Origin: Cellulomonas terrae
GTDB lineage: Bacteria; Actinomycetota; Actinomycetes; Actinomycetales; Cellulomonadaceae
Assembly: GCF_007990265.1 (NCBI RefSeq)
Contig: NZ_BJWH01000001.1
Location: forward strand, 124,001-188,000
Direction: 5' to 3'
DNA length: 64,000 nucleotides
Both the position numbers and the translations under genes were made by a program. The notes beneath the pieces are model-generated. The model saw only the letters and a program-made list of their open reading frames with translations, was not told the origin of the DNA and searched no databases. Shown here piece by piece: positions 1-64,000 of this stretch; within the stretch, counting starts at the first letter, position 1, and the number at the start of each line of letters is the position of its first letter.

Positions 1-1829
1 CCCGGGTCCGGACGGGTCTCACCGTCGTCGTCCCCGCCGTCGTCGTCCGGGATCTGGTCGGAGTCGGCGACGAGGGAGACGCGCTCGAGGAAGTCGGCGA
101 GGACCCCCTCGGGGTCGCTCTGCTCGAACTCGGAGGCGACCGCGTGCAGCTCGGCCAGGTTCTCGACCCGGGAGCCGTCCTGCGGGTCGTCGCTGGCCCG
201 CAGCTCGGCGAGGTAGCCGGAGCGCTCGAGCACGGCGCCGAGCACCTCGGCGGGCCCGGCGCTCGCTGCGAGCTCGCGCAGCTCCGCCATCATCGCCGCG
301 AACGCCGACAGCCCGGTGATCGCGCGGGTGCCCAGTCCCGGGACCTCGTCGAGGCGTTCGAGCGCCGCACCGAACGAGATGCGCTCCCGCTCGGCGTACG
401 ACGCGACCATCGCCTCCGACCGGTCCCCCAGCCCGCGCTTGGGCACGTTGAGGATGCGGCGCACGCTGACGTCGTCGTCGGGGTTGTCGAGCGCGCGCAG
501 GTAGGCGACCGCGTCCTTGATCTCCTTGCGCTCGTAGAACCGCGTGCCGCCGACCACCTTGTACGGCAGCCCGACCCGGATGAGCACCTCTTCGAGCGCG
601 CGGGACTGTGCGTTCGCGCGGTAGAACACGGCGACGTCGCCGGGCCGGACGCCGTCGGAGTCGCCGAGCCGGTCGATCTCCTCGGCGACGAACCGGGCCT
701 CCTCGTGCTCGGTGTCCGCGACGTACGCGACGATCTGCGCACCCGCGCCGGAGTCGGTCCAGAGGCGCTTGTTCTCCCGGCCGGGGTTGCGGCTGATCAC
801 CGCGTTGGCGGCCGAGAGGATGGTCTGCGTCGACCGGTAGTTCTGCTCCAGCAGGATGGTCCGCGCGTCCGGGTAGTCGACCTCGAACTCCAGGATGTTC
901 CGGATGGACGCACCCCGGAACGCGTAGATCGACTGGTCCGCGTCACCGACGACCGTGAGCTCGCCGCGCGGCAGCTCCATGTCCGTCGAGTCGTCGACGA
1001 TCCCCCGCGAGGAGCCGACGAGCTCGCGCACCAGGGCGTACTGGGCGTGGTTGGTGTCCTGGTACTCGTCGACCAGGACGTGGCGGAACCGCCGCCGGTA
1101 GTGCTCCGCGACGGCCGGGAACGCCCGCAGCAGGTGGACCGTGGTCATGATCAGGTCGTCGAAGTCGAGGGCGTGCGCCTGCTTCAGCCGGGCCTGGTAG
1201 CGCGTGTAGACCTGCGCGAGCGCGGTGTCGAACTCGTTGGCCGCGCCGCCCCCGGACGTGGCGGCGAAGGTCTCCGGGTCGACCAGCTCGTCCTTGAGCG
1301 AGGAGATCTTGTTCTGCAGCGCCTTGGCCGGGTAGCGCTTGGGGTCGAGGTCCAGCTCCCGCGCGACGAGGGTGAGCAGGCGCTGGGAGTCCGCGGAGTC
1401 GTAGATGGAGAAGCTGGACCGCAGGCCCAGCGTCCCGGCCTCCCGGCGCAGGATCCGCACGCACGCAGAGTGGAACGTGGAGACCCACATGCGGCCGGCG
1501 GCCGGTCCGACCAGGCCCTCGACGCGCTCGCGCATCTCCGCCGCGGCCTTGTTGGTGAACGTGATCGCGATGACCTCACCCGCGCGCGCCCGGCCCGTGG
1601 CCAGCAGGTACGCGATGCGGTTGGTCAGCACCCGCGTCTTGCCCGAGCCGGCGCCGGCGACGATCAGCAGCGGCCCGCCCTGGTGCAGGACGGCCTCGCG
1701 CTGCTGCGGGTTGAGCCCGCGGAGCAGGGCCTCTGCCTCGCTGCGGCGACGGGCTGCGGCCACCTCGCCCGAGGGGTCCGCGGAGGCGCCCGGGAGGGGC
1801 AGGGCGAGGTTCTCGAAGAGCGACGTCAT
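1..1829 (-). CDS. pcrA: ATP-dependent DNA helicase PcrA/UvrD, C-terminal end cut by the window edge
   Basis: Superfamily 1A 3'-to-5' DNA helicase, acting on chromosomal DNA in repair and in clearing proteins from DNA. The gene runs off the left edge: about 609 codons from the ATG are present, against roughly 780-840 for the family. In order one sees LNPQQREAV (Q motif, about 39-47), Walker A AGAGSGKT (about 58-65), ITFTNKAA (motif Ia), VDEYQDTN (motif II, DEAD-box-like), GDADQSIYAFRGA (motif III) and LEQNYRST (motif IV), so the first half of the motor is intact. PcrA is preferred over UvrD or Rep because it is the usual actinobacterial member; the cut C-terminus prevents a firmer call. The gene has no overlapping neighbour; the DUF456 gene lies 70 bp upstream on the same strand. 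Confidence 0.95.
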   Translation of the reverse strand, partial: MTSLFENLALPLPGASADPSGEVAAARRRSEAEALLRGLNPQQREAVLHQGGPLLIVAGAGSGKTRVLTNRIAYLLATGRARAGEVIAITFTNKAAAEMRERVEGLVGPAAGRMWVSTFHSACVRILRREAGTLGLRSSFSIYDSADSQRLLTLVARELDLDPKRYPAKALQNKISSLKDELVDPETFAATSGGGAANEFDTALAQVYTRYQARLKQAHALDFDDLIMTTVHLLRAFPAVAEHYRRRFRHVLVDEYQDTNHAQYALVRELVGSSRGIVDDSTDMELPRGELTVVGDADQSIYAFRGASIRNILEFEVDYPDARTILLEQNYRSTQTILSAANAVISRNPGRENKRLWTDSGAGAQIVAYVADTEHEEARFVAEEIDRLGDSDGVRPGDVAVFYRANAQSRALEEVLIRVGLPYKVVGGTRFYERKEIKDAVAYLRALDNPDDDVSVRRILNVPKRGLGDRSEAMVASYAERERISFGAALERLDEVPGLGTRAITGLSAFAAMMAELRELAASAGPAEVLGAVLERSGYLAELRASDDPQDGSRVENLAELHAVASEFEQSDPEGVLADFLERVSLVADSDQIPDDDGGDDDGETRPDP

Positions 1830-1899
1830 GGCCCCTCAAGGATAGGCGCCGCGACTGACAGCGACGTGCTCCCTGTGGATCTCGCCTGACGGTCGGCGG

Positions 1900-2382
1900 T
1901 CAGGTCATCGCCAGCGCGGTCAGCCAGGCGCCCGTCGAGACCAGCGCCGCGGCGAGCTCCACGAGGATGGTCAGGCCTGTGGCCTGCAGCGCCGCCACCG
2001 TGGCCCGCCAGGCGGGGCGAGGCTCCCGCGAGCGCAGCCACTCGGCGAGGTAGATGCCGAGCACGAAGCCGACGAACAGGCCGACGACGGGGATCGCGAA
2101 GAACCCGACGACGCCCGCGACCCCGCCCCAGATCAGCGTGGACGACGGCACGCCCGCACGCTTGAGGTGCCGCCCGGCCAGCAGGTACTTGCCGATGCCC
2201 GCGAGCACCGTGACCACCACGGTGATCGCGACGACCGTCCACCCCGCGACTCCCCCGGTGACGACGCCCCAGACGATGATCGCGCCGGCGACGAGCAGCC
2301 CGCCGGGCAGCACCTGGACGACGACGCCGAACAGCCCGACGAGGACGACGAGCCCGACCAGGAGGTCACCGACGGAGTTCAC
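1900..2382 (-). CDS. DUF456 family membrane protein
   Basis: A 160-residue, strongly hydrophobic protein of the DUF456 family, function unknown. Four to five membrane segments are visible: residues about 5-25, 30-65, 85-110 and 125-155. The glycine-rich hairpin VAGVVGFFAIPVVGLFVG (about 88-105) is typical of the family, which resembles small glycine-zipper membrane proteins. Length matches the family norm of about 160. It lies between pcrA and another small membrane protein on the same strand, separated by 70 and 29 bp, so a loose cotranscribed group is possible. Nothing in the sequence indicates a substrate. Confidence 0.85.
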   Translation of the reverse strand: MNSVGDLLVGLVVLVGLFGVVVQVLPGGLLVAGAIIVWGVVTGGVAGWTVVAITVVVTVLAGIGKYLLAGRHLKRAGVPSSTLIWGGVAGVVGFFAIPVVGLFVGFVLGIYLAEWLRSREPRPAWRATVAALQATGLTILVELAAALVSTGAWLTALAMT

Positions 2383-2411
2383 GGGGTGGACAGTACTGCC
2401 CGGTCAGCGCC

Positions 2412-2759
2412 TCAGCGCCACAGGACGGCGATCGCGACGTTCAGCGCGGTCAGGCCCGCGATGGCGCCGAGGTAGCCGGTGGTCACGCGCGACGGCTTGC
2501 GCACCCCGAGGATCACCAGCGTGGCCACGACGAGCGCGACGACGAGCTTGACCGCGACCTTCGTGGTGTTGGGCTCGTGGCCGGCGAGGCCCGCGGACGC
2601 GATGCCGACGATGAGGATGCCGGTGACCAGCGCGGTGAGGATGCCGTGCAGCACGCCCGTCGCGATCTTGGGGGTGCGCAGGTTGACCAGGGTGCCGCCG
2701 AGCACGATGGCCCAGCCGAGCAGGTGGAGGACGACGAGCAGGTTGTAGACGAGATCCAT
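2412..2759 (-). CDS. Small four-helix membrane protein, function unknown
   Basis: A 115-residue integral membrane protein with four predicted helices: about 4-24, 33-55, 66-84 and 90-112. It resembles short actinobacterial conserved membrane proteins, but I recognise no function. The ATG at 2759 is chosen because the protein then begins MDLVYNLLVV at the first helix. The frame stays open upstream to 3125, but that extension runs opposite to a clear dehydrogenase gene and is spurious. An inverted repeat (TCTGAC, five bases, GTCAGA; 2779-2795) lies 20 bp upstream of the start and could be an operator. The gene is divergent from the catabolic island that begins at 2865. Confidence 0.7.
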   Translation of the reverse strand: MDLVYNLLVVLHLLGWAIVLGGTLVNLRTPKIATGVLHGILTALVTGILIVGIASAGLAGHEPNTTKVAVKLVVALVVATLVILGVRKPSRVTTGYLGAIAGLTALNVAIAVLWR

Positions 2760-2778
2760 GACGCGCAGCCTAGTCGTA

Positions 2779-2795
2779 TCTGACGCAGAGTCAGA
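2779..2795. promoter_or_regulatory. Short inverted repeat in the divergent intergenic region
   Basis: TCTGAC, a five-base spacer, then GTCAGA: a perfect six-base inverted repeat between the small membrane protein gene (start 2759) and the SDR gene (start 2865). It is separate from the ATACCG palindrome at 2831. Its size suits a weak operator, but chance is possible. Confidence 0.3.
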
Positions 2796-2830
2796 AAACG
2801 CCGACGACCGATGCGCTACTGTCGGGCGAC

Positions 2831-2848
2831 ATACCGAACAGTCGGTAT
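2831..2848. promoter_or_regulatory. TetR-type operator, copy 1 of the ATACCG-N6-CGGTAT family
   Basis: ATACCGAACAGTCGGTAT, with perfect ATACCGA/TCGGTAT arms, 17 bases before the SDR start at 2865. A -10-like TACTGT at 2817-2822 places the predicted transcription start just before the palindrome, so a bound repressor would block the promoter. The same arms recur at 5970, 14637 and 20629. This copy heads the unit that contains the TetR gene at 3643, which suggests autoregulation. Confidence 0.75.
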
Positions 2849-2864
2849 CGAGAAGGGTGCAGGG

Positions 2865-3617
2865 ATGCGCAGGTTCGAGGGCAGGGTCGCCCTGATCACC
2901 GGGGCGAGCCGCGGGATCGGTCTGGCCGTCGCCGAGCGACTGGTGTCCGAGGGGGCCTCCGTCGTCCTCACCGGACGCAAGCCGGACTCGCTCACGGCGG
3001 CCGTCGAGCAGCTCGACGCGGTCGCGCCGGGGCACGCCGTCGGCATCGCGGGCAAGGCCGACGACCCCGAGCACCGCGCGGACGTCTTCGCCCAGGTCAC
3101 CGAGCGTTTCGGCCGCCTCGACCACCTAGTCAACAACGCCGGGATCAACCCCGCGTACGGCCCGGCGCTCGAGATCGAGAGCGCGGTCGTCCGCAAGATC
3201 CTCGAGGTCAACGTGGTCGCGGCCCTCGACTGGACGCGATCCGCGGTGGACGCCGGGCTGAGCCGGTCGATCGTCAACACCGGCTCGGTGGCGGGCCTGT
3301 CCGCCAGCCCGGGCGTCGCGTTCTACGGCGTGTCCAAGGCCGCGCTCCTCAACCTCACGCAGCAGCTCGCGGTCGAGCTCGCCCCCGGCCTCCGCGTCAA
3401 CGCGGTCGCCCCCGCCGTGGTCCGCACGCGGCTCGCGCAGGCGCTCTACGAGGGCGACCGCGAGGCGGCGCTCGCGAAGGTCTACCCGCTCGGCCGCATC
3501 GGCGAGCCCGAGGACGTCGCCGGACCGGTCGCGTTCCTGCTCTCCGACGACGCCGCGTGGATCACCGGTCATACGCTCACCATCGACGGCGGCGCCAGTG
3601 CCGTCGCGGTCGGCTAG
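2865..3617 (+). CDS. SDR family NAD(P)-dependent oxidoreductase
   Basis: A classical short-chain dehydrogenase of 250 residues, reducing or oxidising a carbonyl/hydroxyl group in the cytoplasm. The nucleotide-binding motif TGASRGIG is at about 12-19, NNAG at about 90, a catalytic Ser near 140 and YxxxK as YGVSK near 153. The C-terminus carries the usual GEPEDVAGPVAFL and the final TGHTLTIDGG. The substrate cannot be read from sequence. The ATG at 2865 follows a purine-rich ribosome-binding site (agaaggg) and gives standard family length. It is the first gene of a four-gene unit (SDR, TetR, MDR oxidoreductase, SDR) and sits directly behind operator copy 1. In the lactone/4-hydroxy-acid reading of this island it could be a 3-hydroxyacyl-CoA dehydrogenase. 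Confidence 0.9.
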   Translation: MRRFEGRVALITGASRGIGLAVAERLVSEGASVVLTGRKPDSLTAAVEQLDAVAPGHAVGIAGKADDPEHRADVFAQVTERFGRLDHLVNNAGINPAYGPALEIESAVVRKILEVNVVAALDWTRSAVDAGLSRSIVNTGSVAGLSASPGVAFYGVSKAALLNLTQQLAVELAPGLRVNAVAPAVVRTRLAQALYEGDREAALAKVYPLGRIGEPEDVAGPVAFLLSDDAAWITGHTLTIDGGASAVAVG

Positions 3618-3642
3618 AGCCCGAAGAACGAGAGAGGCACCC

Positions 3643-4218
3643 ATGGCACCCTCCAGCGTCGTCGACGACATCACGAAGGCGGCCGTCGACCTGTTCTCCA
3701 CCCAGGGGTACGCCAACACCTCGGTGCAGCAGATCGTCGAAGCGGCCGGCGTCACCAAGGGCGCGATGTACCACTACTTCGAGTCGAAGGACGACCTCCT
3801 CTTCTCGGTCTACGAGCGGATGCTCTCGCTGCAGACGAGCCATCTCGAGGAGATCGTCGGCCGAGGTGCCCCGACCGCGCAGACGCTGCACGACGTGTGC
3901 GTCGACGTCATCGAGACGTCGATCGACTTCCTGCCCGAGGGCACGGTCTTCTTCCGGAGCGTGCACATGCTCTCCGAGCCGCGCCAGAAGGAGGTCACGC
4001 GCCGCCGTCGGCAGTACCACGACGTGTTCGCGGGCCTCATCGAGCGCGGCCAGGAGGAGGGGCTCTACCGCACGGACATCCCCCGCGCCGTGCTGGTCGC
4101 GCACTTCTTCTCCGACGTCCACTACCTGTCGAACTGGTACTCCCCCGAAGGCCCGGAGGACAAGGTGCTCCTCGCGCAGCAGCTGACCGACCTCTTCCTC
4201 GTCGCGATCAAGGCCTGA
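3643..4218 (+). CDS. TetR/AcrR family transcriptional regulator (candidate master repressor of the island)
   Basis: A 191-residue TetR-family repressor. The N-terminal helix-turn-helix spans about residues 8-54: FSTQGYANTSVQQIVEAAGV, then the recognition helix TKGAMYHYFESKDDLL. The C-terminal helical domain should bind a ligand, commonly an acyl-CoA in such clusters; the ligand is not readable here. The ATG at 3643 follows a good AGAGAGG site and gives normal length. It lies 25 bp after the SDR gene and 4 bp before the next gene, so it is in the operon behind operator copy 1. Four ATACCG-N6-CGGTAT palindromes in the surrounding 18 kb, and the absence of another local TetR gene in this operon, make it the likely reader of that motif (inference). 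Confidence 0.9.
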   Translation: MAPSSVVDDITKAAVDLFSTQGYANTSVQQIVEAAGVTKGAMYHYFESKDDLLFSVYERMLSLQTSHLEEIVGRGAPTAQTLHDVCVDVIETSIDFLPEGTVFFRSVHMLSEPRQKEVTRRRRQYHDVFAGLIERGQEEGLYRTDIPRAVLVAHFFSDVHYLSNWYSPEGPEDKVLLAQQLTDLFLVAIKA

Positions 4219-4222
4219 GCGG

Positions 4223-5200
4223 GTGCGCGCGTGGCAGGTGGTGCGACACGGGGAGCCGGCCGAGGTCCTGGAGCTCGTCGAGGTCCCGGACCCGATGCCC
4301 GGTCCCGGGCAGGTGCTCGTCCGCGTCCGGGCGGTCGCGGCGAACTTTCCCGACGTGCTGCTCGCCCGCGGCGAGTACCAGGTCCGGCCGCCGCTGCCCT
4401 TCTCCCCCGGCATCGAGCTCTGCGGCGAGGTGGTCGCGCTCGGTGACGGCGTCACGCGTGCGGCGCTCGGCGACCGCGTCGTCGGGTCGAGGATCGGGGT
4501 CCTGTCGGAGCTGGCCGTGCTCGACGAGCGCGAGGTCTTCCCGGCTCCCGTCGCGCTGGACGACGCCGGGGCCGCCGCACTGACCATCGGCTACCAGACC
4601 GCCTGGTTCGGCCTGCACCGGCGGGCGGAGCTGCAGCCGGGCGAGACCCTGCTCGTGCACGCCGCGGCCGGGGGCGTCGGCAGCGCGGCGGTGCAGCTCG
4701 GCGCGGCCGCGGGTGCGCGCGTGATCGGCGTCGTCGGCAGCGCGGCGAAGGCAGAGGTCGCGCGGAAGGCGGGGGCGGACGTCGTGGTCGACCGGTCGGC
4801 GCAGGACGTCGTCGCGGTGGTCAAGGCGGAGACCGGCGGTGCCGGGGCCGACGTGGTGTTCGACCCCGTCGGCGGCACCGCGTTCGAGCAGTCCACCAAG
4901 TGCATCGCGTTCGAGGGCCGGATCGTCGTGGTCGGCTTCGCGGGCGGGACGATCCAGGCCGTCAACGCGGGCCACGCGCTGGTGAAGAACTACAGCGTGC
5001 TCGGCCTGCACTGGGCGCTCTACGCGCAGCGCCGGCCCGAGCTCGTCGACGCGGCGCACGCCGAGCTCACGCGGCTGGTCGACGCCGGTCAGGTCCGGCC
5101 GGTGGTCGGTGACGTCGTCGCCTTCGAGGACGCGCCCGCCGCGGTGCAGCGGCTCGCCGACGGCACCACGACCGGCCGTCTCGTGGTGCGCGTCCCGTGA
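4223..5200 (+). CDS. NADPH:quinone oxidoreductase family (MDR) protein
   Basis: A 325-residue zinc-free medium-chain dehydrogenase/reductase, of the quinone oxidoreductase or enoyl reductase type, probably NADPH-dependent and cytoplasmic. The N-terminal GroES-like domain covers about 1-130 (NFPDVLLARGEYQ, PFSPGIELCGEV). The Rossmann domain carries AAAGGVGSAAVQLG at about 150-163, followed by GADVVFDPVGG. No structural zinc cysteine cluster is present. The start is a GTG four bases after the TetR stop. It could reduce an enone or enoyl-CoA intermediate of the island. The next gene's GTG overlaps its stop, so the two are translationally coupled. Confidence 0.88.
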   Translation: MRAWQVVRHGEPAEVLELVEVPDPMPGPGQVLVRVRAVAANFPDVLLARGEYQVRPPLPFSPGIELCGEVVALGDGVTRAALGDRVVGSRIGVLSELAVLDEREVFPAPVALDDAGAAALTIGYQTAWFGLHRRAELQPGETLLVHAAAGGVGSAAVQLGAAAGARVIGVVGSAAKAEVARKAGADVVVDRSAQDVVAVVKAETGGAGADVVFDPVGGTAFEQSTKCIAFEGRIVVVGFAGGTIQAVNAGHALVKNYSVLGLHWALYAQRRPELVDAAHAELTRLVDAGQVRPVVGDVVAFEDAPAAVQRLADGTTTGRLVVRVP

Positions 5201-5928
5201 GGCTCGACGGACGCGTCGCGATCGTCAGCGGCGCCGCACGAGGGCTCGGCGAGGCGTTCGCCCGGGCACTGCACGCCGCGGGAGCGCGCGTGGTGGTCGC
5301 GGACCTGCTCGACGACGACGCCGGCGAGCTGGCCGCCGAGCTGGGCGACCGTGCGCTGCCGACGCACCTGGACGTGACGTCGCCGGAGAGCTGGGCCGCC
5401 ACGGTCGACGCGACCCGCGCGAGGTTCGGCACCGTCGACGTCCTGGTCAACAACGCGGGCATCGCGAACGCGGGGCCGATCGACCACTACCCCCTGGCGA
5501 AGTGGGACGCGGTCATCGCGGTCAACCTCACGGGCGTCTTCCTCGGCGTGCAGGCCGTGGTGCCGACGATGAAGGCGGCCGGCCGCGGCTCGATCGTCAA
5601 CATCTCGTCGGTCGAGGGCATGCTCGGCGGCTCCCACCTGCACGGCTACGTTGCCTCCAAGTTCGGCGTCCGGGGCCTGACCAAGTCCCTCGCGGTCGAG
5701 CTGGGTCCCGACGGCATCCGGGTCAACTCCGTGCACCCCGGCTTCGTCCGGACGACGATGACCTCGCGTCTGGACCCGACCGCGGTGCCGATCCCTCTCG
5801 GTCGACCGGCGCTCCCGGCGGACGTCGCGGGCACCGTGGTCTTCCTCGCGAGCGACGACTCGGCGTACACGACGGGCACCGAGCTCGTGGTCGACGGCGG
5901 CATGATCGCGGGCGTCCCGCACTCCTGA
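5197..5928 (+). CDS. SDR family oxidoreductase, 3-alpha-hydroxysteroid dehydrogenase-like
   Basis: A 243-residue classical SDR. Visible motifs are SGAARGLG (about 11-18), the aspartate that often selects NAD in VVADL, NNAG (about 85), the catalytic serine in NISSVEG and YVASK (about 149-153). The pattern NYxLxKWDAV..N with GG at the active-site loop resembles bacterial 3-alpha(20-beta)-hydroxysteroid or related alcohol dehydrogenases, but the substrate is not defined by that. The GTG start overlaps the preceding stop by four bases. It is the last gene of the operon behind operator copy 1. A 98-bp gap containing operator copy 2 separates it from the transporter genes. Confidence 0.88.
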   Translation: MRLDGRVAIVSGAARGLGEAFARALHAAGARVVVADLLDDDAGELAAELGDRALPTHLDVTSPESWAATVDATRARFGTVDVLVNNAGIANAGPIDHYPLAKWDAVIAVNLTGVFLGVQAVVPTMKAAGRGSIVNISSVEGMLGGSHLHGYVASKFGVRGLTKSLAVELGPDGIRVNSVHPGFVRTTMTSRLDPTAVPIPLGRPALPADVAGTVVFLASDDSAYTTGTELVVDGGMIAGVPHS

Positions 5929-5969
5929 TCCTGTGCGCGAAGGCGTGATCGAACCGTGTCCTCAGGAAC

Positions 5970-5987
5970 ATACCGTCCGGTCGGTTT
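5970..5987. promoter_or_regulatory. TetR-type operator, copy 2, before the Liv-type transporter operon
   Basis: ATACCGTCCGGTCGGTTT, the same palindrome with one arm ending TTT instead of TAT. It lies 39 bp upstream of the ATP-binding protein gene at 6027. A TACTTT -10-like hexamer at 5994-5999 is immediately downstream, so the palindrome would cover the -35 region. The transporter would then be induced together with the island enzymes. Confidence 0.7.
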
Positions 5988-6026
5988 CTGTTGTACTTTC
6001 GTCCTCACCGACACGAAGAGGTGCCG

Positions 6027-6770
6027 ATGTCTGCACAGACGACGCCCGTCCGCACGGGTGACCCCCGCTTGGCGGTGCGCAGCCTGAGCGTGCGCTTCGG
6101 GGGCCTGAGCGCCCTCGACGACGTGAGCCTGGACGTGCACGAGGGCGAGGTCGTCGGGCTCATCGGCCCGAACGGCGCGGGCAAGACGACGCTGTTCAAC
6201 GCGGTCTGCGGGCTGGTCCGCGCGAGCGCGGGCGCGATCACCGTCGGCGGCGTCCCGCTCCCGCCCGACCCGACGCGCCTGTCTGCCCGCGGCGTCGCCC
6301 GCACGCTCCAGGGCCTGGGCCTGTTCCGCGGCCTGACCGTCCGGGAGAACGTGCTCGCCGGGTGCCTCGGCGCCACGGACCCCGGCACGGACGCGCAGCG
6401 GCAGCTCGACGCGCTCGACCTCGCCGCGCACGCCGACCGGTCGGTCGGCGACCTGCCCTACCCCGAGCAGAAGAAGGTCGCGCTCGCCCGGGCGCTCGTC
6501 GCCGAGCCGCAGCTGCTCCTGCTCGACGAGCCTGCCGGCGGCCTCGGCCCCGACGACATCGCCGCGCTCGGCGACCTGGTCCGGCACACCGCCGCCACCG
6601 GCTGCGCGGTGCTGCTGGTCGAGCACCACGTGGACTTCGTGATGGGCGTCTGCGACCGCGTCGTCGTCCTCGACTTCGGGCGGGTCATCGCGACCGGCAC
6701 CCCCGACGAGGTCGCGGGGGACCCGGCGGTCGACGAGGCGTACCTGGGGATCGAGGTGACGACCCCGTGA
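6027..6770 (+). CDS. livG: ABC transporter ATP-binding protein, LivG type
   Basis: One of the two ATPases of a branched-chain amino acid-type (HAAT) importer, 247 residues, on the cytoplasmic face. Walker A GPNGAGKTTL is near 47-56, Walker B QLLLLDEP near 165, and the H-loop histidine lies in LLVEHHVDFV. The signature is LPYPEQ in place of LSGGQ; LivG proteins often have an LxYG variant, but the loss of glycine here is unusual. The ATG at 6027 is preceded by GAAGAGG. In such clusters this transporter family often imports carboxylic acids rather than amino acids, so the island substrate may be its cargo (inference). The next gene starts inside its stop codon. Confidence 0.92.
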   Translation: MSAQTTPVRTGDPRLAVRSLSVRFGGLSALDDVSLDVHEGEVVGLIGPNGAGKTTLFNAVCGLVRASAGAITVGGVPLPPDPTRLSARGVARTLQGLGLFRGLTVRENVLAGCLGATDPGTDAQRQLDALDLAAHADRSVGDLPYPEQKKVALARALVAEPQLLLLDEPAGGLGPDDIAALGDLVRHTAATGCAVLLVEHHVDFVMGVCDRVVVLDFGRVIATGTPDEVAGDPAVDEAYLGIEVTTP

Positions 6771-7477
6771 GTGCGCTCCTGGAGGTGCGGGGACTGACCG
6801 TCGGCTACGGCGGCGCACCGGTGCTCCGCGACGTCGACCTCGACGTGCCCGCGGGCAGCATCGTCGCCCTGGTCGGCGCCAACGGTGCCGGCAAGACGAC
6901 CCTGCTGCGGACCCTGTCCGCCCTGGTTCCCCTGACGCGCGGCAGCGTCCGGCTCGCCGGGCAGGACCTCGCCGGGGTCAGCGTCGAGGACCGCGTCCGG
7001 CGCGGGCTCGCTCACGTCCCGGAAGGCCGCGGCGTCGTCGCGGAGCTGACGGTCGACGAGAACCTGCGGCTCGGCGGGCTGTGGCGCGGTCCCGACCGGC
7101 GCGCGGCGGTCGCGGAGGTCTACGAGCTGTTCGAGCCGCTCGCCCGGCGCCGGGACAACCCCGGCCACCAGCTCTCCGGCGGCGAGCGCCAGATGCTCGC
7201 GCTCGGCCGGGCGCTGGTGGCACGGCCCACGGTCCTGCTGCTCGACGAGCCGTCCCTCGGGCTCGCGCCGCGCGTCGTCGCCCAGATCATGGGCGTCCTG
7301 CGATCGCTGGCCGATCGCACCGGGCTGACCGTGCTGCTCGCCGAGCAGAACGTCGTCGGGGCGCTGTCCGTCGCCGACCACGGCGTCGTCCTCGGGCTCG
7401 GTGAGGTCGTCGCGTCCCGGCCCGCGCACGAGCTCGCGGCCGACGACCGCCTCCGCCACGCCTACCTGGGGTTCTGA
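6767..7477 (+). CDS. livF: ABC transporter ATP-binding protein, LivF type
   Basis: Second ATPase of the importer, 236 residues. Motifs are GANGAGKTTL (Walker A, about 37-46), LSGGERQML (signature, intact), VLLLDEPSLGLAP (Walker B plus the LivF-type D-loop) and LLAEQNV, where the usual histidine switch is replaced by glutamine-asparagine as is common in LivF. The GTG start overlaps the livG stop by four bases. It pairs with LivG on the two permeases. LivF carries the canonical signature while LivG does not, so the two ATP sites may not be equivalent. Confidence 0.92.
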   Translation: MSALLEVRGLTVGYGGAPVLRDVDLDVPAGSIVALVGANGAGKTTLLRTLSALVPLTRGSVRLAGQDLAGVSVEDRVRRGLAHVPEGRGVVAELTVDENLRLGGLWRGPDRRAAVAEVYELFEPLARRRDNPGHQLSGGERQMLALGRALVARPTVLLLDEPSLGLAPRVVAQIMGVLRSLADRTGLTVLLAEQNVVGALSVADHGVVLGLGEVVASRPAHELAADDRLRHAYLGF

Positions 7478-8355
7478 TGGACCGACTCGTCTTCCTCCTG
7501 GGCACCGGCCTCGCGCGCGGTGCCGTCCTCGCGCTCTTCGCCCTCGCCCTCGTGCTCATCTGGCGCGGGGCGCGCGTCGTGAACTTCGCCCAGGGCGCCA
7601 TGGCGGTGGTCAGCACGTACGTCGCGTTCGAGGTGACGTCGCTGACAGGCAGCTACTGGCTCGGTCTGCTGGCCGCGCTGCTGGCGGGCGGGCTGCTCGG
7701 GTTCGCAGTCGAGCGCGGGGTCATGCGGTTCGCGTCGCCTGCGTCGCCGCTGTCCGGTGTCATCCTGGCCATCGGGCTCGTGATGGTGCTGCAGTCGGCG
7801 CTCGGGATCCTCTTCGGGCCCGACTACCGGCCGATGCGGGTGCCGTTCGACGACCGCGCGATCGTCGTCGGCGGGGTGCCGCTGCTCTCCCCGTACGACC
7901 TGTTCGTGCTGGTCGTGGCGGTGGTCGTGATGGGCGCGCTGGCGGTCCTGTTCCGGTGGACGTCGCTCGGGCTGCAGATGCGCGCCGCGGCGTTCGCCCC
8001 CGAGGTCTCACGCCTGCTCGGCGTCCGCGTGTCGCGCACCGTCACCGTCGGCTGGGTCCTGTCGAGCGTCGTCGGGTCCCTCGCGGCGCTGCTTCTCGTG
8101 CCGACGAGCCTCGGCCTGAACCCGCACGCGACCGACTCGCTGTTCGTGCTCGGCTTCACCGTCGCGGTGGTCGGCGGGCTCGACTCGCCGGTCGGCGCCC
8201 TGGTCGGCGGGGTGGTCGTCGGCGTCGCGATGAGCCTGGTCACCGGCTACCTCGGCGCGGGTCTGGTGCCGATCGCGGTGCTCGTCCTGCTCGTGCTGGT
8301 GCTCCTCCTGCGACCGGCGGGCCTGTTCGCGGCGGCGGAGGCGAGGCGCGCATGA
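7477..8355 (+). CDS. livH: Branched-chain amino acid-type ABC permease, LivH type
   Basis: Inner-membrane permease of 292 residues with about eight hydrophobic segments, spread from residue 5 to 285. The family signature VNFAQGAMAVVSTYVA near 30-46 and the cytoplasmic EAA-like stretch VVGGLDSPVGALVGG near 225-240 are present. The ATG overlaps the livF TGA by one base, and livM begins inside this stop, so the order livG-livF-livH-livM is a tightly coupled unit. With LivM it forms the translocation pore for the solute delivered by the lipoprotein at 9452. Confidence 0.92.
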   Translation: MDRLVFLLGTGLARGAVLALFALALVLIWRGARVVNFAQGAMAVVSTYVAFEVTSLTGSYWLGLLAALLAGGLLGFAVERGVMRFASPASPLSGVILAIGLVMVLQSALGILFGPDYRPMRVPFDDRAIVVGGVPLLSPYDLFVLVVAVVVMGALAVLFRWTSLGLQMRAAAFAPEVSRLLGVRVSRTVTVGWVLSSVVGSLAALLLVPTSLGLNPHATDSLFVLGFTVAVVGGLDSPVGALVGGVVVGVAMSLVTGYLGAGLVPIAVLVLLVLVLLLRPAGLFAAAEARRA

Positions 8356-9446
8356 CCGGGCGACAGCGGCTGCCGGGACAGCGCCCGCTCCTGCGCACCC
8401 TCCTGGTCGCGGCGGGCTGGACGGTCGTCGCCCTCGGCGGCACGTTCGCGCTCGACCCGTTCCGCAACTACCAGCTCGCGCTCGTCGCGGCGTACCTGTG
8501 CGCGACCGCCGGGCTCACCGTGCTCGTCGGGGCCACCGGTCAGCTGTCGCTCGGGCACGCCGCCCTCATGGCCGTCGGCGGGTACGGGTTCGCGCTCACC
8601 AGGAACGCGCTGCCGTTCGACGGCCTCCCGGCCTTCGTGGTCGCCCTGCTGGCGGGGGCGCTGGCCAGCGCCGTCGTCGGCCTGCTCCTCGGGCTCGCCG
8701 CCGCGCGGCTGTCCGGGCCCTACCTGGCCGGCCTGACGCTCGCCGTCGTGATCGCTCTTCCCGCCGTGGCCTCCACGTGGTCGACCGTGCTGCACGGCGA
8801 CCAGGGGGTCCACATCGCGTTCGAGGGCGTGCCCGACGCGCTGCGCCGGGTGGTCGCGCTCGAGCAGTGGCAGGCGATGGTGGCGGTCGTCGTCACCTCC
8901 GCCGTCGTCACCGGCCTGACGGTGCTGCGCGGCGGGCGGTTCGGGCTGCGGATGCTCGCCGTCCGGGACGACGAGGTGGCTGCCCGACTCAGCGGCATCC
9001 CCGCCGGCCGCGTCAAGGTGCTCGCCTTCACCGCCAGCTCGGTCGCGGCCGGGGTGGGCGGTGCGGTCCTGTGCTTCGTCGCCCAGACCGTGAGCCCGGG
9101 CGCCTACACCGTCGGGTTCTCGCTGCTGCTCGTCGTCGCCGTCGTCGTCGGCGGGCTGGGCAGCATCCTGGGCGCCGCGCTCGGGTCGGTGGTCATCGTG
9201 CTCCTGCCCTGGCTCATCGGCAGGCTCACGGCGAACCTCCCGGCCGACGCCGCCCAACGACTGGACGGGAACCTCGCGGTCCTCGTCTTCGGGCTCCTGC
9301 TCATCACGGTGATGGCGGTCGCCCCGCACGGTCTCCACGGAGCGCTCGTCGCCCGACGGCGCCGCCGCCCCAGCCCCGACGTTCCCCGTCCCACCGCAGA
9401 ACCCGCACCGCGCAAGGTCCTCGTCCCTACCGAAGAACAGAGGTGA
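8352..9446 (+). CDS. livM: Branched-chain amino acid-type ABC permease, LivM type
   Basis: Second permease, 364 residues, with about ten membrane segments. The LivM hallmark GQLSLGHAALMAVGGYG lies near residues 58-74, and the EAA-like VVVGGLGSILGAALGS is near 265-280. The C-terminal tail (about 320-364) is an Arg/Pro-rich cytoplasmic extension. The ATG overlaps the livH stop by four bases. Only five bases separate its stop from the start of the binding protein gene. A start much further upstream is open in this frame but lies across livH and is not credible. Confidence 0.92.
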   Translation: MTGRQRLPGQRPLLRTLLVAAGWTVVALGGTFALDPFRNYQLALVAAYLCATAGLTVLVGATGQLSLGHAALMAVGGYGFALTRNALPFDGLPAFVVALLAGALASAVVGLLLGLAAARLSGPYLAGLTLAVVIALPAVASTWSTVLHGDQGVHIAFEGVPDALRRVVALEQWQAMVAVVVTSAVVTGLTVLRGGRFGLRMLAVRDDEVAARLSGIPAGRVKVLAFTASSVAAGVGGAVLCFVAQTVSPGAYTVGFSLLLVVAVVVGGLGSILGAALGSVVIVLLPWLIGRLTANLPADAAQRLDGNLAVLVFGLLLITVMAVAPHGLHGALVARRRRRPSPDVPRPTAEPAPRKVLVPTEEQR

Positions 9447-9451
9447 CACCG

Positions 9452-10717
9452 ATGTCACAACGCTCCCGGTCCGTCGCGCTGATCGCCACCACCGCCCTCG
9501 CCGCTGCGGGCCTCGCCGCCTGCAGCACCCCGGAGCCGTCCCCCGGCGTCACCGAGGACACGGTCACGGTCGGCACCCACACGCCCCTCACCGGCCCCGC
9601 CGCGGCCGGATACTCCTCCATCTCGGCGGCCACGAAGGCGTACTTCGACTACGTCAACGACAACGGCGGCATCAACGGCCGCAACATCGAGTACATCGTC
9701 AAGGACGACGGGTACAACCCGGCGACCACGTCGACCGTGGTGCGCGAGCTGGTCCAGGAGGACGAGGTCTTCGCGGTCATCAACGGCCTCGGCACGCCCA
9801 CGCACTCCGCGGTGGTCGACTACCTCAACGAGAACGACGTGCCGGACCTGTTCGTCGCCTCGGGCAGCCCCAAGTGGGACCAGCCCGACACGTTCCCGAA
9901 CACCTTCGCCTACAACGCCAACTACATCGTCGAGGCCAAGGCGCTGGCCACCTACGCCCAGGAGACCTGGCCGGACAAGACGTTCTGCGTCCTCGGCCAG
10001 GACGACGACTTCGGGACCGACTTCACCACCGGTCTCGTCCAGGTGCTCGGTGCCGACGGGCTCGCCTCGACGCAGACCTACTCCGTCTCCGTGCAGGACG
10101 TCGTCGCGCAGGTCGGGGCGATGCAGGCGGCCGGCTGCGAGGTCAACTTCCTGGCCACCGTCAACGGGTTCACGGCGCTCGCGCTCGGCACGGCGGCGAA
10201 GATGAAGTACGGCGCCCAGTGGGTGTCGTCGTCGTCGGGCGGTGACTATCCGACCCTCGTCGGCTACCTCGGCGAGGACGTCGCCCCCCTGCTGCTCCAG
10301 GGCTTCGTCAGCTCCAACTACCTGCCGTTCAGCCCGGACGACGCGTGGGTCGCGCTGTTCCAGGAGATCAACGACGAGTACAACGACGGCGCCCCGTTCA
10401 GCGGCAACAAGATCTACGGGATGTCCGTGGGCTACCTGTTCGCACAGGCGCTGGCGAAGGCCGGCGACGACCCGACCCGCGAGAGCCTCCTCGACGCGCT
10501 CGAGGTGGGCGCCCTGACGGGCAACGGCATCGTGCCGCTCGGCTTCTCGACGGACAGCCACGCGGCGTTCGAGGGCGTCGGCATCACGGTGGTCGACGAG
10601 GGTGTCCAGGACTACGTCGACGGCGAGATCTACACGACGGACGCCGGCAACGGTCCGGTCGAGCCCTACACGGGCGAGGCCGTGGCGCTCGAGGGTGACG
10701 GCATCCCGACCGCCTGA
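9452..10717 (+). CDS. ABC transporter substrate-binding lipoprotein (HAAT family)
   Basis: A 421-residue extracytoplasmic solute receptor for the Liv-type importer. The N-terminus is a lipoprotein signal: a short basic start, a hydrophobic stretch and lipobox LAAC with Cys24 as the lipidation site. The mature part is a Peripla_BP_6-type Leu/Ile/Val-like fold, with VGTHTPLTGPAA at its start and GINGRNIEYIVKDDGYNP nearby. Repeated acidic residues are typical of secreted actinobacterial proteins. The cargo is not set by sequence; proteins of this class in degradation clusters bind aromatic or aliphatic acids as well as amino acids. A long hairpin terminator follows 10 bp after the stop. Confidence 0.92.
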   Translation: MSQRSRSVALIATTALAAAGLAACSTPEPSPGVTEDTVTVGTHTPLTGPAAAGYSSISAATKAYFDYVNDNGGINGRNIEYIVKDDGYNPATTSTVVRELVQEDEVFAVINGLGTPTHSAVVDYLNENDVPDLFVASGSPKWDQPDTFPNTFAYNANYIVEAKALATYAQETWPDKTFCVLGQDDDFGTDFTTGLVQVLGADGLASTQTYSVSVQDVVAQVGAMQAAGCEVNFLATVNGFTALALGTAAKMKYGAQWVSSSSGGDYPTLVGYLGEDVAPLLLQGFVSSNYLPFSPDDAWVALFQEINDEYNDGAPFSGNKIYGMSVGYLFAQALAKAGDDPTRESLLDALEVGALTGNGIVPLGFSTDSHAAFEGVGITVVDEGVQDYVDGEIYTTDAGNGPVEPYTGEAVALEGDGIPTA

Positions 10718-10727
10718 CGCCCGCATG

Positions 10728-10766
10728 CCGCAGGCCCGGTCCCCCACGAGGGGACCGGGCCTGCGG
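10728..10766. terminator. Bidirectional hairpin terminator between convergent genes
   Basis: A 17-bp perfect stem (CCGCAGGCCCGGTCCCC with its complement) and a five-base loop. It sits between the substrate-binding protein gene (ends 10717) and the acyl-CoA ligase gene (ends 10771 on the other strand). There is no T-tract on either side, as often in high-GC actinobacteria. Confidence 0.85.
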
Positions 10767-10770
10767 TGTG

Positions 10771-12351
10771 TCAGGCGCGTGCCGTGCTGGCGGAGAACTG
10801 GGCGACGAGCTCGCGCTTGAGCACCTTGCCGCTGCCACCGAGCGGGAGGGCGTCGACCAGGTGGACGACGCGCGGGAACTTGTAGGCGGCGATCCGCTCC
10901 TGCACGAACGCCACCAGCTCCTCGGGCGTGGCCTCGTGCCCGTCGAGGAGCACGACCGCGGCGTGCACCTCCTGGCCGCGCGCCTCGTCGGGAAGCCCGA
11001 ACACCGCGGCGAACGCGACGGCGGGGTGCCGCATCATCACGTCCTCGACCTCGCTCGGGTACACGTTGTAGCCGTTGCGGACGATCATGTCCTTCTTTCG
11101 GTCCACGATCGTGACGATGTCGTCGGCGTCCTTGGTGCCCAGGTCGCCGGTGCGGAACCACCCGTCGACGACGGCGGCGGCGGACGCGTCGGGGTTGCCC
11201 AGGTACCCCTTGAACAGGGCGTGGCCGCGCACGACGATCTCGCCCAGCTCGCCGACCGGCAGGTGGACGATGCGGTCGTCGATGTTCGCGTCGGCGATCT
11301 CGATGTCGACGCCCCACAGCGGGCGGCCGACGGTGCCGGGCCGGATCGGCTCGCCGACGTGGTTGAACGCCACCGCCGGCGAGGTCTCGGTCAGGCCGTA
11401 GCCCTCGTGGACCTCGGCGCCGAACTCCCGGTCGAACGCCTCCAGCACCGCCACGGGCAGGGCGGCACCCCCGGAGACCGCGTACCGCAGCGGCGGGCGG
11501 TCGGTGCTGCGTGCGGCAGCCTGGATCAGCCCGATGTACATCGTCGGGACCGCCGTGAAGACGGTCGCGCCGTGCTGCACCATCTGCGCGAGCGCCTGGT
11601 CCGGGTCGAACTTGGGCAGCAGGATCACCGCGGCACCGCGCCGGAACGCGGTGTTCATCACCGACACCTGGCCGAACGTGTGGAACAGCGGGAGGCCGCC
11701 GAAGACGACGTCGTCGCGCACCATGTCGAACAGGTCGATCAGGGCCACGTTGACCTGCTCGACGATCGCCAGGTGCGACCCGACGGCCCCCTTGGGCCGG
11801 CCCGTGGTGCCGCTCGTGTACAGGATCGTGGCGGGGCTGATCGGGTGCACGGACTCGTACCGGTCGATCGCCCGGGCAGCCGCGGCCTCGTCCTCCAGGC
11901 GCGGGAACGGCACGTCCATCCCGTCCGGGACGAGCACGGTGAGCAGCGAGATGCCGGCCCGCGCGGCCGCAGGGGCGGCCTCGGCGAGCATCGGTGCCGC
12001 GGCGACGAGGACCGTGGCGCCCGAGTCGCGCAGGACGAACTCGATCTCGTCGGCCTTGAACAGCAGGTGCACCGGCACGACGACCGCGCCGAGGGCGAGG
12101 ACGCCGTAGTAGACGCGGGCGAAGTCGGGCACGTTCGGCACGATCATCGCGACGCGGTCGCCCGGTCCGATCCCGCGGGCGCGCAGCGCTCCCGCGTACG
12201 CGCGGGTCTGGTCCCACAGGTCGCCGTAGCGGACCACGTGGTCCCCCAGGAAGAACGCCGTGCGGTCGGGCATGCGGTGGGCGGTCTCGGCGAGGATCGC
12301 CGCGACCGACATGCTCCCGTAGCCCGCACCGTCGAGGGCCTGATCGGTCAT
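10771..12351 (-). CDS. Acyl-CoA synthetase (AMP-forming ligase), FadD type
   Basis: A 526-residue ANL-superfamily ligase that activates a carboxylic acid to its CoA thioester using ATP, in the cytoplasm. Motifs in order: YTSGTTGRPKG (P-loop, about 172-182), YGLTETSP (A5, about 325), GWFRTGDLG (A7), RKKDMIVRNGYNVYPSEVE (hinge, A8) and the C-terminal catalytic lysine in GSGKVLKREL. It is closest in style to long-chain or medium-chain acyl-CoA ligases. Its ATG overlaps the stop of the upstream acyl-CoA dehydrogenase by four bases, so it is the third gene of the kinase-dehydrogenase-ligase operon behind operator copy 3. In the 4-hydroxy-acid hypothesis it makes the first CoA ester. Confidence 0.93.
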   Translation of the reverse strand: MTDQALDGAGYGSMSVAAILAETAHRMPDRTAFFLGDHVVRYGDLWDQTRAYAGALRARGIGPGDRVAMIVPNVPDFARVYYGVLALGAVVVPVHLLFKADEIEFVLRDSGATVLVAAAPMLAEAAPAAARAGISLLTVLVPDGMDVPFPRLEDEAAAARAIDRYESVHPISPATILYTSGTTGRPKGAVGSHLAIVEQVNVALIDLFDMVRDDVVFGGLPLFHTFGQVSVMNTAFRRGAAVILLPKFDPDQALAQMVQHGATVFTAVPTMYIGLIQAAARSTDRPPLRYAVSGGAALPVAVLEAFDREFGAEVHEGYGLTETSPAVAFNHVGEPIRPGTVGRPLWGVDIEIADANIDDRIVHLPVGELGEIVVRGHALFKGYLGNPDASAAAVVDGWFRTGDLGTKDADDIVTIVDRKKDMIVRNGYNVYPSEVEDVMMRHPAVAFAAVFGLPDEARGQEVHAAVVLLDGHEATPEELVAFVQERIAAYKFPRVVHLVDALPLGGSGKVLKRELVAQFSASTARA

Positions 12352-13556
12352 GTCACTGTCCCTTCTCGTCGTCGAAGCTGGGCTCGCCCGAGGGAGGCGA
12401 GGTGGACCTCGTCCGGACCGTCCGCCAGGCGCAGGGCCCGGGCGGCGGCGAACATCTCGGCCAGCGGCTGGTCACCGGACAGGCCGGCCGCGCCGAACAG
12501 CTGGATGGCCCGGTCGAGGATCTGCTGCACGGCCCGCGGGACCGCGATCTTGATGGCCTGGATCTCGGTCATCGCCGCGCGGTTGCCGACGGTGTCCATG
12601 AGCCAGGCGGTCTTGAGCACCAGCAGCCGCAGCGCCTCGACCTGGAGGCGGGACTCGGCCACCCACTCGCGCACGACGCCCTGGTCCGCGAGCGGCTTCC
12701 CGAACGCGATCCGCGATGTCGCACGCTCGACGACCAGGTCCATCGCCCGCTCGGCCATGCCCAGGGAGCGCATGCAGTGGTGGATCCGGCCCGGACCGAG
12801 CCGGGCCTGCGCGATCGCGAACCCCTGCCCCTCCCCGGCGAGGATGTTGCCGACCGGCACGCGCACGTCGTCGAACACGATCTCCGCGTGCCCCCCGTGG
12901 TCACGGTCGTCGTAGCCGAACACGGTCAGCGGCCGCACGATCCGCACCCCCGGCGCGTCCCGCGGGACCAGGACCATGCTCTGGCGACGGTGCCGCTCCG
13001 CGGTCGGGTCGGTGGCGCCCATGACGACCAGGAGCGCGCAGTCGGGGTTCATCGCGCCCGTCGACCACCACTTGCGGCCGGTGATCACGTACTCGTCGCC
13101 GTCGCGGACGATGCGGGTGGCGATCTGGGACGCGTCCGACGAGGCCACGTCCGGCTCGGTCATGCAGAACGCGGACCTGATCTCGGCGTCCAGGAGCGGC
13201 TCGAGCCACTCCTCCTTCTGCTCGGGCGTGCCGAGCTCGGTGAGCAGCTCCATGTTCCCGGTGTCCGGGGCGGCGCAGTTGAACGCTGCCGGGGCCAGGC
13301 GCGGGCTGCGGCCGGTGAGCTCGGCGACGGGGGCGTACTGGAGGTTGGTGAGCACGGACGGCAGGAAGAGGTTCCAGAGCCCCTGCTCTCTGGCCAGGCC
13401 CTGGAGACGCCGGACCACCGGCCGTGTGCCCCACTCCGTGGGGGTCGCCGCCAGCTCCGCCTCCAGCACGGGCTCGGCCGGGTAGACGTGCTCGTCGAGG
13501 AACCGCTGCGTGCGGGCGACGACGTCGACCGTGGTGGCGTCGGGCGCGAAGTCCAT
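12348..13556 (-). CDS. Acyl-CoA dehydrogenase family protein, ACAD10/11-like
   Basis: A 402-residue FAD-dependent acyl-CoA dehydrogenase-fold enzyme. It shows the family stretches FCMTEPDVASSDASQI (about 138-153), ITGRKWWSTGA (about 170-180), GRIHHCMRSLGMAERAM and, near the end, LADGPDEVHLASLGR. The last pattern and the WWSTGA segment are typical of the group near ACAD10/ACAD11 that is linked to an APH-fold kinase. That pairing is found here: the kinase gene lies directly upstream, and its TGA shares one base with this ATG. In characterised relatives (mammalian ACAD10/11 and the Pseudomonas levulinate pathway) the pair phosphorylates a 4-hydroxyacyl-CoA and eliminates phosphate. Applying this here is inference. 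Confidence 0.9.
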   Translation of the reverse strand: MDFAPDATTVDVVARTQRFLDEHVYPAEPVLEAELAATPTEWGTRPVVRRLQGLAREQGLWNLFLPSVLTNLQYAPVAELTGRSPRLAPAAFNCAAPDTGNMELLTELGTPEQKEEWLEPLLDAEIRSAFCMTEPDVASSDASQIATRIVRDGDEYVITGRKWWSTGAMNPDCALLVVMGATDPTAERHRRQSMVLVPRDAPGVRIVRPLTVFGYDDRDHGGHAEIVFDDVRVPVGNILAGEGQGFAIAQARLGPGRIHHCMRSLGMAERAMDLVVERATSRIAFGKPLADQGVVREWVAESRLQVEALRLLVLKTAWLMDTVGNRAAMTEIQAIKIAVPRAVQQILDRAIQLFGAAGLSGDQPLAEMFAAARALRLADGPDEVHLASLGRAQLRRREGTVT

Positions 13557-14605
13557 CAGCGCCCCACCCCCGCCAGCTGCGCGAGCCCCTCGTCGGCCAG
13601 CGGCGCGACGAGGGCGCCGATCCGGTCGAAGCCGTCTCCGACGGTGTCCCCGCCGAGGAAGCGGACGTGGATGCCCTCGAGGATGACTGCGAGCTTGTAG
13701 GCGGCGAACGCCCGGTACCAGCCGAGGTCGGGCACGCTGCTGCCGAGCCGGGCGCTGTAGGCGTCGACCAGCTCGTCGAACGACGGGTAGCCCGCGGCCT
13801 GGTCCACCGCGCTGGGCGCGACGCTGCCGCCGCCCTCGATCTCCCGGATGTGCCAGTAGAGCCCGAGCATGCCCAGGTCCACGGCGGAGTCCCCGAGCGT
13901 CGCCATCTCCCAGTCGAGGATCGCAGTGATGCGGGGACCGCCCCCGACCAGTGCGTTGTCCAACCTGTAGTCCCCGTGCACGATGCTGCTCCGGCGCGTG
14001 GTCGGGACGCGCTCCGCCAGACGTTCCTGCAGGTCGTCGAGGCTGGGCACCGGCCGCGAGCGGGACCCGTCGAGCTGCGTCCGCCACCGCCGCAGCTGCC
14101 GGTCGAGGTATCCGTCGGACCGCCCGAGGTCCGCGAGCCCGACGTCGGCCGGTTCGATCGCGTGCAGCTCCGCCAGCAGGGTGGCGAGCTCCAGGCTCAC
14201 GGTGCGCAGCTCGTCGGCGGTGTAGGTGGTGTTCTGCGACGGGTGGGCCAGGACGGTGCCCTCGACGAGGTCCATGACGTAGAACTCACCACCGGTGCCC
14301 GCGGACGGGTCGTCGACCAGCGCGACCACGGGCGGGACCGGGACGCTCGATCCCTGCAGCGCCGAGATCACGCGGTGCTCCCGTGCCATGTCGTGCGCGG
14401 TGGTCTGCACGTGCCCGAGCGGTGGCCGGCGGACGACGAGCGGCCGCAGGCCCCCGTCGACCCGGTACGTGAGGTTGCTGCGCCCCCCGGCGATCACCCG
14501 CGCGGACAACGTGCCGTCGCCCACCACGTCCGGGTGCTCACGGCGCAGGTACGCCTCGAGCTGCGCCACGTCGAGCCCGGGTGGGTCCGGCATGCGTCGG
14601 GTCAT
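13556..14605 (-). CDS. APH-fold phosphotransferase, possible 4-hydroxyacyl-CoA kinase
   Basis: A 349-residue protein of the aminoglycoside phosphotransferase/choline kinase superfamily. The catalytic loop VHGDYRLDN (about 205-213) and the metal-binding DWEMATLGD (about 225-233) are intact, so it should be an active kinase. The N-lobe contains GGRSNLTYRV, the usual nucleotide loop. The ATG at 14605 is chosen because GGAGAGG precedes it by about nine bases; an ATG at 14593 is possible. It is first in the operon with the acyl-CoA dehydrogenase and the acyl-CoA ligase, 31 bp downstream of operator copy 3. Antibiotic resistance is unlikely given this context. LvaA of the levulinate pathway is a characterised analogue of the arrangement. 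Confidence 0.85.
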   Translation of the reverse strand: MTRRMPDPPGLDVAQLEAYLRREHPDVVGDGTLSARVIAGGRSNLTYRVDGGLRPLVVRRPPLGHVQTTAHDMAREHRVISALQGSSVPVPPVVALVDDPSAGTGGEFYVMDLVEGTVLAHPSQNTTYTADELRTVSLELATLLAELHAIEPADVGLADLGRSDGYLDRQLRRWRTQLDGSRSRPVPSLDDLQERLAERVPTTRRSSIVHGDYRLDNALVGGGPRITAILDWEMATLGDSAVDLGMLGLYWHIREIEGGGSVAPSAVDQAAGYPSFDELVDAYSARLGSSVPDLGWYRAFAAYKLAVILEGIHVRFLGGDTVGDGFDRIGALVAPLADEGLAQLAGVGR

Positions 14606-14636
14606 CGTCGACCACCTCTCCGGGTGGCACCTCGTC

Positions 14637-14654
14637 ATACCGCCCGGTCGGTAT
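14637..14654. promoter_or_regulatory. TetR-type operator, copy 3, before the kinase-dehydrogenase-ligase operon
   Basis: ATACCGCCCGGTCGGTAT, perfect six-base arms and eight of nine bases symmetric. It lies 31 bp upstream of the kinase start (minus strand) and 9 bp beyond the stop of the thioesterase gene at 14664, so it marks a new promoter inside a run of same-strand genes. A TATGAC sequence at its downstream edge on the minus strand could be the -10. Confidence 0.75.
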
Positions 14655-14663
14655 GCTACCGGA

Positions 14664-15068
14664 TCAGACGACCAGGTCGCGCTCGATCGCCGCACGGATC
14701 CCGTCCGGGATCGGCACGGGACGGCGGGTCGCGTCGTCGACGAACACGTGCACGAACCGCCCCTCGGCCACCAGCTCCCCGTCGCGCAGGATGCCGAGCT
14801 CCCAGGTCACGCTCGACGTCCCCAGCCGGCCCGCCCGCAGGCCGACCTCGAGCGGCTCCGGAAAGGCTGCAGAGGCCTTGAACTCGCACGACGACGACAC
14901 GCAGACGCCGATCGGCTCGCCGGCGGCCGGGTCCAGCCCCGCGACCGACATGAGCCAGACGTTGATCGTCGTGTCCATGGCCTCGTAGTAGACGGTGTTG
15001 TTGAGGTGGCCGTAGACGTCGTTGTCGTTCCAGCGCGTCGCGAAGGGAGCGGTGTGCGGGTAGGTCAC
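14664..15068 (-). CDS. Acyl-CoA thioesterase, 4-hydroxybenzoyl-CoA thioesterase (hotdog) family
   Basis: A 134-residue single hotdog-fold thioesterase that hydrolyses acyl-CoA esters. The active-site segment WNDNDVYGHLNNTVYYEAMD (about 14-33) carries the catalytic aspartate and the HxNN pattern of the family. VSSSCEFKASAAF and a final VFVDDATRRPVPIP complete the fold. The GTG start at 15068 overlaps the stop of the TetR gene by four bases, so the regulator and thioesterase are coupled. It may recycle CoA or drain a dead-end thioester in the island. The acyl chain preference cannot be read. Confidence 0.88.
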   Translation of the reverse strand: MTYPHTAPFATRWNDNDVYGHLNNTVYYEAMDTTINVWLMSVAGLDPAAGEPIGVCVSSSCEFKASAAFPEPLEVGLRAGRLGTSSVTWELGILRDGELVAEGRFVHVFVDDATRRPVPIPDGIRAAIERDLVV

Positions 15069-15703
15069 GGGCGCAGCACCAGCTCGAAGGCCGCACGCGC
15101 CCGGTCCGCGCTCGGCCGGTCGCCGTTGATGAGGTCCGCGTACGTGAACGACTCCGAGATGCGGACCAGCAGATAGGCGAGGTCGTGCGCGCTCACCCCG
15201 CGACCGAACGGCTGCTCGCCCAGCTCCTGGCGCACGAGCGCCTCGACGACCGCGACGTACCGCCGCTGGATCTCGCTCTCCTTCGTCGTCAGCAGCCGCA
15301 GCGCCCGGGCGGGCTCGCGCTGGAGGAAGCCACGGAAGTAGTCGGCGGTGATGAGGTCGCCGGCGAAGTGCGTGAGGACCGCGGACACGCGCGCGGCACC
15401 CTCGGTGCCACGCGTCGCCGCCTCGGCCTGCTCGAGCGTGGGGACGGCCAGCGACCACAGGACCTCGGACAGCAGCGCGTCGCGGTTCCCCACCCACCGG
15501 AACAGCGAGGTCCGGTCCACGCCGAGCTTCGTCGCGAGGCGGCCCATGTCGATGCGAGCACCCTCGATGAACGTCGCGCGGGCGGCGACGAACGCTCGCA
15601 CCGCCTCCGCGTGCTCCCCGTCCTCCAGCCGTTGGGACAGCCACGAGGGCGCGACCTGCGTACCGATGCGGCCGAGGCTGAGGGCGGCGTCAAGGTTCGA
15701 CAT
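15065..15703 (-). CDS. TetR family regulator, QsdR-like
   Basis: A 212-residue one-domain repressor. The helix-turn-helix is RIDMGRLATKLGVDRTSLFR followed by WVGNRDALLSEVLWSL (about 50-85). This wording closely matches the QsdR subfamily, whose Rhodococcus member controls gamma-lactone catabolism; the assignment is from memory of the family pattern. The N-terminus is about 40 residues longer than in typical TetR proteins, also seen in that group. The gene is divergent from the acyl-CoA dehydrogenase-thiolase pair and shares a 101-bp promoter region that holds a TGCA palindrome. It is coupled to the downstream thioesterase. Confidence 0.85.
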   Translation of the reverse strand: MSNLDAALSLGRIGTQVAPSWLSQRLEDGEHAEAVRAFVAARATFIEGARIDMGRLATKLGVDRTSLFRWVGNRDALLSEVLWSLAVPTLEQAEAATRGTEGAARVSAVLTHFAGDLITADYFRGFLQREPARALRLLTTKESEIQRRYVAVVEALVRQELGEQPFGRGVSAHDLAYLLVRISESFTYADLINGDRPSADRARAAFELVLRP

Positions 15704-15735
15704 GGCGGCAACCTACTCCTCCTCGCTGGAGTCTA

Positions 15736-15759
15736 TGCAACATCTCAGAAAATGATGCA
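15736..15759. promoter_or_regulatory. Candidate QsdR-like operator in a divergent promoter region
   Basis: TGCAACAT, eight bases, then ATGATGCA: seven of eight positions symmetric. It lies between the divergent TetR gene (start 15703) and the acyl-CoA dehydrogenase gene (start 15805), where an autoregulatory TetR site is expected. Its sequence is unrelated to the ATACCG family, so the two TetR proteins should read different operators. The surrounding 40 bases are A+T rich for this genome. Confidence 0.55.
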
Positions 15760-15804
15760 CACTCGGGGATGAGATCAGAGCCGATCCCCGAGCGGAGCCA
15801 TGAC

Positions 15805-16998
15805 GTGACTCAGACCGATGTTTCCCACGCCCTCCTGACGAGTGACTTCTACTCGTTCCAGGACCTCCTCACCCCCGACGAGAACGCGCACGTCATGGAG
15901 ATCCGGGAGTTCCTCGAGCGTGACCTGCGGCCCATCGCGGACGACTACTGGGACCGCGCCGAGTTCCCCGTGCACCTCATCCCCGAGGTCGGCCGGCTGG
16001 GCATGCTCGGACCGGTGTGGCCGGAGACCCAGCGCTTCGAGAACAGCGCGCTCTACCGCGGCTGGGTCGCGCTCGAGCTCGCACGGGTCGACCCCGGCTT
16101 CGCGACGTTCGTCGGCGTCCAGAACGGGCTGACGATGGGCGCGATCGGCGTCGGCGGCTCCCCGGAGCAGCGCGCCGAGTGGCTCCCGCCGATGGCCACG
16201 GGCGAGGTGATCGGCGGCTTCGGGCTGACCGAGCCGCTGTCCGGCTCCGACACCGCCCGCGGGCTGCGCACGACCGCGCACCGCACCGGCGACACGTGGG
16301 TGCTCAACGGCGCCAAGCGCTGGATCGGGAACGCCACGTTCGCGGACGTCGTCGTCATCTGGGCGCGGGACACCGCGGACGACCAGGTCAAGGGCTTCCT
16401 CGTCCGCCGCGGCACGCCCGGGTTCACCGCGACGAAGATCGAGCGCAAGCAGGCGCTGCGGTCCGTGCAGAACGCCGACATCCTGCTCGACGGCGTGGTC
16501 GTCGACGAGGCCGACCGGCTGCCCAACATCCACTCGTTCAAGGACGTCGCCATCGTCCTGCGCCTCACCCGCGCGGAGGTCGCGTGGCAGGCCGTCGGGG
16601 TCGCCGTCGGCGCCTACGAGGCCACGGTGAGGTACGCGTTGGCGCGCGAGCAGTTCGGCAAGCCCATCGCGTCCTTCCAGCTGGTCCAGGACCGGCTCGC
16701 GCGCTGCCTGGGCAACATCACCGCGAGCATCGCGATGTGCGTGCGCGTGTCCCAGCTGCAGGACGAGGACCGGCAGCACGACCAGCACTCCGCGCTGGCC
16801 AAGGCGCACACGACCAGCGCGATGCGGGAGACCGTGGCGCTCTGCCGCGAGACGCTCGGCGGCAACGGCATCCAGCTCGACCACGGCGTCGCGCGCTACA
16901 TGGCTGACGCCGAGGCCGTGTTCTCGTTCGAGGGCACCCACGACATGAACAACCTCATCGTGGGGCGTGCCATCACCGGCATCGCGGCGTTCGTCTGA
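15805..16998 (+). CDS. Acyl-CoA dehydrogenase, glutaryl-CoA dehydrogenase-like
   Basis: A 397-residue FAD-dependent acyl-CoA dehydrogenase. The C-terminal block CRETLGGNGIQLDHGV and FSFEGTHDMNNLIVGRAITG is the glutaryl-CoA dehydrogenase-type ending, with the catalytic base Glu in FEGT. GGFGLTEPLSGSD replaces the usual EPDHGSDP. NGAKRWIGNATFAD and REQFGKPIASFQLVQ are typical. The GTG at 15805 is preferred because AGCGGAG lies seven bases upstream; an in-frame ATG at 15769 would add 12 residues but lacks a spaced ribosome-binding site. An out-of-frame ATG-ACG-TGA mini-frame sits just before the GTG. The thiolase gene follows with a one-base overlap. It oxidises an acyl-CoA intermediate; glutaryl-CoA itself is not proven. 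Confidence 0.9.
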   Translation: MTQTDVSHALLTSDFYSFQDLLTPDENAHVMEIREFLERDLRPIADDYWDRAEFPVHLIPEVGRLGMLGPVWPETQRFENSALYRGWVALELARVDPGFATFVGVQNGLTMGAIGVGGSPEQRAEWLPPMATGEVIGGFGLTEPLSGSDTARGLRTTAHRTGDTWVLNGAKRWIGNATFADVVVIWARDTADDQVKGFLVRRGTPGFTATKIERKQALRSVQNADILLDGVVVDEADRLPNIHSFKDVAIVLRLTRAEVAWQAVGVAVGAYEATVRYALAREQFGKPIASFQLVQDRLARCLGNITASIAMCVRVSQLQDEDRQHDQHSALAKAHTTSAMRETVALCRETLGGNGIQLDHGVARYMADAEAVFSFEGTHDMNNLIVGRAITGIAAFV

Positions 16999-18221
16999 TG
17001 GCCGAGGCGTACATCGTCGCGACGGCCCGCTCCCCCATCGGCCGCGCGTTCAAGGGCTCACTGAAGGATCTGCGTCCCGACGACCTCGCCGCGTCGATGG
17101 TCCGGGCGGCCCTCGCGCAGGTGCCGGACCTCGACCCCGGCCGCGTCGAGGACCTGCTGCTCGGCTGCGGCATGCCCGGCGGCGAGCAGGGCATGAACAT
17201 GGCCCGGATCGTCGCGGTCCTCCTGGGGCTCGACGGCGTGCCCGGCACGACCGTCAACCGGTACTGCTCGTCGTCCCTGCAGACGACGCGCATGGCGTTC
17301 CACGCGATCAAGGCCGGCGAGGGCGACGTGTTCGTCTCCGCGGGCGTGGAGTGCGTGAGCCGGTCCGCGATCGGGAACAGCGACTACATCCCCGGGGCGT
17401 CTCTGGAGAACCCGCGGTTCGGCGACGCCGTCGCCCGGACGGCCGCACGCGCCGTCGACTCGTCGCCGTGGACCGACCCGCGCGAGAGCGGCCTGCTCCC
17501 CGACGCCTACATCGCGATGGGCCAGACGGCGGAGAACGTCGCCGCCCTGACCGGCACCACGCGCGCCGCGCAGGACGAGTTCGCGGCGCTCTCGCAGAAC
17601 CGCGCGGAGAAGGCGCTGGCCGACGGGTTCTGGGCCGAGGAGATCACCCCGGTGACCCTGCCGGACGGCAGGGTCGTCTCCGCCGACGACGGCCCCCGCG
17701 CGGGCGTCACCGTGGAGTCGCTCGCCGGCCTCACCCCGGTGTTCCGACCCGACGGCACGGTCACCGCGGGCAACTGCTGCCCGCTCAACGACGGCGCCGC
17801 TGCGATCGTCGTCGTCAGCGACCGGGTCGTCGACGAGCTGGGCCTCACGCCGCTCGCCCGCATCGTGTCCACCGGGGTCAGCGGCCTGTCGCCCGAGATC
17901 ATGGGCCTCGGACCCGTCGACGCGTCGCGGATGGCGCTGGCGCGTGCGGGGCTGACCATCGACGACATCGACCTGGTCGAGCTCAACGAGGCGTTCGCGG
18001 CGCAGGTGCTGCCGTCGGCTCGGGCGCTGGGGATCGACCACGAGAAGCTGAACGTGCACGGCGGCGCGATCGCCGTCGGCCACCCGTTCGGCAGCACGGG
18101 TGCGCGGCTGACCACCACGCTGCTGCACGGGCTGGCCACCCGCGACGCGACGTTCGGCCTGGAGACCATGTGCGTGGGCGGCGGCCAGGGCATGGCGATG
18201 GTCGTGGAGCGCGTCTCGTAG
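16998..18221 (+). CDS. Acetyl-CoA acyltransferase (thiolase)
   Basis: A 407-residue degradative thiolase that cleaves a 3-ketoacyl-CoA with CoA to acetyl- or propionyl-CoA. The nucleophilic Cys is in VNRYCSSSLQTT (near 93), the NEAF motif in VELNEAFAAQ, the His in GGAIAVGHPFGSTGAR, and the second Cys in METMCVGGGQGMA. All three catalytic positions are intact. The ATG shares one base with the stop of the acyl-CoA dehydrogenase gene. Together they form the plus-strand unit opposite the QsdR-like regulator. It supplies the last step of a beta-oxidation spiral for the island's acid. Confidence 0.94.
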   Translation: MAEAYIVATARSPIGRAFKGSLKDLRPDDLAASMVRAALAQVPDLDPGRVEDLLLGCGMPGGEQGMNMARIVAVLLGLDGVPGTTVNRYCSSSLQTTRMAFHAIKAGEGDVFVSAGVECVSRSAIGNSDYIPGASLENPRFGDAVARTAARAVDSSPWTDPRESGLLPDAYIAMGQTAENVAALTGTTRAAQDEFAALSQNRAEKALADGFWAEEITPVTLPDGRVVSADDGPRAGVTVESLAGLTPVFRPDGTVTAGNCCPLNDGAAAIVVVSDRVVDELGLTPLARIVSTGVSGLSPEIMGLGPVDASRMALARAGLTIDDIDLVELNEAFAAQVLPSARALGIDHEKLNVHGGAIAVGHPFGSTGARLTTTLLHGLATRDATFGLETMCVGGGQGMAMVVERVS

Positions 18222-18231
18222 ACGGCACCAC

Positions 18232-18277
18232 AACGTCCGAGGACGTGGTCGCTCCGGCGACCACCTCCTCGGACGTT
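18232..18277. terminator. Bidirectional hairpin terminator
   Basis: A 20-bp stem with one C-C bulge: AACGTCCGAGGA and GTGGTCGC pair with their complements around a TCCG loop. It lies between the thiolase gene (ends 18221) and the MaoC gene (ends 18282 on the other strand). The outer arm ACGTCCGAG is also used by the terminator at 27037. Confidence 0.85.
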
Positions 18278-18281
18278 GCGG

Positions 18282-18737
18282 TCAGGCGGCGAAGTACAGG
18301 ACGACCGTCTCCGCGATCAGCGCGGGCTTCGTCGCGCCCTCGATCTCGACCGTGACGGTGAACGTCGCGCGGACGCCCTGCGGGGTCGGCTCGGCGGACG
18401 TCACCGTGGAGGTCGCCCGGATGCGCGAGCCCGCCGTGACCGGCTGCAGGAAGCGGACCTTGTCGAGCCCGTAGTTGACCACCAGCCCGGTCCCGCCGAC
18501 CTCCACGAGCCCGTCGGTGAGCGCCGGGATCAGCGACAGGGTCAGGTACCCGTGCGCGACGGTCGCGCCGAAGGGGCCCTGCGCCGCCCGGACCGGGTCG
18601 ACGTGGATCCACTGGTGGTCGTCGGTGGTGTCGGCGAACGCGTCGATGCGCGTCTGGTCGATCGTGAACCACCCGTCGGCGGTGACGGACTGCCCGATGA
18701 CGTCGGCCAGCCCGGCCGGCGTCGCGACGGCGATCAT
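18282..18737 (-). CDS. MaoC family dehydratase ((R)-specific enoyl-CoA hydratase type)
   Basis: A 151-residue hotdog-fold hydratase. The hydratase-2 motif appears as FADTTDDHQWIHVD (about 34-47), with the catalytic Asp and His preserved, and GPFGATVAHGYLTLSL follows. It should add water across a trans-2-enoyl-CoA. It is the last gene of the ADH-FabG-MaoC operon on the minus strand and overlaps the FabG-like gene's stop by four bases (ATGA). In the island it would follow an acyl-CoA dehydrogenase step. Confidence 0.9.
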   Translation of the reverse strand: MIAVATPAGLADVIGQSVTADGWFTIDQTRIDAFADTTDDHQWIHVDPVRAAQGPFGATVAHGYLTLSLIPALTDGLVEVGGTGLVVNYGLDKVRFLQPVTAGSRIRATSTVTSAEPTPQGVRATFTVTVEIEGATKPALIAETVVLYFAA

Positions 18738-19483
18738 GCCTTCGGACCGCCGGCCACGTAGAGGACCTGCCCGTTGACGAAGCCCGCGGCCTCGGAGCAG
18801 AAGAACGACACGGCGTTCGCGATGTCCTCGGGCACCCCGATGCGCCCGACGGGGATCTCCTTGGCGGCGGCCTCGACGAACTGCTCGTACGTGAGGTGCA
18901 TGCGCTCGGCGGTCTGCCGGATCATGTCGGTGCCGATGAACCCGGGCGCCACCGCGTTGGTCGTGATCCCGTACCGGCCCAGCTCGAACGCGAGCGTCTT
19001 GGTGAACCCCTGGATCCCTGCCTTGGCCGTGGCGTAGTTGGCCTGCCCGCGGTTGCCCAGCGCCGACGTGCTCGACAGGTTCACGATCCGCCCCCAGCCG
19101 GCCTCGACCTGGTGCGTCTGCACCGCGCGGCTCATGAGGAACGCCCCGCGCAGGTGCACGGACATCACGGAGTCCCAGTCGTCCTCGGTCATCTTGAACA
19201 GCAGGTTGTCGCGCAGGATCCCCGCGTTGTTGACCAGGACGGTGGGGGCGCCGAGCTCGTCGACGACGCGCGCGACGGCCTCTGCGGCGTCCTGCGTGCT
19301 GCCGACGTCGGCCCCGAGACCGATCGCGGAACCTCCGGCGGCCCGGATGGCGTCGACCGTGTCCGCGCAGTCCTCCTCCCGCAGGTCGAGGACGGCGACG
19401 TGGAGGCCGTCGGCGGCCAGCCGGATCGCGGTCGCGGCGCCGATGCCACGGGCGGCTCCGGTCACGAGGGCGGTTCTGGTCAC
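18734..19483 (-). CDS. SDR family oxidoreductase, FabG / 3-hydroxyacyl-CoA dehydrogenase-like
   Basis: A 249-residue SDR. Motifs: VTGAARGIG (about 7-15), VLVNNAGI (about 84), the catalytic Ser in NLSSTSA, YATAK (about 151-155) and the closing VNGQVLYVAGG. It resembles beta-ketoacyl-ACP reductases and (R)-3-hydroxyacyl-CoA dehydrogenases, which fits an adjacent MaoC (R)-hydratase: together they would turn an enoyl-CoA into a 3-ketoacyl-CoA for the thiolase. The GTG at 19483 overlaps the ADH stop by four bases and gives standard length. An upstream Arg-rich extension is out of character and rejected. Confidence 0.9.
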   Translation of the reverse strand: MTRTALVTGAARGIGAATAIRLAADGLHVAVLDLREEDCADTVDAIRAAGGSAIGLGADVGSTQDAAEAVARVVDELGAPTVLVNNAGILRDNLLFKMTEDDWDSVMSVHLRGAFLMSRAVQTHQVEAGWGRIVNLSSTSALGNRGQANYATAKAGIQGFTKTLAFELGRYGITTNAVAPGFIGTDMIRQTAERMHLTYEQFVEAAAKEIPVGRIGVPEDIANAVSFFCSEAAGFVNGQVLYVAGGPKA

Positions 19484-20592
19484 AGGTGGGTCCTTTCGTC
19501 GAGAACGATCAGCTGGCGGAGCTCGCCACCGGCCGCGAGGCGGTCCATGGCGACGTCGAGGTCGTGCAGGGTGATGCGGGAGGAGACCAGGCGTTCGAGC
19601 GGCAGCCGCCCGGAGCGCCACAGGTCGACGTAGAGCGGGATGTCGCGGGCCGGGACGGCCGACCCGAGGTAGCTGCCGACGACCGTCCGCGCCTCGGCGG
19701 TGAGCGTCAGCGGGCTCAGGGAGGCGCGGGCACCGGGCGCCGGCAGGCCGACGGTCACGGTCGTGCCGCCCGGCGCGGTCGCCGCGAGCGCGGTCTCGAA
19801 GGCGCGGGCGCTGCCGGCCGCCTCGATCACGACCGGTGCCCGGACCGAGCCCAGCTCCGCGGGCGTGCAGGCGGCAGACGCGCCGTTGGCCCGGGCCGCG
19901 TCGAGCTTGTCCGCGAGCGCGTCCACCCCGATGACCTCGAAGCCGAGCGCGACGGCGACCAGCAGGGCAGCCATGCCCACACCCCCGAGCCCCACGACCA
20001 TCACCGTGTCACCCTCCCGCGGACGGCCCGCGTTGACCACCGCGCCACCCCCGGTGAGCACCGCGCAGCCGAGCAGCGCGGCGACCTCGGGCGGGACGTC
20101 GGGGTCGACCCGGACGACGGAGGTCCGGCTGACCACGGCGTGGCTGGCGAAAGCGGACACGCCGAGGTGGTGGTGGACGGGCGCACCGTCGCGCGAGAGC
20201 CGTCGGTGGTCCCCGACGAGCACGCCGAGCCCGTTCGCCGCGCTGCCCACCCGGCACGGCAGGCGCCCGTCGGTCGCGCACTCCGGGCAGGCGCCGCAGC
20301 GGGGCAGGAACGTCATGACGACGCGGTCACCCCGCGCGAGGTCGTCGACGCCGTCGCCCAGCGCCTCGACGATCCCTGCGGCCTCGTGTCCCAGCAGCAT
20401 CGGCGTGGGCCGGACGCGGTTGCCGTCGACGACGGACAGGTCGGAGTGGCAGACCCCGGCGGCCTCGATGCGGACCAGCAGCTCGCCGGGTCCCGGGCCG
20501 TCGAGCTCCAGCGGCCCGACGGTGAACGGCCTCGACCGCGCGAAGGGCGCGGGCGCGCCGGAGCGCTCGAGCACGGCACCCACGATCTGCAC
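19480..20592 (-). CDS. Zinc-dependent alcohol dehydrogenase (MDR, class III-like)
   Basis: A 370-residue zinc-containing alcohol dehydrogenase. The catalytic zinc ligands are Cys in GVCHSDLSVVDG (about 40) and His in GHEAAGIV (about 61). The structural zinc loop has CGACPECATDGRLPC (about 90-104). The Rossmann motif GLGGVGMAALLV is near 190. It oxidises an alcohol to an aldehyde or ketone with NAD. The start is a GTG at 20592, with GGGAGG five bases upstream. It heads the ADH-FabG-MaoC operon and diverges from the esterase gene across operator copy 4. Similar enzymes act on long-chain or branched primary alcohols. Confidence 0.9.
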   Translation of the reverse strand: MQIVGAVLERSGAPAPFARSRPFTVGPLELDGPGPGELLVRIEAAGVCHSDLSVVDGNRVRPTPMLLGHEAAGIVEALGDGVDDLARGDRVVMTFLPRCGACPECATDGRLPCRVGSAANGLGVLVGDHRRLSRDGAPVHHHLGVSAFASHAVVSRTSVVRVDPDVPPEVAALLGCAVLTGGGAVVNAGRPREGDTVMVVGLGGVGMAALLVAVALGFEVIGVDALADKLDAARANGASAACTPAELGSVRAPVVIEAAGSARAFETALAATAPGGTTVTVGLPAPGARASLSPLTLTAEARTVVGSYLGSAVPARDIPLYVDLWRSGRLPLERLVSSRITLHDLDVAMDRLAAGGELRQLIVLDERTHL

Positions 20593-20628
20593 CAGGACCT
20601 CCCAGGACGACGCCGTTGTCTTCCACAC

Positions 20629-20646
20629 ATACCGACCGCGCGGTAT
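20629..20646. promoter_or_regulatory. TetR-type operator, copy 4, in the divergent ADH/esterase promoter
   Basis: ATACCGACCGCGCGGTAT with perfect six-base arms. It lies 37 bp upstream of the ADH start (minus) and 47 bp upstream of the esterase start (plus), so one bound dimer could control both. On the plus strand a TATGTT -10 at 20644-20649 overlaps its right arm, with TTCCAC at 20621-20626 as a -35 at 17-bp spacing. Confidence 0.75.
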
Positions 20647-20692
20647 GTTGCAGCCACACAGTACACACGATCCGCCGATGCAGGAGGGCTCG

Positions 20693-21826
20693 ATGACGAG
20701 CACACCGGTCCAGGGCGTCGCCGACGAGCGGTTCGCCGCCCTGCGCGACGCGTTCCAGCAGCACCTCGACACCGCCGAGGAGCTGGGCGCGAGCCTCGCG
20801 GTCGTCGAGCACGGCACGCTCGTGCTCGACCTCTGGGGCGGCTGGGCCGACCAGGCACGGACGACGCCGTGGGCCGCGGACACCCTGACCAACGTCTGGT
20901 CGATCTCCAAGACCATGACGTCCCTGACGGCGCTCCTCCTCGTCGACCGCGGGCTCCTCGACCCCGACGAGCCCGTCGGCACCTACTGGCCCGAGTTCAA
21001 GGCCGCAGGCAAGGAAGGCGTGCTCGTCCGCCACCTGCTGAACCACACCTCGGGCGTCTCCGGCTGGGACCAGCCCGTGACGAGCGACGACATCCTCGAC
21101 GTCCCCGCCGCGACCGCCCGCCTCGCCGCGCAGGCGCCGTGGTGGCCGCCGGGCACGCTGTCCGGCTACCACCTGCTCGACTACGGGCACCTGGTGGGTG
21201 AGCTCGTCCTGCGGGTCACCGGCCGGACGCTCGGCGAGTACTTCCGCACCGAGATCGCCGAGCCGCTCGGCGCCGACTTCTGGCTCGGCCTGCCCGCGTC
21301 GCAGGACGGTCGCGTCAGCCACGTCGTGCCGCCACCGCCGTCGCAGCTCGACCTGTCCCAGCTGCCTCCTGAGTCCCCGGCGCGACGCACGCTCGGCGGC
21401 CCTGGGCTCGACGCCTCGATCACGTGGACCCGGGCCTGGAAGGCCGTAGGAATCGGCGCCGCCGGTGGCCACGGCAACGCTCGCTCGGTGGCGACCGTGC
21501 AGTCCGTGCTCACCCACGGCGGCGGCCTGCTCTCCCCCGAGACGATCGACCGGGTCTTCGCGCAGCACACCGACAACGTCGACCTCGTCCTCGGCGTCCC
21601 GCTGCGGTTCGGCCTCGGCTACGCGGTGTCGAACCCCGCCAGCACCCCGTACGTCCCCGAGGGGCGCGTCGCGTTCTGGGGTGGCTGGGGCGGCTCGCTC
21701 GTCGTCAACGACGTCGACCGCGGGCTCACGTTCGCCTACGTCATGAACCGCATGTCCCCGGGCATCCTCGGCTCACCGCGCTCGGACGCCTACCTGCAGG
21801 CGCTCTACGGCTCGCTCGACGCCTGA
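20693..21826 (+). CDS. Beta-lactamase-fold serine hydrolase (esterase family VIII, EstB-like)
   Basis: A 377-residue class C beta-lactamase-fold hydrolase without a signal peptide, hence probably a cytoplasmic esterase or lactone hydrolase rather than a resistance enzyme. The SxxK motif is SISKTM (about 69-74), and the Tyr motif region is YHLLDYGHLVGE (about 162). The C-terminal triad equivalent of KTG appears to be WGGWGGS. The ATG at 20693 follows AGGAGGG. It is divergent from the ADH operon and shares operator copy 4, so it is expected to be part of the same regulon. Lactone opening is an attractive role there, but no sequence feature proves it. Its 3' end overlaps the NUDIX gene of the other strand by 22 bp. 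Confidence 0.85.
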   Translation: MTSTPVQGVADERFAALRDAFQQHLDTAEELGASLAVVEHGTLVLDLWGGWADQARTTPWAADTLTNVWSISKTMTSLTALLLVDRGLLDPDEPVGTYWPEFKAAGKEGVLVRHLLNHTSGVSGWDQPVTSDDILDVPAATARLAAQAPWWPPGTLSGYHLLDYGHLVGELVLRVTGRTLGEYFRTEIAEPLGADFWLGLPASQDGRVSHVVPPPPSQLDLSQLPPESPARRTLGGPGLDASITWTRAWKAVGIGAAGGHGNARSVATVQSVLTHGGGLLSPETIDRVFAQHTDNVDLVLGVPLRFGLGYAVSNPASTPYVPEGRVAFWGGWGGSLVVNDVDRGLTFAYVMNRMSPGILGSPRSDAYLQALYGSLDA

Positions 21827-22329
21827 GCCGGGTCGCCGACGTCCCCGGTCCGGCGGGCGAGCGTGAGCAGACCGTGCGCACCGGTCGGCCGACCGTCGTC
21901 GTCCCCCGGCACCGCGAACCCCGCCATCCGCAACGCGATGTCGACCAGCTCCACCCGGTCGAGCGCCGGCACGTCGGCCAGGTCGAACCACGCCACGGTG
22001 TCGGTGCTGCCGTCGACCTCGTCGCGCAGCTCTCCGCCCACGACGTGCGCGCGGTACACGATCCGCAGCCCGTGCAGGGGGCCGTCGCTCGGGTCGAGGC
22101 GCATCGCAGCCGGCACGACGATCGAGTCGATGCCGAGCAGCTCGTCGAGCTCCACGTGGTAGCCGGTCTCCTCGAGGACCTCCCGCACCGCGGCGTCCGC
22201 CGGGTCCTCGCCCGGGTCGATGCCACCGCCGGGCAGCGTCCACCCCGACCGCCCACCCTCGACCCAGTGCGGGAGCAGCACGCGCCCGGCCTCGACAACG
22301 ACGGCGTAGGCGGCGACGCGTTGCTTCAC
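21805..22329 (-). CDS. NUDIX hydrolase, copy 1 of a tandem pair
   Basis: A 174-residue NUDIX domain protein that hydrolyses a nucleoside diphosphate linked to another group. The full Nudix box is present: GGGIDPGEDPADAAVREVL, then EETGYHV, with the REVLEE glutamates that bind metal. The GTG at 22329 aligns with the start of the tandem paralogue; a GTG at 22368 is possible. It is 42 bp downstream of copy 2 and about two-thirds identical to it by eye, with extra length at the C-terminus (GAHGLLTLARRTGDVG). Convergent overlap with the esterase gene is 22 bp. Substrate unknown. Confidence 0.85.
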   Translation of the reverse strand: MKQRVAAYAVVVEAGRVLLPHWVEGGRSGWTLPGGGIDPGEDPADAAVREVLEETGYHVELDELLGIDSIVVPAAMRLDPSDGPLHGLRIVYRAHVVGGELRDEVDGSTDTVAWFDLADVPALDRVELVDIALRMAGFAVPGDDDGRPTGAHGLLTLARRTGDVGDPAQASSEP

Positions 22330-22370
22330 CGGCAAGAGCCTAGGGGGTCCGACGTCTCGCCGACCCACGC

Positions 22371-22865
22371 TCAGACGTCGACGGGGTGCGCACTCACGGC
22401 GGCGCGCGGCGGGTCGACCACGATGTCGTCGGTGCCGTCGATCGACTCACCGGCCAGCCGCAGCCCGACGTCCACGAGAGACACCCGCCGCAGGCTCGGC
22501 ACCTCGGCGAGGTCGAACCAGGCCACCGCATCGGTGCTGCCGTCGGCCTCGTCGCGCAGCTCGCCTCCGACGACGTGCGCGCGATAGAGGATGCGCAGCC
22601 ACTGGAAGGCGCCGAGCGACGGATCGACGAGCTCGCCCGCCGGGACCAGGACCGAGTCGATCCCCAGCAGGCCGTCGAGCTCGACACGGTAGCCCGACTC
22701 CTCGAGGACCTCGCGCACGGCCGCGTCGGCCGGGTCCTCCCCCGGCTCGATGCCTCCGCCGGGCAGCGTCCACCCGCCGACGACCTCGTCGGGCCAGTGC
22801 GGGAGCAGGACGCGCCCGTCCTCGACGATCACGGCGTAGGACGCCACGCGCAGCCGCACCGTCAC
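22371..22865 (-). CDS. NUDIX hydrolase, copy 2 of a tandem pair
   Basis: A 164-residue NUDIX protein with the complete box GGGIEPGEDPADAAVREVL followed by EESGYRV. The GTG start overlaps the stop of the response regulator by four bases, so it is translationally coupled to the two-component system upstream. It is a close paralogue of the gene at 21805: both share ASYAVIVE/AAYAVVVE, LLPHW and a FxDLAxVPxLxRVxLVDxxLR tail. The duplication is recent enough to be obvious by eye. A housekeeping pyrophosphatase or a signalling nucleotide hydrolase are both possible. Confidence 0.88.
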   Translation of the reverse strand: MTVRLRVASYAVIVEDGRVLLPHWPDEVVGGWTLPGGGIEPGEDPADAAVREVLEESGYRVELDGLLGIDSVLVPAGELVDPSLGAFQWLRILYRAHVVGGELRDEADGSTDAVAWFDLAEVPSLRRVSLVDVGLRLAGESIDGTDDIVVDPPRAAVSAHPVDV

Positions 22866-23518
22866 AGCAGGCGTCGCGCCGCCGCCCAGCGCGTCAGCTC
22901 GTGCCGGCTCGACAGCTGGAGCTTGCGCAGCACCGCGGAGACGTGGGTCTCGACCGTCTTGATCGAGATGAACAGCTCCGAGGCCACCTCGCGGTAGGAG
23001 TACCCGCGGGCGATGAGGCGCATGACCTCGCGCTCCCGGGCGGACAGGCGGTCGAGCTCGTCGTCGCCGATCGCCACGTCCCCCGCGGCCGCGCCGAACG
23101 CGTCGAGCACGAACCCGGCCAGCCGTGGGGAGAAGACCGCGTCCCCGCCGGCCACGCGGCGGACCGCGTCCGACAGGTCCGTGCCGTCGATCGCCTTCGT
23201 GACGTACCCGCGGGCGCCCGCGCGGATGACCGCGACGACGTCCTCCGACGCGTCCGAGACGGACAGCGCGAGGAACCGGGTCTCGCCCAGCAGGTCGGTG
23301 CAGGCCTTGATGACCTCGGCGCCACCGCCACCGTCGCCCCCGGGCAGGTGCACGTCGAGCAGCACCACCGGCGGCTTGAGCTCACGGACCAGCCGGATCG
23401 CCTCGTCGACCGAGTCCGCCTCGCCGACGACACGGACCCCCGCGTCGAGGGACGCCTTCACACCGGTCCGGAACATGTGGTGGTCGTCGACCAGCACCAC
23501 GTCGACCGCTTCGCTCAT
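22862..23518 (-). CDS. LuxR-family response regulator of the PspC two-component system
   Basis: A 218-residue NarL/LuxR-type regulator. The receiver domain has the acidic pair in VLVDDHHMF (about 9-12), the phospho-acceptor Asp in VVLLDVHLPGGDG (about 55) and the Lys in YVTKA (near 108). The C-terminal HTH runs LSAREREVMRLIARGYSYRE to SIKTVETHVSAVLRKL. It should be phosphorylated by the kinase encoded just upstream, whose stop overlaps this ATG by four bases. Like many actinobacterial PspC-type systems it probably controls envelope-stress genes, including the divergent operon at 24956 (inference). Confidence 0.93.
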   Translation of the reverse strand: MSEAVDVVLVDDHHMFRTGVKASLDAGVRVVGEADSVDEAIRLVRELKPPVVLLDVHLPGGDGGGGAEVIKACTDLLGETRFLALSVSDASEDVVAVIRAGARGYVTKAIDGTDLSDAVRRVAGGDAVFSPRLAGFVLDAFGAAAGDVAIGDDELDRLSAREREVMRLIARGYSYREVASELFISIKTVETHVSAVLRKLQLSSRHELTRWAAARRLL

Positions 23519-24819
23519 GACACGACTCCTTGTTCGTCCCCCGCGCGGACCGGCACCACCAGGTGCACCTCGGTCCCACGCTCCGGGCTGCTCGTCACCT
23601 TCGCCGTACCTCCACGACGCCGCACGCGCCCGATGATCGACTCGCGCACCCCGAACCGGTCGGTGCCCACCTCGTCGAGGTCGAACCCGTCGCCGTGGTC
23701 CCGCACGAACACCTCGACCTCCGACGACCCGACCTCCAGGTACAGCGAGACGGGCGGGCGCCCGTGCACCACCGCGTTGACCAGCGCCTCGCGCGTGGCC
23801 TGCAGCAGGGCCTCGGTGTCGGCGTCGGGCACGCGGTCGCCGACGACGACCGACTCGATCGCCACCGGGTCCCCCGTCGGGCCGGACCGGGAGTCCTCGA
23901 CCTCGGCGACGATCCCCCGCAGCGCCGCCGCGACCGACGTGCCCGGCGCGGGACGGTCGTCGTAGAGCCACTCGCGCAGCTCCCGCTCCTGGGCGCGCGC
24001 CATGCGGGCGACCTCCGCGGAGTCGTCGGCCCGCGAGCGGATGAGGGCGAGGGTCTGCAGCACGGAGTCGTGCAGGTGGGCGGCGATGTCGGCACGCTCC
24101 GACTCCCGCGCGCGGGCCGCGCGCTCGTCGCCGAGCTCGCGCACCAGCCGCAGCCACCACGGCGTCAGGACGAGGGCGACGCCGAAGAGCATCACGACGG
24201 CGGCGATGATCGACTGCGCCAGGGTCGCGGCCTCGACGCCCTCGCCCGACGCGAGGCCGACGAACAGCAGCACCCCGACACCGGCCAGCAGGATCCCCCC
24301 GGCGACCCGCAGCAGGCTGACCGGCGTCCGGCCGCCCGCGCGGTCCTTGAGGCGGCCGCGCTGCACGGCGTCCAGCTGGCTCCACGCGAGCCAGAGGCCC
24401 GCCAGGACGATCACCGCGGGCAGCAGCCAGTCCGCCTGCACGTCCGCACCGGACCGGACCGCGATCAGCAGGGTCGCCGCCACGACGAGGACGCCGCCGA
24501 TGGCGATATCCGTCACGGGGAGGCGGCGGCCCGGCTCGACGATCGCCTGCCGTCGCGCGAGCCTCGTCAGCGTGCTCGGTCGCACCTCCTGCGCCGCATC
24601 CGCCGGGTCGCCGGCCGGGATCGCGAGCCACCAGAAGACGTACAGCACGAGGCCGACGCCGGCGACGGGGGTGAACAGGACGAACGCGAGCCGCACCAGC
24701 GCGACCGGAACGTCGAGGTGTGCGGCGAGCCCGAGCGCGACACCACCGACGACCCGCCCGCGCGCGGGTCGGCGCAGCGGGAGCCGGCGGGTCGCGGCGA
24801 CGGTCGGAGCGGGGTGCAC
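23515..24819 (-). CDS. Sensor histidine kinase with N-terminal PspC domain
   Basis: A 434-residue membrane kinase. Residues about 10-70 form a PspC domain (RVVGGVALGLAAHLDVPVAL, then VRLAFVLF), followed by three or four more membrane segments to about 240. The dimerisation box is HisKA_3: DIAAHLHDSVLQTLALI with the phospho-accepting His near 265. The ATPase domain has ATREALVNAVVHG (N box), RDHGDGFD (G1) and a final GTEVHLVVPV (G2 region). The start is uncertain: a GTG at 24819 fits the PspC domain, and a GTG at 24888 would add 23 residues. It is divergent from a second PspC protein, and direct TTCAGGG repeats lie in the 136-bp region between them. Confidence 0.9.
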   Translation of the reverse strand: MHPAPTVAATRRLPLRRPARGRVVGGVALGLAAHLDVPVALVRLAFVLFTPVAGVGLVLYVFWWLAIPAGDPADAAQEVRPSTLTRLARRQAIVEPGRRLPVTDIAIGGVLVVAATLLIAVRSGADVQADWLLPAVIVLAGLWLAWSQLDAVQRGRLKDRAGGRTPVSLLRVAGGILLAGVGVLLFVGLASGEGVEAATLAQSIIAAVVMLFGVALVLTPWWLRLVRELGDERAARARESERADIAAHLHDSVLQTLALIRSRADDSAEVARMARAQERELREWLYDDRPAPGTSVAAALRGIVAEVEDSRSGPTGDPVAIESVVVGDRVPDADTEALLQATREALVNAVVHGRPPVSLYLEVGSSEVEVFVRDHGDGFDLDEVGTDRFGVRESIIGRVRRRGGTAKVTSSPERGTEVHLVVPVRAGDEQGVVS

Positions 24820-24955
24820 GGTCCGATCGTCACATGCCCTGAGCCGTTCCGGGGTCGCGTCCGGGGTCGGTTCAGGGGTGCCGCGCACCAGGTTCAGGGT
24901 GAGGTCAGGGGACCACCCGATGCCGCGCGCTGGCCGCGAGCGTCAGGATCGAGAC

Positions 24956-26383
24956 ATGGACACGACCACCCCGACCGGCCCTGCCGGACCCGACCCGGCG
25001 CCGGGCAGCTCCGCACCGGACCCGACCCCGACGCCGGGGAACGCGCCGAACAGCTTCTTCGCCGCGGTGCGCCGCCTCGCGATCACCCGCTCCGACGACC
25101 GCTGGATCGGCGGCGTCAGCGGCGGCCTCGGAGACCGGTTCGGCATCGACCCGCTGCTGGTGCGCGGCATCTTCTTCGCGACGCTCCTGCTCGGCGGGCT
25201 CGGGCTCGTCGCGTACGGCGTCGCGTGGGCACTGCTGCCCGAGCGTCGCGACGGCCGCATCCACCTCGAGGAGATGATCCAGGGCCGCTTCGACATCGCC
25301 CTGCTGGGCGCGCTGACGTTCGTCATCGTCGGCTTCGGCCGCGGCGACAACTGGTTCTTCTTCTGGGCCCCGCCCGAGTGGGTCCAGGCCATCCTCTGGG
25401 TGTCCTTCATCGGCGGCGTCGTGATGCTGATCGCCATCGTCTCCAACCAGGCCTCGAAGCCGCGACCGCCGAGCGCCCCGTACGCGCCTCCGGCGACGTA
25501 CCCGGCGGCGACGTACCCCGCGGCGACCTACCCGGCCGCGACGTACCCCACCGCGCCCGCCAGCTCCTCGGTCCCCGCCTACGGCGTCCCGCCCGTGCAG
25601 CCCGCCCCGCCGGTCGGGGACACCCCGCCCGCGCCCCCGGCGTGGTCGGCCTCGTACGCTCCCGCGCCGCCCGCCCCCGCACCGCGACCGGTGCACCAGC
25701 GGCCCGTGACCCCGCCGCGTCCCCGCACCCCGGGTGCCGGGGTCGGCACGGTCGGCGTGGTCGTCGCGCTGAGCCTGCTCAGCCTCGCGGTCCTGCTCGT
25801 CGCGGAACGCCAGGGCGAATTCACCGGACCCGTCGGCCTGACGGCGCTCGGCATCGGGATCGTGCTCTGCGGCCTGGGCATCATCGTCTCCGGCTTGCGT
25901 GGCCGGACCAGCGGTGGCCTCGGCGGGCTCGCCGTGGTCGGCATCCTCGTCGCGGTGCCCGTCGGTGCCGTGCAGAACGCCACGTGGGTCTGGTCGGGCG
26001 ACTCGCAGCACGACTTCTCCGCCGACGGCACCGTCGTCGTGACCGACCGCACCGACGCCGAGAACGGCTGGTCGGTGGGCTTCGGGGACGTCACGATCGA
26101 CCTCACCGGGGTGCCCATGACCTCCGAGACCCTCGAGGTCCCCATCTCGCTCGCGGCCGGTGACCTCACGGTCGTCGTCCCCAGCGACGCCAGCATCTCC
26201 GCCGACGTCGACGCCGGCGCCGGCACCGTGCGCTGGGACGTCGACGGGGAGACCAAGAGCGTGGACGGCGTCGGCCTGAGCCCTCGCACCTTCACCGCCG
26301 GCGCCATCGACGACGACGGACCCCAGCTCGCGCTGCAGGTCCAGATCGGCGCCGGCGACGTCTCGATCATCGAGGAGAACTGA
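24956..26383 (+). CDS. PspC domain membrane protein with Pro-rich linker and LiaF-like C-terminus
   Basis: A 475-residue membrane protein. An N-terminal PspC domain (about 40-105; WIGGVSGGLGDRFGIDPLLV) is followed by two helices. A Pro/Ala/Tyr-rich linker (about 165-265) contains four perfect ATYPA-type repeats. Then come three helices (about 265-345) and a beta-rich domain that resembles the LiaF/DUF1707 C-terminal domain, with repeated LTVVVPSDASISADVDAGAG. Such proteins partner with PspC-type histidine kinases in envelope-stress sensing. It is divergent from that kinase gene and overlaps the next start by one base. Confidence 0.88.
   Translation: MDTTTPTGPAGPDPAPGSSAPDPTPTPGNAPNSFFAAVRRLAITRSDDRWIGGVSGGLGDRFGIDPLLVRGIFFATLLLGGLGLVAYGVAWALLPERRDGRIHLEEMIQGRFDIALLGALTFVIVGFGRGDNWFFFWAPPEWVQAILWVSFIGGVVMLIAIVSNQASKPRPPSAPYAPPATYPAATYPAATYPAATYPTAPASSSVPAYGVPPVQPAPPVGDTPPAPPAWSASYAPAPPAPAPRPVHQRPVTPPRPRTPGAGVGTVGVVVALSLLSLAVLLVAERQGEFTGPVGLTALGIGIVLCGLGIIVSGLRGRTSGGLGGLAVVGILVAVPVGAVQNATWVWSGDSQHDFSADGTVVVTDRTDAENGWSVGFGDVTIDLTGVPMTSETLEVPISLAAGDLTVVVPSDASISADVDAGAGTVRWDVDGETKSVDGVGLSPRTFTAGAIDDDGPQLALQVQIGAGDVSIIEEN
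25493..25552 (+). repeat. Four tandem 15-bp repeats encoding ATYPA
   Basis: Four in-frame 15-bp units (gcgacgtacccggcg and variants) inside the PspC protein gene, encoding ATYPA three times and ATYPT once. They lie in the flexible linker. Synonymous changes between units show selection on the peptide rather than a very recent expansion. Confidence 0.9.
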
Positions 26384-27024
26384 TGTCCACCGAGAAGACC
26401 CCGCGCGACGCCGACGAGACGCTCGCCCTGCCGGTGACCAACCCGGAGCCCACGACGGACACGTCGACCGACGACGACACCACCGTGATCGCCGCCGACG
26501 ACACCGCGGTGCTCCCGACCGACGCCGACACCACCGTGATCGCCGCGGACGACACCGCGGTGCTCCCGACCAACGCCGAGCCGACCGCACCGCACGTCGA
26601 GGACACCGCGGTGCTCGCGACCGAGGAGTCCGAGCCGCGCGTCGACGAGACGCGAGCGCTGCCGGCGGCGGACGAGTCCCGCCCGTACCCGAGCACCTCG
26701 GCGTGGTCGACGCCGGAGGAGCCCGCCGCGTACACGTCGCCCATCGGGGCGCTCTACACGCCGACCGACCGGGTCGCACCCGACCCGGTCACCGATCCCG
26801 CCCCCGTCGTGGAGCCGGCACCGGCGGACCCGCCCCGCCGCCGGCTCCGCGTCGGGACCGTGGTCTGGGGCCTGGTCATCGCCGCGATCGGCGTCGGCCT
26901 GCTCGCGTGGGCGGCCGGCTTCGCGATCGACCTCCAGCTGGCGATGATCGTGCTGCTCGCGGTCGCCGGCACGTCGCTGCTGGTCGGCTCGATCGTCAGC
27001 GGAGCCCGCGCCGCCCGCCGCTGA
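26383..27024 (+). CDS. Membrane protein with a Thr/Asp-rich repetitive N-terminal region
   Basis: A 213-residue protein, no family recognised. Residues 1-150 are acidic and unstructured, with the sequence pattern (D/E)-T-x-(A/V)-(L/I)-(P/A) occurring seven times between about 11 and 95, for example DETLALP, DDTTVIA, DDTAVLP and EDTAVLA. Two perfect 17-residue repeats (DTTVIAADDTAVLPTDA) lie at about 32-65. Basic residues RRRLR at about 151 precede two membrane helices (about 158-177 and 183-202). The start shares one base with the stop of the PspC gene, so the two are coupled. The motif resembles threonine kinase acceptor or FHA-binding sites (inference). Confidence 0.8.
   Translation: MSTEKTPRDADETLALPVTNPEPTTDTSTDDDTTVIAADDTAVLPTDADTTVIAADDTAVLPTNAEPTAPHVEDTAVLATEESEPRVDETRALPAADESRPYPSTSAWSTPEEPAAYTSPIGALYTPTDRVAPDPVTDPAPVVEPAPADPPRRRLRVGTVVWGLVIAAIGVGLLAWAAGFAIDLQLAMIVLLAVAGTSLLVGSIVSGARAARR
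26476..26577 (+). repeat. Two tandem 51-bp repeats
   Basis: Units at 26476-26526 and 26527-26577, nearly identical at the DNA level (differences at a few third positions and the final codons), encoding DTTVIAADDTAVLPT followed by DA or NA. They duplicate the threonine motif of the membrane protein. Confidence 0.9.
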
Positions 27025-27036
27025 CCGGCCTCAGAC

Positions 27037-27093
27037 GCACGACGTCCGAGCGGGGACGGCTTCGGAGCCGTCGCCGCTCGGACGTCGTCGTGC
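27037..27093. terminator. Bidirectional hairpin terminator
   Basis: Outer arms GCACGACGTCCGAGCGG and CCGCTCGGACGTCGTCGTGC, with an internal GACGGCT/AGCCGTC stem and a TCGG loop. The right arm has a three-base insertion. It lies between convergent genes ending at 27024 and 27097. Confidence 0.85.
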
Positions 27094-27096
27094 AGG

Positions 27097-27669
27097 TCAG
27101 GCCTTCGGGCCCGTGGGGGCCGGTGGTGGCGTCGTCGACGAGGTCGGTGCCGGCGGCGCGGTCGGCCTCCCGGCAGGGACCGGGTCCGGGTAGCTCGACG
27201 ACCCGCCGGACGCCGTGGCCGACGAGATCACGGCACCGCCGGCGGCGGCCGCCTTGCGCAGGGCCCACCCGATGAGGATGAACACCACGCCGATGCCCAC
27301 CACGAGCAGCGCGACCCCGAACGCGACCACGGACGTGAACAGCGAGGCCCGCAGGAACGACGCCGTCATGACGGTCTGCCGGGTCGGGTCGTCCTGGTCG
27401 AGCTCGGCGTAGGTCTTGCCGTCCGAGGCCTCCAGCGCGTGCGTGTTGATGATGTCGGCCTGGAACCAGGCCTCCCACGGCGTGTCGACCAGCTGGCCGC
27501 CGAACGCCTGGGCGTCGTCCGAGACGGTGATCTTCTCGGCGGCGAGGTTGCTGGCAACCGCCCCCCAGGTCACACCACCGGCGATGATGAAGATGATCCC
27601 GAAGATGATCGTCAGCAGCCCCAGAACGCGGACCGTCTTCGAGCTCCCCGTGGTCGTGGTCGTCGTCAT
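27097..27669 (-). CDS. Two-helix membrane protein, actinobacterial, function unknown
   Basis: A 190-residue membrane protein. Helix 1 spans about 16-38 (LLTIIFGIIFIIAGGVTWGA), a 75-residue external loop follows with EKITVSDDAQAFGG and LDQDDPTRQTVM, helix 2 is about 116-138, and a Pro/Thr-rich tail ends the protein. Proteins of this shape are common in actinobacteria and often annotated loosely; I recognise no activity. The ATG at 27669 follows GGGGAG; the open frame continues upstream, but without a start context. It converges on the Thr/Asp-repeat protein gene across a strong terminator. Confidence 0.75.
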   Translation of the reverse strand: MTTTTTTGSSKTVRVLGLLTIIFGIIFIIAGGVTWGAVASNLAAEKITVSDDAQAFGGQLVDTPWEAWFQADIINTHALEASDGKTYAELDQDDPTRQTVMTASFLRASLFTSVVAFGVALLVVGIGVVFILIGWALRKAAAAGGAVISSATASGGSSSYPDPVPAGRPTAPPAPTSSTTPPPAPTGPKA

Positions 27670-27808
27670 GTCTCCCCTTCCGAACCCCAACGGACGGGTC
27701 CGAACCCCCTGGACCCGGATAGGCCGCGAGCGACCCATGACAAAGCGTCCAACAGCACGACTGTAGTGGGATCTGACCTGGACGAATACGGCGAATCGCC
27801 GGGAGTCG

Positions 27809-28948
27809 TCAGACGCGGGCGAGGTCCCGCGCGCGGCCGTACTCCGCCTCGGCGGCAGCCAGCACGTCCTCCCAGCCGAACCGCGGTCGCACGACGCTGT
27901 TGTGCGCGAGCATCCCGTCGAGCAGCCGGCCGTCGCGCGCGAGCTGGACGACGGCCTCGGTCATCTCCGCGTCGTCGGACACGAGCAGACCGTCGATGCC
28001 GTCCTCGACGAACTCGGCGATGCCCGTGCCGCGCCGGGCGACGATCGCGAGCCCTGCGGTGCGGGCCTCGAGCGCGGCGATGCCGAACGCCTCGAGCTCG
28101 GCCGGGGCGAGGAACACGTCGGCCTCCGCGTACGCGGCGCGCACCTGCGGCCGGGTCAGCCGGCCGCGCAGGTCCACCACGTGCTGCAGGCCCTGACCCG
28201 CCACGGCGGACCTCACCCTGGCCTGCGCGGGTCCGGATCCGATGACGGTCAGCCGCAGCCTGTCCGGCGGCAGCCGCCGGGCGGCCTGGCCGACGAGCTC
28301 GATCAGCGGGACGGCGCGCTTGCGGGGCGCCAGGCGCATCGTCGACACGAGCCGCAGCGGCCCACGCTCGCCGGGACGACCCCGCCCCTCGGGGAGGGTG
28401 GTCGGCGCCCAGAGGTCGAGGTCGATCCCGTTCGGCATCACGGACACCTCGGTGCCGAACACGTCCTGCACGCGTGCCGCGGCCGCGTGGCTCACCGCGC
28501 TCAGGGCGGCCGGCGTCCGCTGCCAGCGGGTGCGCTGCACGAGCGTCCGCAGGGTGCCGACGACGCCGTCGAGCATGCAGTGCCAGGTGATCGCCGTGGG
28601 CAGGCCCGCGTCGAGCGCGGTCCGGGCACCGTCGTACGCGAACGGCGAGAGCACCCCGGCGTGCACGTGGACGACGTCGGGCCGCAGGTCGTCGAACGCC
28701 GACCGCATCAGCCGCGGGCCGACGGGGTTCACCGGGAGGTCGAAGGGGATCCTGGCCCCGAGGCGGTGGACGTGCACCCCGTCCTCCAGGTCGACGACTC
28801 CCCCGCGCTCGCCGCCGACGCCCAGGGTGGCCGTCAGCACGTGCACCTCGTGCCCGGCGGCGACCTGGCGCGCGGCGAGGTCACCCACCTGGGACTCGAT
28901 CCCGCCGGTGCGTGGTGCGTAGCAGTCGGAGACGTGGACGATCAGCAC
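27809..28948 (-). CDS. Glycosyltransferase family 4 protein
   Basis: A 379-residue GT4 (GT-B fold, retaining) glycosyltransferase. The N-terminal donor-side start is MLIVHVSDCYAPRTGGIESQ. The C-terminal nucleotide-sugar site has the ExxxxxxxE pattern in PAELEAFGIAALEARTAGL and GIAEFVEDGIDGLLV. Many members add mannose or other sugars to lipids or cell-wall glycans. No signal or membrane segment is present, so it works at the inner face of the membrane. It is single, 51 bp after the DUF3817 stop, and the acceptor cannot be read. Confidence 0.9.
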   Translation of the reverse strand: MLIVHVSDCYAPRTGGIESQVGDLAARQVAAGHEVHVLTATLGVGGERGGVVDLEDGVHVHRLGARIPFDLPVNPVGPRLMRSAFDDLRPDVVHVHAGVLSPFAYDGARTALDAGLPTAITWHCMLDGVVGTLRTLVQRTRWQRTPAALSAVSHAAAARVQDVFGTEVSVMPNGIDLDLWAPTTLPEGRGRPGERGPLRLVSTMRLAPRKRAVPLIELVGQAARRLPPDRLRLTVIGSGPAQARVRSAVAGQGLQHVVDLRGRLTRPQVRAAYAEADVFLAPAELEAFGIAALEARTAGLAIVARRGTGIAEFVEDGIDGLLVSDDAEMTEAVVQLARDGRLLDGMLAHNSVVRPRFGWEDVLAAAEAEYGRARDLARV

Positions 28949-28999
28949 GGGGTCACCGTATCCGCGCGAACCGGACGACCGTTCACGATCCCGCCCACA

Positions 29000-29392
29000 T
29001 CACCCGCGTGCGCCCCCGGCAGCCTCGATGCGCGCGAGCGCCTGGGCGTGCACCGTGCGCTCCAGCACGAACGACATGACGGGGACGACGCCGGCCGCGG
29101 CCATCGTCGCGAGCCGCCCGAGCCGCCACCGCATCTTCGACCAGAGGTCGAAGACCGTCACGAGGTAGACGACGTAGATCCAGCCGTGCGCGTACGCGAT
29201 CCAGGCGCCGATCACCGGGTTCGGCGTGCCTGCGGCGTCGACGCCGTTCGCGTGGAACACGTACTTGAGGACCAGCTCGACGCACAGCAGGACCAGCAGC
29301 GTGCCGGTGATCCACGCCATCACGCGGTAGCGCAGCGTGGCGCCCCGGGCCTTGCGCACCCAGGGGTCGACGCTCGTGGTGGTGTCGCTCAC
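29000..29392 (-). CDS. DUF3817 domain membrane protein
   Basis: A 130-residue membrane protein of the DUF3817 family (function unknown). Three helices are visible at about 25-47, 58-85 and 91-112, and the family segment AYAHGWIYVVYLVTVFDLW is intact near 65-83. It lies only seven bases downstream of guaA, an association common among actinobacteria, and is very likely cotranscribed with it. Nothing in the sequence explains the link to purine synthesis. Confidence 0.88.
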   Translation of the reverse strand: MSDTTTSVDPWVRKARGATLRYRVMAWITGTLLVLLCVELVLKYVFHANGVDAAGTPNPVIGAWIAYAHGWIYVVYLVTVFDLWSKMRWRLGRLATMAAAGVVPVMSFVLERTVHAQALARIEAAGGARG

Positions 29393-29399
29393 GGTCTCT

Positions 29400-31004
29400 T
29401 CACTCCCACTCGATCGTGCCCGGGGGCTTGCTGGTGACGTCGAGGACGACCCGGTTGACCTCGGGCACCTCGTTGGTGATGCGCGTCGAGATGACGGCCA
29501 GCACGTCGTACGGCAGGCGGGTCCAGTCGGCGGTCATCGCGTCCTCGGAGGACACGGGCCGCAGCACGACGGGATGCCCGTACGTCCGGCCGTCGCCCTG
29601 CACGCCCACCGACCGCACGTCCGCGAGCAGCACCACCGGGCACTGCCAGATGTCCCGGTCCAGGCCGGCGCGGGTCAGCTCCTCGCGGGCGATCACGTCG
29701 GCGGCGCGCAGGATGTCGAGCCGCTCGGCCGTGACCTCGCCGATGATCCGGATGCCGAGGCCGGGACCCGGGAACGGCTGTCGCCAGACGATGCCCTCGG
29801 GGACGCCCAGCTCCAGCCCGACCGCGCGGACCTCGTCCTTGAACAGGGTGCGCAACGGCTCGACCAGCTCGAACTGCAGGTCGTCGGGGAGCCCGCCGAC
29901 GTTGTGGTGGGACTTGATGTTCGCTGCACCCTCGCCGCCACCGGACTCGACGACGTCCGGGTAGAGGGTGCCCTGGACGAGGAACTTCACAGGGTGGGCG
30001 GAGGCGTCGGAGTGCCCTGCGTCGTCGATGACCTCCCGCGCAGCGTCCTCGAACACCCGGATGAACTCGCGGCCGATGATCTTGCGCTTGGTCTCGGGGT
30101 CGGTGTGCCCGGCGAGCGCGCGCAGGAACCGCTCGCGGGCGTCGACGACCTTGAGCTGCACGCCCGTCGCGGCGACGAAGTCCTTCTCGACCTGCTCGGC
30201 CTCCCCCGACCGCAGCAGGCCGTGGTCGACGAACACGCAGGTCAGCTGGCTGCCGACGGCCTTCTGCACGAGCGCCGCGGCGACCGAGGAGTCGACCCCG
30301 CCGGACAGCCCGCAGATCACCCGGGCGTCGCCGACCTGCGCGCGGATCTTCTCGACCTGCTCCGCGACGACGTTGCCGGCGTTCCAGTCGGGGGTCAGCC
30401 CGGCGCCCTCGTAGAGGAAGTTCTCGAGGGCCTTCTGGCCGAGCGGGGAGTGCTTGACCTCGGGGTGCCACTGCACGCCGAACAGGCGACGGGTGCGGTC
30501 CTCGAAGGCCGCGACCGGGCTGCCGGACGACGTCGCGAGGACCTCGAAGCCCTCGGGCGCGGCGTGCACCGCGTCCCCGTGGCTCATCCACACGGTCTGC
30601 GAGGCCGGGCTGCCCGACAGGACCGTGCCGGCCGAGGTGACCTCGACCGCCGTGCCGCCGTACTCGCGCTGGCCGGTCTGGGCGACCGTGCCGCCGAGCG
30701 CAGCGGCCATCGCCTGGAACCCGTAGCAGATGCCGAGCACGGGGACCCCGGCCTCGAACAGCGCCGGGTCGACGAACGGGGCACCCGTCGCGTAGACCGA
30801 CGACGGGCCGCCGGACAGGATGATCGCGGCCGGGTCCTTGGCCAGCAGGTCCGCGACGGACGCGGTGTGCGGGACGATCTCGGAGTAGACGTTGGCCTCG
30901 CGGACCCGTCGAGCGATCAGCTGCGCATACTGCGCGCCGAAGTCGACGACCAGGACGGGGCGGTGGGCGGCGGTGGCGGGAGCGGTCTCCGGCGTCTGCG
31001 TCAC
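29400..31004 (-). CDS. guaA: GMP synthase (glutamine-hydrolysing)
   Basis: A 534-residue two-domain enzyme converting XMP to GMP with glutamine and ATP. The class I glutamine amidotransferase part (about 15-210) has the nucleophile Cys in GICYG and the His/Glu pair in QWHPEV. The ATP-pyrophosphatase domain has the PP-loop [10 protein letters not shown] (about 235), and the dimerisation domain ends in the invariant KPPGTIEWE. The GTG at 31004 follows GAGGG. It is divergent from the ABC exporter genes. guaB3 and guaB lie farther along (50.0 and 54.7 kb), so the guanine branch is spread across the window, as in other actinobacteria. Confidence 0.97.
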
Positions 31005-31092
31005 GCCCTCAGGGTAGTCGGCGCGGGGGCGTGACCCGTCCCACCACAAACAGCTCGATCGGTGTCAGTACCGCCCCGTAACGTTGCTCCTC

Positions 31093-32913
31093 GTGCGTTC
31101 TCTCCCCCTCGACGACCCCGGCACCCCGCCTCTGAGCGGGCCCGTCGCGCTGCTCTGGTGGCTGGCCGGTCGGCAGTGGGGCATCCTCCTCGCGGCCGTC
31201 GGCCTCGGCATCCTGCAGTTCGCTGCCCAGGCGTTCACCCCGTTCGTCGTCGGCCGCGCGGTCGACGACGGGCTGGAGTCCGGATTCGGTCCGGACCTCT
31301 GGCGCGCGTGCGGCACCCTGCTGGCGCTCGGCGCGGTCATCATCACGACGTCGGCCATCGGCCACCGGTACGACGTGAACAACTGGCTGCGTGCGGCGTT
31401 CACGTCGTCGCAGCTGGTCGGCCGGACCGTCGCCCGGTCGGGCCACACGATCACCAAGGAGCTGCCGACGGGTGAGGTCGTCTCGGCCGTCGCCAACGAC
31501 GCGCTGCGCATCGGTGAGGTCTTCGCGCTCGCCGCCCACTTCCTCGGCAGCCTGGTCGCGTACGGCATCGTCGCGGTGCTGATGCTCCGCGTGTCGGTCC
31601 CGCTGGGCCTCGTGGTCGTCCTGGGCCTGCCGACGGTCGCCGCGATCCTCGGGCTGCTCGTCAAGCCGCTGTCCCGCCGGCAGTCGGCACAGCGCGAGGC
31701 GTCGGGCCGCCTGACCACGCTCGGCTCCGACACCGTCTCCGGCCTGCGCATCCTGCGCGGCATCGGCGGCGAGGAGGTCTTCACCGGCCGCTACCGCGCG
31801 CAGTCGCAGGAGACGCGTCGCCGCGGGGTCGAGGTGGCCCGGACGCAGTCGGTGCTCGACGCGCTCCAGGTCCTGCTGCCCGGCGCGTTCGTGGTCACGC
31901 TCATCTGGCTCGGCGCCCACATGGCCCTGGCGGGCACCATCACACCCGGCCAGCTGGTCTCCACGTACGGGTTCGCGGCGTTCCTGTCGTGGCCGGTCCA
32001 GAACGCCACCCAGATGCTCCAGGCGGCGACGCGCGCCCACATCGGCGCGACCAAGGTGGTCAAGGTCCTGCAGGTCGTCCCGGCGACGGGCGCGACGCCC
32101 GGTACGGCCACCGCCCCGCCGCCGCACGTGGCGCTGGTCGACGAGGTCAGCGGGCTGCACCTGGAGCCGGGTCGGGTGGTCGCGCTGGTCAGCGCCGACC
32201 CCGACGAGTCGGCGCGCATCGCCACGCGGCTCGGCCGGTTCGACGACGAGGCCGAGAAGGACACCCCGGTGCGCCTCGGCGGCGTGCTGCTGTCCGACCT
32301 CGACAAGGACCTCGTGCGGGAGCGGATCGTCGTGGCGGAGGCCACCCCGCACCTGTTCTCCGGGCTGCTGGAGGAGGAGCTCGACGTGCGCGGCTCGGCC
32401 ACCGAGGACGACCTGCTGCGCGCCATCGCGATGGCCGACGCCCAGGACGTGCTCGACTCGGTGCCCGACGGTCTCGCCGGCGAGCTGCCCGAGAAGGGCC
32501 GCTCGCTGTCCGGCGGCCAGCGCCAGCGTGTCGCCCTCGCGCGGGCGCTGCTCATCGACCCGGAGATCCTCGTCCTGGTGGAGCCGACCAGCGCGGTCGA
32601 CGCCCACACCGAGGCCCGGATCGCCGCGCGGCTCGCCGACGTCCGGCGCGGTCGCACGACGCTCGTGGTCACCGCCAGCCCGCTGGTCCTGGACCACGTC
32701 GACGAGGTCGCGTTCGTGCAGGACGGCGTCGTGCGCGCCCGCGCCAACCACGACGAGCTGCTCACCCACGGCGCCGACGACCTCGAGGTCGCGCTCGCCT
32801 ACCGGGCCGTCGTGGGGCGGCACATGGACGAGGAGCCCGTCGAGGACCTGGCGGACGACGAGCGGTTGCACGAGGAACTGATGGCCGAGCAGCAGAGCGG
32901 AGGACAGTCATGA
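31093..32913 (+). CDS. ABC exporter half-transporter, ATPase-degenerate subunit
   Basis: A 606-residue type IV ABC exporter half: six membrane helices (about 20-310) and a C-terminal nucleotide-binding domain. That domain keeps a perfect signature, LSGGQRQRVALARAL (about 470-484), but the Walker A loop is replaced by VSADPDESARIA (no GxGKS/T). The Walker B Asp is replaced (LVLVEPTSAVD), the Q-loop Gln is Glu (VAEATPHLF) and the switch His is Ser (VVTASPLV). So it cannot bind or hydrolyse ATP in its own P-loop, yet can offer its signature to a partner. The GTG at 31093 is preceded by a TAACGT -10 at 31079-31084, suggesting a leaderless mRNA. The partner gene overlaps its stop. Confidence 0.9.
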   Translation: MRSLPLDDPGTPPLSGPVALLWWLAGRQWGILLAAVGLGILQFAAQAFTPFVVGRAVDDGLESGFGPDLWRACGTLLALGAVIITTSAIGHRYDVNNWLRAAFTSSQLVGRTVARSGHTITKELPTGEVVSAVANDALRIGEVFALAAHFLGSLVAYGIVAVLMLRVSVPLGLVVVLGLPTVAAILGLLVKPLSRRQSAQREASGRLTTLGSDTVSGLRILRGIGGEEVFTGRYRAQSQETRRRGVEVARTQSVLDALQVLLPGAFVVTLIWLGAHMALAGTITPGQLVSTYGFAAFLSWPVQNATQMLQAATRAHIGATKVVKVLQVVPATGATPGTATAPPPHVALVDEVSGLHLEPGRVVALVSADPDESARIATRLGRFDDEAEKDTPVRLGGVLLSDLDKDLVRERIVVAEATPHLFSGLLEEELDVRGSATEDDLLRAIAMADAQDVLDSVPDGLAGELPEKGRSLSGGQRQRVALARALLIDPEILVLVEPTSAVDAHTEARIAARLADVRRGRTTLVVTASPLVLDHVDEVAFVQDGVVRARANHDELLTHGADDLEVALAYRAVVGRHMDEEPVEDLADDERLHEELMAEQQSGGQS

Positions 32914-34643
32914 AGCTCCCCATCGCCGACACGGCGACGGTCCGGGCGTACACGGGCGTCCTCTTCCGCAAGCACCGGCGCCCGCTGGTCCTCATCGCGG
33001 TCCTGCACACGCTCGCCGCGACCGCGGGGCTGGCGGGTCCGTGGCTGCTCGGCATGCTCGTCGACGCCGTCACCGACGGCACCACCGCGGGGTACATCAA
33101 CACCCTGATCGCCGTCGGCGCGGTCGCCGTCCTCGCGCAGACCGTGCTCATCCGGTTCGCGCAGCGGGCGTCGATGGTGTTCGGCGAGGAGGTGTTCGCC
33201 GAGCTGCGCGAGGAGTTCATCGAGAAGGTCACGGCCCTGCCGCTGTCCGTCGTCGAGCGGGCCGGTACGGGCGACCTCGTGGCGCGCACGACGAACGACG
33301 TCAACAAGCTGCAGCACGCGGTGCGCTTCGGCGTCCCGCGCGTGATCGTCGCCGTGGTCACCATCTCGCTGACGATCGTCGCGTGCCTGGTGCTGTCGCC
33401 GGTGGTGTCGCTCGCCATGTTCATCGGCGTGCCCACGCTGCTGCTGGTCGTGCGCTGGTACCTCAAGCGCGCGACGCCGGCCTACCAGCGCGAGTCGGCC
33501 GCGTACGCGGTGCTCAACGGGACGATCACGGAGTCCGTGGAGGGTGCTCGCACCGTCGACGCGCTCCGGCTCGGCCGGCGCCGGATGGGCCGAGTCGACG
33601 CCGACCTGCGGGAGGCGTTCGAGGCCGAGAAGGTCACGCTGCGCCTGCGCACGATCCTGTTCCCGGGCATCGACGCGACGTTCGTCCTGGCCCCCGCCGC
33701 CGTGCTGCTCTGGGGCGGGTACCTCGCCTCGGAGGGCTACGTGACGGTCGGCGCGGTCACCACGATCGTGCTGTACACGTACCAGATCACCGGCCCGGTG
33801 TGGGAGCTGATCTTCTGGGTCGACGAGATCCAGGTGGCGGCCACCTCGCTCGCCCGCATCGTGGGCGTGCAGCTGGTCGAGCCCGACCGCGAGTCGCGCC
33901 CGGGCACCCCGGTCGACGAGGACATCGCCTCCCGAGGTCTGACGTACGCGTACCGCGAGGGTCACAACGTGCTGCACGGGATCGACCTCGACCTGGCCGC
34001 CGGCGAGCGGCTGGCGGTGGTCGGACCGTCCGGTGCAGGCAAGTCGACGCTCGGGCGGATGCTCGCGGGCATCCACCCGCCCACCGACGGCACGGTCACG
34101 GTCGGCGGCGTCCCGCTGGTCGACCTGCCGCTGGAGGAGCTGCGCAGGCACGTCGCCCTGGTCACCCAGGAGCACCACGTGTTCGTCGGGTCGGTCGCCG
34201 ACAACCTGCGCCTGGCGCAGGTGGACGCCGACGCGGCCGCGCTCGAGCGCGCGCTGCGGGCGGTCGACGCGTGGGAGTGGGTGCAGGCGCTGCCGGACGG
34301 CCTGGAGACCGAGGTCGGCTCGGGCGGTGCCTCGCTCACGCCTGCGCAGGCCCAGCAGATCGCGCTGGCCCGGCTGGTCCTGCTCGACCCGCACACGCTG
34401 GTGCTCGACGAGGCCACCTCGCTGCTCGACCCGCGAGCGGCCCGGCACCTGGAGCGCTCGCTGTCGGCGGTGCTGTCGGGGCGGACCGTGGTCGCGATCG
34501 CCCACCGCCTGCACACCGCGCACGACGCGGACCGGGTGGCGGTGGTCGACGGCGGCCGGATCACGGAGATCGGCCCGCACGACGAGCTGGTCGCCGCCGG
34601 CGGCGACTACGCGGCGCTGTGGCACTCGTGGCAGCACGACTGA
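32910..34643 (+). CDS. ABC exporter half-transporter, catalytic subunit
   Basis: A 577-residue half-transporter that pairs with the upstream gene, whose stop it overlaps by four bases. The membrane domain (about 15-320) has TTNDVNKLQHAV, the coupling-helix region. The ATPase domain keeps Walker A GPSGAGKST (about 372-380), Q-loop LVTQEHHVF, Walker B LVLDEATSLLD with the catalytic Glu, and the switch His in IAHRLHT. But its signature is LTPAQAQQ instead of LSGGQ. This is the mirror image of the partner's losses, leaving one complete composite site per heterodimer. Export substrate unknown; multidrug or lipid are possible. Confidence 0.92.
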   Translation: MKLPIADTATVRAYTGVLFRKHRRPLVLIAVLHTLAATAGLAGPWLLGMLVDAVTDGTTAGYINTLIAVGAVAVLAQTVLIRFAQRASMVFGEEVFAELREEFIEKVTALPLSVVERAGTGDLVARTTNDVNKLQHAVRFGVPRVIVAVVTISLTIVACLVLSPVVSLAMFIGVPTLLLVVRWYLKRATPAYQRESAAYAVLNGTITESVEGARTVDALRLGRRRMGRVDADLREAFEAEKVTLRLRTILFPGIDATFVLAPAAVLLWGGYLASEGYVTVGAVTTIVLYTYQITGPVWELIFWVDEIQVAATSLARIVGVQLVEPDRESRPGTPVDEDIASRGLTYAYREGHNVLHGIDLDLAAGERLAVVGPSGAGKSTLGRMLAGIHPPTDGTVTVGGVPLVDLPLEELRRHVALVTQEHHVFVGSVADNLRLAQVDADAAALERALRAVDAWEWVQALPDGLETEVGSGGASLTPAQAQQIALARLVLLDPHTLVLDEATSLLDPRAARHLERSLSAVLSGRTVVAIAHRLHTAHDADRVAVVDGGRITEIGPHDELVAAGGDYAALWHSWQHD

Positions 34644-34644
34644 C

Positions 34645-35073
34645 ATGACCGGTCCCCTGGTGCTGCGCGGGGGTGTCGTCGTTCCCGACGACGCCCTCGC
34701 GTGGCGCTTCTCGCGCTCCAGCGGCCCGGGCGGTCAGTCCGTGAACACGACCGACTCCCGCGTCGAGCTCACGGTCGACCTCGCGCGGGTCCCGTGGACC
34801 AGCCCGACGCAGCAGGACCGGGTCATGGAGCGCCTCGCGAGCCGCCTGCGCGGCTCGCTGCTCACGCTCAGCGCCCAGGAGTACCGGTCCCAGCTGCGCA
34901 ACCGCGAGGCCGCGCTCGCCCGCGTGCACGCGCTGCTCGACGACGCGCTCGCTCCCCCGGGACCGACGCGCCGCGCCACCCGGCCGAGCCGGGGGTCGCA
35001 GGTGCGCCGCGTGCAGGGCGAGCAGAAGCGCCGCGCGGTCAAGGAGCTGCGGCGTCGTCCTCCGCTGGGCTGA
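34645..35073 (+). CDS. arfB: Ribosome rescue peptidyl-tRNA hydrolase ArfB-like
   Basis: A 142-residue release factor-like protein. The GGQ loop SSGPGGQSVN (about 28-37) that hydrolyses peptidyl-tRNA is intact. The domain ends in a basic tail (about 105-142; RRATRPSRGSQVRRVQGEQK), which in ArfB enters the mRNA channel of a stalled ribosome. Length matches ArfB/YaeJ (about 140) rather than RF1/RF2. The ATG lies one base after the ABC gene stop, which suggests cotranscription. It converges on the SURF1 gene with 15 bp between stops. Confidence 0.92.
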   Translation: MTGPLVLRGGVVVPDDALAWRFSRSSGPGGQSVNTTDSRVELTVDLARVPWTSPTQQDRVMERLASRLRGSLLTLSAQEYRSQLRNREAALARVHALLDDALAPPGPTRRATRPSRGSQVRRVQGEQKRRAVKELRRRPPLG

Positions 35074-35075
35074 TC

Positions 35076-35110
35076 CGAGAGCGGGGCGTCAGGCCGGCGG
35101 GGCGCTCTCG
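35076..35110. terminator. Possible weak hairpin terminator between arfB and the SURF1 gene
   Basis: CGAGAGCG and CGCTCTCG pair (eight bp) across a 19-base loop that contains the SURF1 stop region. It sits between convergent genes. The stem is short and partly coding, so the call is tentative. Confidence 0.35.
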
Positions 35111-35994
35111 TCGGGACCCGGCGCCGGCTGCGACCCGCGGGCCTCGTCGCGGACCAGGCGGAGCCAGAGCAGCACGGCGAACGCGCCGAAGATCCACCAC
35201 TGGGCGGCGTACGCGAGGTTCTGGAGGTTCAGTCCCGCGCCGGGCATGGTCGGCGGATCCAGCAGCGCGACCGAGCCGGACTGCGCCGGGTCCGACGACG
35301 CGACCACGAGGTACCCGGTGTAGATCGGCCCGCCCCAGGAGTTCAGCAGCTCGGCGGAGCTGATCGCGTCGGTCTGCCCGTCGGCGACCCCGGTGCCGGC
35401 CTGCTCGGACGCCTGCAGGTACCCGGTCACGTCCACGGTCCCGGCGGGAGGCGCGTCGGCGTCGGCGGGAGTCGCGACCCAGCCGCGCACGACCGGGAGG
35501 ACGGCGCCGTCGGTCGTGGTCAGCGGGGTCAGGACGAGCAGGCCCGTGGTGCCGTCGTGCGCGCGGCCGGTCACCAGCAGCTGGCCGCCCGCGTCGTACG
35601 TCCCGGTCACCGCGACCTTGCGGCCGACGAGCTCGCCGGTGAACGTGGTCTGCGGGACGAGCACGTCGTCGATCGGGACGGCGTCGACGGCGACGAGCTC
35701 CGCGGTGCGCCGTTCTGCCGCGGCGGCGCCGTGCACCTGAGCGCGGTCCAGCTGCCACGCCCCGAGCCGGGCGCACAGGGCAGCGGCGGCGAGCAGCAGG
35801 ACGAGCAGGACGATCATCCGAGGGCGCACGGCCGCGCGGAGCATCGTGGTCGGCGGTCGGCGCTCGGACTGCTCCCAGGCGGGACGAGCGTGCACCGGGT
35901 CCGGCGCGTCGACCGCGGGCGGCGGGTCCGGGTGGCCGCGCCCGGGTCCCGCTGCACGCTCGCGCGCGACGGTTGCGGGGCTCGGCTCGGTCAC
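35089..35994 (-). CDS. SURF1 family protein (cytochrome oxidase assembly)
   Basis: A 301-residue SURF1-like protein, implicated in haem insertion into or assembly of cytochrome c oxidase. The family layout is visible: a first helix (about 58-77), a conserved LGAWQLDRAQ block right after it, a periplasmic beta-rich domain (about 80-265) with GTYDAGGQLLVTGR, then the end helix in NLAYAAQWWIFGAFAVLLWL (about 266-288). The N-terminal 50 residues are a cytoplasmic Pro-rich extension. The start is a GTG at 35994; a shorter start near residue 51 (MLRAAVRPRM) is possible. The gene is divergent from xfp across a 279-bp region. Confidence 0.87.
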   Translation of the reverse strand: MTEPSPATVARERAAGPGRGHPDPPPAVDAPDPVHARPAWEQSERRPPTTMLRAAVRPRMIVLLVLLLAAAALCARLGAWQLDRAQVHGAAAAERRTAELVAVDAVPIDDVLVPQTTFTGELVGRKVAVTGTYDAGGQLLVTGRAHDGTTGLLVLTPLTTTDGAVLPVVRGWVATPADADAPPAGTVDVTGYLQASEQAGTGVADGQTDAISSAELLNSWGGPIYTGYLVVASSDPAQSGSVALLDPPTMPGAGLNLQNLAYAAQWWIFGAFAVLLWLRLVRDEARGSQPAPGPDESAPPA

Positions 35995-36273
35995 GCCTCA
36001 CGGTACCTCGCAGCGCGCGGCCCGTCGGAACGCTCCGGAGCCCTCGCGAGCGCGCACAACCCCGCTGACCTGCGCAGCGACCTCTCGCGGACGCCCCCCG
36101 ACGTTCGTGGTGCGTTCGCCCACACCTCCTGCGCCGAGGCGCGGAGTGCGGTTGTATGACATGTGGGCCCGTCGCACGCGACACAGGACCAACGACCCTC
36201 GTCCGGGACGTGCGCCCGACGGAAGGCTGACACCGCGCCGGTGGCACGCCGGAACGACGACTGGGGAGCGCGC

Positions 36274-38751
36274 ATGAGCACGACGACGTCGGCACGGAGC
36301 ACGTGGCAGACCGGGAGCGGCACGGTGGTCGACGCCGAGACCGTGGCCCGCATCGACAAGTGGTGGCGCGCCGCCAACTACCTGTCGGTGGGCCAGATCT
36401 ACCTCCTGGACAACCCGCTCCTGCGGGAGCCCCTCACGCGCGACCACGTCAAGCCGCGGCTCCTCGGCCACTGGGGCACGACGCCCGGGCTCAACTTCCT
36501 GTACGCCCACCTGAACCGGGCGATCATCGAGCGCGAGCAGTCGACCATCTACGTGACCGGACCGGGTCACGGCGGACCGGGGCTCGTCGCGAGCGCCTAC
36601 CTCGACGGCACGTACTCGGAGTTCTACTCGGACATCACCGAGGACACCGAGGGCGTCCGCCGGCTGTTCCGGCAGTTCTCGTTCCCGGGTGGCATCCCGA
36701 GCCACGTCGCGCCCGAGACGCCGGGGTCGATCCACGAGGGCGGCGAGCTGGGCTACGCGCTGAGCCACGCGTACGGTGCCGCGTTCGACAACCCCGACCT
36801 GCTCGTCGCGACCGTCATCGGCGACGGCGAGGCGGAGACCGGGCCGCTGGCGACGAGCTGGCACTCGAACAAGTTCGTCAACGTCGAGAACGACGGCGTC
36901 GTGCTGCCGATCCTGCACCTCAACGGGTACAAGATCGCCAACCCGACGGTGCTGGCGCGCATCCCCGACGAGGAGCTCGAGTCGCTCATGGTGGGCTACG
37001 GGCACAAGCCGCACATGTTCGTCGCCGGCTTCGACGACGAGTCGCACGAGGACATCCACCGCCGGTTCGCGACGCTGCTGGACGAGGTGCTCGACGAGAT
37101 CGCGGAGATCAAGCGCAGCGCGCACGCGGGCAACGAGCAGCGCCCGCAGTGGCCGATGATCGTGTTCCGCACCCCCAAGGGGTGGACCGGGCCGGACTAC
37201 ATCGACGGCAAGAAGACCACCGGCTCGTGGCGGGCGCACCAGGTGCCGCTCGCCAACGCGCGGGACACCCCGGAGCACCTCGACGTCCTGCGGCAGTGGC
37301 TCGAGTCGTACCGGGTCGACGAGCTGTTCGACGAGAACGGCCGGCTGCACGACGACGTCCGCGCGCTCGCCCCGAGGGGTGCCCTGCGGATGAGCGACAA
37401 CCCGCACGCCAACGGCGGGGTGCTCCTCAAGGACCTGCGCCTGCCGGACTTCCGCGAGTACGCGGTGGACGTGCCGGTGCCGGGCGGCTCGATCAGCGAG
37501 GCCCCGCGCGTGCTGGGCGACTGGCTCACCGACGTCATCCGCCTCAACCCGGACAACTTCCGGATCTTCGGCCCGGACGAGACGGCGTCGAACCGCCTGC
37601 AGTCCGTGTTCCAGACGACGGACAAGCAGTGGAACGCGGAGTTCTTCGGCGCCGACGTCGACGAGCACCTGGCGCGCGCCGGCCGCGTGCTGGAGATGCT
37701 CAGCGAGCACCAGTGCCAGGGGTGGCTCGAGGGCTACCTGCTCACCGGGCGGCACGGCCTGTTCAACTGCTACGAGGCGTTCATCCACATCATCGACTCG
37801 ATGTTCAACCAGCACGCCAAGTGGCTGAAGGTCACCAACGACATCCCGTGGCGCCGCCCGATCGCGAGCCTCAACTACCTGCTGTCCAGCCACGTCTGGC
37901 GCCAGGACCACAACGGCTTCAGCCACCAGGACCCGGGGTTCATCGACCACGTGGTCAACAAGAAGGCCGAGGTCGTCCGCGTCTACCTGCCGCCGGACGC
38001 CAACACCCTGCTCTCGACGTACGACCACTGCCTGCGCAGCCGGCAGTACGTCAACGTGGTCGTGGCGGGCAAGCAGCCGGCGCCGAACTTCCTGACCATG
38101 GACCAGGCGATCGCGCACTGCACGCGCGGTCTGGGCATCTGGGACTGGGCGGGCTCGGAGGTGCCCGGCGAGAAGCCGGACGTCGTGCTCGGAGCAGCGG
38201 GTGACGTGCCGACGCTCGAGGTGCTCGCGGCGGCGGACATCCTGCGTCGCGAGCTGCCCGACCTCAAGGTCCGGGTCATCAACGTGGTCGACCTCATGCG
38301 TCTGCAGGACGCGCGGGAGCACCCGCACGGGCTGACGGACAAGCAGTTCGACGGGCTGTTCACCGAGGACCGGCCGGTGATCTTCGCGTACCACGGGTAC
38401 CCGTGGCTCATCCACCGGCTGACGTACCGCCGCCACGGCCACAGCAACATCCACGTGCGCGGGTACAAGGAGGAGGGCACGACGACGACCCCGTTCGACA
38501 TGGTCATGCTCAACGACCTCGACCGGTTCCACCTCGTCATCGACGTCATCGACAACGTGCCGTCGCTCGGCAGCTCGCAGGCCAACCTGCGCCAGAAGAT
38601 GGTCGACGAGCGCCTCCGTGCCCGCGAGTACACCCGCGCGTTCGGCGACGACCTGCCCGAGGTCCGGGACTGGGTGTGGCCCGACGCGCAGGACGAGTCC
38701 GACTCGGGTCAGGTGGCGGCGACGCTGTCGACCGGCGGAGACAACGAGTAG
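36274..38751 (+). CDS. xfp: Phosphoketolase (xylulose 5-phosphate / fructose 6-phosphate)
   Basis: An 825-residue thiamine diphosphate enzyme that cleaves xylulose 5-phosphate or fructose 6-phosphate with phosphate to acetyl phosphate and an aldose phosphate. The N-terminal ThDP site includes [12 protein letters not shown] (about 93-104) and [18 protein letters not shown] (about 184-201), the metal/pyrophosphate motif. The middle and C-terminal domains show [17 protein letters not shown] and [15 protein letters not shown]. Length is standard for phosphoketolases (about 800-825). The ATG at 36274 follows GGGGAG. It leads the xfp-pta-ackA operon, so its product is fed directly to acetate kinase or phosphotransacetylase. 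The 279-bp region upstream (35995-36273) holds promoters for this gene and for the SURF1 gene; I saw no clear operator there. Confidence 0.96.
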
Positions 38752-38832
38752 TCCCAGCCGTCCGTGGGGCGGGCGCCGCTGCCCGCCCCACGGTCCCGCA
38801 CCATCGCTCAACCCGCATCGGAGACGCCCACC

Positions 38833-40905
38833 GTGGCCCGCAGCATCTACGTCACGTCCCCCGAGGGGGACTCCGGCAAGTCCATGGTCGCGCTCGGCCT
38901 GGTGGACCTGCTGGCCCGCACGGTCCAGCGGGTCGGGGTGTTCCGCCCGGTCGCCCGGTCCACGGACGTCCGCGACTACGTGCTCGAGCTCCTGCTCCAC
39001 CACGACGGCGTCGACCTCACGTACGACGAGTGCGTCGGGGTGACGTACGAGCAGGTGCTCGACGACCCGGAGGCCGCGCTCGCGCAGATCGTGTCCCGGT
39101 ACCACGACGTCGAGCGGCGCTGCGACGCGGTCGTCGTGGTCGGCACCGACTACACCGACGTCGCCGGCCCCACCGAGCTGGCGTACAACGCCCGCATCGC
39201 CGCCAACCTGGGCGCACCGGTGGTGCTCGTCATCAACGGCAGCCACCGCAAGCCCGCCGTGGTCGCGCAGGTGGCCGACGTGGTGGTCACGGAGATGCAC
39301 GCCAACCACGCCCAGGTGGTCTCCGTCGTGGCCAACCGGTGCGCCCCCGGCTCGGTCAGCGGGGTCCGCGACGCGCTGCGCGACGGCACCGGGCTCCCCG
39401 CGTGGGCGGTCCCGGAGAACCCGCTGCTCACCGCCCCGACCGTCCGGCAGCTGTCGGAGGCGGTGCGCGGGACGCTCATCGCGGGCGACGAGGACCTGCT
39501 CTCGCGCGAGGTGCTCGACGTCATCGTCGGCGCGATGTCCGTGGAGCACCTGCTGGGCAAGCTCACCGACGGGTCGGTCGTGATCACGCCGGGCGACCGG
39601 TCGGACGTCCTGCTGGGACTGCTCATGGCGCACCAGGCCGACGGGTTCCCGTCGCTCGCGGGGATCATCCTCAACGGGGGGTTCCGCCCGGCGCCGCTCA
39701 TCACCCGCCTGGTGACCGGGCTCGGGAGCAGGCTGCCGATCCTGTCCACCGAGCTGGGCACCTTCCGGTCGGCGAGCGCCGTCGGCGACACGCACGGGCG
39801 CCTGACCGCGGACTCGCAGCGCAAGGTGGACACCGCGCTGTCCCTGTTCGAGCAGCACGTCGACGGCACCGCCCTCCTGGCTGCGCTCGACGTGGAGCGG
39901 CCCGAGGTGGTCACGCCGCTCATGTTCGAGTTCGCGCTGCTGGACCGGGCACGGTCCGACCGTCAGCACATCGTGCTCCCCGAGGGCAGCGACGACCGGA
40001 TCCTGCGGGCGGCGTCGACCCTGCTGCAGCGCGGGGTCGCGGACCTCACGATCCTCGGCGACGAGCAGGCGATCCGCGCCCGCGCCACGGAGCTGGGCCT
40101 CGACCTCGACGCGGCCGCGATCATCGACCCCCACGACGGCGAGCTGCTCGAACGGTTCGCCGTCGAGTACACCGAGATGCGCAAGCACAAGGGCATGACG
40201 GTGGACCGGGCGCGGGAGATCGTCTCGTCGGTGTCCTACTTCGGCACGATGATGGTGCAGCTCGGGCTGGCCGACGGCATGGTCTCCGGCGCGGCGCACA
40301 CCACCGCGCACACCATCAAGCCGTCGTTCGAGATCATCAAGACCACCCCCGGCGTCGGCAGCGTGTCGAGCGCGTTCCTCATGTGCCTGGAGGACCGCGT
40401 GCTCGTCTACGCCGACTGTGCGGTCATCCCGGACCCGACGGCGGAGCAGCTGGCGGACATCGCGATCTCGTCGGCGGGGACCGCCCAGCAGTTCGGCATC
40501 GAGCCGCGCATCGCGATGCTGTCCTACTCCACGGGCGAGTCCGGCTCGGGCGCGGACGTCGAGAAGGTCCGCACGGCCACGGCCCTGGTCCGCGAGCGCC
40601 GGCCGGACCTGTCGGTCGAGGGGCCGATCCAGTACGACGCCGCCGTCGACGCCTCCGTGGCCAAGACCAAGATGCCGGACTCGGCGGTGGCCGGACGCGC
40701 GACGGTGTTCGTCTTCCCCGACCTGAACACCGGCAACAACACCTACAAGGCCGTGCAGCGCTCCGCGGGTGCCGTCGCCATCGGCCCCGTCCTGCAGGGG
40801 CTGCGCAAGCCGGTCAACGACCTGTCCCGCGGCGCGCTGGTGCAGGACATCGTCAACACCGTCGCGATCACGGCGATCCAGGCGCAAGCGGAGGACCCCT
40901 CATGA
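38833..40905 (+). CDS. pta: Phosphate acetyltransferase
   Basis: A 690-residue long-form phosphotransacetylase interconverting acetyl phosphate and acetyl-CoA. The N-terminal P-loop-like dethiobiotin synthetase-type domain ([13 protein letters not shown], about 8-20) and the DRTGG regulatory domain precede the PTA_PTB catalytic domain (about 365-690), with [13 protein letters not shown] at its start and [17 protein letters not shown] in the active site. The start is a GTG at 38833 ([10 protein letters not shown]); the open frame upstream has no ribosome-binding site. It is 81 bp after xfp, and its stop overlaps the ackA start. Confidence 0.95.
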
Positions 40906-42197
40906 GCCCCGTCTCCCAGCCGACCCCCGGATCGGCCCACGGGGCGCACGGCAGCGTGCTCGTCGTGAACTCGGGCTCGTCGTCGATCAAGTACCAGCTG
41001 GTCAACCCCGTCGGCGGCGAGGCGATCGCGTCGGGGATCGTCGAGCGGATCGGCGAGGACGAGGGCTCGGTCCGGCACACGTACGGCGGCAACACGACGA
41101 CGCGCACGGACCCGGTCCCCGACCACGGCGCCGGCCTGCGGGCGGTGCTCGCGCTGTTCGAGGAGGTCGGCCCGGACCTCGCGCAGGCGCACGTGGTGGC
41201 GGTCGGTCACCGGGTGGTGCACGGCGGGGCGGTCTTCGGCGCGCCCGTGGTGGTCGACGACGAGATCGTCGCCCAGATCGACGCCCTGTCGCCGTTGGCG
41301 CCCCTGCACAACCCGCCGAACCTCACGGGCATCCAGGTGGCTCGCGAGCTGCTGCCGGACGTGCCGCACGTCGTGGTGTTCGACACCGCGTTCTTCCGCA
41401 CCCTGCCCGAGGCTGCCGCCACGTATGCGATAGACCGGGAGGTCGCTCGCGAGCACGGGGTGCGCCGGTACGGGTTCCACGGGACGTCGCACCAGTACGT
41501 CTCCGGCAAGGTCGCCCGCGTGCTCGGGCGCCGGCTCGAGGACATCAACCAGATCGTGCTGCACCTGGGCAACGGGGCGTCCGCGTCGGCGGTCCGCGGC
41601 GGGGTCGCGGTCGAGACGTCGATGGGCATGACCCCGCTGGAGGGCCTGGTCATGGGCACGCGGTCCGGCGACATCGACCCTGCGGTGCTCATCCACCTGC
41701 AGCGCAACGCGGGGCTGTCGGTCGACGACGTCGACGACCTGCTCAACCGCCGCTCCGGGCTCAAGGGGCTGGCGGGCGAGAACGACTTCCGCGAGCTGCA
41801 CACCCTGGTGGACTCGGGCGACGAGGACGCGTCGCTGGCGCTCGACGTCTACCTGCACCGGCTCCGCAAGTACGTCGGCGCCTACTACGCGGTGCTCGGC
41901 CGCGTGGACGTCATCACGTTCACGGCGGGCGTCGGCGAGAACGACCCCGTGGTCCGCGCACGCGCGCTCGAAGGGCTGGAGCCGCTGGGCATCGCGGTGG
42001 ACCCGGAGCGCAACGCCGGCCGCAAGAAGGAGCCGACGATCATCTCCCCGGACTGGACCAGCACGCTGGTGATGGTCGTCCCCACCAACGAGGAGCTGGC
42101 GATCGCCCGGCAGGCGATCGCCACGATCGAGGCGGCCGGTTACGAGGGCACGAGCGACGAGTCCGACCCCGCCCCGGCGGCAACGGGCCACGCCTGA
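40902..42197 (+). CDS. ackA: Acetate kinase
   Basis: A 431-residue ASKHA-fold kinase that makes ATP and acetate from acetyl phosphate. The phosphate-1 motif [15 protein letters not shown] is at about 13-27. [25 protein letters not shown] and [14 protein letters not shown] are the family blocks, with the catalytic Asp in [10 protein letters not shown] and the Arg in GHRVVHGG. Residues 1-12 and the acidic tail (about 415-431) are extensions. The ATG overlaps the pta stop by four bases. It completes the phosphoketolase route: sugar phosphate to acetyl phosphate to acetate plus ATP, or to acetyl-CoA through Pta. Confidence 0.96.
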
Positions 42198-42249
42198 GGC
42201 CCACGCGCACGCTCACGCCAGCACGTCATGGTTACCGCTGCACGCACGA

Positions 42250-42272
42250 GGAGCAGCACTCATCGCGTGCTC
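42250..42272. repeat. Direct repeat copy 1 with internal hairpin, downstream of ackA
   Basis: GGAGCAGCACTCA, two bases, GCGTGCTCG. The same string recurs 73 bp away at 42323. GAGCA and TGCTC can pair, so each copy could form a small hairpin. It lies in the 158-bp convergent region between ackA and the aldehyde dehydrogenase gene. Confidence 0.5.
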
Positions 42273-42322
42273 GACGTCGAGCGGGCCAGTCGGACGAGTC
42301 ATGAGTGTCGCCGCCGCCACGG

Positions 42323-42346
42323 GGAGCAGCACTCAGGGCGTGCTCG
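42323..42346. repeat. Direct repeat copy 2 with internal hairpin
   Basis: Second copy of GGAGCAGCACTCA, two bases, GCGTGCTCG, the two central bases differing (gg against tc in copy 1). It lies 10 bp from the end of the aldehyde dehydrogenase gene. The two copies may act as terminators for the two convergent genes, or be remnants of a small dispersed repeat. Confidence 0.5.
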
Positions 42347-42355
42347 CGCGCGTTG

Positions 42356-43987
42356 CTACGGGAGGCGGAGGCGTTTCATCGTGCGCAGCACCTCCGTGTA
42401 GACGCGGGGCCAGGTGTCCGTGCCCAGGTCGAACAGGCGGTGCAGGCCCACGCCGGGGGCGCCCAGGACGCCGTGCGCGCCGTGCTGGACCGCGACCGTC
42501 TGGACGCGCGTCGTCTCCCAGAGGCCCTCGCGTCCGTGGCGACTGCCGATGCCCGACGCGCCGATGCCGCCCTGCGGCGCACCGACCGACCCCCAGGTCG
42601 CCACGTAGCCCTCGTTGACGTTCACCGTCCCGGCGCGGACCCGGGCGGCGATCGCGGCGCCGCGGCGGGTGTCCGCCGTCCAGACGCTCGCGTTCAGGCC
42701 GAGGTCGCTGTCATTCATCGCCGCGACCGCCTCGTCGTCGGAGGCCACCCGGTAGATGCTCACGACGGGACCGAACGTCTCCTCGCGCACCAGCCGGGCC
42801 TCGTCGGGCACGTCGGTCAGGATGGTCGGCTCGTAGAACCACGGCCCGAGGTCGGTGCGGTGGACGGCGCCGGTGAGCACCGTCGCGCCGTGCCCGACGG
42901 CGTCCTCGACGTGCTCGACGACGGTGGCCAGCTGAGCCGCGGACGTCAGCGAGCCCATGTCCGAGCGGTAGTCGAGCCCGGACCCGAGGCGCACCTCGCG
43001 GGTCCGCCGGACGAACGCCTCGATGAACTCCTCGGCCACGTCCTCGTGCACGTAGATCCGCTCGATGCTCACGCAGACCTGACCTGCGCCGACGAAGCAC
43101 GCCCGGACGGCACCCTCGGCGGCGACCTCGACGTCGACGTCCTCCGCGACGTACATCGGGTTCTTGCCACCCAGCTCGAGGGTGACCGGCACCAGCCGCT
43201 CCCCCGCCTGCGCGGCGACGACCCGACCGGTGCGGGTGGACCCGGTGAAGCTCACGTGGTCGACGTGCTCGACGACGGCGGACCCGATCGTCGGGCCGTC
43301 GCCGACGACCACCTGCAGGAGCCCGTCGGGGAGCCCGGCCTCCTCCATCAGCTCCGCCGCCCACAGCGACGTCAGGGCGGTCTGCGGGTCGGGCCGCAGG
43401 AGGACGGCGTTGCCGGCCACCAGCGCGGGCAGCACGTCACCGAGCGTGAGGGCGAGCGGGAAGTTCCAGGGCGCGACGATCCCGACGACTCCGACGGGGT
43501 GCCGCAGCACGCGCACGCTCGTCAGCCCGGGCAGCAGGCCAGGCACGCGGCGGGGCGCGAGGTAGCGACCGGCGCGTGCGGCGTAGTGCCGCGCGACCAG
43601 GGCGATGTCGCAGACCTCCTCGAACGCCGAGACGCGGGCCTTGCCCGACTCCAGCTGGATGAGGTCGAGCACGTCGCTCTGGCGTTCGAGCACGAGGTCG
43701 TGCACGCGGGACAGGACCGCCGTCCGGTCGCGCAACGGTCGGGCCGCCCAGAGCCGCTGCGCCGCGCGAGCGCTCTTCGCGGCCCGCGCCACGTCGTCAC
43801 GCGTGGACAGCGGGACCGCGGCGATCGGGCTGCCCGTGAACGGGGCGTGGGACGTGAACGTCCCCGCGCCGGGTGACGACACCACCCGGCGCAGCAGCGG
43901 TCGGACGTCGTCCGGCTCGAGCACGTACGTCGCGAGCGGGTCGGTCTCGGGGTCGTGGAGCTCGATGTGTCCCGGGTCGTGGGCCAT
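42356..43987 (-). CDS. Aldehyde dehydrogenase family protein, succinate-semialdehyde dehydrogenase-like
   Basis: A 543-residue NAD(P)-dependent aldehyde dehydrogenase. The catalytic Cys is in GAGQVCVSIERIYV (near 308), the general base Glu in LELGGKNPMYV (near 270), the nucleotide site in FTGSTRTGR, and the family ending block in EETFGPVVSIYR. The pattern is closest to succinate-semialdehyde dehydrogenases of the GabD2 type, but the family is broad. The ATG at 43987 is taken; no strong ribosome-binding site is seen. The gene stands alone, 108 bp after ptsI on the same strand. Confidence 0.9.
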   Translation of the reverse strand: MAHDPGHIELHDPETDPLATYVLEPDDVRPLLRRVVSSPGAGTFTSHAPFTGSPIAAVPLSTRDDVARAAKSARAAQRLWAARPLRDRTAVLSRVHDLVLERQSDVLDLIQLESGKARVSAFEEVCDIALVARHYAARAGRYLAPRRVPGLLPGLTSVRVLRHPVGVVGIVAPWNFPLALTLGDVLPALVAGNAVLLRPDPQTALTSLWAAELMEEAGLPDGLLQVVVGDGPTIGSAVVEHVDHVSFTGSTRTGRVVAAQAGERLVPVTLELGGKNPMYVAEDVDVEVAAEGAVRACFVGAGQVCVSIERIYVHEDVAEEFIEAFVRRTREVRLGSGLDYRSDMGSLTSAAQLATVVEHVEDAVGHGATVLTGAVHRTDLGPWFYEPTILTDVPDEARLVREETFGPVVSIYRVASDDEAVAAMNDSDLGLNASVWTADTRRGAAIAARVRAGTVNVNEGYVATWGSVGAPQGGIGASGIGSRHGREGLWETTRVQTVAVQHGAHGVLGAPGVGLHRLFDLGTDTWPRVYTEVLRTMKRLRLP

Positions 43988-44095
43988 AACCGCGAGAGTA
44001 CGCGCGCGACCGCAGAATTCCGCGCGCGGACCGTCCCGGCCTGTCGCGTTCACCCGTGAGGTGCGGAGCGACCGCCCCGCGCCGGGCTGGTGGGC

Positions 44096-45814
44096 CTACA
44101 CGCCCAACGTCTCCCGCACGTCCGCGTGCAGCAGGCCGACGACCGCGCTCCGCCCCTCGGCCGCCGACGGTGCCGCGAGCGCGGCGGCCGCCATCGTGGC
44201 GCACTCGGCGGTGGTGTGGTGCCGCAGGGCGTACCGGACCGCGGGGACGGCCCCGGCGGACATCGACAGGCTGGTCACGCCGAGCCCGACGAGCACCAGC
44301 GCGAGCACCGGGTCCGACGCGGACTCCCCGCACACGCCGACGGGCTTGCGCGCCTGCTGCCCCGCGCGGGCCGTGGCGTCGACGAGGTCGAGGACGGCCG
44401 GCTGCCACGGGTCGAGCAGGTCGGCGAGCTCGCCGCGCAGGCGGTCGGTCGCCATCGTGTACTGCGCGAGGTCGTTGGTGCCCAGGGAGACGAAGTCCAC
44501 CTCGGCGAGGATCTCCTGGGCGCGCAGGGCGGCGGCGGGCACCTCGATCATCACGCCCACGGTCGCGACGCCGGCGGCGCGTGCCCGTCGCGCGAACTCC
44601 CGCGCCTCGGCCGCGGTGGCGATCATCGGCGCCATCACCCAGGGCGTGGTCCCCGTCGCGGTCTGGGCGTGCGCGAGGGCCTCGAGCTGGGTGTCCAGGA
44701 GCTCGGGGTGCGTCCGCACCAGGCGGTAGCCGCGCACGCCGAGCGCCGGGTTCTCCTCGTCGGGCTGCGTCGCGAACGCGAGCGGCTTGTCCGCACCGGC
44801 GTCGAGCGTGCGCACGACGACCTTGCGGTCGCCGAACGAGCGCAGCACCCGCGTGTAGACGGCCGCCTGGGCCTCCTGCGACGGTGCGGCGGTGCTCTCC
44901 AGGAACAGCACCTCCGTCCGGAACAGTCCCACTCCCTCGACGCCCCCTCCGGCGACGCGGGCGGCGTCCTCGGCGGTGCCGATGTTGGCCAGCAGCGCGA
45001 CCGCACGACCGTCGGCGGTGGCTCCGGGAGCCGTGTCGGACTCCAGCGTCCGCTCGACGGTCGCCCGCCGCTCGAGCTCGGCACGCTGGTCCTCGGACGG
45101 GTCGACCGTGACCGTGCCGTCGGCCGCGTCGACGGCCACGTCGGCACCGTCCGCGAGCGCGGTGGCACCGGCGACCCGGACGATGCACGGCAGCCCGAGC
45201 TGTCCCGCGATGATCGCCGTGTGACCGGTGGGACCGCCCAGCTCGGTGACGATGGCGAGCACGTTGGCCAGGTCGAGGGCGGCGGTGTCGGCGGGGGCGA
45301 GATCCTTGGCGACGATCACGGACGGGCGTTCCAGCGAGGGGACGCCCGGCGCGGGCAGGCCCATCGCGGCCGCGACCACCCGGTCACGGACCGAGCGCAG
45401 GTCGGTGACGCGTTCCGCGAGGTACCCGCCGGCCTGCTCGAACATCGTCGCGAACATCTCGACGATCCCGTCGATCGCACCGACGACGGGCTCCCCCGCG
45501 TCGATGCGGGCGAGCACCTGGGTGCGCAGCGCGCGGTCGTCGGCCATCTGCGCGGTGGCGGCGAGGACGTCCTTCACCGTGCCGGTGGACCGACCCGACT
45601 GCTCCCGCAGCCGGGCGGCGACGTCGGCGAACGCCTGCTCGACGTGGGCGTGCGCGGTGGCGACGTCCGCGGGGACGCCGTCGACCAGCAGAGGGGCGTC
45701 CGCGGCGACGTGCGGCGCGGGCCGGACCTGGGCGACCGGCCCGACGACGGCCCGGCGCCCGACCCCCACGCCCTGGAGGACGTGACCGACGGCGGCCGTG
45801 CTCGCGGCACTCAT
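44096..45814 (-). CDS. ptsI: PTS phosphoenolpyruvate-protein phosphotransferase, Enzyme I
   Basis: A 572-residue cytoplasmic Enzyme I that passes phosphate from phosphoenolpyruvate to HPr. The phospho-His is in TELGGPTGHTAII (near 198). The PEP-binding C-terminal domain shows GVGLFRTEVLFLES, LDAGADKPL and FVSLGTNDLAQYTMATDR, with the catalytic Cys in VCGESASDP. All are intact. The ATG overlaps the HPr stop by four bases, so it is the last gene of the six-gene fructose PTS operon. It serves as general Enzyme I if no second copy exists. Confidence 0.95.
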   Translation of the reverse strand: MSAASTAAVGHVLQGVGVGRRAVVGPVAQVRPAPHVAADAPLLVDGVPADVATAHAHVEQAFADVAARLREQSGRSTGTVKDVLAATAQMADDRALRTQVLARIDAGEPVVGAIDGIVEMFATMFEQAGGYLAERVTDLRSVRDRVVAAAMGLPAPGVPSLERPSVIVAKDLAPADTAALDLANVLAIVTELGGPTGHTAIIAGQLGLPCIVRVAGATALADGADVAVDAADGTVTVDPSEDQRAELERRATVERTLESDTAPGATADGRAVALLANIGTAEDAARVAGGGVEGVGLFRTEVLFLESTAAPSQEAQAAVYTRVLRSFGDRKVVVRTLDAGADKPLAFATQPDEENPALGVRGYRLVRTHPELLDTQLEALAHAQTATGTTPWVMAPMIATAAEAREFARRARAAGVATVGVMIEVPAAALRAQEILAEVDFVSLGTNDLAQYTMATDRLRGELADLLDPWQPAVLDLVDATARAGQQARKPVGVCGESASDPVLALVLVGLGVTSLSMSAGAVPAVRYALRHHTTAECATMAAAALAAPSAAEGRSAVVGLLHADVRETLGV

Positions 45815-46089
45815 GACGCCTCCTCCGCGTCGAGGTCGGTCGCCAGGAGGTCCACCAGCGAGTCGAGCGCGGCGTCGGCCCCCTCGCCCTCGGCGGTCAG
45901 GGTGACCTCCTCGCCGCTCGGCACGCCGAGCGACATGACGAACAGGATGCTGCCGGCGTCGACCGGCTCCCCGCCCGGGCGGGCGATGGTGACGGGCAGC
46001 CCGGTCTCGGCGACGGCCTGCGTGAAGAGCATGGCGGGGCGGGCGTGCAGGCCGACGCGGGAGGCGACGGCGACGGTGCGCTGCGGCAT
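45811..46089 (-). CDS. ptsH: PTS phosphocarrier protein HPr
   Basis: A 92-residue HPr. The phospho-accepting His15 equivalent is in VGLHARPAMLF. The regulatory serine region is DAGSILFVMSLGV, where the Ser46 equivalent is present but the surrounding sequence is actinobacterial. The ATG at 46089 is preceded by GGAGAAG. It receives phosphate from Enzyme I (next gene, overlapping) and passes it to the EIIA at 47627. Its presence with ptsI in the fructose operon is typical of actinobacteria in which fructose is a main PTS sugar. Confidence 0.95.
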   Translation of the reverse strand: MPQRTVAVASRVGLHARPAMLFTQAVAETGLPVTIARPGGEPVDAGSILFVMSLGVPSGEEVTLTAEGEGADAALDSLVDLLATDLDAEEAS

Positions 46090-46115
46090 GGGACTTCTCC
46101 GATCGAGGGTCAGGG

Positions 46116-47630
46116 TCAGGCGGCGGTGGAGACGAGCGCTTGGGCGTCGGCGGCCTGCTCGGCCTTGACGATCTCGTTGGGCTTGGCGCTCTTGAGGGCG
46201 ACCACGAGGCCCGCGGTGACGACCATGCCGACGGCGACGGCCATGACGAAGCCGAGCGGGTTCGAGATGAGCGGCAGCACCCAGATGCCGCCGTGCGGGG
46301 CGCGGACGCCGGAGCCGGCCGCCATGACGATCGCCCCGGTGACGCTCGAGCCGACGAGCGAGGACACGATGACGCGCCACGGGTCGGCGGCCGCGAAGGG
46401 GATGGCCCCCTCGGAGATGAACGACAGGCCCAGCAGCCACGCGGCCTTGCCGTTCTCCTGCTCGGCGTGCGTGAACAGCTTCTTGCGCACGGTCGACGCC
46501 AGCGCCATGGCCAGCGGGGCCACCATGCCGGCGGCCATGACCGCGGCCATGATCTGGTACTGCACGGCGTCGGCGCCGATGCCCTCGGTGGCCAGGCCGG
46601 TGACCGCGAACGTGTAGGCGACCTTGTTGATCGGACCCCCGAGGTCGAAGCCCATCATCGCGCCGAGCAGGGCGCCGAGCAGGACGAGGTTGGCGCCGGA
46701 CAGGCCGTTCAACCAGTCGCTCAGGCCGGTCATGAGGCTCGCGATCGGCTGCCCGATGATGAGGAACATCACGAGCCCGACGACGAAGGTCGACAGCAGC
46801 GGGATCACCACGACGGGCATCACGCCACGGACGCCCTTCGGCACCTTCCAGCGGCTGATCCACAGGGCGAGGAACCCGGCCATGAAGCCGGTGACCAGGC
46901 CACCGAGGAAGCCGGCGCCGACGGCGACGGAGATCGCGCCACCGACGAAGCCGGGCACCAGGCCAGGCCGGTCGGCGATCGCGTAGGCGATGAACCCGGA
47001 GAGCACCGGGACGAGGAACCCGAAGGCGACGACACCCGTCTGGAAGAGCAGCGCCGCCCAGTCCATCCCGACGGTCGCGTTGAAGTCGTTCAGCAGGTGC
47101 GAGACCGGGATCGCCGTGACCTCGATGACACCCTCGGAGCCGCCCGCGAACTGGGCGACCATGAACCCGAGGGCGATGAGGATCCCGCCGGCGGCGACGA
47201 ACGGGATCATGTACGAGACACCCGTCATCAGCCACTGCCGGATCCGGGTGCCGACCCCGGCGTTCCGGTCGACCTTCGTCACCGGAGCTGCCGCAGGTGC
47301 AGCCGGGCCGCCTGCGGGCACGCCCGCCTCGACGGCGGCGACGGCGGCCGCGATGACGCCCGGGGCGTCGTGCACGGCCTTCTTCACACCGACGTCGACG
47401 AACGGCTTGCCGGCGAACCGGTCCTTGTCCTTGACCTCGAGGTCGGCGGCGTAGATGACCCCGTCGGCCGCGGCGATGATCGCCGGGTCGAGCGGCGTCG
47501 AGCCCGCGGCCCCCTGGGTCTCGACGTGGACCTCGTGCCCGGCGGCCTTGCCGGCCTGCTCGAGCGCCTCGGCGGCCATGTAGGTGTGGGCGATGCCCGT
47601 GGGGCAGGAGGAGACGGCGACGAGCTTCAT
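46116..47630 (-). CDS. fruA: PTS fructose transporter EIIBC
   Basis: A 504-residue membrane permease with fused EIIB. Residues 1-100 are the EIIB fructose domain with the phospho-Cys in VAVSSCPTGIAHTYMAAEAL. A Pro/Ala linker (about 115-135) precedes the EIIC domain with about eight helices and the family stretches MIPFVAAGGILIALGF and GALLGAMMGFDLGGPINK. It imports fructose as fructose 1-phosphate. The EIIA domain is separate, encoded next door with a four-base overlap. The HPr gene follows 26 bp later. Confidence 0.95.
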   Translation of the reverse strand: MKLVAVSSCPTGIAHTYMAAEALEQAGKAAGHEVHVETQGAAGSTPLDPAIIAAADGVIYAADLEVKDKDRFAGKPFVDVGVKKAVHDAPGVIAAAVAAVEAGVPAGGPAAPAAAPVTKVDRNAGVGTRIRQWLMTGVSYMIPFVAAGGILIALGFMVAQFAGGSEGVIEVTAIPVSHLLNDFNATVGMDWAALLFQTGVVAFGFLVPVLSGFIAYAIADRPGLVPGFVGGAISVAVGAGFLGGLVTGFMAGFLALWISRWKVPKGVRGVMPVVVIPLLSTFVVGLVMFLIIGQPIASLMTGLSDWLNGLSGANLVLLGALLGAMMGFDLGGPINKVAYTFAVTGLATEGIGADAVQYQIMAAVMAAGMVAPLAMALASTVRKKLFTHAEQENGKAAWLLGLSFISEGAIPFAAADPWRVIVSSLVGSSVTGAIVMAAGSGVRAPHGGIWVLPLISNPLGFVMAVAVGMVVTAGLVVALKSAKPNEIVKAEQAADAQALVSTAA

Positions 47631-48082
47631 GAGGGGACCACCTCTCGGGTGACGATCTCGGCGACCGTCTCGGCGTCGGGGGCGTCCTTGAGGGACGTGC
47701 GGAACGACTCGTGGACGAGGCGGCGCGCGAGCGCCGCGAGGATCTTGAGGTGGTCGCCGTCGCCCGCGTCCGGGGCGGCGATGAGGAACACCAGGGTGGC
47801 GGGGCCGTCGGGGGCGCCGAAGTCGACGCCGGCGGCGACCTTGCCCACCGCGAGGCTGGGCACGGTCACGTGGCTCGACCGGGCGTGCGGCAGGCCGATG
47901 CCGCCGGGCATGCCGGTGGCCATCTGCGCCTCGCGGGCACGCACGTCGGCGTGGAACCCGTCGGCGTCGGTCACGCGACCGGCGGCGAAGAGGAGGTCGA
48001 TCAGCTGGCGGGTCGCGTCGTCGCGGTCCGTGGCGACGAGGTCGACGGCGACCAGGTCCGGGGTGATCAGCGGGGTGCTCAC
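47627..48082 (-). CDS. PTS fructose EIIA
   Basis: A 151-residue EIIA domain protein of the fructose-mannitol family. The phospho-His is in GIGLPHARSSHV (near 67), and LVFLIAAPDAGDGDHLKIL matches the fold's core. It takes phosphate from HPr and gives it to the Cys of the EIIBC protein. The start is a GTG at 48082, one base after the fruK stop. Its own stop overlaps the EIIBC ATG. As a separate EIIA with separate EIIBC it differs from the fused FruA of Bacillus. Confidence 0.93.
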   Translation of the reverse strand: MSTPLITPDLVAVDLVATDRDDATRQLIDLLFAAGRVTDADGFHADVRAREAQMATGMPGGIGLPHARSSHVTVPSLAVGKVAAGVDFGAPDGPATLVFLIAAPDAGDGDHLKILAALARRLVHESFRTSLKDAPDAETVAEIVTREVVPS

Positions 48083-48083
48083 G

Positions 48084-49031
48084 TCACAGCTCCTTGAGGG
48101 CGAGTCGGGGATCGGGGTTCTCCACGACCCGGACGGCGTCCAGGTCGATGTCGGTGGGGTCGGGGACGGCGGTACCGGGCAGCAGGACCGCCGCGCGGCC
48201 GAAGGCGACCGCGGTCCGCAGGCGGTCGCCGGGCGACCCGTCCGCGGTGAGAAAGCCGGCGAGGGTCGAGTCCCCCGCGCCGACGGTGGACAGCGGGACG
48301 AGCGGCGGCCCGCCCGCCCACCACACGCCGTCGGCGAGCACGAGCAGCGCGCCGTGGGCGCCGAGGCTCACCAGGACCGCCCGCGTGCACGCCGCGATGA
48401 CCTCGCGGGCGGCGTCGACGACGTCCCCCACGGTCGTGAGCTCGCGCCCGACGAGCTCGGCGAGCTCCTCGTCGTTGGGCTTGACGAGGGTGAGACCCCC
48501 CTGGCGGACGGCTCGGGTCAGCGGCACCCCGGAGGTGTCCAGGATGAACGGCACGCCGTACCGGGCCGCGAGACCGGCGACCTGCACGAAGAACGTCTCC
48601 GGCGCGCCGAGCGGCAGGCTGCCCGCGCAGACCAGCGCACCGGGCTGCGTCCGGAGCTGCGTCTCGAGCGCGGCGAGCAGCGCGTCGACCTCGTCGGGCG
48701 TCAGCCGCGGGCCGGGGGCGTTGATCTTGGTGGTCACGCCCGAGCTCTCGACGATCGTGAGGTTGCTGCGGGTCTGGTCGGCGAGCGGGACGGCGAGCGT
48801 CGGGACGTCGATCTCGGCGAGCATCTCGACCAGGCGCGCACCGTCGGCACCACCGGTCGGCAGCACCGCGAGCGTGGGGACGCCGTGCCGGACGAGCACC
48901 CGGGAGACGTTGATGCCCTTGCCGCCGGGGTGCAGGTGCCCGCCGTGGGCGCGGTTGACCTCGCCCACCTCCAGGCGGTCGACCTCGAGCGCCCGGTCCA
49001 GGCTGGGGTTCGGCGTCAGCGTGACGATCAT
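48084..49031 (-). CDS. fruK: 1-phosphofructokinase
   Basis: A 315-residue PfkB-family kinase that phosphorylates fructose 1-phosphate to fructose 1,6-bisphosphate, joining the PTS product to glycolysis. The N-terminal block is VTLTPNPSLDRALEVDRL with GGKGINVSRVL. The C-terminal anion hole/catalytic Asp is in LSTVGAGDSTLAGFL. The ATG overlaps the stop of the DeoR regulator by four bases. Length and motifs match FruK rather than ribokinase. Confidence 0.95.
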   Translation of the reverse strand: MIVTLTPNPSLDRALEVDRLEVGEVNRAHGGHLHPGGKGINVSRVLVRHGVPTLAVLPTGGADGARLVEMLAEIDVPTLAVPLADQTRSNLTIVESSGVTTKINAPGPRLTPDEVDALLAALETQLRTQPGALVCAGSLPLGAPETFFVQVAGLAARYGVPFILDTSGVPLTRAVRQGGLTLVKPNDEELAELVGRELTTVGDVVDAAREVIAACTRAVLVSLGAHGALLVLADGVWWAGGPPLVPLSTVGAGDSTLAGFLTADGSPGDRLRTAVAFGRAAVLLPGTAVPDPTDIDLDAVRVVENPDPRLALKEL

Positions 49032-49789
49032 GCGGTCACCACCCGCGGGCCGGCGGCCTCGAGCTCCTCGACGAGCTCCGGCTCGACCCCGCTGTCGGTG
49101 ATGATCGTGTCCACCTGGGACAGCGGCACGACGTGCGCGAACTCGACGCGGCCGATCTTGGAGTGGTCCGTGAGCACCACGGTGCGTCGCGCGTTGGCGA
49201 CGAGCGCCCGCTTGACGGCGGCCTCCGCGAGGTCCGGGGTGGTCAGGCCGTGCTCGACGCTGAGCCCGTTGGTGCCGAGGAACGCGACGTCGGCGTGGAT
49301 GTCGGCGAGCTCGCGCTCCGCCCAGGACCCGACGGCGGCGAGCGTCCGGCCGCGCACGGTGCCGCCGACGAGGTGGAGCGTGAGGTTCGGCCGCATCGCC
49401 AGCACCATCGCCACGGGCAACGCGTGGGTCACCACGGTGAGCTCACGGTCCGACGGGAGGAGCTCCGCGAGCCGGACGGTCGTCGTACCGGCGTCGAGGA
49501 TGACGGCGCCGCCGTCGGGCAGCTCGTCGAGAGCGGCCTTGGCCACCCGCTCCTTCTCGCCGGCGAACCTGGTCTCGCGGTCCGCGACGCCGGGCTCGAA
49601 GCCGAGCCGCTCGACGGGGATCGCGCCGCCGTGCACCCGACGGACGAGGCCGTGGCGCTCGAGCACCGTGAGGTCGCGGCGGATGGTCTCCGGGGTGACG
49701 TCGAGGTCCTCGGCCAGCCGGTTGACGTCGACCCTGCCCTCGGCGCGAGCCGTGGCGAGGATCTGCTGGTGCCGCTCGGGTGCGTACAC
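49028..49789 (-). CDS. DeoR/GlpR family transcriptional regulator of the fructose operon
   Basis: A 253-residue DeoR-type regulator. The N-terminal HTH spans about 1-57, with ILATARAEGRVDVNRLAEDL and DVTPETIRRDLTVLERHG, followed by the DeoR signature VRRVHGGAI. The C-terminal sugar-phosphate sensing domain shows ILDAGTTTVRLAELL and FLGTNGLSVEHGLTTPD, the phosphosugar-isomerase-like pocket. A GTG at 49789 (MYAPERHQQI) is chosen: GGAG lies five bases upstream and the start then matches the family. A longer open frame to 49858 is less likely. As first gene of the operon with a candidate AATCAA palindrome upstream it is probably autoregulated by fructose 1-phosphate (inference). Confidence 0.9.
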   Translation of the reverse strand: MYAPERHQQILATARAEGRVDVNRLAEDLDVTPETIRRDLTVLERHGLVRRVHGGAIPVERLGFEPGVADRETRFAGEKERVAKAALDELPDGGAVILDAGTTTVRLAELLPSDRELTVVTHALPVAMVLAMRPNLTLHLVGGTVRGRTLAAVGSWAERELADIHADVAFLGTNGLSVEHGLTTPDLAEAAVKRALVANARRTVVLTDHSKIGRVEFAHVVPLSQVDTIITDSGVEPELVEELEAAGPRVVTA

Positions 49790-49894
49790 ATCGACTCCGT
49801 CGTCCTGCGCGCCGGCCCTGACTCCGGCGTCCACTTCGTCCAGAGTGCGCCCCGTCACACGCCGATGTCAAGCGATACGGACATATTCGGCGGT

Positions 49895-49909
49895 AATCAA
49901 ATGTTGATT
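49895..49909. promoter_or_regulatory. Candidate operator for the DeoR-type regulator
   Basis: AATCAA, ATG, TTGATT: a perfect 15-bp palindrome with a three-base centre, 106 bp upstream of the regulator's GTG. The 60 bases around it are A+T rich compared with the genome. A TTGACA-like sequence lies nearby on the minus strand. Assignment to the DeoR protein is by position only. Confidence 0.5.
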
Positions 49910-49961
49910 CGGGCATCACTCCTGGTCACAAGTCCGCGTCCCACACGATCAGACACACGAA

Positions 49962-50001
49962 GACGCCCGGGTGCGCCCGTTTCGGGGCGCCACCGGGCGT
50001 C
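49962..50001 (-). terminator. Hairpin terminator of guaB3
   Basis: GACGCCCGG pairs with CCGGGCGTC, extended by a second near-complementary stretch around GTTTC. It begins 12 bp after the guaB3 stop on the minus strand. No T-tract is obvious. Confidence 0.7.
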
Positions 50002-50012
50002 GTCGGAAAGGA

Positions 50013-51137
50013 TCAGTGCGGCTGGTACGGGCTCACGACCACCTCGACGCGCTGGAACTCCTTGAGGTCGGAGTACCCGGTCGTCGCCATCGCGCGACGG
50101 AGCGCCCCGACGAGGTTGAGCGTGCCGTCCGCGGTGTGCCCCGGACCGAACAGGATCTGCTCCAGCGAGCCGGCGGTGCCGACCTCGACCCGCTCGCCGC
50201 GCGGCAGCTCCGCGTGGTGCGCCTCGGGCCCCCAGTGCCAGCCGCGGCCGGGTGCCTCGGTCGCCCGGGCGAGCGCCGCACCGAGCATGACCGCGTCCGC
50301 ACCGCACGCGACCGCCTTGACCAGGTCCCCCGAACGGCCCACACCACCGTCGGCGATGACGTGCACGTACCGTCCGCCGGACTCGTCGAGGTAGTCCCGC
50401 CGCGCCGCGGCCACGTCGGCCACCGCCGACGCCATCGGCGCGTGGATGCCGAGCGACAGCCGGGTCGTGTGCGCGGCGCCACCGCCGAAGCCGACGAGGA
50501 CGCCCGCCGCGCCGGTGCGCATGAGGTGCAGCGCCGCGGTGTACGTCGAGGCCCCGCCGACGATGACCGGGACGTCGAGCTCGTAGATGAACCGCTTGAG
50601 GTTGAGCGGCTCCACGCGGCCGGAGACATGCTCCGCCGAGACCGTGGTGCCACGGATGACGAACAGGTCGACGCCGGCGTCGACCACGGTGCGCCAGAAC
50701 TCGTTCGTGCGCTGCGGCGAGAGGGCACCGGCCACCGTGACCCCGGCGGCGCGGATCTCCTTGAGGCGGGCGGTGATCAGCTCCGGCTGGATCGGCGCCG
50801 CGTAGATCTCCTGCATCCGCGCGGTGGCGCGGGCGCTGTCGAACGTCGCGATCTCCGCGAGCAGGGGCGTCGGGTCCTCGTACCGCGTCCACAGCCCCTC
50901 GAGGTCCAGGACGCCGAGGCCGCCGGCCTGGCCGAGCGCGACCGCCGTGGCGGGGCTCATCACCGAGTCCATGGGGGCCGCGATGATCGGCAGGTCGAAG
51001 TGGTAGGCGTCGATCTGCCAGCCGACCGAGACCTCTTGGGGGTCACGGGTCCGCCGCGACGGGACGACCGCGACGTCGTCGAAGGAGTAGGCGCGGCGTC
51101 CGCGCTTGCCGCGGCCGATCTCGATCTCGTTGCTCAC
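50013..51137 (-). CDS. guaB3: GuaB3 family IMP dehydrogenase-related protein
   Basis: A 374-residue TIM-barrel protein of the IMP dehydrogenase/GMP reductase family lacking the CBS domains of true GuaB. It has IIAAPMDSVMSPATAVA, IVGGASTYTAALHLM and HVIADGGVGRSGDLVKA. At the position of the catalytic loop GSICTTR it reads GGAAHTTR, so the nucleophilic cysteine needed to oxidise IMP is missing. Paralogues with this trait are common in actinobacteria. It may bind nucleotides or regulate guaB rather than catalyse the standard reaction. The gene is divergent from the exonuclease and about 3.6 kb from guaB. Confidence 0.92.
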   Translation of the reverse strand: MSNEIEIGRGKRGRRAYSFDDVAVVPSRRTRDPQEVSVGWQIDAYHFDLPIIAAPMDSVMSPATAVALGQAGGLGVLDLEGLWTRYEDPTPLLAEIATFDSARATARMQEIYAAPIQPELITARLKEIRAAGVTVAGALSPQRTNEFWRTVVDAGVDLFVIRGTTVSAEHVSGRVEPLNLKRFIYELDVPVIVGGASTYTAALHLMRTGAAGVLVGFGGGAAHTTRLSLGIHAPMASAVADVAAARRDYLDESGGRYVHVIADGGVGRSGDLVKAVACGADAVMLGAALARATEAPGRGWHWGPEAHHAELPRGERVEVGTAGSLEQILFGPGHTADGTLNLVGALRRAMATTGYSDLKEFQRVEVVVSPYQPH

Positions 51138-51260
51138 CGGGCAAGGCTACCGGGGTGCGGCACCGGTCCCCGATCCCGCGGCACGCGGAGCACGTTCCGC
51201 GGCGATGTCGGACGTCGGTGCGACTCTGGTCGCAGCACCACACCGAAGGAGCACCGCGAG

Positions 51261-51980
51261 ATGAGCTGGACGGACGGGCCGCTGCTCGGCTTCGACACCG
51301 AGACCACGGGCGTCGACGTCGACCACGACCGCATCGTCACCGCCGCCCTGGTCCGTCGCGACGCCAGCGGCACCCACGTCCGCAGCTGGCTGATCGACCC
51401 CGGCATCCCCATCCCCGACGCGGCCGCCGCCATCCACGGGGTCAGCACCGAGCACGCGCGCACGCACGGCCGCCCGCCGCGCGAGGCCCTGGAGGAGATC
51501 GCCACCGACCTGGCCGAGGCCCTGCGCACCGGCGTCCCGGTCGTCGCGTACAACGCGTCGTTCGACCTGTGCCTGCTCGACGCCGAGCTGCGGCGGCACC
51601 GCCTCCGGACGCTGCCCGACCGGCTGTGCAGCGACGCGCGCCCGGTGATCGACCCGCTCGTGCTCGACCGCGCGGAGGACCGGCTCCGGGAGGGCAAGCG
51701 CAAGCTCGTGGACCTCTGCGGCTACTACCAGGTCGTCGAGTCCGGGACCCTGCACACTGCCGACGTCGACGTCGTCGCCACGCTCGACGTGCTGGAGCGG
51801 ATCGTCGGGCGGTTCCCGCACCTCGCCTCGCTCGACCTCGACACCCTGCACGAGTACCAGTCGACGGCGCACCAGGCGTGGGCCGAGAGCTTCAACGCGT
51901 GGCGCGCCGAGCAGGGCTTCGACGGCCCGGGGGCGTCCGACGTCTGGCCCACGCGGGAGCCTGTCGGCACGCTCTGGTGA
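51261..51980 (+). CDS. DnaQ-like 3'-5' exonuclease (DEDDh family)
   Basis: A 239-residue exonuclease-domain protein. The DEDD residues are visible: Asp and Glu in GFDTETTGVD (motif I), the Asp in AYNASFDLCLLDAEL (motif II) and the His/Asp pair in SGTLHTADVDVVATLDVL (motif III, DEDDh type). It should cleave 3' ends of DNA or RNA with two metal ions. The ATG at 51261 has GAAGGAG nine bases upstream. It stands alone, divergent from guaB3. It could act in proofreading, repair or RNA turnover; no other domain narrows this. Confidence 0.92.
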   Translation: MSWTDGPLLGFDTETTGVDVDHDRIVTAALVRRDASGTHVRSWLIDPGIPIPDAAAAIHGVSTEHARTHGRPPREALEEIATDLAEALRTGVPVVAYNASFDLCLLDAELRRHRLRTLPDRLCSDARPVIDPLVLDRAEDRLREGKRKLVDLCGYYQVVESGTLHTADVDVVATLDVLERIVGRFPHLASLDLDTLHEYQSTAHQAWAESFNAWRAEQGFDGPGASDVWPTREPVGTLW

Positions 51981-52056
51981 GACGCACGTCATATCGCGGC
52001 TGAGTTCCCCAGCGTGCACCGTGACGGATCCGACCGATTCGATGCCTCGGCACCGG

Positions 52057-52085
52057 CTGGCAATATCTCATCCATGAGATAACGT
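52057..52085 (+). promoter_or_regulatory. Candidate leaderless promoter of the HTH-MurA gene
   Basis: CTGGCA at 52057-52062, a 17-bp spacer and TAACGT at 52080-52085. The predicted transcription start, about seven bases after the -10, falls at or next to the ATG at 52093. No ribosome-binding site is present between. The spacer and -10 are covered by the TATCTCAT palindrome. Confidence 0.5.
52064..52081. promoter_or_regulatory. Perfect 18-bp palindrome, candidate operator of the HTH-MurA protein
   Basis: TATCTCATCCATGAGATA, perfectly symmetric with eight-base arms and a two-base centre, ending 11 bp before the start codon of the XRE-HTH fusion gene. It is A+T rich in a GC-rich region and overlaps the candidate -10. 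Size and symmetry fit an XRE-family dimer. Confidence 0.75.
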
Positions 52086-52092
52086 CATCGCC

Positions 52093-53667
52093 ATGACGAC
52101 GACCACCCTTCCGGTCCCGACGAGCACCGGGTCCTTCCCGGTCATCCAGGACCCGCTCGCCCACGTCGGCTCCCTGGTCCGCTCGGCCCGCCAGCACCGC
52201 GGCCTCACCCAGGCCCAGCTCGCGGAGCGCCTCGCGACGAGCCAGTCCGCCATCCACCGCATCGAGCAGGGCGCCCAGAACGTCAGCCTCGAGATGCTGA
52301 CCCGCATCGGCGCCGCGCTGGACTCCCCCATCGTCACGCTCGGCGGCCCCCAGCGCACCCACCTGCGCGTGCAGGGCGGCCAGACGCTGAGCGGCCGGAT
52401 CGACGTCAACACCAGCAAGAACGGCGCCGTCGCCCTGCTCTGCGCGTCGCTGCTCAACCGCGGAACCACCCGGCTGCGCAACGTCGCCCGCATCGTCGAG
52501 GTCGACCGGATCGTCGAGGTCCTGCGCTCGATCGGGGTCCGCGCGGTGTGGTCCCCCGACGGCCGGGACCTGGAGATCGTCGTCCCGCGGCACCTCGACC
52601 TGGACGCCATCGACGTCGACGCCGCCCGCCGCACCCGGTCGATCATCATGTTCCTCGGGCCGCTCCTCGGGCTCGAGGACGAGTTCCGCCTCCCCTACGC
52701 GGGCGGCTGCGACCTCGGCACCCGGACCGTCGAGCCGCACCTCATCGGCCTGCGCCCCTTCGGCCTGGACGTCACCGCGACCGCCGGCGACTACCACGCG
52801 CTCGTCGCCCGAGCCGGAGCGCAGGACCTCTCGATCGTGCTGACCGAGCGCGGCGACACCGTCACGGAGAACGTCATCATGGCCGCAGCAGGCCGCGAGG
52901 GCGTCACCACCATCCGCAACGCGAGCCCCAACTACATGGTCCAGGACCTGTGCTTCTACCTCGAGCTGCTCGGGGTGCGCATCGACGGCATCGGCACGAC
53001 GACCCTGCGCGTGCACGGCCTGGCTGCCATCGACGCGGACGTCGAGTACGCGGTGTCCGAGGACCCGGTCGAGGCGATGAGCCTGCTCACCGCCGGCATC
53101 GTCACCGGCTCCGAGATCACCGTCGGCCGCGTGCCCATCGAGTTCATGGAGATCGAGCTCGCCACCCTCGCCGAGATGGGCCTGCGCTACACGCTCTCCG
53201 AGGAGTACGCCGCTGCCAACGGCCGCACCCGCCTGGTCGACGTGACGGTCCACCCGAGCGACCTGCGCGCCCCGATCGACAAGATCCACCCGATGCCGTT
53301 CCCCGGGCTGAACATCGACAACCTGCCGTTCTTCGTCGCCATCGCCGCGTGCGCCGAGGGCTCCACCCTGGTGCACGACTGGGTCTACGAGGGCCGCGCG
53401 ATCCACCTGACCGACCTCACCCGGCTCGGCGCCGACGTCCGGCTCCTCGACGCCCACCGGCTCCAGGTCAGCGGCCCCACGCACTGGTCCGGCGCCGAGG
53501 TCTCCTGCCCGCCCGCGCTGCGCCCCGCGGTCGTCATCCTGCTCGGGATGCTCGCCGCCAAGGGCACGTCCGTGCTGCGCGACGTCGACATCATCGCCCG
53601 CGGCTACGAGCAGCTCCAGGACCGCCTGGTCGAGCTCGGCGCGCAGATCGAGACGTTCCGCGACTAG
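52093..53667 (+). CDS. XRE-type helix-turn-helix fused to a MurA-like enolpyruvyl transferase domain
   Basis: A 524-residue fusion. Residues about 24-80 form an XRE/Cro HTH (GLTQAQLAERLATSQSAIHR, then IEQGAQNVSL). Residues about 88-522 are an EPSP synthase-fold domain of the MurA type: TSKNGAVALL (the Lys-Asn of MurA), GGCDLGTRTVEPH with the PEP-binding Cys near 206, ALRPAVVILLGM with the Arg, and RGYEQLQDRL ending the fold. Near the general-base Asp (FPTDMQ in E. coli) it reads FPGLNIDN, so the Asp may be shifted by a three-residue insertion. It may be an active UDP-GlcNAc enolpyruvyl transferase, or a sensor of that ligand. The gene is single and carries a palindrome at its promoter. A different MurA is expected elsewhere in the genome. 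Confidence 0.9.
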   Translation: MTTTTLPVPTSTGSFPVIQDPLAHVGSLVRSARQHRGLTQAQLAERLATSQSAIHRIEQGAQNVSLEMLTRIGAALDSPIVTLGGPQRTHLRVQGGQTLSGRIDVNTSKNGAVALLCASLLNRGTTRLRNVARIVEVDRIVEVLRSIGVRAVWSPDGRDLEIVVPRHLDLDAIDVDAARRTRSIIMFLGPLLGLEDEFRLPYAGGCDLGTRTVEPHLIGLRPFGLDVTATAGDYHALVARAGAQDLSIVLTERGDTVTENVIMAAAGREGVTTIRNASPNYMVQDLCFYLELLGVRIDGIGTTTLRVHGLAAIDADVEYAVSEDPVEAMSLLTAGIVTGSEITVGRVPIEFMEIELATLAEMGLRYTLSEEYAAANGRTRLVDVTVHPSDLRAPIDKIHPMPFPGLNIDNLPFFVAIAACAEGSTLVHDWVYEGRAIHLTDLTRLGADVRLLDAHRLQVSGPTHWSGAEVSCPPALRPAVVILLGMLAAKGTSVLRDVDIIARGYEQLQDRLVELGAQIETFRD

Positions 53668-53763
53668 CCCTCTCGCGGCGGCCGTCCGCGTCGGCCAGGT
53701 GGGCGCGCAGGTCCGCCGTCGTGCGGGCGTACGCGTCCGCCGGCGCCAGCACGGACCACACCC

Positions 53764-54582
53764 CTAGCGACGGACGGCCCACACCAGCACGCGGGACCCG
53801 TCGACGGCGTGCAGCTCGACCGTCTGGCCGCCGACGCCCTCCGTCAGCACGTCACCGGGCAGGGCCGTCCCGACCTCCCAGGTGCCGTCGGACCGCTCGT
53901 AGGTCAGTGCTGAGCCTGGCCCGGCGTCCGACGGCACCGACGCGGTCCCGCCGTCGGCCTGCAGGCACACCGACCCGTCGCTGCCCGCGTACGCGCTGGC
54001 GCCGCCCGGCAACGAGGTGACCGTGCCGGCGGGCGGCTCGTCGCACGCGTACACGACCGCGTAGGTGTGAGTGGTCAGGGTCGAGGCGACCGCCCAGCCG
54101 ACGAGCAGCGCGGCCAGCCCGCCGGTCACCAGCCGCCGGGCCGGCGGCAGTGCGGGGCGGCGCACGATCGCCAGCACGACGCCCGTCAGGGCCAGTCCGA
54201 GCAGACCGCCGACCGTGTTGAGCAGCACGTCGTTGACGTCGAACGCACGCCACGCCCATCCCACCGACGCCGACACGAGCAGCTGCACCGTCTCGATCAG
54301 GAACGTCACGCCGACGCACGCGAGCACGAGCGCCTCGTACCGCCAGCGGACGACCAGCGGCAGGAGGACCCCGAACGGGATCGTCATGAGGACGTTGCGC
54401 TGCGCCTCCCACCCGCCGAGCAGGTCCGGCCGTTCCAGCGTGAGGTCGTACCTGGCACCGTCGCCGCGCTCGACCTGCCCGAACGGCAGGGGCAGGAAGG
54501 CTGCACCGGCGAGCACGACGAGGTAGAGCACGAATGCCACGGTGGCCGCGCGGCGCAGGACGGGATCGGGCTGAGCGTTCAC
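53764..54582 (-). CDS. VanZ family membrane protein
   Basis: A 272-residue membrane protein. The VanZ-like domain covers about 10-145: NVLMTIPFGVLLPLVVRW, FLIETVQLLVSASVGW, then FDVNDVLLNTVGGLLGLAL. An additional helix near 155-175 is followed by a 95-residue outside domain (about 178-272) with two cysteines (YACDEPP and VCLQAD), possibly a disulfide. VanZ itself gives low-level teicoplanin resistance; the family is broad, so no resistance is claimed. The GTG at 54582 has GGAG three bases upstream. It is convergent with the HTH-MurA gene, whose product also concerns the cell wall. Confidence 0.85.
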   Translation of the reverse strand: MNAQPDPVLRRAATVAFVLYLVVLAGAAFLPLPFGQVERGDGARYDLTLERPDLLGGWEAQRNVLMTIPFGVLLPLVVRWRYEALVLACVGVTFLIETVQLLVSASVGWAWRAFDVNDVLLNTVGGLLGLALTGVVLAIVRRPALPPARRLVTGGLAALLVGWAVASTLTTHTYAVVYACDEPPAGTVTSLPGGASAYAGSDGSVCLQADGGTASVPSDAGPGSALTYERSDGTWEVGTALPGDVLTEGVGGQTVELHAVDGSRVLVWAVRR

Positions 54583-54705
54583 CGCTCCAGCCTCGCCGCC
54601 GCACCCGGAGCAGCGCGTCCGCCGACGGCCCGACCGCACGTCAGACCGTGGTCGTACCCTCGTCGACGGACTGTCGTGCGGTCGACGAGATCGTCGGGAC
54701 GCGGC

Positions 54706-56983
<2,278 letters not shown>

Positions 56984-57055
56984 GTTGTTTCCCCTCTCGG
57001 GCCCCGTGCGGGCCACCCTGAGTCCTATCGGCCGAGGATCACGCTGAAGTTAGCC

Positions 57056-57077
57056 GGAGAGTCGAACCGCACTCTCC
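57056..57077. promoter_or_regulatory. Inverted repeat upstream of the BldM-like gene
   Basis: GGAGAGT, eight bases, ACTCTCC: perfect seven-base arms in the 159-bp region between the MerR-like gene stop (57143) and the regulator start (56983). It may be a BldM- or WhiB-related operator, or a small hairpin. Position is the only support. Confidence 0.35.
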
Positions 57078-57142
57078 GTGGGCGGGGCTTCGTCCGCCTG
57101 TGCGTCACCTGGGTGGAATGTCACCCCCGCTCGGCGGAGATC

Positions 57143-58060
57143 TCACCCGTCCACGCCCGCGGTCGCGACGGCGAGAACCTCGTGCAGCAGGCCGGTGAAC
57201 GTCCTCGCCCGGTGCACGGAGCGACCTAGCGGGACCGCTCCCGCCGCCCGGTCCGGCACCATCACGAACTGCGGCAGGTCCGGCTGCTCGCGGGCCAGCC
57301 GGTCCACCACCTCGAGGTCGACGTCGACGCGCTCCCCCAGCGTGACGACGGCCCGCGCGCGGGTCATCGCGGTGAGCTCGACCGCGTGGTGGGGGCCCAC
57401 GGGGCCGCCGACGATGCGTGCGTCGACCCCCTGCGCCGCCAGCGCCCCGGCGAGGACGTGGGCGACCAGCGGCCGGGCCTCGCGTGCGGCGACCAGGACG
57501 AGGACGACCGGCCGGCGTCCGGCGCCGAGCGGGACGGGCCGGTCCCGGAGGGCGGCGAGCACCCCGGCGTGGACCGCGAACGTCGCGTCGACGCCGGGCA
57601 GGTCGACGACGGTGCGCCGGGCGAGGGCGGCGAGGACCGGCTCGACCAGGCTCGTCCACCAGTGCACGACGTCCGTGCTCCCGTCGAGCGCGAGCAGGCG
57701 CGCGCACCGCGCGACGTCCCCCGCGAGCGCGGCGTCGACGACGGCGGTCGGCGTGGTGGGCGACGCGTCGTCCGTGGACGCGACAGGACCGGCGACCACG
57801 TCGGTCGCGAGCGCGATCCGCGCGGACTCGACCGGCGCGACGCCGTCGAGCGTGAGCCGCCGCATGATCAGCAACCGCTCGACGTCGGTGGCGGAGTACC
57901 GGCGGTGGGCGCCCGCGGAGTGCTCGGACGGCCCGAGCCCGTACCGGCGGTCCCAGGTGCGCAGCGTCGCGGGGGCCACCCCGAGGCGGCGGGCGACGGC
58001 CGCGACGGCGAGCGCGGGCGTCGGCGCGGCCGCCGGTTCGTCGTCGTCGCGCGTCACCAT
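57143..58060 (-). CDS. MerR family regulator with a B12-binding-like C-terminal domain lacking the cobalamin His
   Basis: A 305-residue MerR-type regulator. The HTH (about 20-88) begins LAVAAVARRLGVAPATLRTW and includes DRRYGLGPSEHSAGAHRRYS, the CarA/CarH-like sequence. A helical middle part (about 100-170) has WWTSLVEPVLAALARRTVVD. The C-terminal domain (about 190-305) has the shape of a B12-binding Rossmann domain (LVLVAAREARPLVAHVLAGA, then LAAQGVDARIVGGP), but no DxHxxG cobalamin motif. It is divergent from whiB across 253 bp. The ATG at 58060 is preferred to 58084. Confidence 0.85.
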   Translation of the reverse strand: MVTRDDDEPAAAPTPALAVAAVARRLGVAPATLRTWDRRYGLGPSEHSAGAHRRYSATDVERLLIMRRLTLDGVAPVESARIALATDVVAGPVASTDDASPTTPTAVVDAALAGDVARCARLLALDGSTDVVHWWTSLVEPVLAALARRTVVDLPGVDATFAVHAGVLAALRDRPVPLGAGRRPVVLVLVAAREARPLVAHVLAGALAAQGVDARIVGGPVGPHHAVELTAMTRARAVVTLGERVDVDLEVVDRLAREQPDLPQFVMVPDRAAGAVPLGRSVHRARTFTGLLHEVLAVATAGVDG

Positions 58061-58174
58061 GGCGCGATTCTGCCAGGCCGCCACGATTCGGCCCGATCTA
58101 CGCGTGTCGGCGCCGACACGCCGACCTGCGGCAACATCCGCAATCGCGCCATCGCACGAATGTGTGACACACCC

Positions 58175-58203
58175 TTGAACAACTTCTGGCGCGGTTGTAA
58201 CGT
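58175..58203 (+). promoter_or_regulatory. Candidate whiB promoter with a structured 5' leader
   Basis: TTGAAC at 58175-58180, a 17-bp spacer and TAACGT at 58198-58203. A GTGTGACACAC palindrome (58162-58172) lies just before the -35. The leader to the ATG at 58314 is about 105 bases and contains a perfect CCGGTGG/CCACCGG hairpin (58223-58239). Confidence 0.5.
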
Positions 58204-58313
58204 CCTCCCCAACGCGTCACCCCCGGTGGACACCACCGGACATCCGTGTTCACAACTTTTTCGGTGCATCCGCCACCGCGGCATCGCACCAGAGCGACTC
58301 AGGAGGAACACAC

Positions 58314-58610
58314 ATGGCCGAGATCTCGCGCCTCCCCGGACCGGTGATGGACCTGTGGGAGTGGCAGTTCGACGGTGCCTGCCGTGACGAGGACCAGGAC
58401 CTGTTCTTCCACCCCGAGGGCGAGCGGGGATCCGCCCGCCGCCGCCGCGCCGAGGCCGCCAAGGCCATCTGCGCGACCTGCCCGGTCATCAAGGAGTGCC
58501 TCAAGCAGTCGCTCGCCGTGCGTGAGCCGTACGGCGTCTGGGGCGGCCTCTCCGAGGACGAGCGCGCCGCCGTCCTCGCCGAGCGTGGCCGCGCCAGCCG
58601 CGTCGGCTGA
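58314..58610 (+). CDS. WhiB family iron-sulfur transcriptional regulator
   Basis: A 98-residue Wbl protein. The four cysteines of the [4Fe-4S] cluster are visible: GACRDED (Cys near 23), then CATCPVIKEC (CxxC plus C). The family G(V/I)WGG turn is present as GVWGGLSEDERAAVL. A basic C-terminal end, ERGRASRVG, matches the DNA-contact tail of the class. The ATG at 58314 follows a strong AGGAGG. It lies between groES and the BldM-like gene cluster; in Streptomyces a WhiB-like gene neighbours bldM, and M. tuberculosis whiB3 neighbours groES, so an ortholog relation is plausible. A transcription role in differentiation or redox response is inferred. Confidence 0.95.
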   Translation: MAEISRLPGPVMDLWEWQFDGACRDEDQDLFFHPEGERGSARRRRAEAAKAICATCPVIKECLKQSLAVREPYGVWGGLSEDERAAVLAERGRASRVG

Positions 58611-58623
58611 CCCACCGCTTCTC

Positions 58624-58669
58624 CCAGAGCCCCTCACCCCGTCGGCACGATCGGGGAGAGGGGCTCTGG
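58624..58669. terminator. Hairpin terminator after whiB
   Basis: CCAGAGCCCCTC pairs with GAGGGGCTCTGG, with an extended inner ACCCCG/CGGGG stem. It begins 14 bp after the whiB stop. A second, perfect hairpin follows at 58690. Confidence 0.75.
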
Positions 58670-58689
58670 CACGTCCGCACCCACCGACG

Positions 58690-58727
58690 CGGAAGGCCCC
58701 CACGGCAGCTGCCGTGGGGGCCTTCCG
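58690..58727. terminator. Perfect 38-bp palindrome, terminator of groES (and back-up for whiB)
   Basis: CGGAAGGCCCCCACGGCAG followed directly by its exact complement, 19 bases per arm. It lies 29 bp beyond the groES stop (minus strand). As a hairpin it has a 17-bp stem and a minimal loop. Confidence 0.85.
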
Positions 58728-58755
58728 AGCGAGCGGGGCGCGGGCGCCCCTCAGC

Positions 58756-59052
58756 TCACTTGACGACGATCGCGAGGATGTCGCGGGCGGAGAGGATGAG
58801 GTACTCCTCGCCCGAGTACTTGACCTCGGTGCCGCCGTACTTCGAGTAGATGACCTTGTCGCCGACGGCGACGTCGAGCGGGATCCGGTTGCCGTTGTCG
58901 TCGACACGGCCGGGTCCGACCGCCAGGACCTCGCCCTCCTGGGGCTTCTCCTTGGCGCTGTCCGGGATGACGAGACCAGAAGCGGTCGTCGTCTCTGCCT
59001 CGAGCGTCTTGACGACGATCCGGTCCTCGAGGGGCTTGATGGAGACCGACAC
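58756..59052 (-). CDS. groES: Co-chaperonin GroES
   Basis: A 98-residue GroES of standard length. The mobile loop region [20 protein letters not shown] (about 18-37) and [16 protein letters not shown] near the C-terminus are typical. It caps the GroEL folding chamber. A GTG at 59052 with GGGGAGG six bases upstream fits the family; a longer frame to 59112 is rejected. No groEL gene follows: the stop is followed by terminators and the convergent whiB gene, so GroEL is encoded elsewhere. Two CIRCE-type inverted repeats lie upstream, so it should be repressed by HrcA and induced by heat. Confidence 0.95.
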
Positions 59053-59143
59053 AGCGGACCTCCCCTTCGCATGTGAGTAGTTCTCTGAGGTTCGTGCGCG
59101 CTCGTCGACCACGTCGTCGCGGGTGCCGTGGCCTGGAGCGCAG

Positions 59144-59170
59144 CTGGCACACTCACCGGGAGAGTGCCAG
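59144..59170. promoter_or_regulatory. CIRCE-like element, diverged copy
   Basis: CTGGCACAC, nine bases, GAGTGCCAG. It has the same nine-base spacing as CIRCE and six to seven matches per arm to TTAGCACTC/GAGTGCTAA. It lies between the groES start and the second, better copy. Confidence 0.7.
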
Positions 59171-59189
59171 CCATCACTCTAGGAACCGG

Positions 59190-59216
59190 TTAGCACTCGG
59201 TCAAGGCGAGTGCCAA
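59190..59216. promoter_or_regulatory. CIRCE element (HrcA operator) upstream of groES
   Basis: TTAGCACTC, nine bases, GAGTGCCAA: one mismatch from the classical CIRCE consensus TTAGCACTC-N9-GAGTGCTAA. It lies 138 bp upstream of the groES GTG and 41 bp before the methyltransferase start on the other strand. Confidence 0.92.
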
Positions 59217-59256
59217 CGGGCGGTTCCGCACGGCCCCTGCGTGCGAGGATCGCGAC

Positions 59257-60438
59257 ATGGACCGCGACGGCATCGCCCAACTCCTCAGCCCCGCCGGCTG
59301 GGCCCTGCTGTCGGCCCTGCCGCCGTACGACGAGAGCCGCACGCTCGCCCTCTCCGAGCGCATGCGCGACGAGGGGATCGATCCCGCACTCGTGGCTGCC
59401 GCGCTCACCCAGTCGCGCCTGCGCGCCAAGGCCGCCGGGAAGTTCGGGACGTTCGCGGCCGGCATGCTCTTCACGGCGGCCGGGCTCGAGCAGGCCACAC
59501 GGCTCAGCGTCGCGGCGCACCACGCCCGCCGGTTCCGCGACGCTGGCAGCACGCGGGTCGCGGACCTGACCAGCGGCATCGGGGCCGACGCGATGGCCTT
59601 CGCGGGCATCGGCCTGCGGGTGCTGGCGACGGACGTCGACGAGGCCACCGCCGCGATCGCGACCGTCAACCTGCGGCACTTCCCCGACGCCGAGGTGCGC
59701 CACGGGGACGGGCTCGCGCTCGACCTCGAGGCGGAGGGCGTCGACGGCGTCTACGCGGACCCGGCGCGCCGGACGTCGTCGGGGAGCCGCGTGTTCGACC
59801 CGACCGCCTACGAGCCGTCGCTCGACGCGGTGCTCGCGGTCCGCGACCGGGTGCCCGCGCTCGGGCTCAAGCTGGGTCCCGGCATCCCGCACTCGGCCCT
59901 GCCCACCGACGCCCAGGCGCAGTGGGTCTCGGTGGACGGCGACGTCGTCGAGGTCGGCCTCTGGTTCGGCCCCCTGGCACCGGAGGGGCCGGGACGCTCG
60001 GCGCTCGTGCTGCGCGACGGCGAGGCGCACGTGGTCCAGCAGACGTCCGAGGAGCGACCCCCGACGGGCCCCCTCGGCGGGTACCTGTACGAGCCGGACG
60101 GTGCGGTGATCCGCGCCGGGCTCGTCGGGGAGACCGCCGCGCAGGTGCACGGCCGCCTGCTGGACGCCACCATCGCCTACGTGACCTCGGACGCCCTGAC
60201 CGCCGTCCCGACGGCGACCGCCTACCGGGTGCTCGACGTCATGCCGTTCGGCCTGAAGCGGCTCCGCACGTACCTGCGAGGACGCGACGTGGGCAAGCTG
60301 ACCATCAAGAAGCGCGGCACGGCGGTCGTCCCGGAGCAGCTGCGGCGTCAGCTCGACCTGCGGGGCAGCGCCACGGCGACAATCATCCTCACGCGCGTGG
60401 CGGGCAGCCAGCAGGTGCTCGTGGTGGAGCCCGTCTGA
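59257..60438 (+). CDS. Class I SAM-dependent methyltransferase with THUMP-like C-terminal domain
   Basis: A 393-residue methyltransferase. The Rossmann SAM site begins VADLTSGIGADAMAFAGIG (about 105-123) with the acidic residue in VLATDVDEATAAIA. The catalytic-type motif is VYADPARRTSSGSRVF (about 165-180), where DPAR replaces the usual DPP. The C-terminal domain (about 295-393), ending in TATIILTRVAGSQQVLVVEP, resembles the THUMP-like domain of this actinobacterial family. The substrate is likely RNA or protein but is unproven. It is divergent from groES, and the next gene starts within its stop. Confidence 0.88.
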   Translation: MDRDGIAQLLSPAGWALLSALPPYDESRTLALSERMRDEGIDPALVAAALTQSRLRAKAAGKFGTFAAGMLFTAAGLEQATRLSVAAHHARRFRDAGSTRVADLTSGIGADAMAFAGIGLRVLATDVDEATAAIATVNLRHFPDAEVRHGDGLALDLEAEGVDGVYADPARRTSSGSRVFDPTAYEPSLDAVLAVRDRVPALGLKLGPGIPHSALPTDAQAQWVSVDGDVVEVGLWFGPLAPEGPGRSALVLRDGEAHVVQQTSEERPPTGPLGGYLYEPDGAVIRAGLVGETAAQVHGRLLDATIAYVTSDALTAVPTATAYRVLDVMPFGLKRLRTYLRGRDVGKLTIKKRGTAVVPEQLRRQLDLRGSATATIILTRVAGSQQVLVVEPV

Positions 60439-61586
60439 TGGCCGCGCCGGTCACCCTCCCGTTCGGGCGCTCCGAGCGGTCCACCGTGGGCATCGAGTGG
60501 GAGGTCGCCCTCGTCGACGCCGACTCCGGGGACCTGCGCCAGGCGGCCGAGGCCATCCTCGCGGCGGTCCGGCCCGCCGGGGGCGGCGAGCACCCGCTGA
60601 TCACCCAGGAGCTGCTGCTCAACACCGTCGAGATCCGGTCGGGCAAGTGCCGCACGATCGGCGAGGCGACCGCCGACCTGCAGCGCGCGCTCGACGAGGT
60701 CGAGTCGGTGGCGACGCCGCTGCGCATCGAGCTCATGGGCGGCGCGACGCACCCGTTCGCCAACTGGGCGCAGCAGAAGGTCACCGACAAGCAGCGGTAC
60801 GCGACCCTCATCGACCGGACGCAGTGGTGGGGCCGGCAGATGCTCATCTACGGCGTGCACGTGCACGTCGGCATCGAGGACCGCGCCAAGGTGCTGCCGC
60901 TGTCCCGGGCGATGCTCACGGTGTTCGCGCACATCCAGTCGCTGTCGGCGTCGTCGCCGTTCTGGGGCGGCCGGGACACCGGCTACGCCTCGAACCGCGC
61001 GCTGCTCTTCCAGCAGCTGCCGACCGCGGGTCTGCCGTTCGCGTTCGAGGACTGGTCCCAGCTCGAGCAGTACGTCGGCGACATGATGCACACTGGCGTC
61101 ATCGACCAGTTCGACGAGGTCCGCTGGGACGTCCGCCCGTCGCCGCGGTTCGGCACCCTGGAGATGCGCATCGCCGACGGCGCCTCCAACCTGCTCGAGG
61201 TCGCGGCGATCTCCGCCCTCACCCACTGCTTCGTCGAGCACTTCTCCTCGATGCTCGACCGCGGCGAGACCCTGCCGACGCTGCCGCCGTGGTTCGCACA
61301 GGAGAACAAGTGGCGCTCCGCGCGCTACGGCATGGACGCGATCATCATCACGAACGCGGCCGGTGACGAGGAGCTGGTGACCGATGCGGTCGGTCGCTGG
61401 CTGGTCGAGCTCGCGCCCGTGGCCGAGCGGCTGGGCTGCGCGGCCGAGCTCGAGCAGGTGCGGGTCATCCTGCGCCGCGGCGCCTCCTACCAGCGGCAGC
61501 GGGCGGTCGCGCGGCGCCATGCGGGCGAGCTGGACGCAGTGGTCCGGTCTCTCGTGGCCGAGCTCAAGGCCGGCCGCCCCCTGTAA
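60438..61586 (+). CDS. Glutamate-cysteine ligase-like carboxylate-amine ligase (YbdK/EgtA family)
   Basis: A 382-residue GCS2-type ATP-dependent ligase. The family start SERSTVGIEWEVALVDADSG (about 12-31) carries the metal-binding Glu residues, and GVHVHVGIEDRAKVLP and SSPFWGGRDTGYASNR are conserved active-site blocks. Members join glutamate to cysteine or to another amine; some make gamma-glutamylcysteine or an ergothioneine precursor. The exact amine cannot be read. The ATG shares one base with the methyltransferase stop, so the two are coupled. The 69-bp gap to the PadR gene contains a leaderless-type promoter. Confidence 0.9.
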   Translation: MAAPVTLPFGRSERSTVGIEWEVALVDADSGDLRQAAEAILAAVRPAGGGEHPLITQELLLNTVEIRSGKCRTIGEATADLQRALDEVESVATPLRIELMGGATHPFANWAQQKVTDKQRYATLIDRTQWWGRQMLIYGVHVHVGIEDRAKVLPLSRAMLTVFAHIQSLSASSPFWGGRDTGYASNRALLFQQLPTAGLPFAFEDWSQLEQYVGDMMHTGVIDQFDEVRWDVRPSPRFGTLEMRIADGASNLLEVAAISALTHCFVEHFSSMLDRGETLPTLPPWFAQENKWRSARYGMDAIIITNAAGDEELVTDAVGRWLVELAPVAERLGCAAELEQVRVILRRGASYQRQRAVARRHAGELDAVVRSLVAELKAGRPL

Positions 61587-61620
61587 GCACCCCCGTCGTG
61601 AATCCGACGTCGCCTACTAC

Positions 61621-61649
61621 TTGTTTATACCTAATAGCAGGCATAGCCT
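61621..61649 (+). promoter_or_regulatory. Candidate leaderless promoter of the PadR gene
   Basis: TTGTTT at 61621-61626, 17 bp, TAGCCT at 61644-61649; the expected transcription start is the ATG at 61656. The region is strikingly A+T rich for this genome and has no ribosome-binding site. A PadR operator may overlap it. Confidence 0.5.
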
Positions 61650-61655
61650 GAACGC

Positions 61656-62003
61656 ATGGACGAGCCCCGCGACCCGCAGCTCCTCAAAGGAGTGCTCCCG
61701 ATGCTGGTGCTCGCCCTGCTCACCGAACGCGAGTCCTACGGCTACGAGCTGGTGACCAGGCTGCACGAGAGCGGCCTCGACGACCTGAGCGCCGGGACCC
61801 TCTACCCCGTCCTCAACCGCCTCGAGCGCGACGGGCAGATCTCGTCCCGCCTCGTCGCCTCCTCCGCGGGCCCGGCCCGCAAGTACTACCTCCCCACCGA
61901 CACGGGTGCGGAGCAGCTGTGGAGCACGGCCCGCGCCTGGCAGCAGCTGGCCGTCACGGTCGACCACCTGCTCGCCCGCGCCACCCCGAAGGAGACGTCA
62001 TGA
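61656..62003 (+). CDS. PadR family transcriptional regulator
   Basis: A 115-residue single-domain PadR repressor. The winged helix has LLKGVLPMLVLALLTERESY, GYELVTRLHESGLDDLSAGT and LYPVLNRLERDGQ, followed by the wing KYYLPTDTGAEQL and a dimerisation helix. It matches PadR-s1 length. The ATG at 61656 appears leaderless. The next gene (62000) overlaps its stop and encodes a membrane protein of the HAAS type; such PadR-membrane pairs are common regulators of membrane stress or transporters. Confidence 0.92.
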   Translation: MDEPRDPQLLKGVLPMLVLALLTERESYGYELVTRLHESGLDDLSAGTLYPVLNRLERDGQISSRLVASSAGPARKYYLPTDTGAEQLWSTARAWQQLAVTVDHLLARATPKETS

Positions 62004-62521
62004 CCTCGACACGCGACACCCTGGTCCGGGAGCTCTACCTGATGCGGTTCAGCTGGGCCATGCAGGACTTCCCGAAGGACAAGCAGGTGGTCCGCGAGCT
62101 CCGCTCCGAGATCGACGTGGCGGCGTCCGAGGTCGGCATGCGCCAGGCGGTCGCGGACCTCGGCCACCCGCGGGTGCTCGCCGACGGCTACCTGAGCGAG
62201 CTCCGCCGGCCGGTGCCGCGCTGGACCACCGGAGCGGTCTGGGGCGCGCTGGCCGTCGGCGCCGTGGCGTACCTGGCCGTCGCGTACGCCATCGGGACGA
62301 TGGACACGATCGGGCAGATGGGCGGCGGCACGCTCGAGCGCGCGTTCCTCGGCGCGACGACCACGTTCACCCACGACGACGACGCGATGTCCGTCGCCTC
62401 GACGTTCACCTGGCAGGTCCTCGTGTTCTACGCGTGCGTGTTCACGGTGCCGTTCCTGCTGGGTGCGCGCGTGTGGCGCGCCTGGGCCAAGGCACCCGTC
62501 GGGCGGCCCGTCGCAGCCTGA
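62000..62521 (+). CDS. Two-helix membrane protein with HAAS-like N-terminal domain
   Basis: A 173-residue protein. Residues about 5-65 form an alpha-helical soluble region (LVRELYLMRFSWAMQDFPKD, then REALRSEID-like) resembling the HAAS/DUF1700 domain that accompanies PadR proteins. Two membrane segments follow, about 75-95 and 138-158, with an external loop between. The ATG at 62000 overlaps the PadR stop by four bases. The pair probably forms a simple sensing unit. It is convergent with tsaD, three bases from its stop. Confidence 0.8.
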   Translation: MTSTRDTLVRELYLMRFSWAMQDFPKDKQVVRELRSEIDVAASEVGMRQAVADLGHPRVLADGYLSELRRPVPRWTTGAVWGALAVGAVAYLAVAYAIGTMDTIGQMGGGTLERAFLGATTTFTHDDDAMSVASTFTWQVLVFYACVFTVPFLLGARVWRAWAKAPVGRPVAA

Positions 62522-62524
62522 CGG

Positions 62525-63565
62525 TCAGACGAGGACCTGGGTCAGCGGCATCGAGGAGTCGACGGGCAGGTCCAGCGACGACGGCGGCAGGCCGCGGCGC
62601 ACGACCGCCGAGCCGAGCGCCGCGATCATCGCGCCGTTGTCGGTGCAGTAGCGGATCGGCGGGATGCGCAGCGTGATGCCGGCCTCGGCACACCGCTTCG
62701 CGGCCATGTCCCGCAGCTGCGAGTTCGCGGAGAACCCGCCGCCGACCACCAGCGTGTCCACACCGTGCGCGCGGCAGGCGGCGATCGTCTTGGCGGTCAG
62801 CACGTCGGCGACAGCCTCGGCGAAGGAGGCGGCGACGTCCGGCAGCGGCACCTCCTGACCGGAGTCCTGCCGCGCCTCGACCCACCGCGCGACGGCGGTC
62901 TTCAGCCCGGAGAACGAGAAGTCGGCGGCGTGCGCGGCCTGGTCCTTCGCGGCGGTGAGGCCGCGCGGGAAGCGGATCGCCGCCGGGTTCCCCTCCCGCG
63001 CCAGGCGGTCGATGTGCGGGCCGCCCGGGTAGGGCAGCCCCAGCAGCCGGCCGACCTTGTCGAACGCCTCCCCCGCGGCGTCGTCGAGCGTCGAGCCGAG
63101 CTCCGTGACGCGCACCGTGTCGTCGAGGAGGAGCAGCGACGAGTGACCGCCGGAGACGACGAGCGCCATGACCCGCTCGGGGAACGCGCCGTCGACGAGC
63201 TCGTCGACGACCGCGTGACCGATCACGTGGTTGACGCCGTACAGCGGCTTGTCGAGGGCGAGCGCGAGCGCCTTGGCGGCGGAGGCTCCGACGGTCAGGG
63301 GGCCGACGAGCCCGGGGCCGGCCGTGACCGCGATCGCGTCGACCGCGCCGAGGGAGACGTTGGCGGTGGCCAGCGCCCGCTCGATCGTCGGCACCATGGC
63401 CTCGAGGTGGGCGCGTGACGCGATCTCCGGGATGATCCCGCCGAACCGCGCGTGCTCGTCGACCGAGCTGGCGACGGCGTCGACCAGCAGGTCGTAGCCG
63501 CGCACGAGGGCGACGCCGGTCTCGTCGCACGAGGTCTCGATCCCGAGGACGAGGGGGTCTGCCAT
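62525..63565 (-). CDS. tsaD: tRNA N6-adenosine threonylcarbamoyltransferase TsaD
   Basis: A 346-residue ASKHA-fold enzyme that transfers the threonylcarbamoyl group to A37 of ANN-decoding tRNAs. The start [15 protein letters not shown], metal-binding [11 protein letters not shown] (the HxxxH pattern, about 110-120), [13 protein letters not shown] and [15 protein letters not shown] are all intact. The ATG at 63565 is preferred because [15 protein letters not shown] is the family start; the open frame upstream is not supported. In many actinobacteria tsaD lies next to groES; here 3.5 kb of other genes are between. Confidence 0.96.
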
Positions 63566-63628
63566 GCGCCCAGGATAGGCGGGCGCGACGCTGTGACGAT
63601 CGCCACCCCACTCCCCGGAACATCGGCG

Positions 63629-63650
63629 AGTGGTTGATGCTTCAACCACT
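63629..63650. promoter_or_regulatory. Perfect palindrome abutting the nitroreductase start
   Basis: AGTGGTTGA, four bases (TGCT), TCAACCACT. Nine-base perfect arms, one base from the ATG at 63652. It occupies the place of a ribosome-binding site, so the mRNA may be leaderless or the start site lies within the operator. The TTGA-N4-TCAA core is typical of MarR-type sites. Confidence 0.65.
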
Positions 63651-63651
63651 C

Positions 63652-64000
63652 ATGACCACTGACATCACCGTCCTCGACGGCCTCGACTTCCCGACGCCCG
63701 GACTGGCCGTCGCGGACGACGTCGCCGACCTCCTCTTCCGCGAGGCGCGCACCGCCGCCACGTTCACCCCCGACGAGGTCAGCGACGAGCAGATCGCCGC
63801 CGTCTACGACCTGGTCAAGTGGGGCCCGACCGCCCTCAACACGATCCCCCTGCGCCTCCTGGTCGTCCGCACGCCCGAGGCCCGTCAGCGCCTCGCCGCG
63901 CACATGAGCGAGGGCAACCGCGACCGCGTCCTGGCCGCCCCCGTCTCGCTCGTCCTGGCGGCCGACACCGGCTTCCACACCCACATCCCGACCCTCGCGC
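63652..64000 (+). CDS. Nitroreductase family protein, malonic semialdehyde reductase (RutE)-like, truncated by the window edge
   Basis: The first 116 residues of an FMN-dependent nitroreductase-fold protein; the full family length is about 195-200. Visible are LLFREARTAATFTPDEVSDE, AAVYDLVKWGPTALNTIPLR (a phrase typical of the RutE/malonic semialdehyde reductase group) and LVLAADTGFHTH. The rest lies off the right edge. An overlapping palindrome at the start points to control by a local repressor. It is divergent from tsaD, 86 bp away. Confidence 0.88.
   Translation, partial: MTTDITVLDGLDFPTPGLAVADDVADLLFREARTAATFTPDEVSDEQIAAVYDLVKWGPTALNTIPLRLLVVRTPEARQRLAAHMSEGNRDRVLAAPVSLVLAADTGFHTHIPTLA

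Follow-up and report, generated by a model that had tools for sequence, protein, structure and literature searches.

Why does a small membrane protein, encoded directly behind a PspC-type gene, carry the same short threonine motif seven times in its tail? The locus lies in a 64-kb window (the whole stretch of 64,000 nucleotides that was analysed) of the Cellulomonas terrae genome, and the original prediction had proposed that the motifs form an array of kinase acceptor or FHA-binding sites which may link threonine-kinase signalling with envelope stress.

The array gene and its PspC/LiaF-like neighbour

The features of the locus are as follows.

22862-23518, minus strand: response regulator with REC and LuxR-type HTH domains (Pfam, NCBIfam)
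23515-24825, minus strand: divergent histidine kinase with an N-terminal PspC domain, whose start may be 24888 (Pfam, NCBIfam)
24956-26383, plus strand: PspC domain protein with a putative LiaF-like C-terminal domain, upstream of the array gene with a one-base overlap (Pfam, NCBIfam)
26383-27024, plus strand: array protein P0001, 213 aa, with an acidic, disordered N-terminal tail and a helical membrane hairpin (ORF list, model)
26416-26664, plus strand: seven [DE]-T-x-[AV]-[LI]-[PA] motifs at T13, T33, T41, T50, T58, T75 and T90 (motif count)
26419-26421, plus strand: codon of T13 in DETLALP, invariant in 8 of 8 aligned sequences (alignment)
26476-26577, plus strand: tandem 51-nt unit in two copies (26476-26526 and 26527-26577), with two base differences and one amino acid difference
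26734-26757, plus strand: TSPIGALY, the second block invariant in the 8 aligned sequences, in which T118 makes T-x-x-I without acid at -1 or -2 (alignment)
26836-26850, plus strand: basic RRRLR ahead of the hairpin, a positive-inside cue (sequence)
26851-27018, plus strand: helical region, residues 157-212, the predicted membrane hairpin, conserved through the family (profile matches, model)

In TGATG (26381-26385) the stop codon of the PspC gene runs into the ATG of the array gene, which begins at 26383, and GAGGAG sits just 5' of this ATG. Since the start of the array gene lies within the PspC stop, the two genes are probably translationally coupled. The link to a PspC protein, part of the original prediction, is supported by relatives: each of the 113 loci examined (113/113) has a PspC/LiaF-like gene ahead of the array gene in the same orientation, and these are the loci from which the tail counts given below were made. 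Because of this constant linkage the PspC/Lia stress module is the most likely client of the array protein. The product of the upstream gene gave a PspC match of 64.5 bits, and its C-terminus came below the cut-offs for LiaF-like_C (27.8 bits against 29) and NCBIfam LiaF (28.9 against 57). The histidine kinase matched PspC (55.8 bits) and HATPase_c (31.0 bits), and the adjoining response regulator matched Response_reg and GerE, all over cut-off. The linker of the PspC protein holds a 15-bp tandem repeat (25491-25555) encoding repeated ATYPA. On the other side of the array gene, the convergent neighbour (27097-27738, minus strand) encodes 213 aa, judged by eye to be a membrane protein, with no Pfam or NCBIfam match.

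The array protein itself matched no curated family in Pfam or NCBIfam at E 0.001, so that its hairpin was assigned neither to LiaI-LiaF-TM nor to another known membrane family, and inspection by eye revealed no signal peptide. Its hairpin has RRRLR on the N side and ARAARR on the C side; because basic residues flank it on either side (positive-inside rule), we infer that both ends are inside and that the tail is cytosolic. A predicted model, built from an 8-sequence alignment only (mean pLDDT 56.5), showed pLDDT below 50 at residues 22-97 and a single helical region at residues 157-212, and this low-confidence model found no fold match in the PDB. The model is consistent with an accessible, disordered context for the array. 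The invariant TSPIGALY block is placed between the array and the membrane.

The motif count was exactly seven, as originally stated for this reading frame, whose coordinates and strand were also right; all seven motifs lie in residues 12-94 and have I, L or V at +3. The two 17-residue repeats (residues 32-48 and 49-65), which had been called perfect, are indeed in tandem, but they are identical at 16 of 17 residues, with one D/N difference, and two base differences separate the underlying 51-nt copies. When the tail was shuffled 200,000 times, no shuffle held more than two strict motifs and 83 shuffles reached that number; five strict motifs were still left when the duplicated unit was collapsed. 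Genome-wide, the GC-coded motif pattern gave 55 matches, whereas its reversed control gave 6. Of the 55, 6 fall inside the array gene in a span of 204 bp; elsewhere in the genome listing, no two same-strand matches come within 1 kb of each other. These results show that the seven-motif array is not due to chance.

A general motif excess in ordinary proteins was also considered and rejected, being absent from the other 44 proteins of the window: together these had 24 loose motifs against 27.8 expected, and the strict motif occurred once among them, in a set taken from a crude gene call (45 proteins) that missed the PspC gene.

The motif in the genus, the family and the order

Relatives of the array protein turned up in nine named records, every one of them Cellulomonas, and a homologue was present in 78 of the 81 genomes of the genus. 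The tails of these relatives were read using the conserved membrane hairpin as anchor, which gave 73 tails from the 78 genomes with a match (L027, L037, L048, L083 and L091 were omitted, no start being found, and the starts of L070, L073, L075, L087, L092 and L093 were set by hand). Acid-T-x-x-[LI] occurred 162 times in the 73 tails against 17.1 expected (sd 3.9), compared with 0 occurrences of acid-S-x-x-[LI] against 6.7 expected (sd 2.5). In a logo built on all 1166 Thr of these tails, D stood out at -2 (z 14.7) and both Leu and Ile stood out at +3 (each with z about 20; Phe and Met weakly), as did Q at +1, V, R or K at +2 and P at +4; the only other Leu/Ile excess listed was Ile at -6 (z 6.8). 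The corresponding Ser logo had neither Leu/Ile at +3 nor acid at -2.

The repeat units vary by species (for example TQVLP, TRPLP and TAVIE), which suggests that evolution has probably rebuilt the motif more than once. Each genus tail holds 0 to 9 motifs; three or more were found in 25 of the 73, and 20 had no acid-T-x-x-[LI], 19 of these 20 measuring at most 68 aa. Among 8 aligned close sequences the T13 and T41 columns are invariant, and units in the middle of the array have been gained and lost. The original prediction had staked itself on conservation of the repeat region in length or motif in related genomes; to judge from these comparisons, the motif is conserved, but neither the length of the array nor its copy number is.

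Beyond the genus, a hairpin profile picked up the gene in all 25 genera (25/25) and in 210 of the 221 genomes of the family. For the motif counts outside Cellulomonas, 40 of 132 matches from 17 of 24 genera were hand-chosen from those listed, two tails (L169 and L170) being trimmed by hand at GTG. The 40 tails had 65 acid-T-x-x-[LI] sites against 6.9 expected, 14 of the 17 genera having one or more, and 2 of the Ser version against 3.4 expected; when seven residues were tried at the acceptor place, Thr alone was enriched. When the order was sampled, 104 of 248 genomes, those of the family included, had the TM core, and 15 tails from outside the family, out of 85 matches, showed a small motif excess (10 against 1.7, five of them in one tail). 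The tails of relatives are not independent samples, so that the z values are too high, and agreement between genera is the safer evidence for selection. Judged by the sequence comparisons, selection maintains the motif across the family as a signal that uses Thr only and has Leu/Ile at +3.

In the portions available of the published accounts, FHA domains are described as strictly requiring pThr, with the ELM ligand motif pTxx[ILV] (PMC8786283), and as telling pThr from pSer (PMC3146460); Rv0020c followed pThr and not pSer in one study (PMC4238996). The Mycobacterium tuberculosis PknA-dependent Thr logo, as given in the available part of its source, has Leu or Val at +3, acid at -1 and at -3 to -6, Pro at +2 and basic residues at +4 (PMC7164672). 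The likeness to kinase and FHA sites that had been proposed therefore holds in part: by sequence the array motif fits the FHA ligand pTxx[ILV], and it agrees with the PknA logo at +3 and in having acid upstream, but the acid positions differ (mainly -2 here) and Pro is at +4 here and at +2 there. The +3 Leu/Ile taken alone cannot separate selection by a kinase from selection by FHA domains.

Since the exclusive use of Thr, the [LI] at +3 and the predicted disorder all agree with an FHA ligand, we favour, with some confidence, the view that the array protein is a membrane-anchored, intrinsically disordered, multisite pThr docking tail of an actinobacterial PspC/Lia-like envelope-stress module. 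The Thr sites could instead be kinase substrates only, providing bulk negative charge on a membrane-adjacent tail with no FHA reader. The PknA-dependent logo, with its upstream acid and Leu at +3 (PMC7164672, as available), and the wide variation in copy number, as expected of a charge meter, both agree with this. Serine, on the other hand, would serve for charge and is nevertheless absent from the acceptor place (0 against 162 Thr in the genus, 2 against 65 in the other genera), and this exclusion matches the pThr/pSer discrimination of FHA domains; we consider an array without a reader unlikely.

Protease tails, kinase linkers and the genomic set of kinase and FHA genes

An HtrA-like trypsin/PDZ protease encoded in the same genome carries three TQPLP in its N-terminal tail.

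L216:1-1578 = G000:C1:309745-311322, minus strand: HtrA-like protease (Pfam)

In the genus, 30 protease matches were found, 29 were taken up and 23 tails were obtained; these had 55 T-x-x-[LI] sites against 7.8 expected, compared with 0 against 2.4 for Ser, and 22 of the 23 tails carried the motif. Because acid was present at -1 or -2 in 14 of the 55 sites, only T-x-x-[LI] is common to the protease and array tails.

Juxtamembrane linkers of kinases also showed an excess. In 32 linkers from 13 genomes (L105-L110 and L269-L296, obtained from 37 kinase loci, one being trimmed to 7 residues by the membrane-helix rule) T-x-x-[LIM] occurred 59 times against 22.0 expected, with Ser at 10 against 7.4, and 11 sites against 5.1 were left when acid and [LI] were required. 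When the linkers were grouped by linker start, two TQ-x-[LIMF] were present in 12 of 13 PknB-like linkers, the 13th having been shortened, all 11 linkers of a second group had TVALPIG (11/11), and T-x-x-[LIM] was found in 0 of 5 PknA-like linkers. Since these groups, mostly two, consist of orthologues, the linkers represent a few conserved sites and not many independent ones. The linkers of the kinases of this genome alone had no significant excess (3 against 1.3, P 0.14).

The genome gave 9 kinase and 7 FHA matches, and no kinase or FHA match lies within the 64-kb window. One gene cluster has the order fhaA-fhaB-pstP-rodA-pbpA-pknA-pknB, in which the names RodA, PbpA, PknA and FhaB were assigned by eye and position. 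Its FhaA has FhaA_N plus FHA, its FhaB an FHA domain, its phosphatase PP2C and its PknB PASTA domains; FhaA matched the solved TB39.8/Rv0020c domains and the kinase the solved PknB. A GarA-like FHA protein (L101:1404-1868, minus strand) has an N-terminal DTTMSF, which we take to be comparable to the GarA/OdhI phosphosite ETTSVF.

These occurrences raise the possibility, which we hold as a tentative extension, that T-x-x-(L/I)-P is a common pThr address tag of Cellulomonadaceae-type bacteria, by which the PspC-linked hairpin protein, the HtrA-like protease and the juxtamembrane linkers of PASTA-type kinases would be drawn by one kinase/FHA system into one phosphorylation-dependent envelope cluster, its strength set by motif count. 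The same occurrences could also reflect a phosphorylation-independent docking motif on cytosolic tails of envelope proteins, with a partner left unspecified. Such docking would suit a motif that two unrelated envelope proteins share with kinase linkers. It would also suit the dispensable acid of the protease tails (14/55) and the enriched Pro at +4, a feature missing from both the FHA and the PknA accounts in the parts of those sources available. Exclusion of Ser suits a phospho-motif better, and the genome has FHA and kinase genes; docking without phosphorylation is accordingly quite improbable.

Proposed function and known systems

If the array protein is a multisite pThr docking tail, Ser/Thr kinases, PASTA-type first, would phosphorylate several Thr in (D/E)-T-x-x-(L/I). 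The resulting pThr-x-x-(L/I) sites may be bound, several at once, by FHA proteins, among which FhaA is the first candidate reader and FhaB and the GarA-like protein are others, and the PP2C phosphatase would reverse the modification. The cluster so formed could alter signalling of the neighbouring PspC-LiaF-like protein and of its histidine kinase and response regulator. Confidence decreases along this chain: it is quite likely that the array Thr are phosphorylated, recognition of the phosphorylated array by FHA domains is slightly favoured, and an effect of the array on PspC/Lia output is conceivable but rather doubtful.

Two further explanations were considered. The tail could be a low-complexity, slippage-prone linker without function, its repeats a by-product of tandem duplication, as the near-identical 51-nt duplication here, the repeat units in other species and the unconserved tail length might suggest. 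Yet T and the +3 L/I persist while the units differ between species, the enrichment is specific to residue and offset, T13 and T41 are invariant in the 8 aligned sequences and five strict motifs survive collapsing of the duplication, making this reading very improbable; simple slippage or composition was rejected by the shuffles and the offset-specific logo. That the tail lies outside the membrane, Thr/Pro-rich for O-mannosylation (26 Thr and 24 Pro in residues 1-154), is hardly credible: the basic residues that flank the hairpin point inside, and glycosylation is not generally expected to fix Leu/Ile at +3 or to exclude Ser.

In the literature examined a route from PASTA kinases to envelope-stress regulators in Actinobacteria was not established, and a Thr-only motif on the partner gene of a PspC/Lia module would be a concrete candidate wire between the two. 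The motif predicts further clients from sequence alone, and the natural differences between species in motif number offer a graded series for multivalency.

The original prediction knew of no described system with this layout. For the layout as a whole this stands, the combination of Thr-motif tail, PspC/Lia module and FHA not having been found in the open-access literature searched; both halves, however, are already known: a PspC/Lia module has been described (PMC11237479), and so has an FHA-bearing membrane protein, Rv1747, that clusters in a kinase-dependent way (PMC9312465). Searches of the same literature with motif strings including TQPLP, TQVLP and TRPLP gave no bacterial-kinase or FHA title among the matches listed, nor was Cellulomonas mentioned in the phosphoproteome literature among the matches listed. 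In human cells, MDC1 has repeated T-Q-x-F sites that are read by the FHA domain of RNF8; it shares with the array a repeated Thr motif with a hydrophobic residue at +3, but it is eukaryotic, acts in DNA damage and depends on another kinase.

The actinobacterial PspA-free Lia-like module, in which Toastrack is on the PspC gene "in some cases", has in common with this locus the PspC-histidine kinase, the REC-HTH regulator and a divergent PspC gene, whose C-terminal domain is here only putatively LiaF-like, as far as the available text goes (PMC11237479). The locus differs in its third gene with a Thr-motif tail, which is absent from the module description in that text, and FHA is unmentioned in the main text of the paper (PMC11237479). 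For the FHA side, FhaA is recruited by the PknB juxtamembrane domain and binds phosphorylated CwlM, according to the available part of PMC6180346. The array would resemble the PknB juxtamembrane domain, CwlM and MurJ in that phosphorylated segments of envelope proteins are there read by FhaA, which this genome also encodes; two Thr are named for CwlM in that part (PMC6180346), compared with seven in the array protein.

The nearest functional analogy to the array protein appears to be Rv1747 of M. tuberculosis, an ABC transporter in which two FHA domains are joined by a disordered linker and which forms condensates and membrane nanoclusters (PMC9312465, as available). Its FHA-containing cytosolic part condenses more readily when phosphorylated by PknF and disperses with PstP (PMC9312465). 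Both are membrane proteins with a disordered cytosolic part, predicted in the case of the array protein, but as the available text describes it Rv1747 carries FHA domains of its own, whereas the array tail holds candidate ligands only, so that any FHA domain would act in trans.
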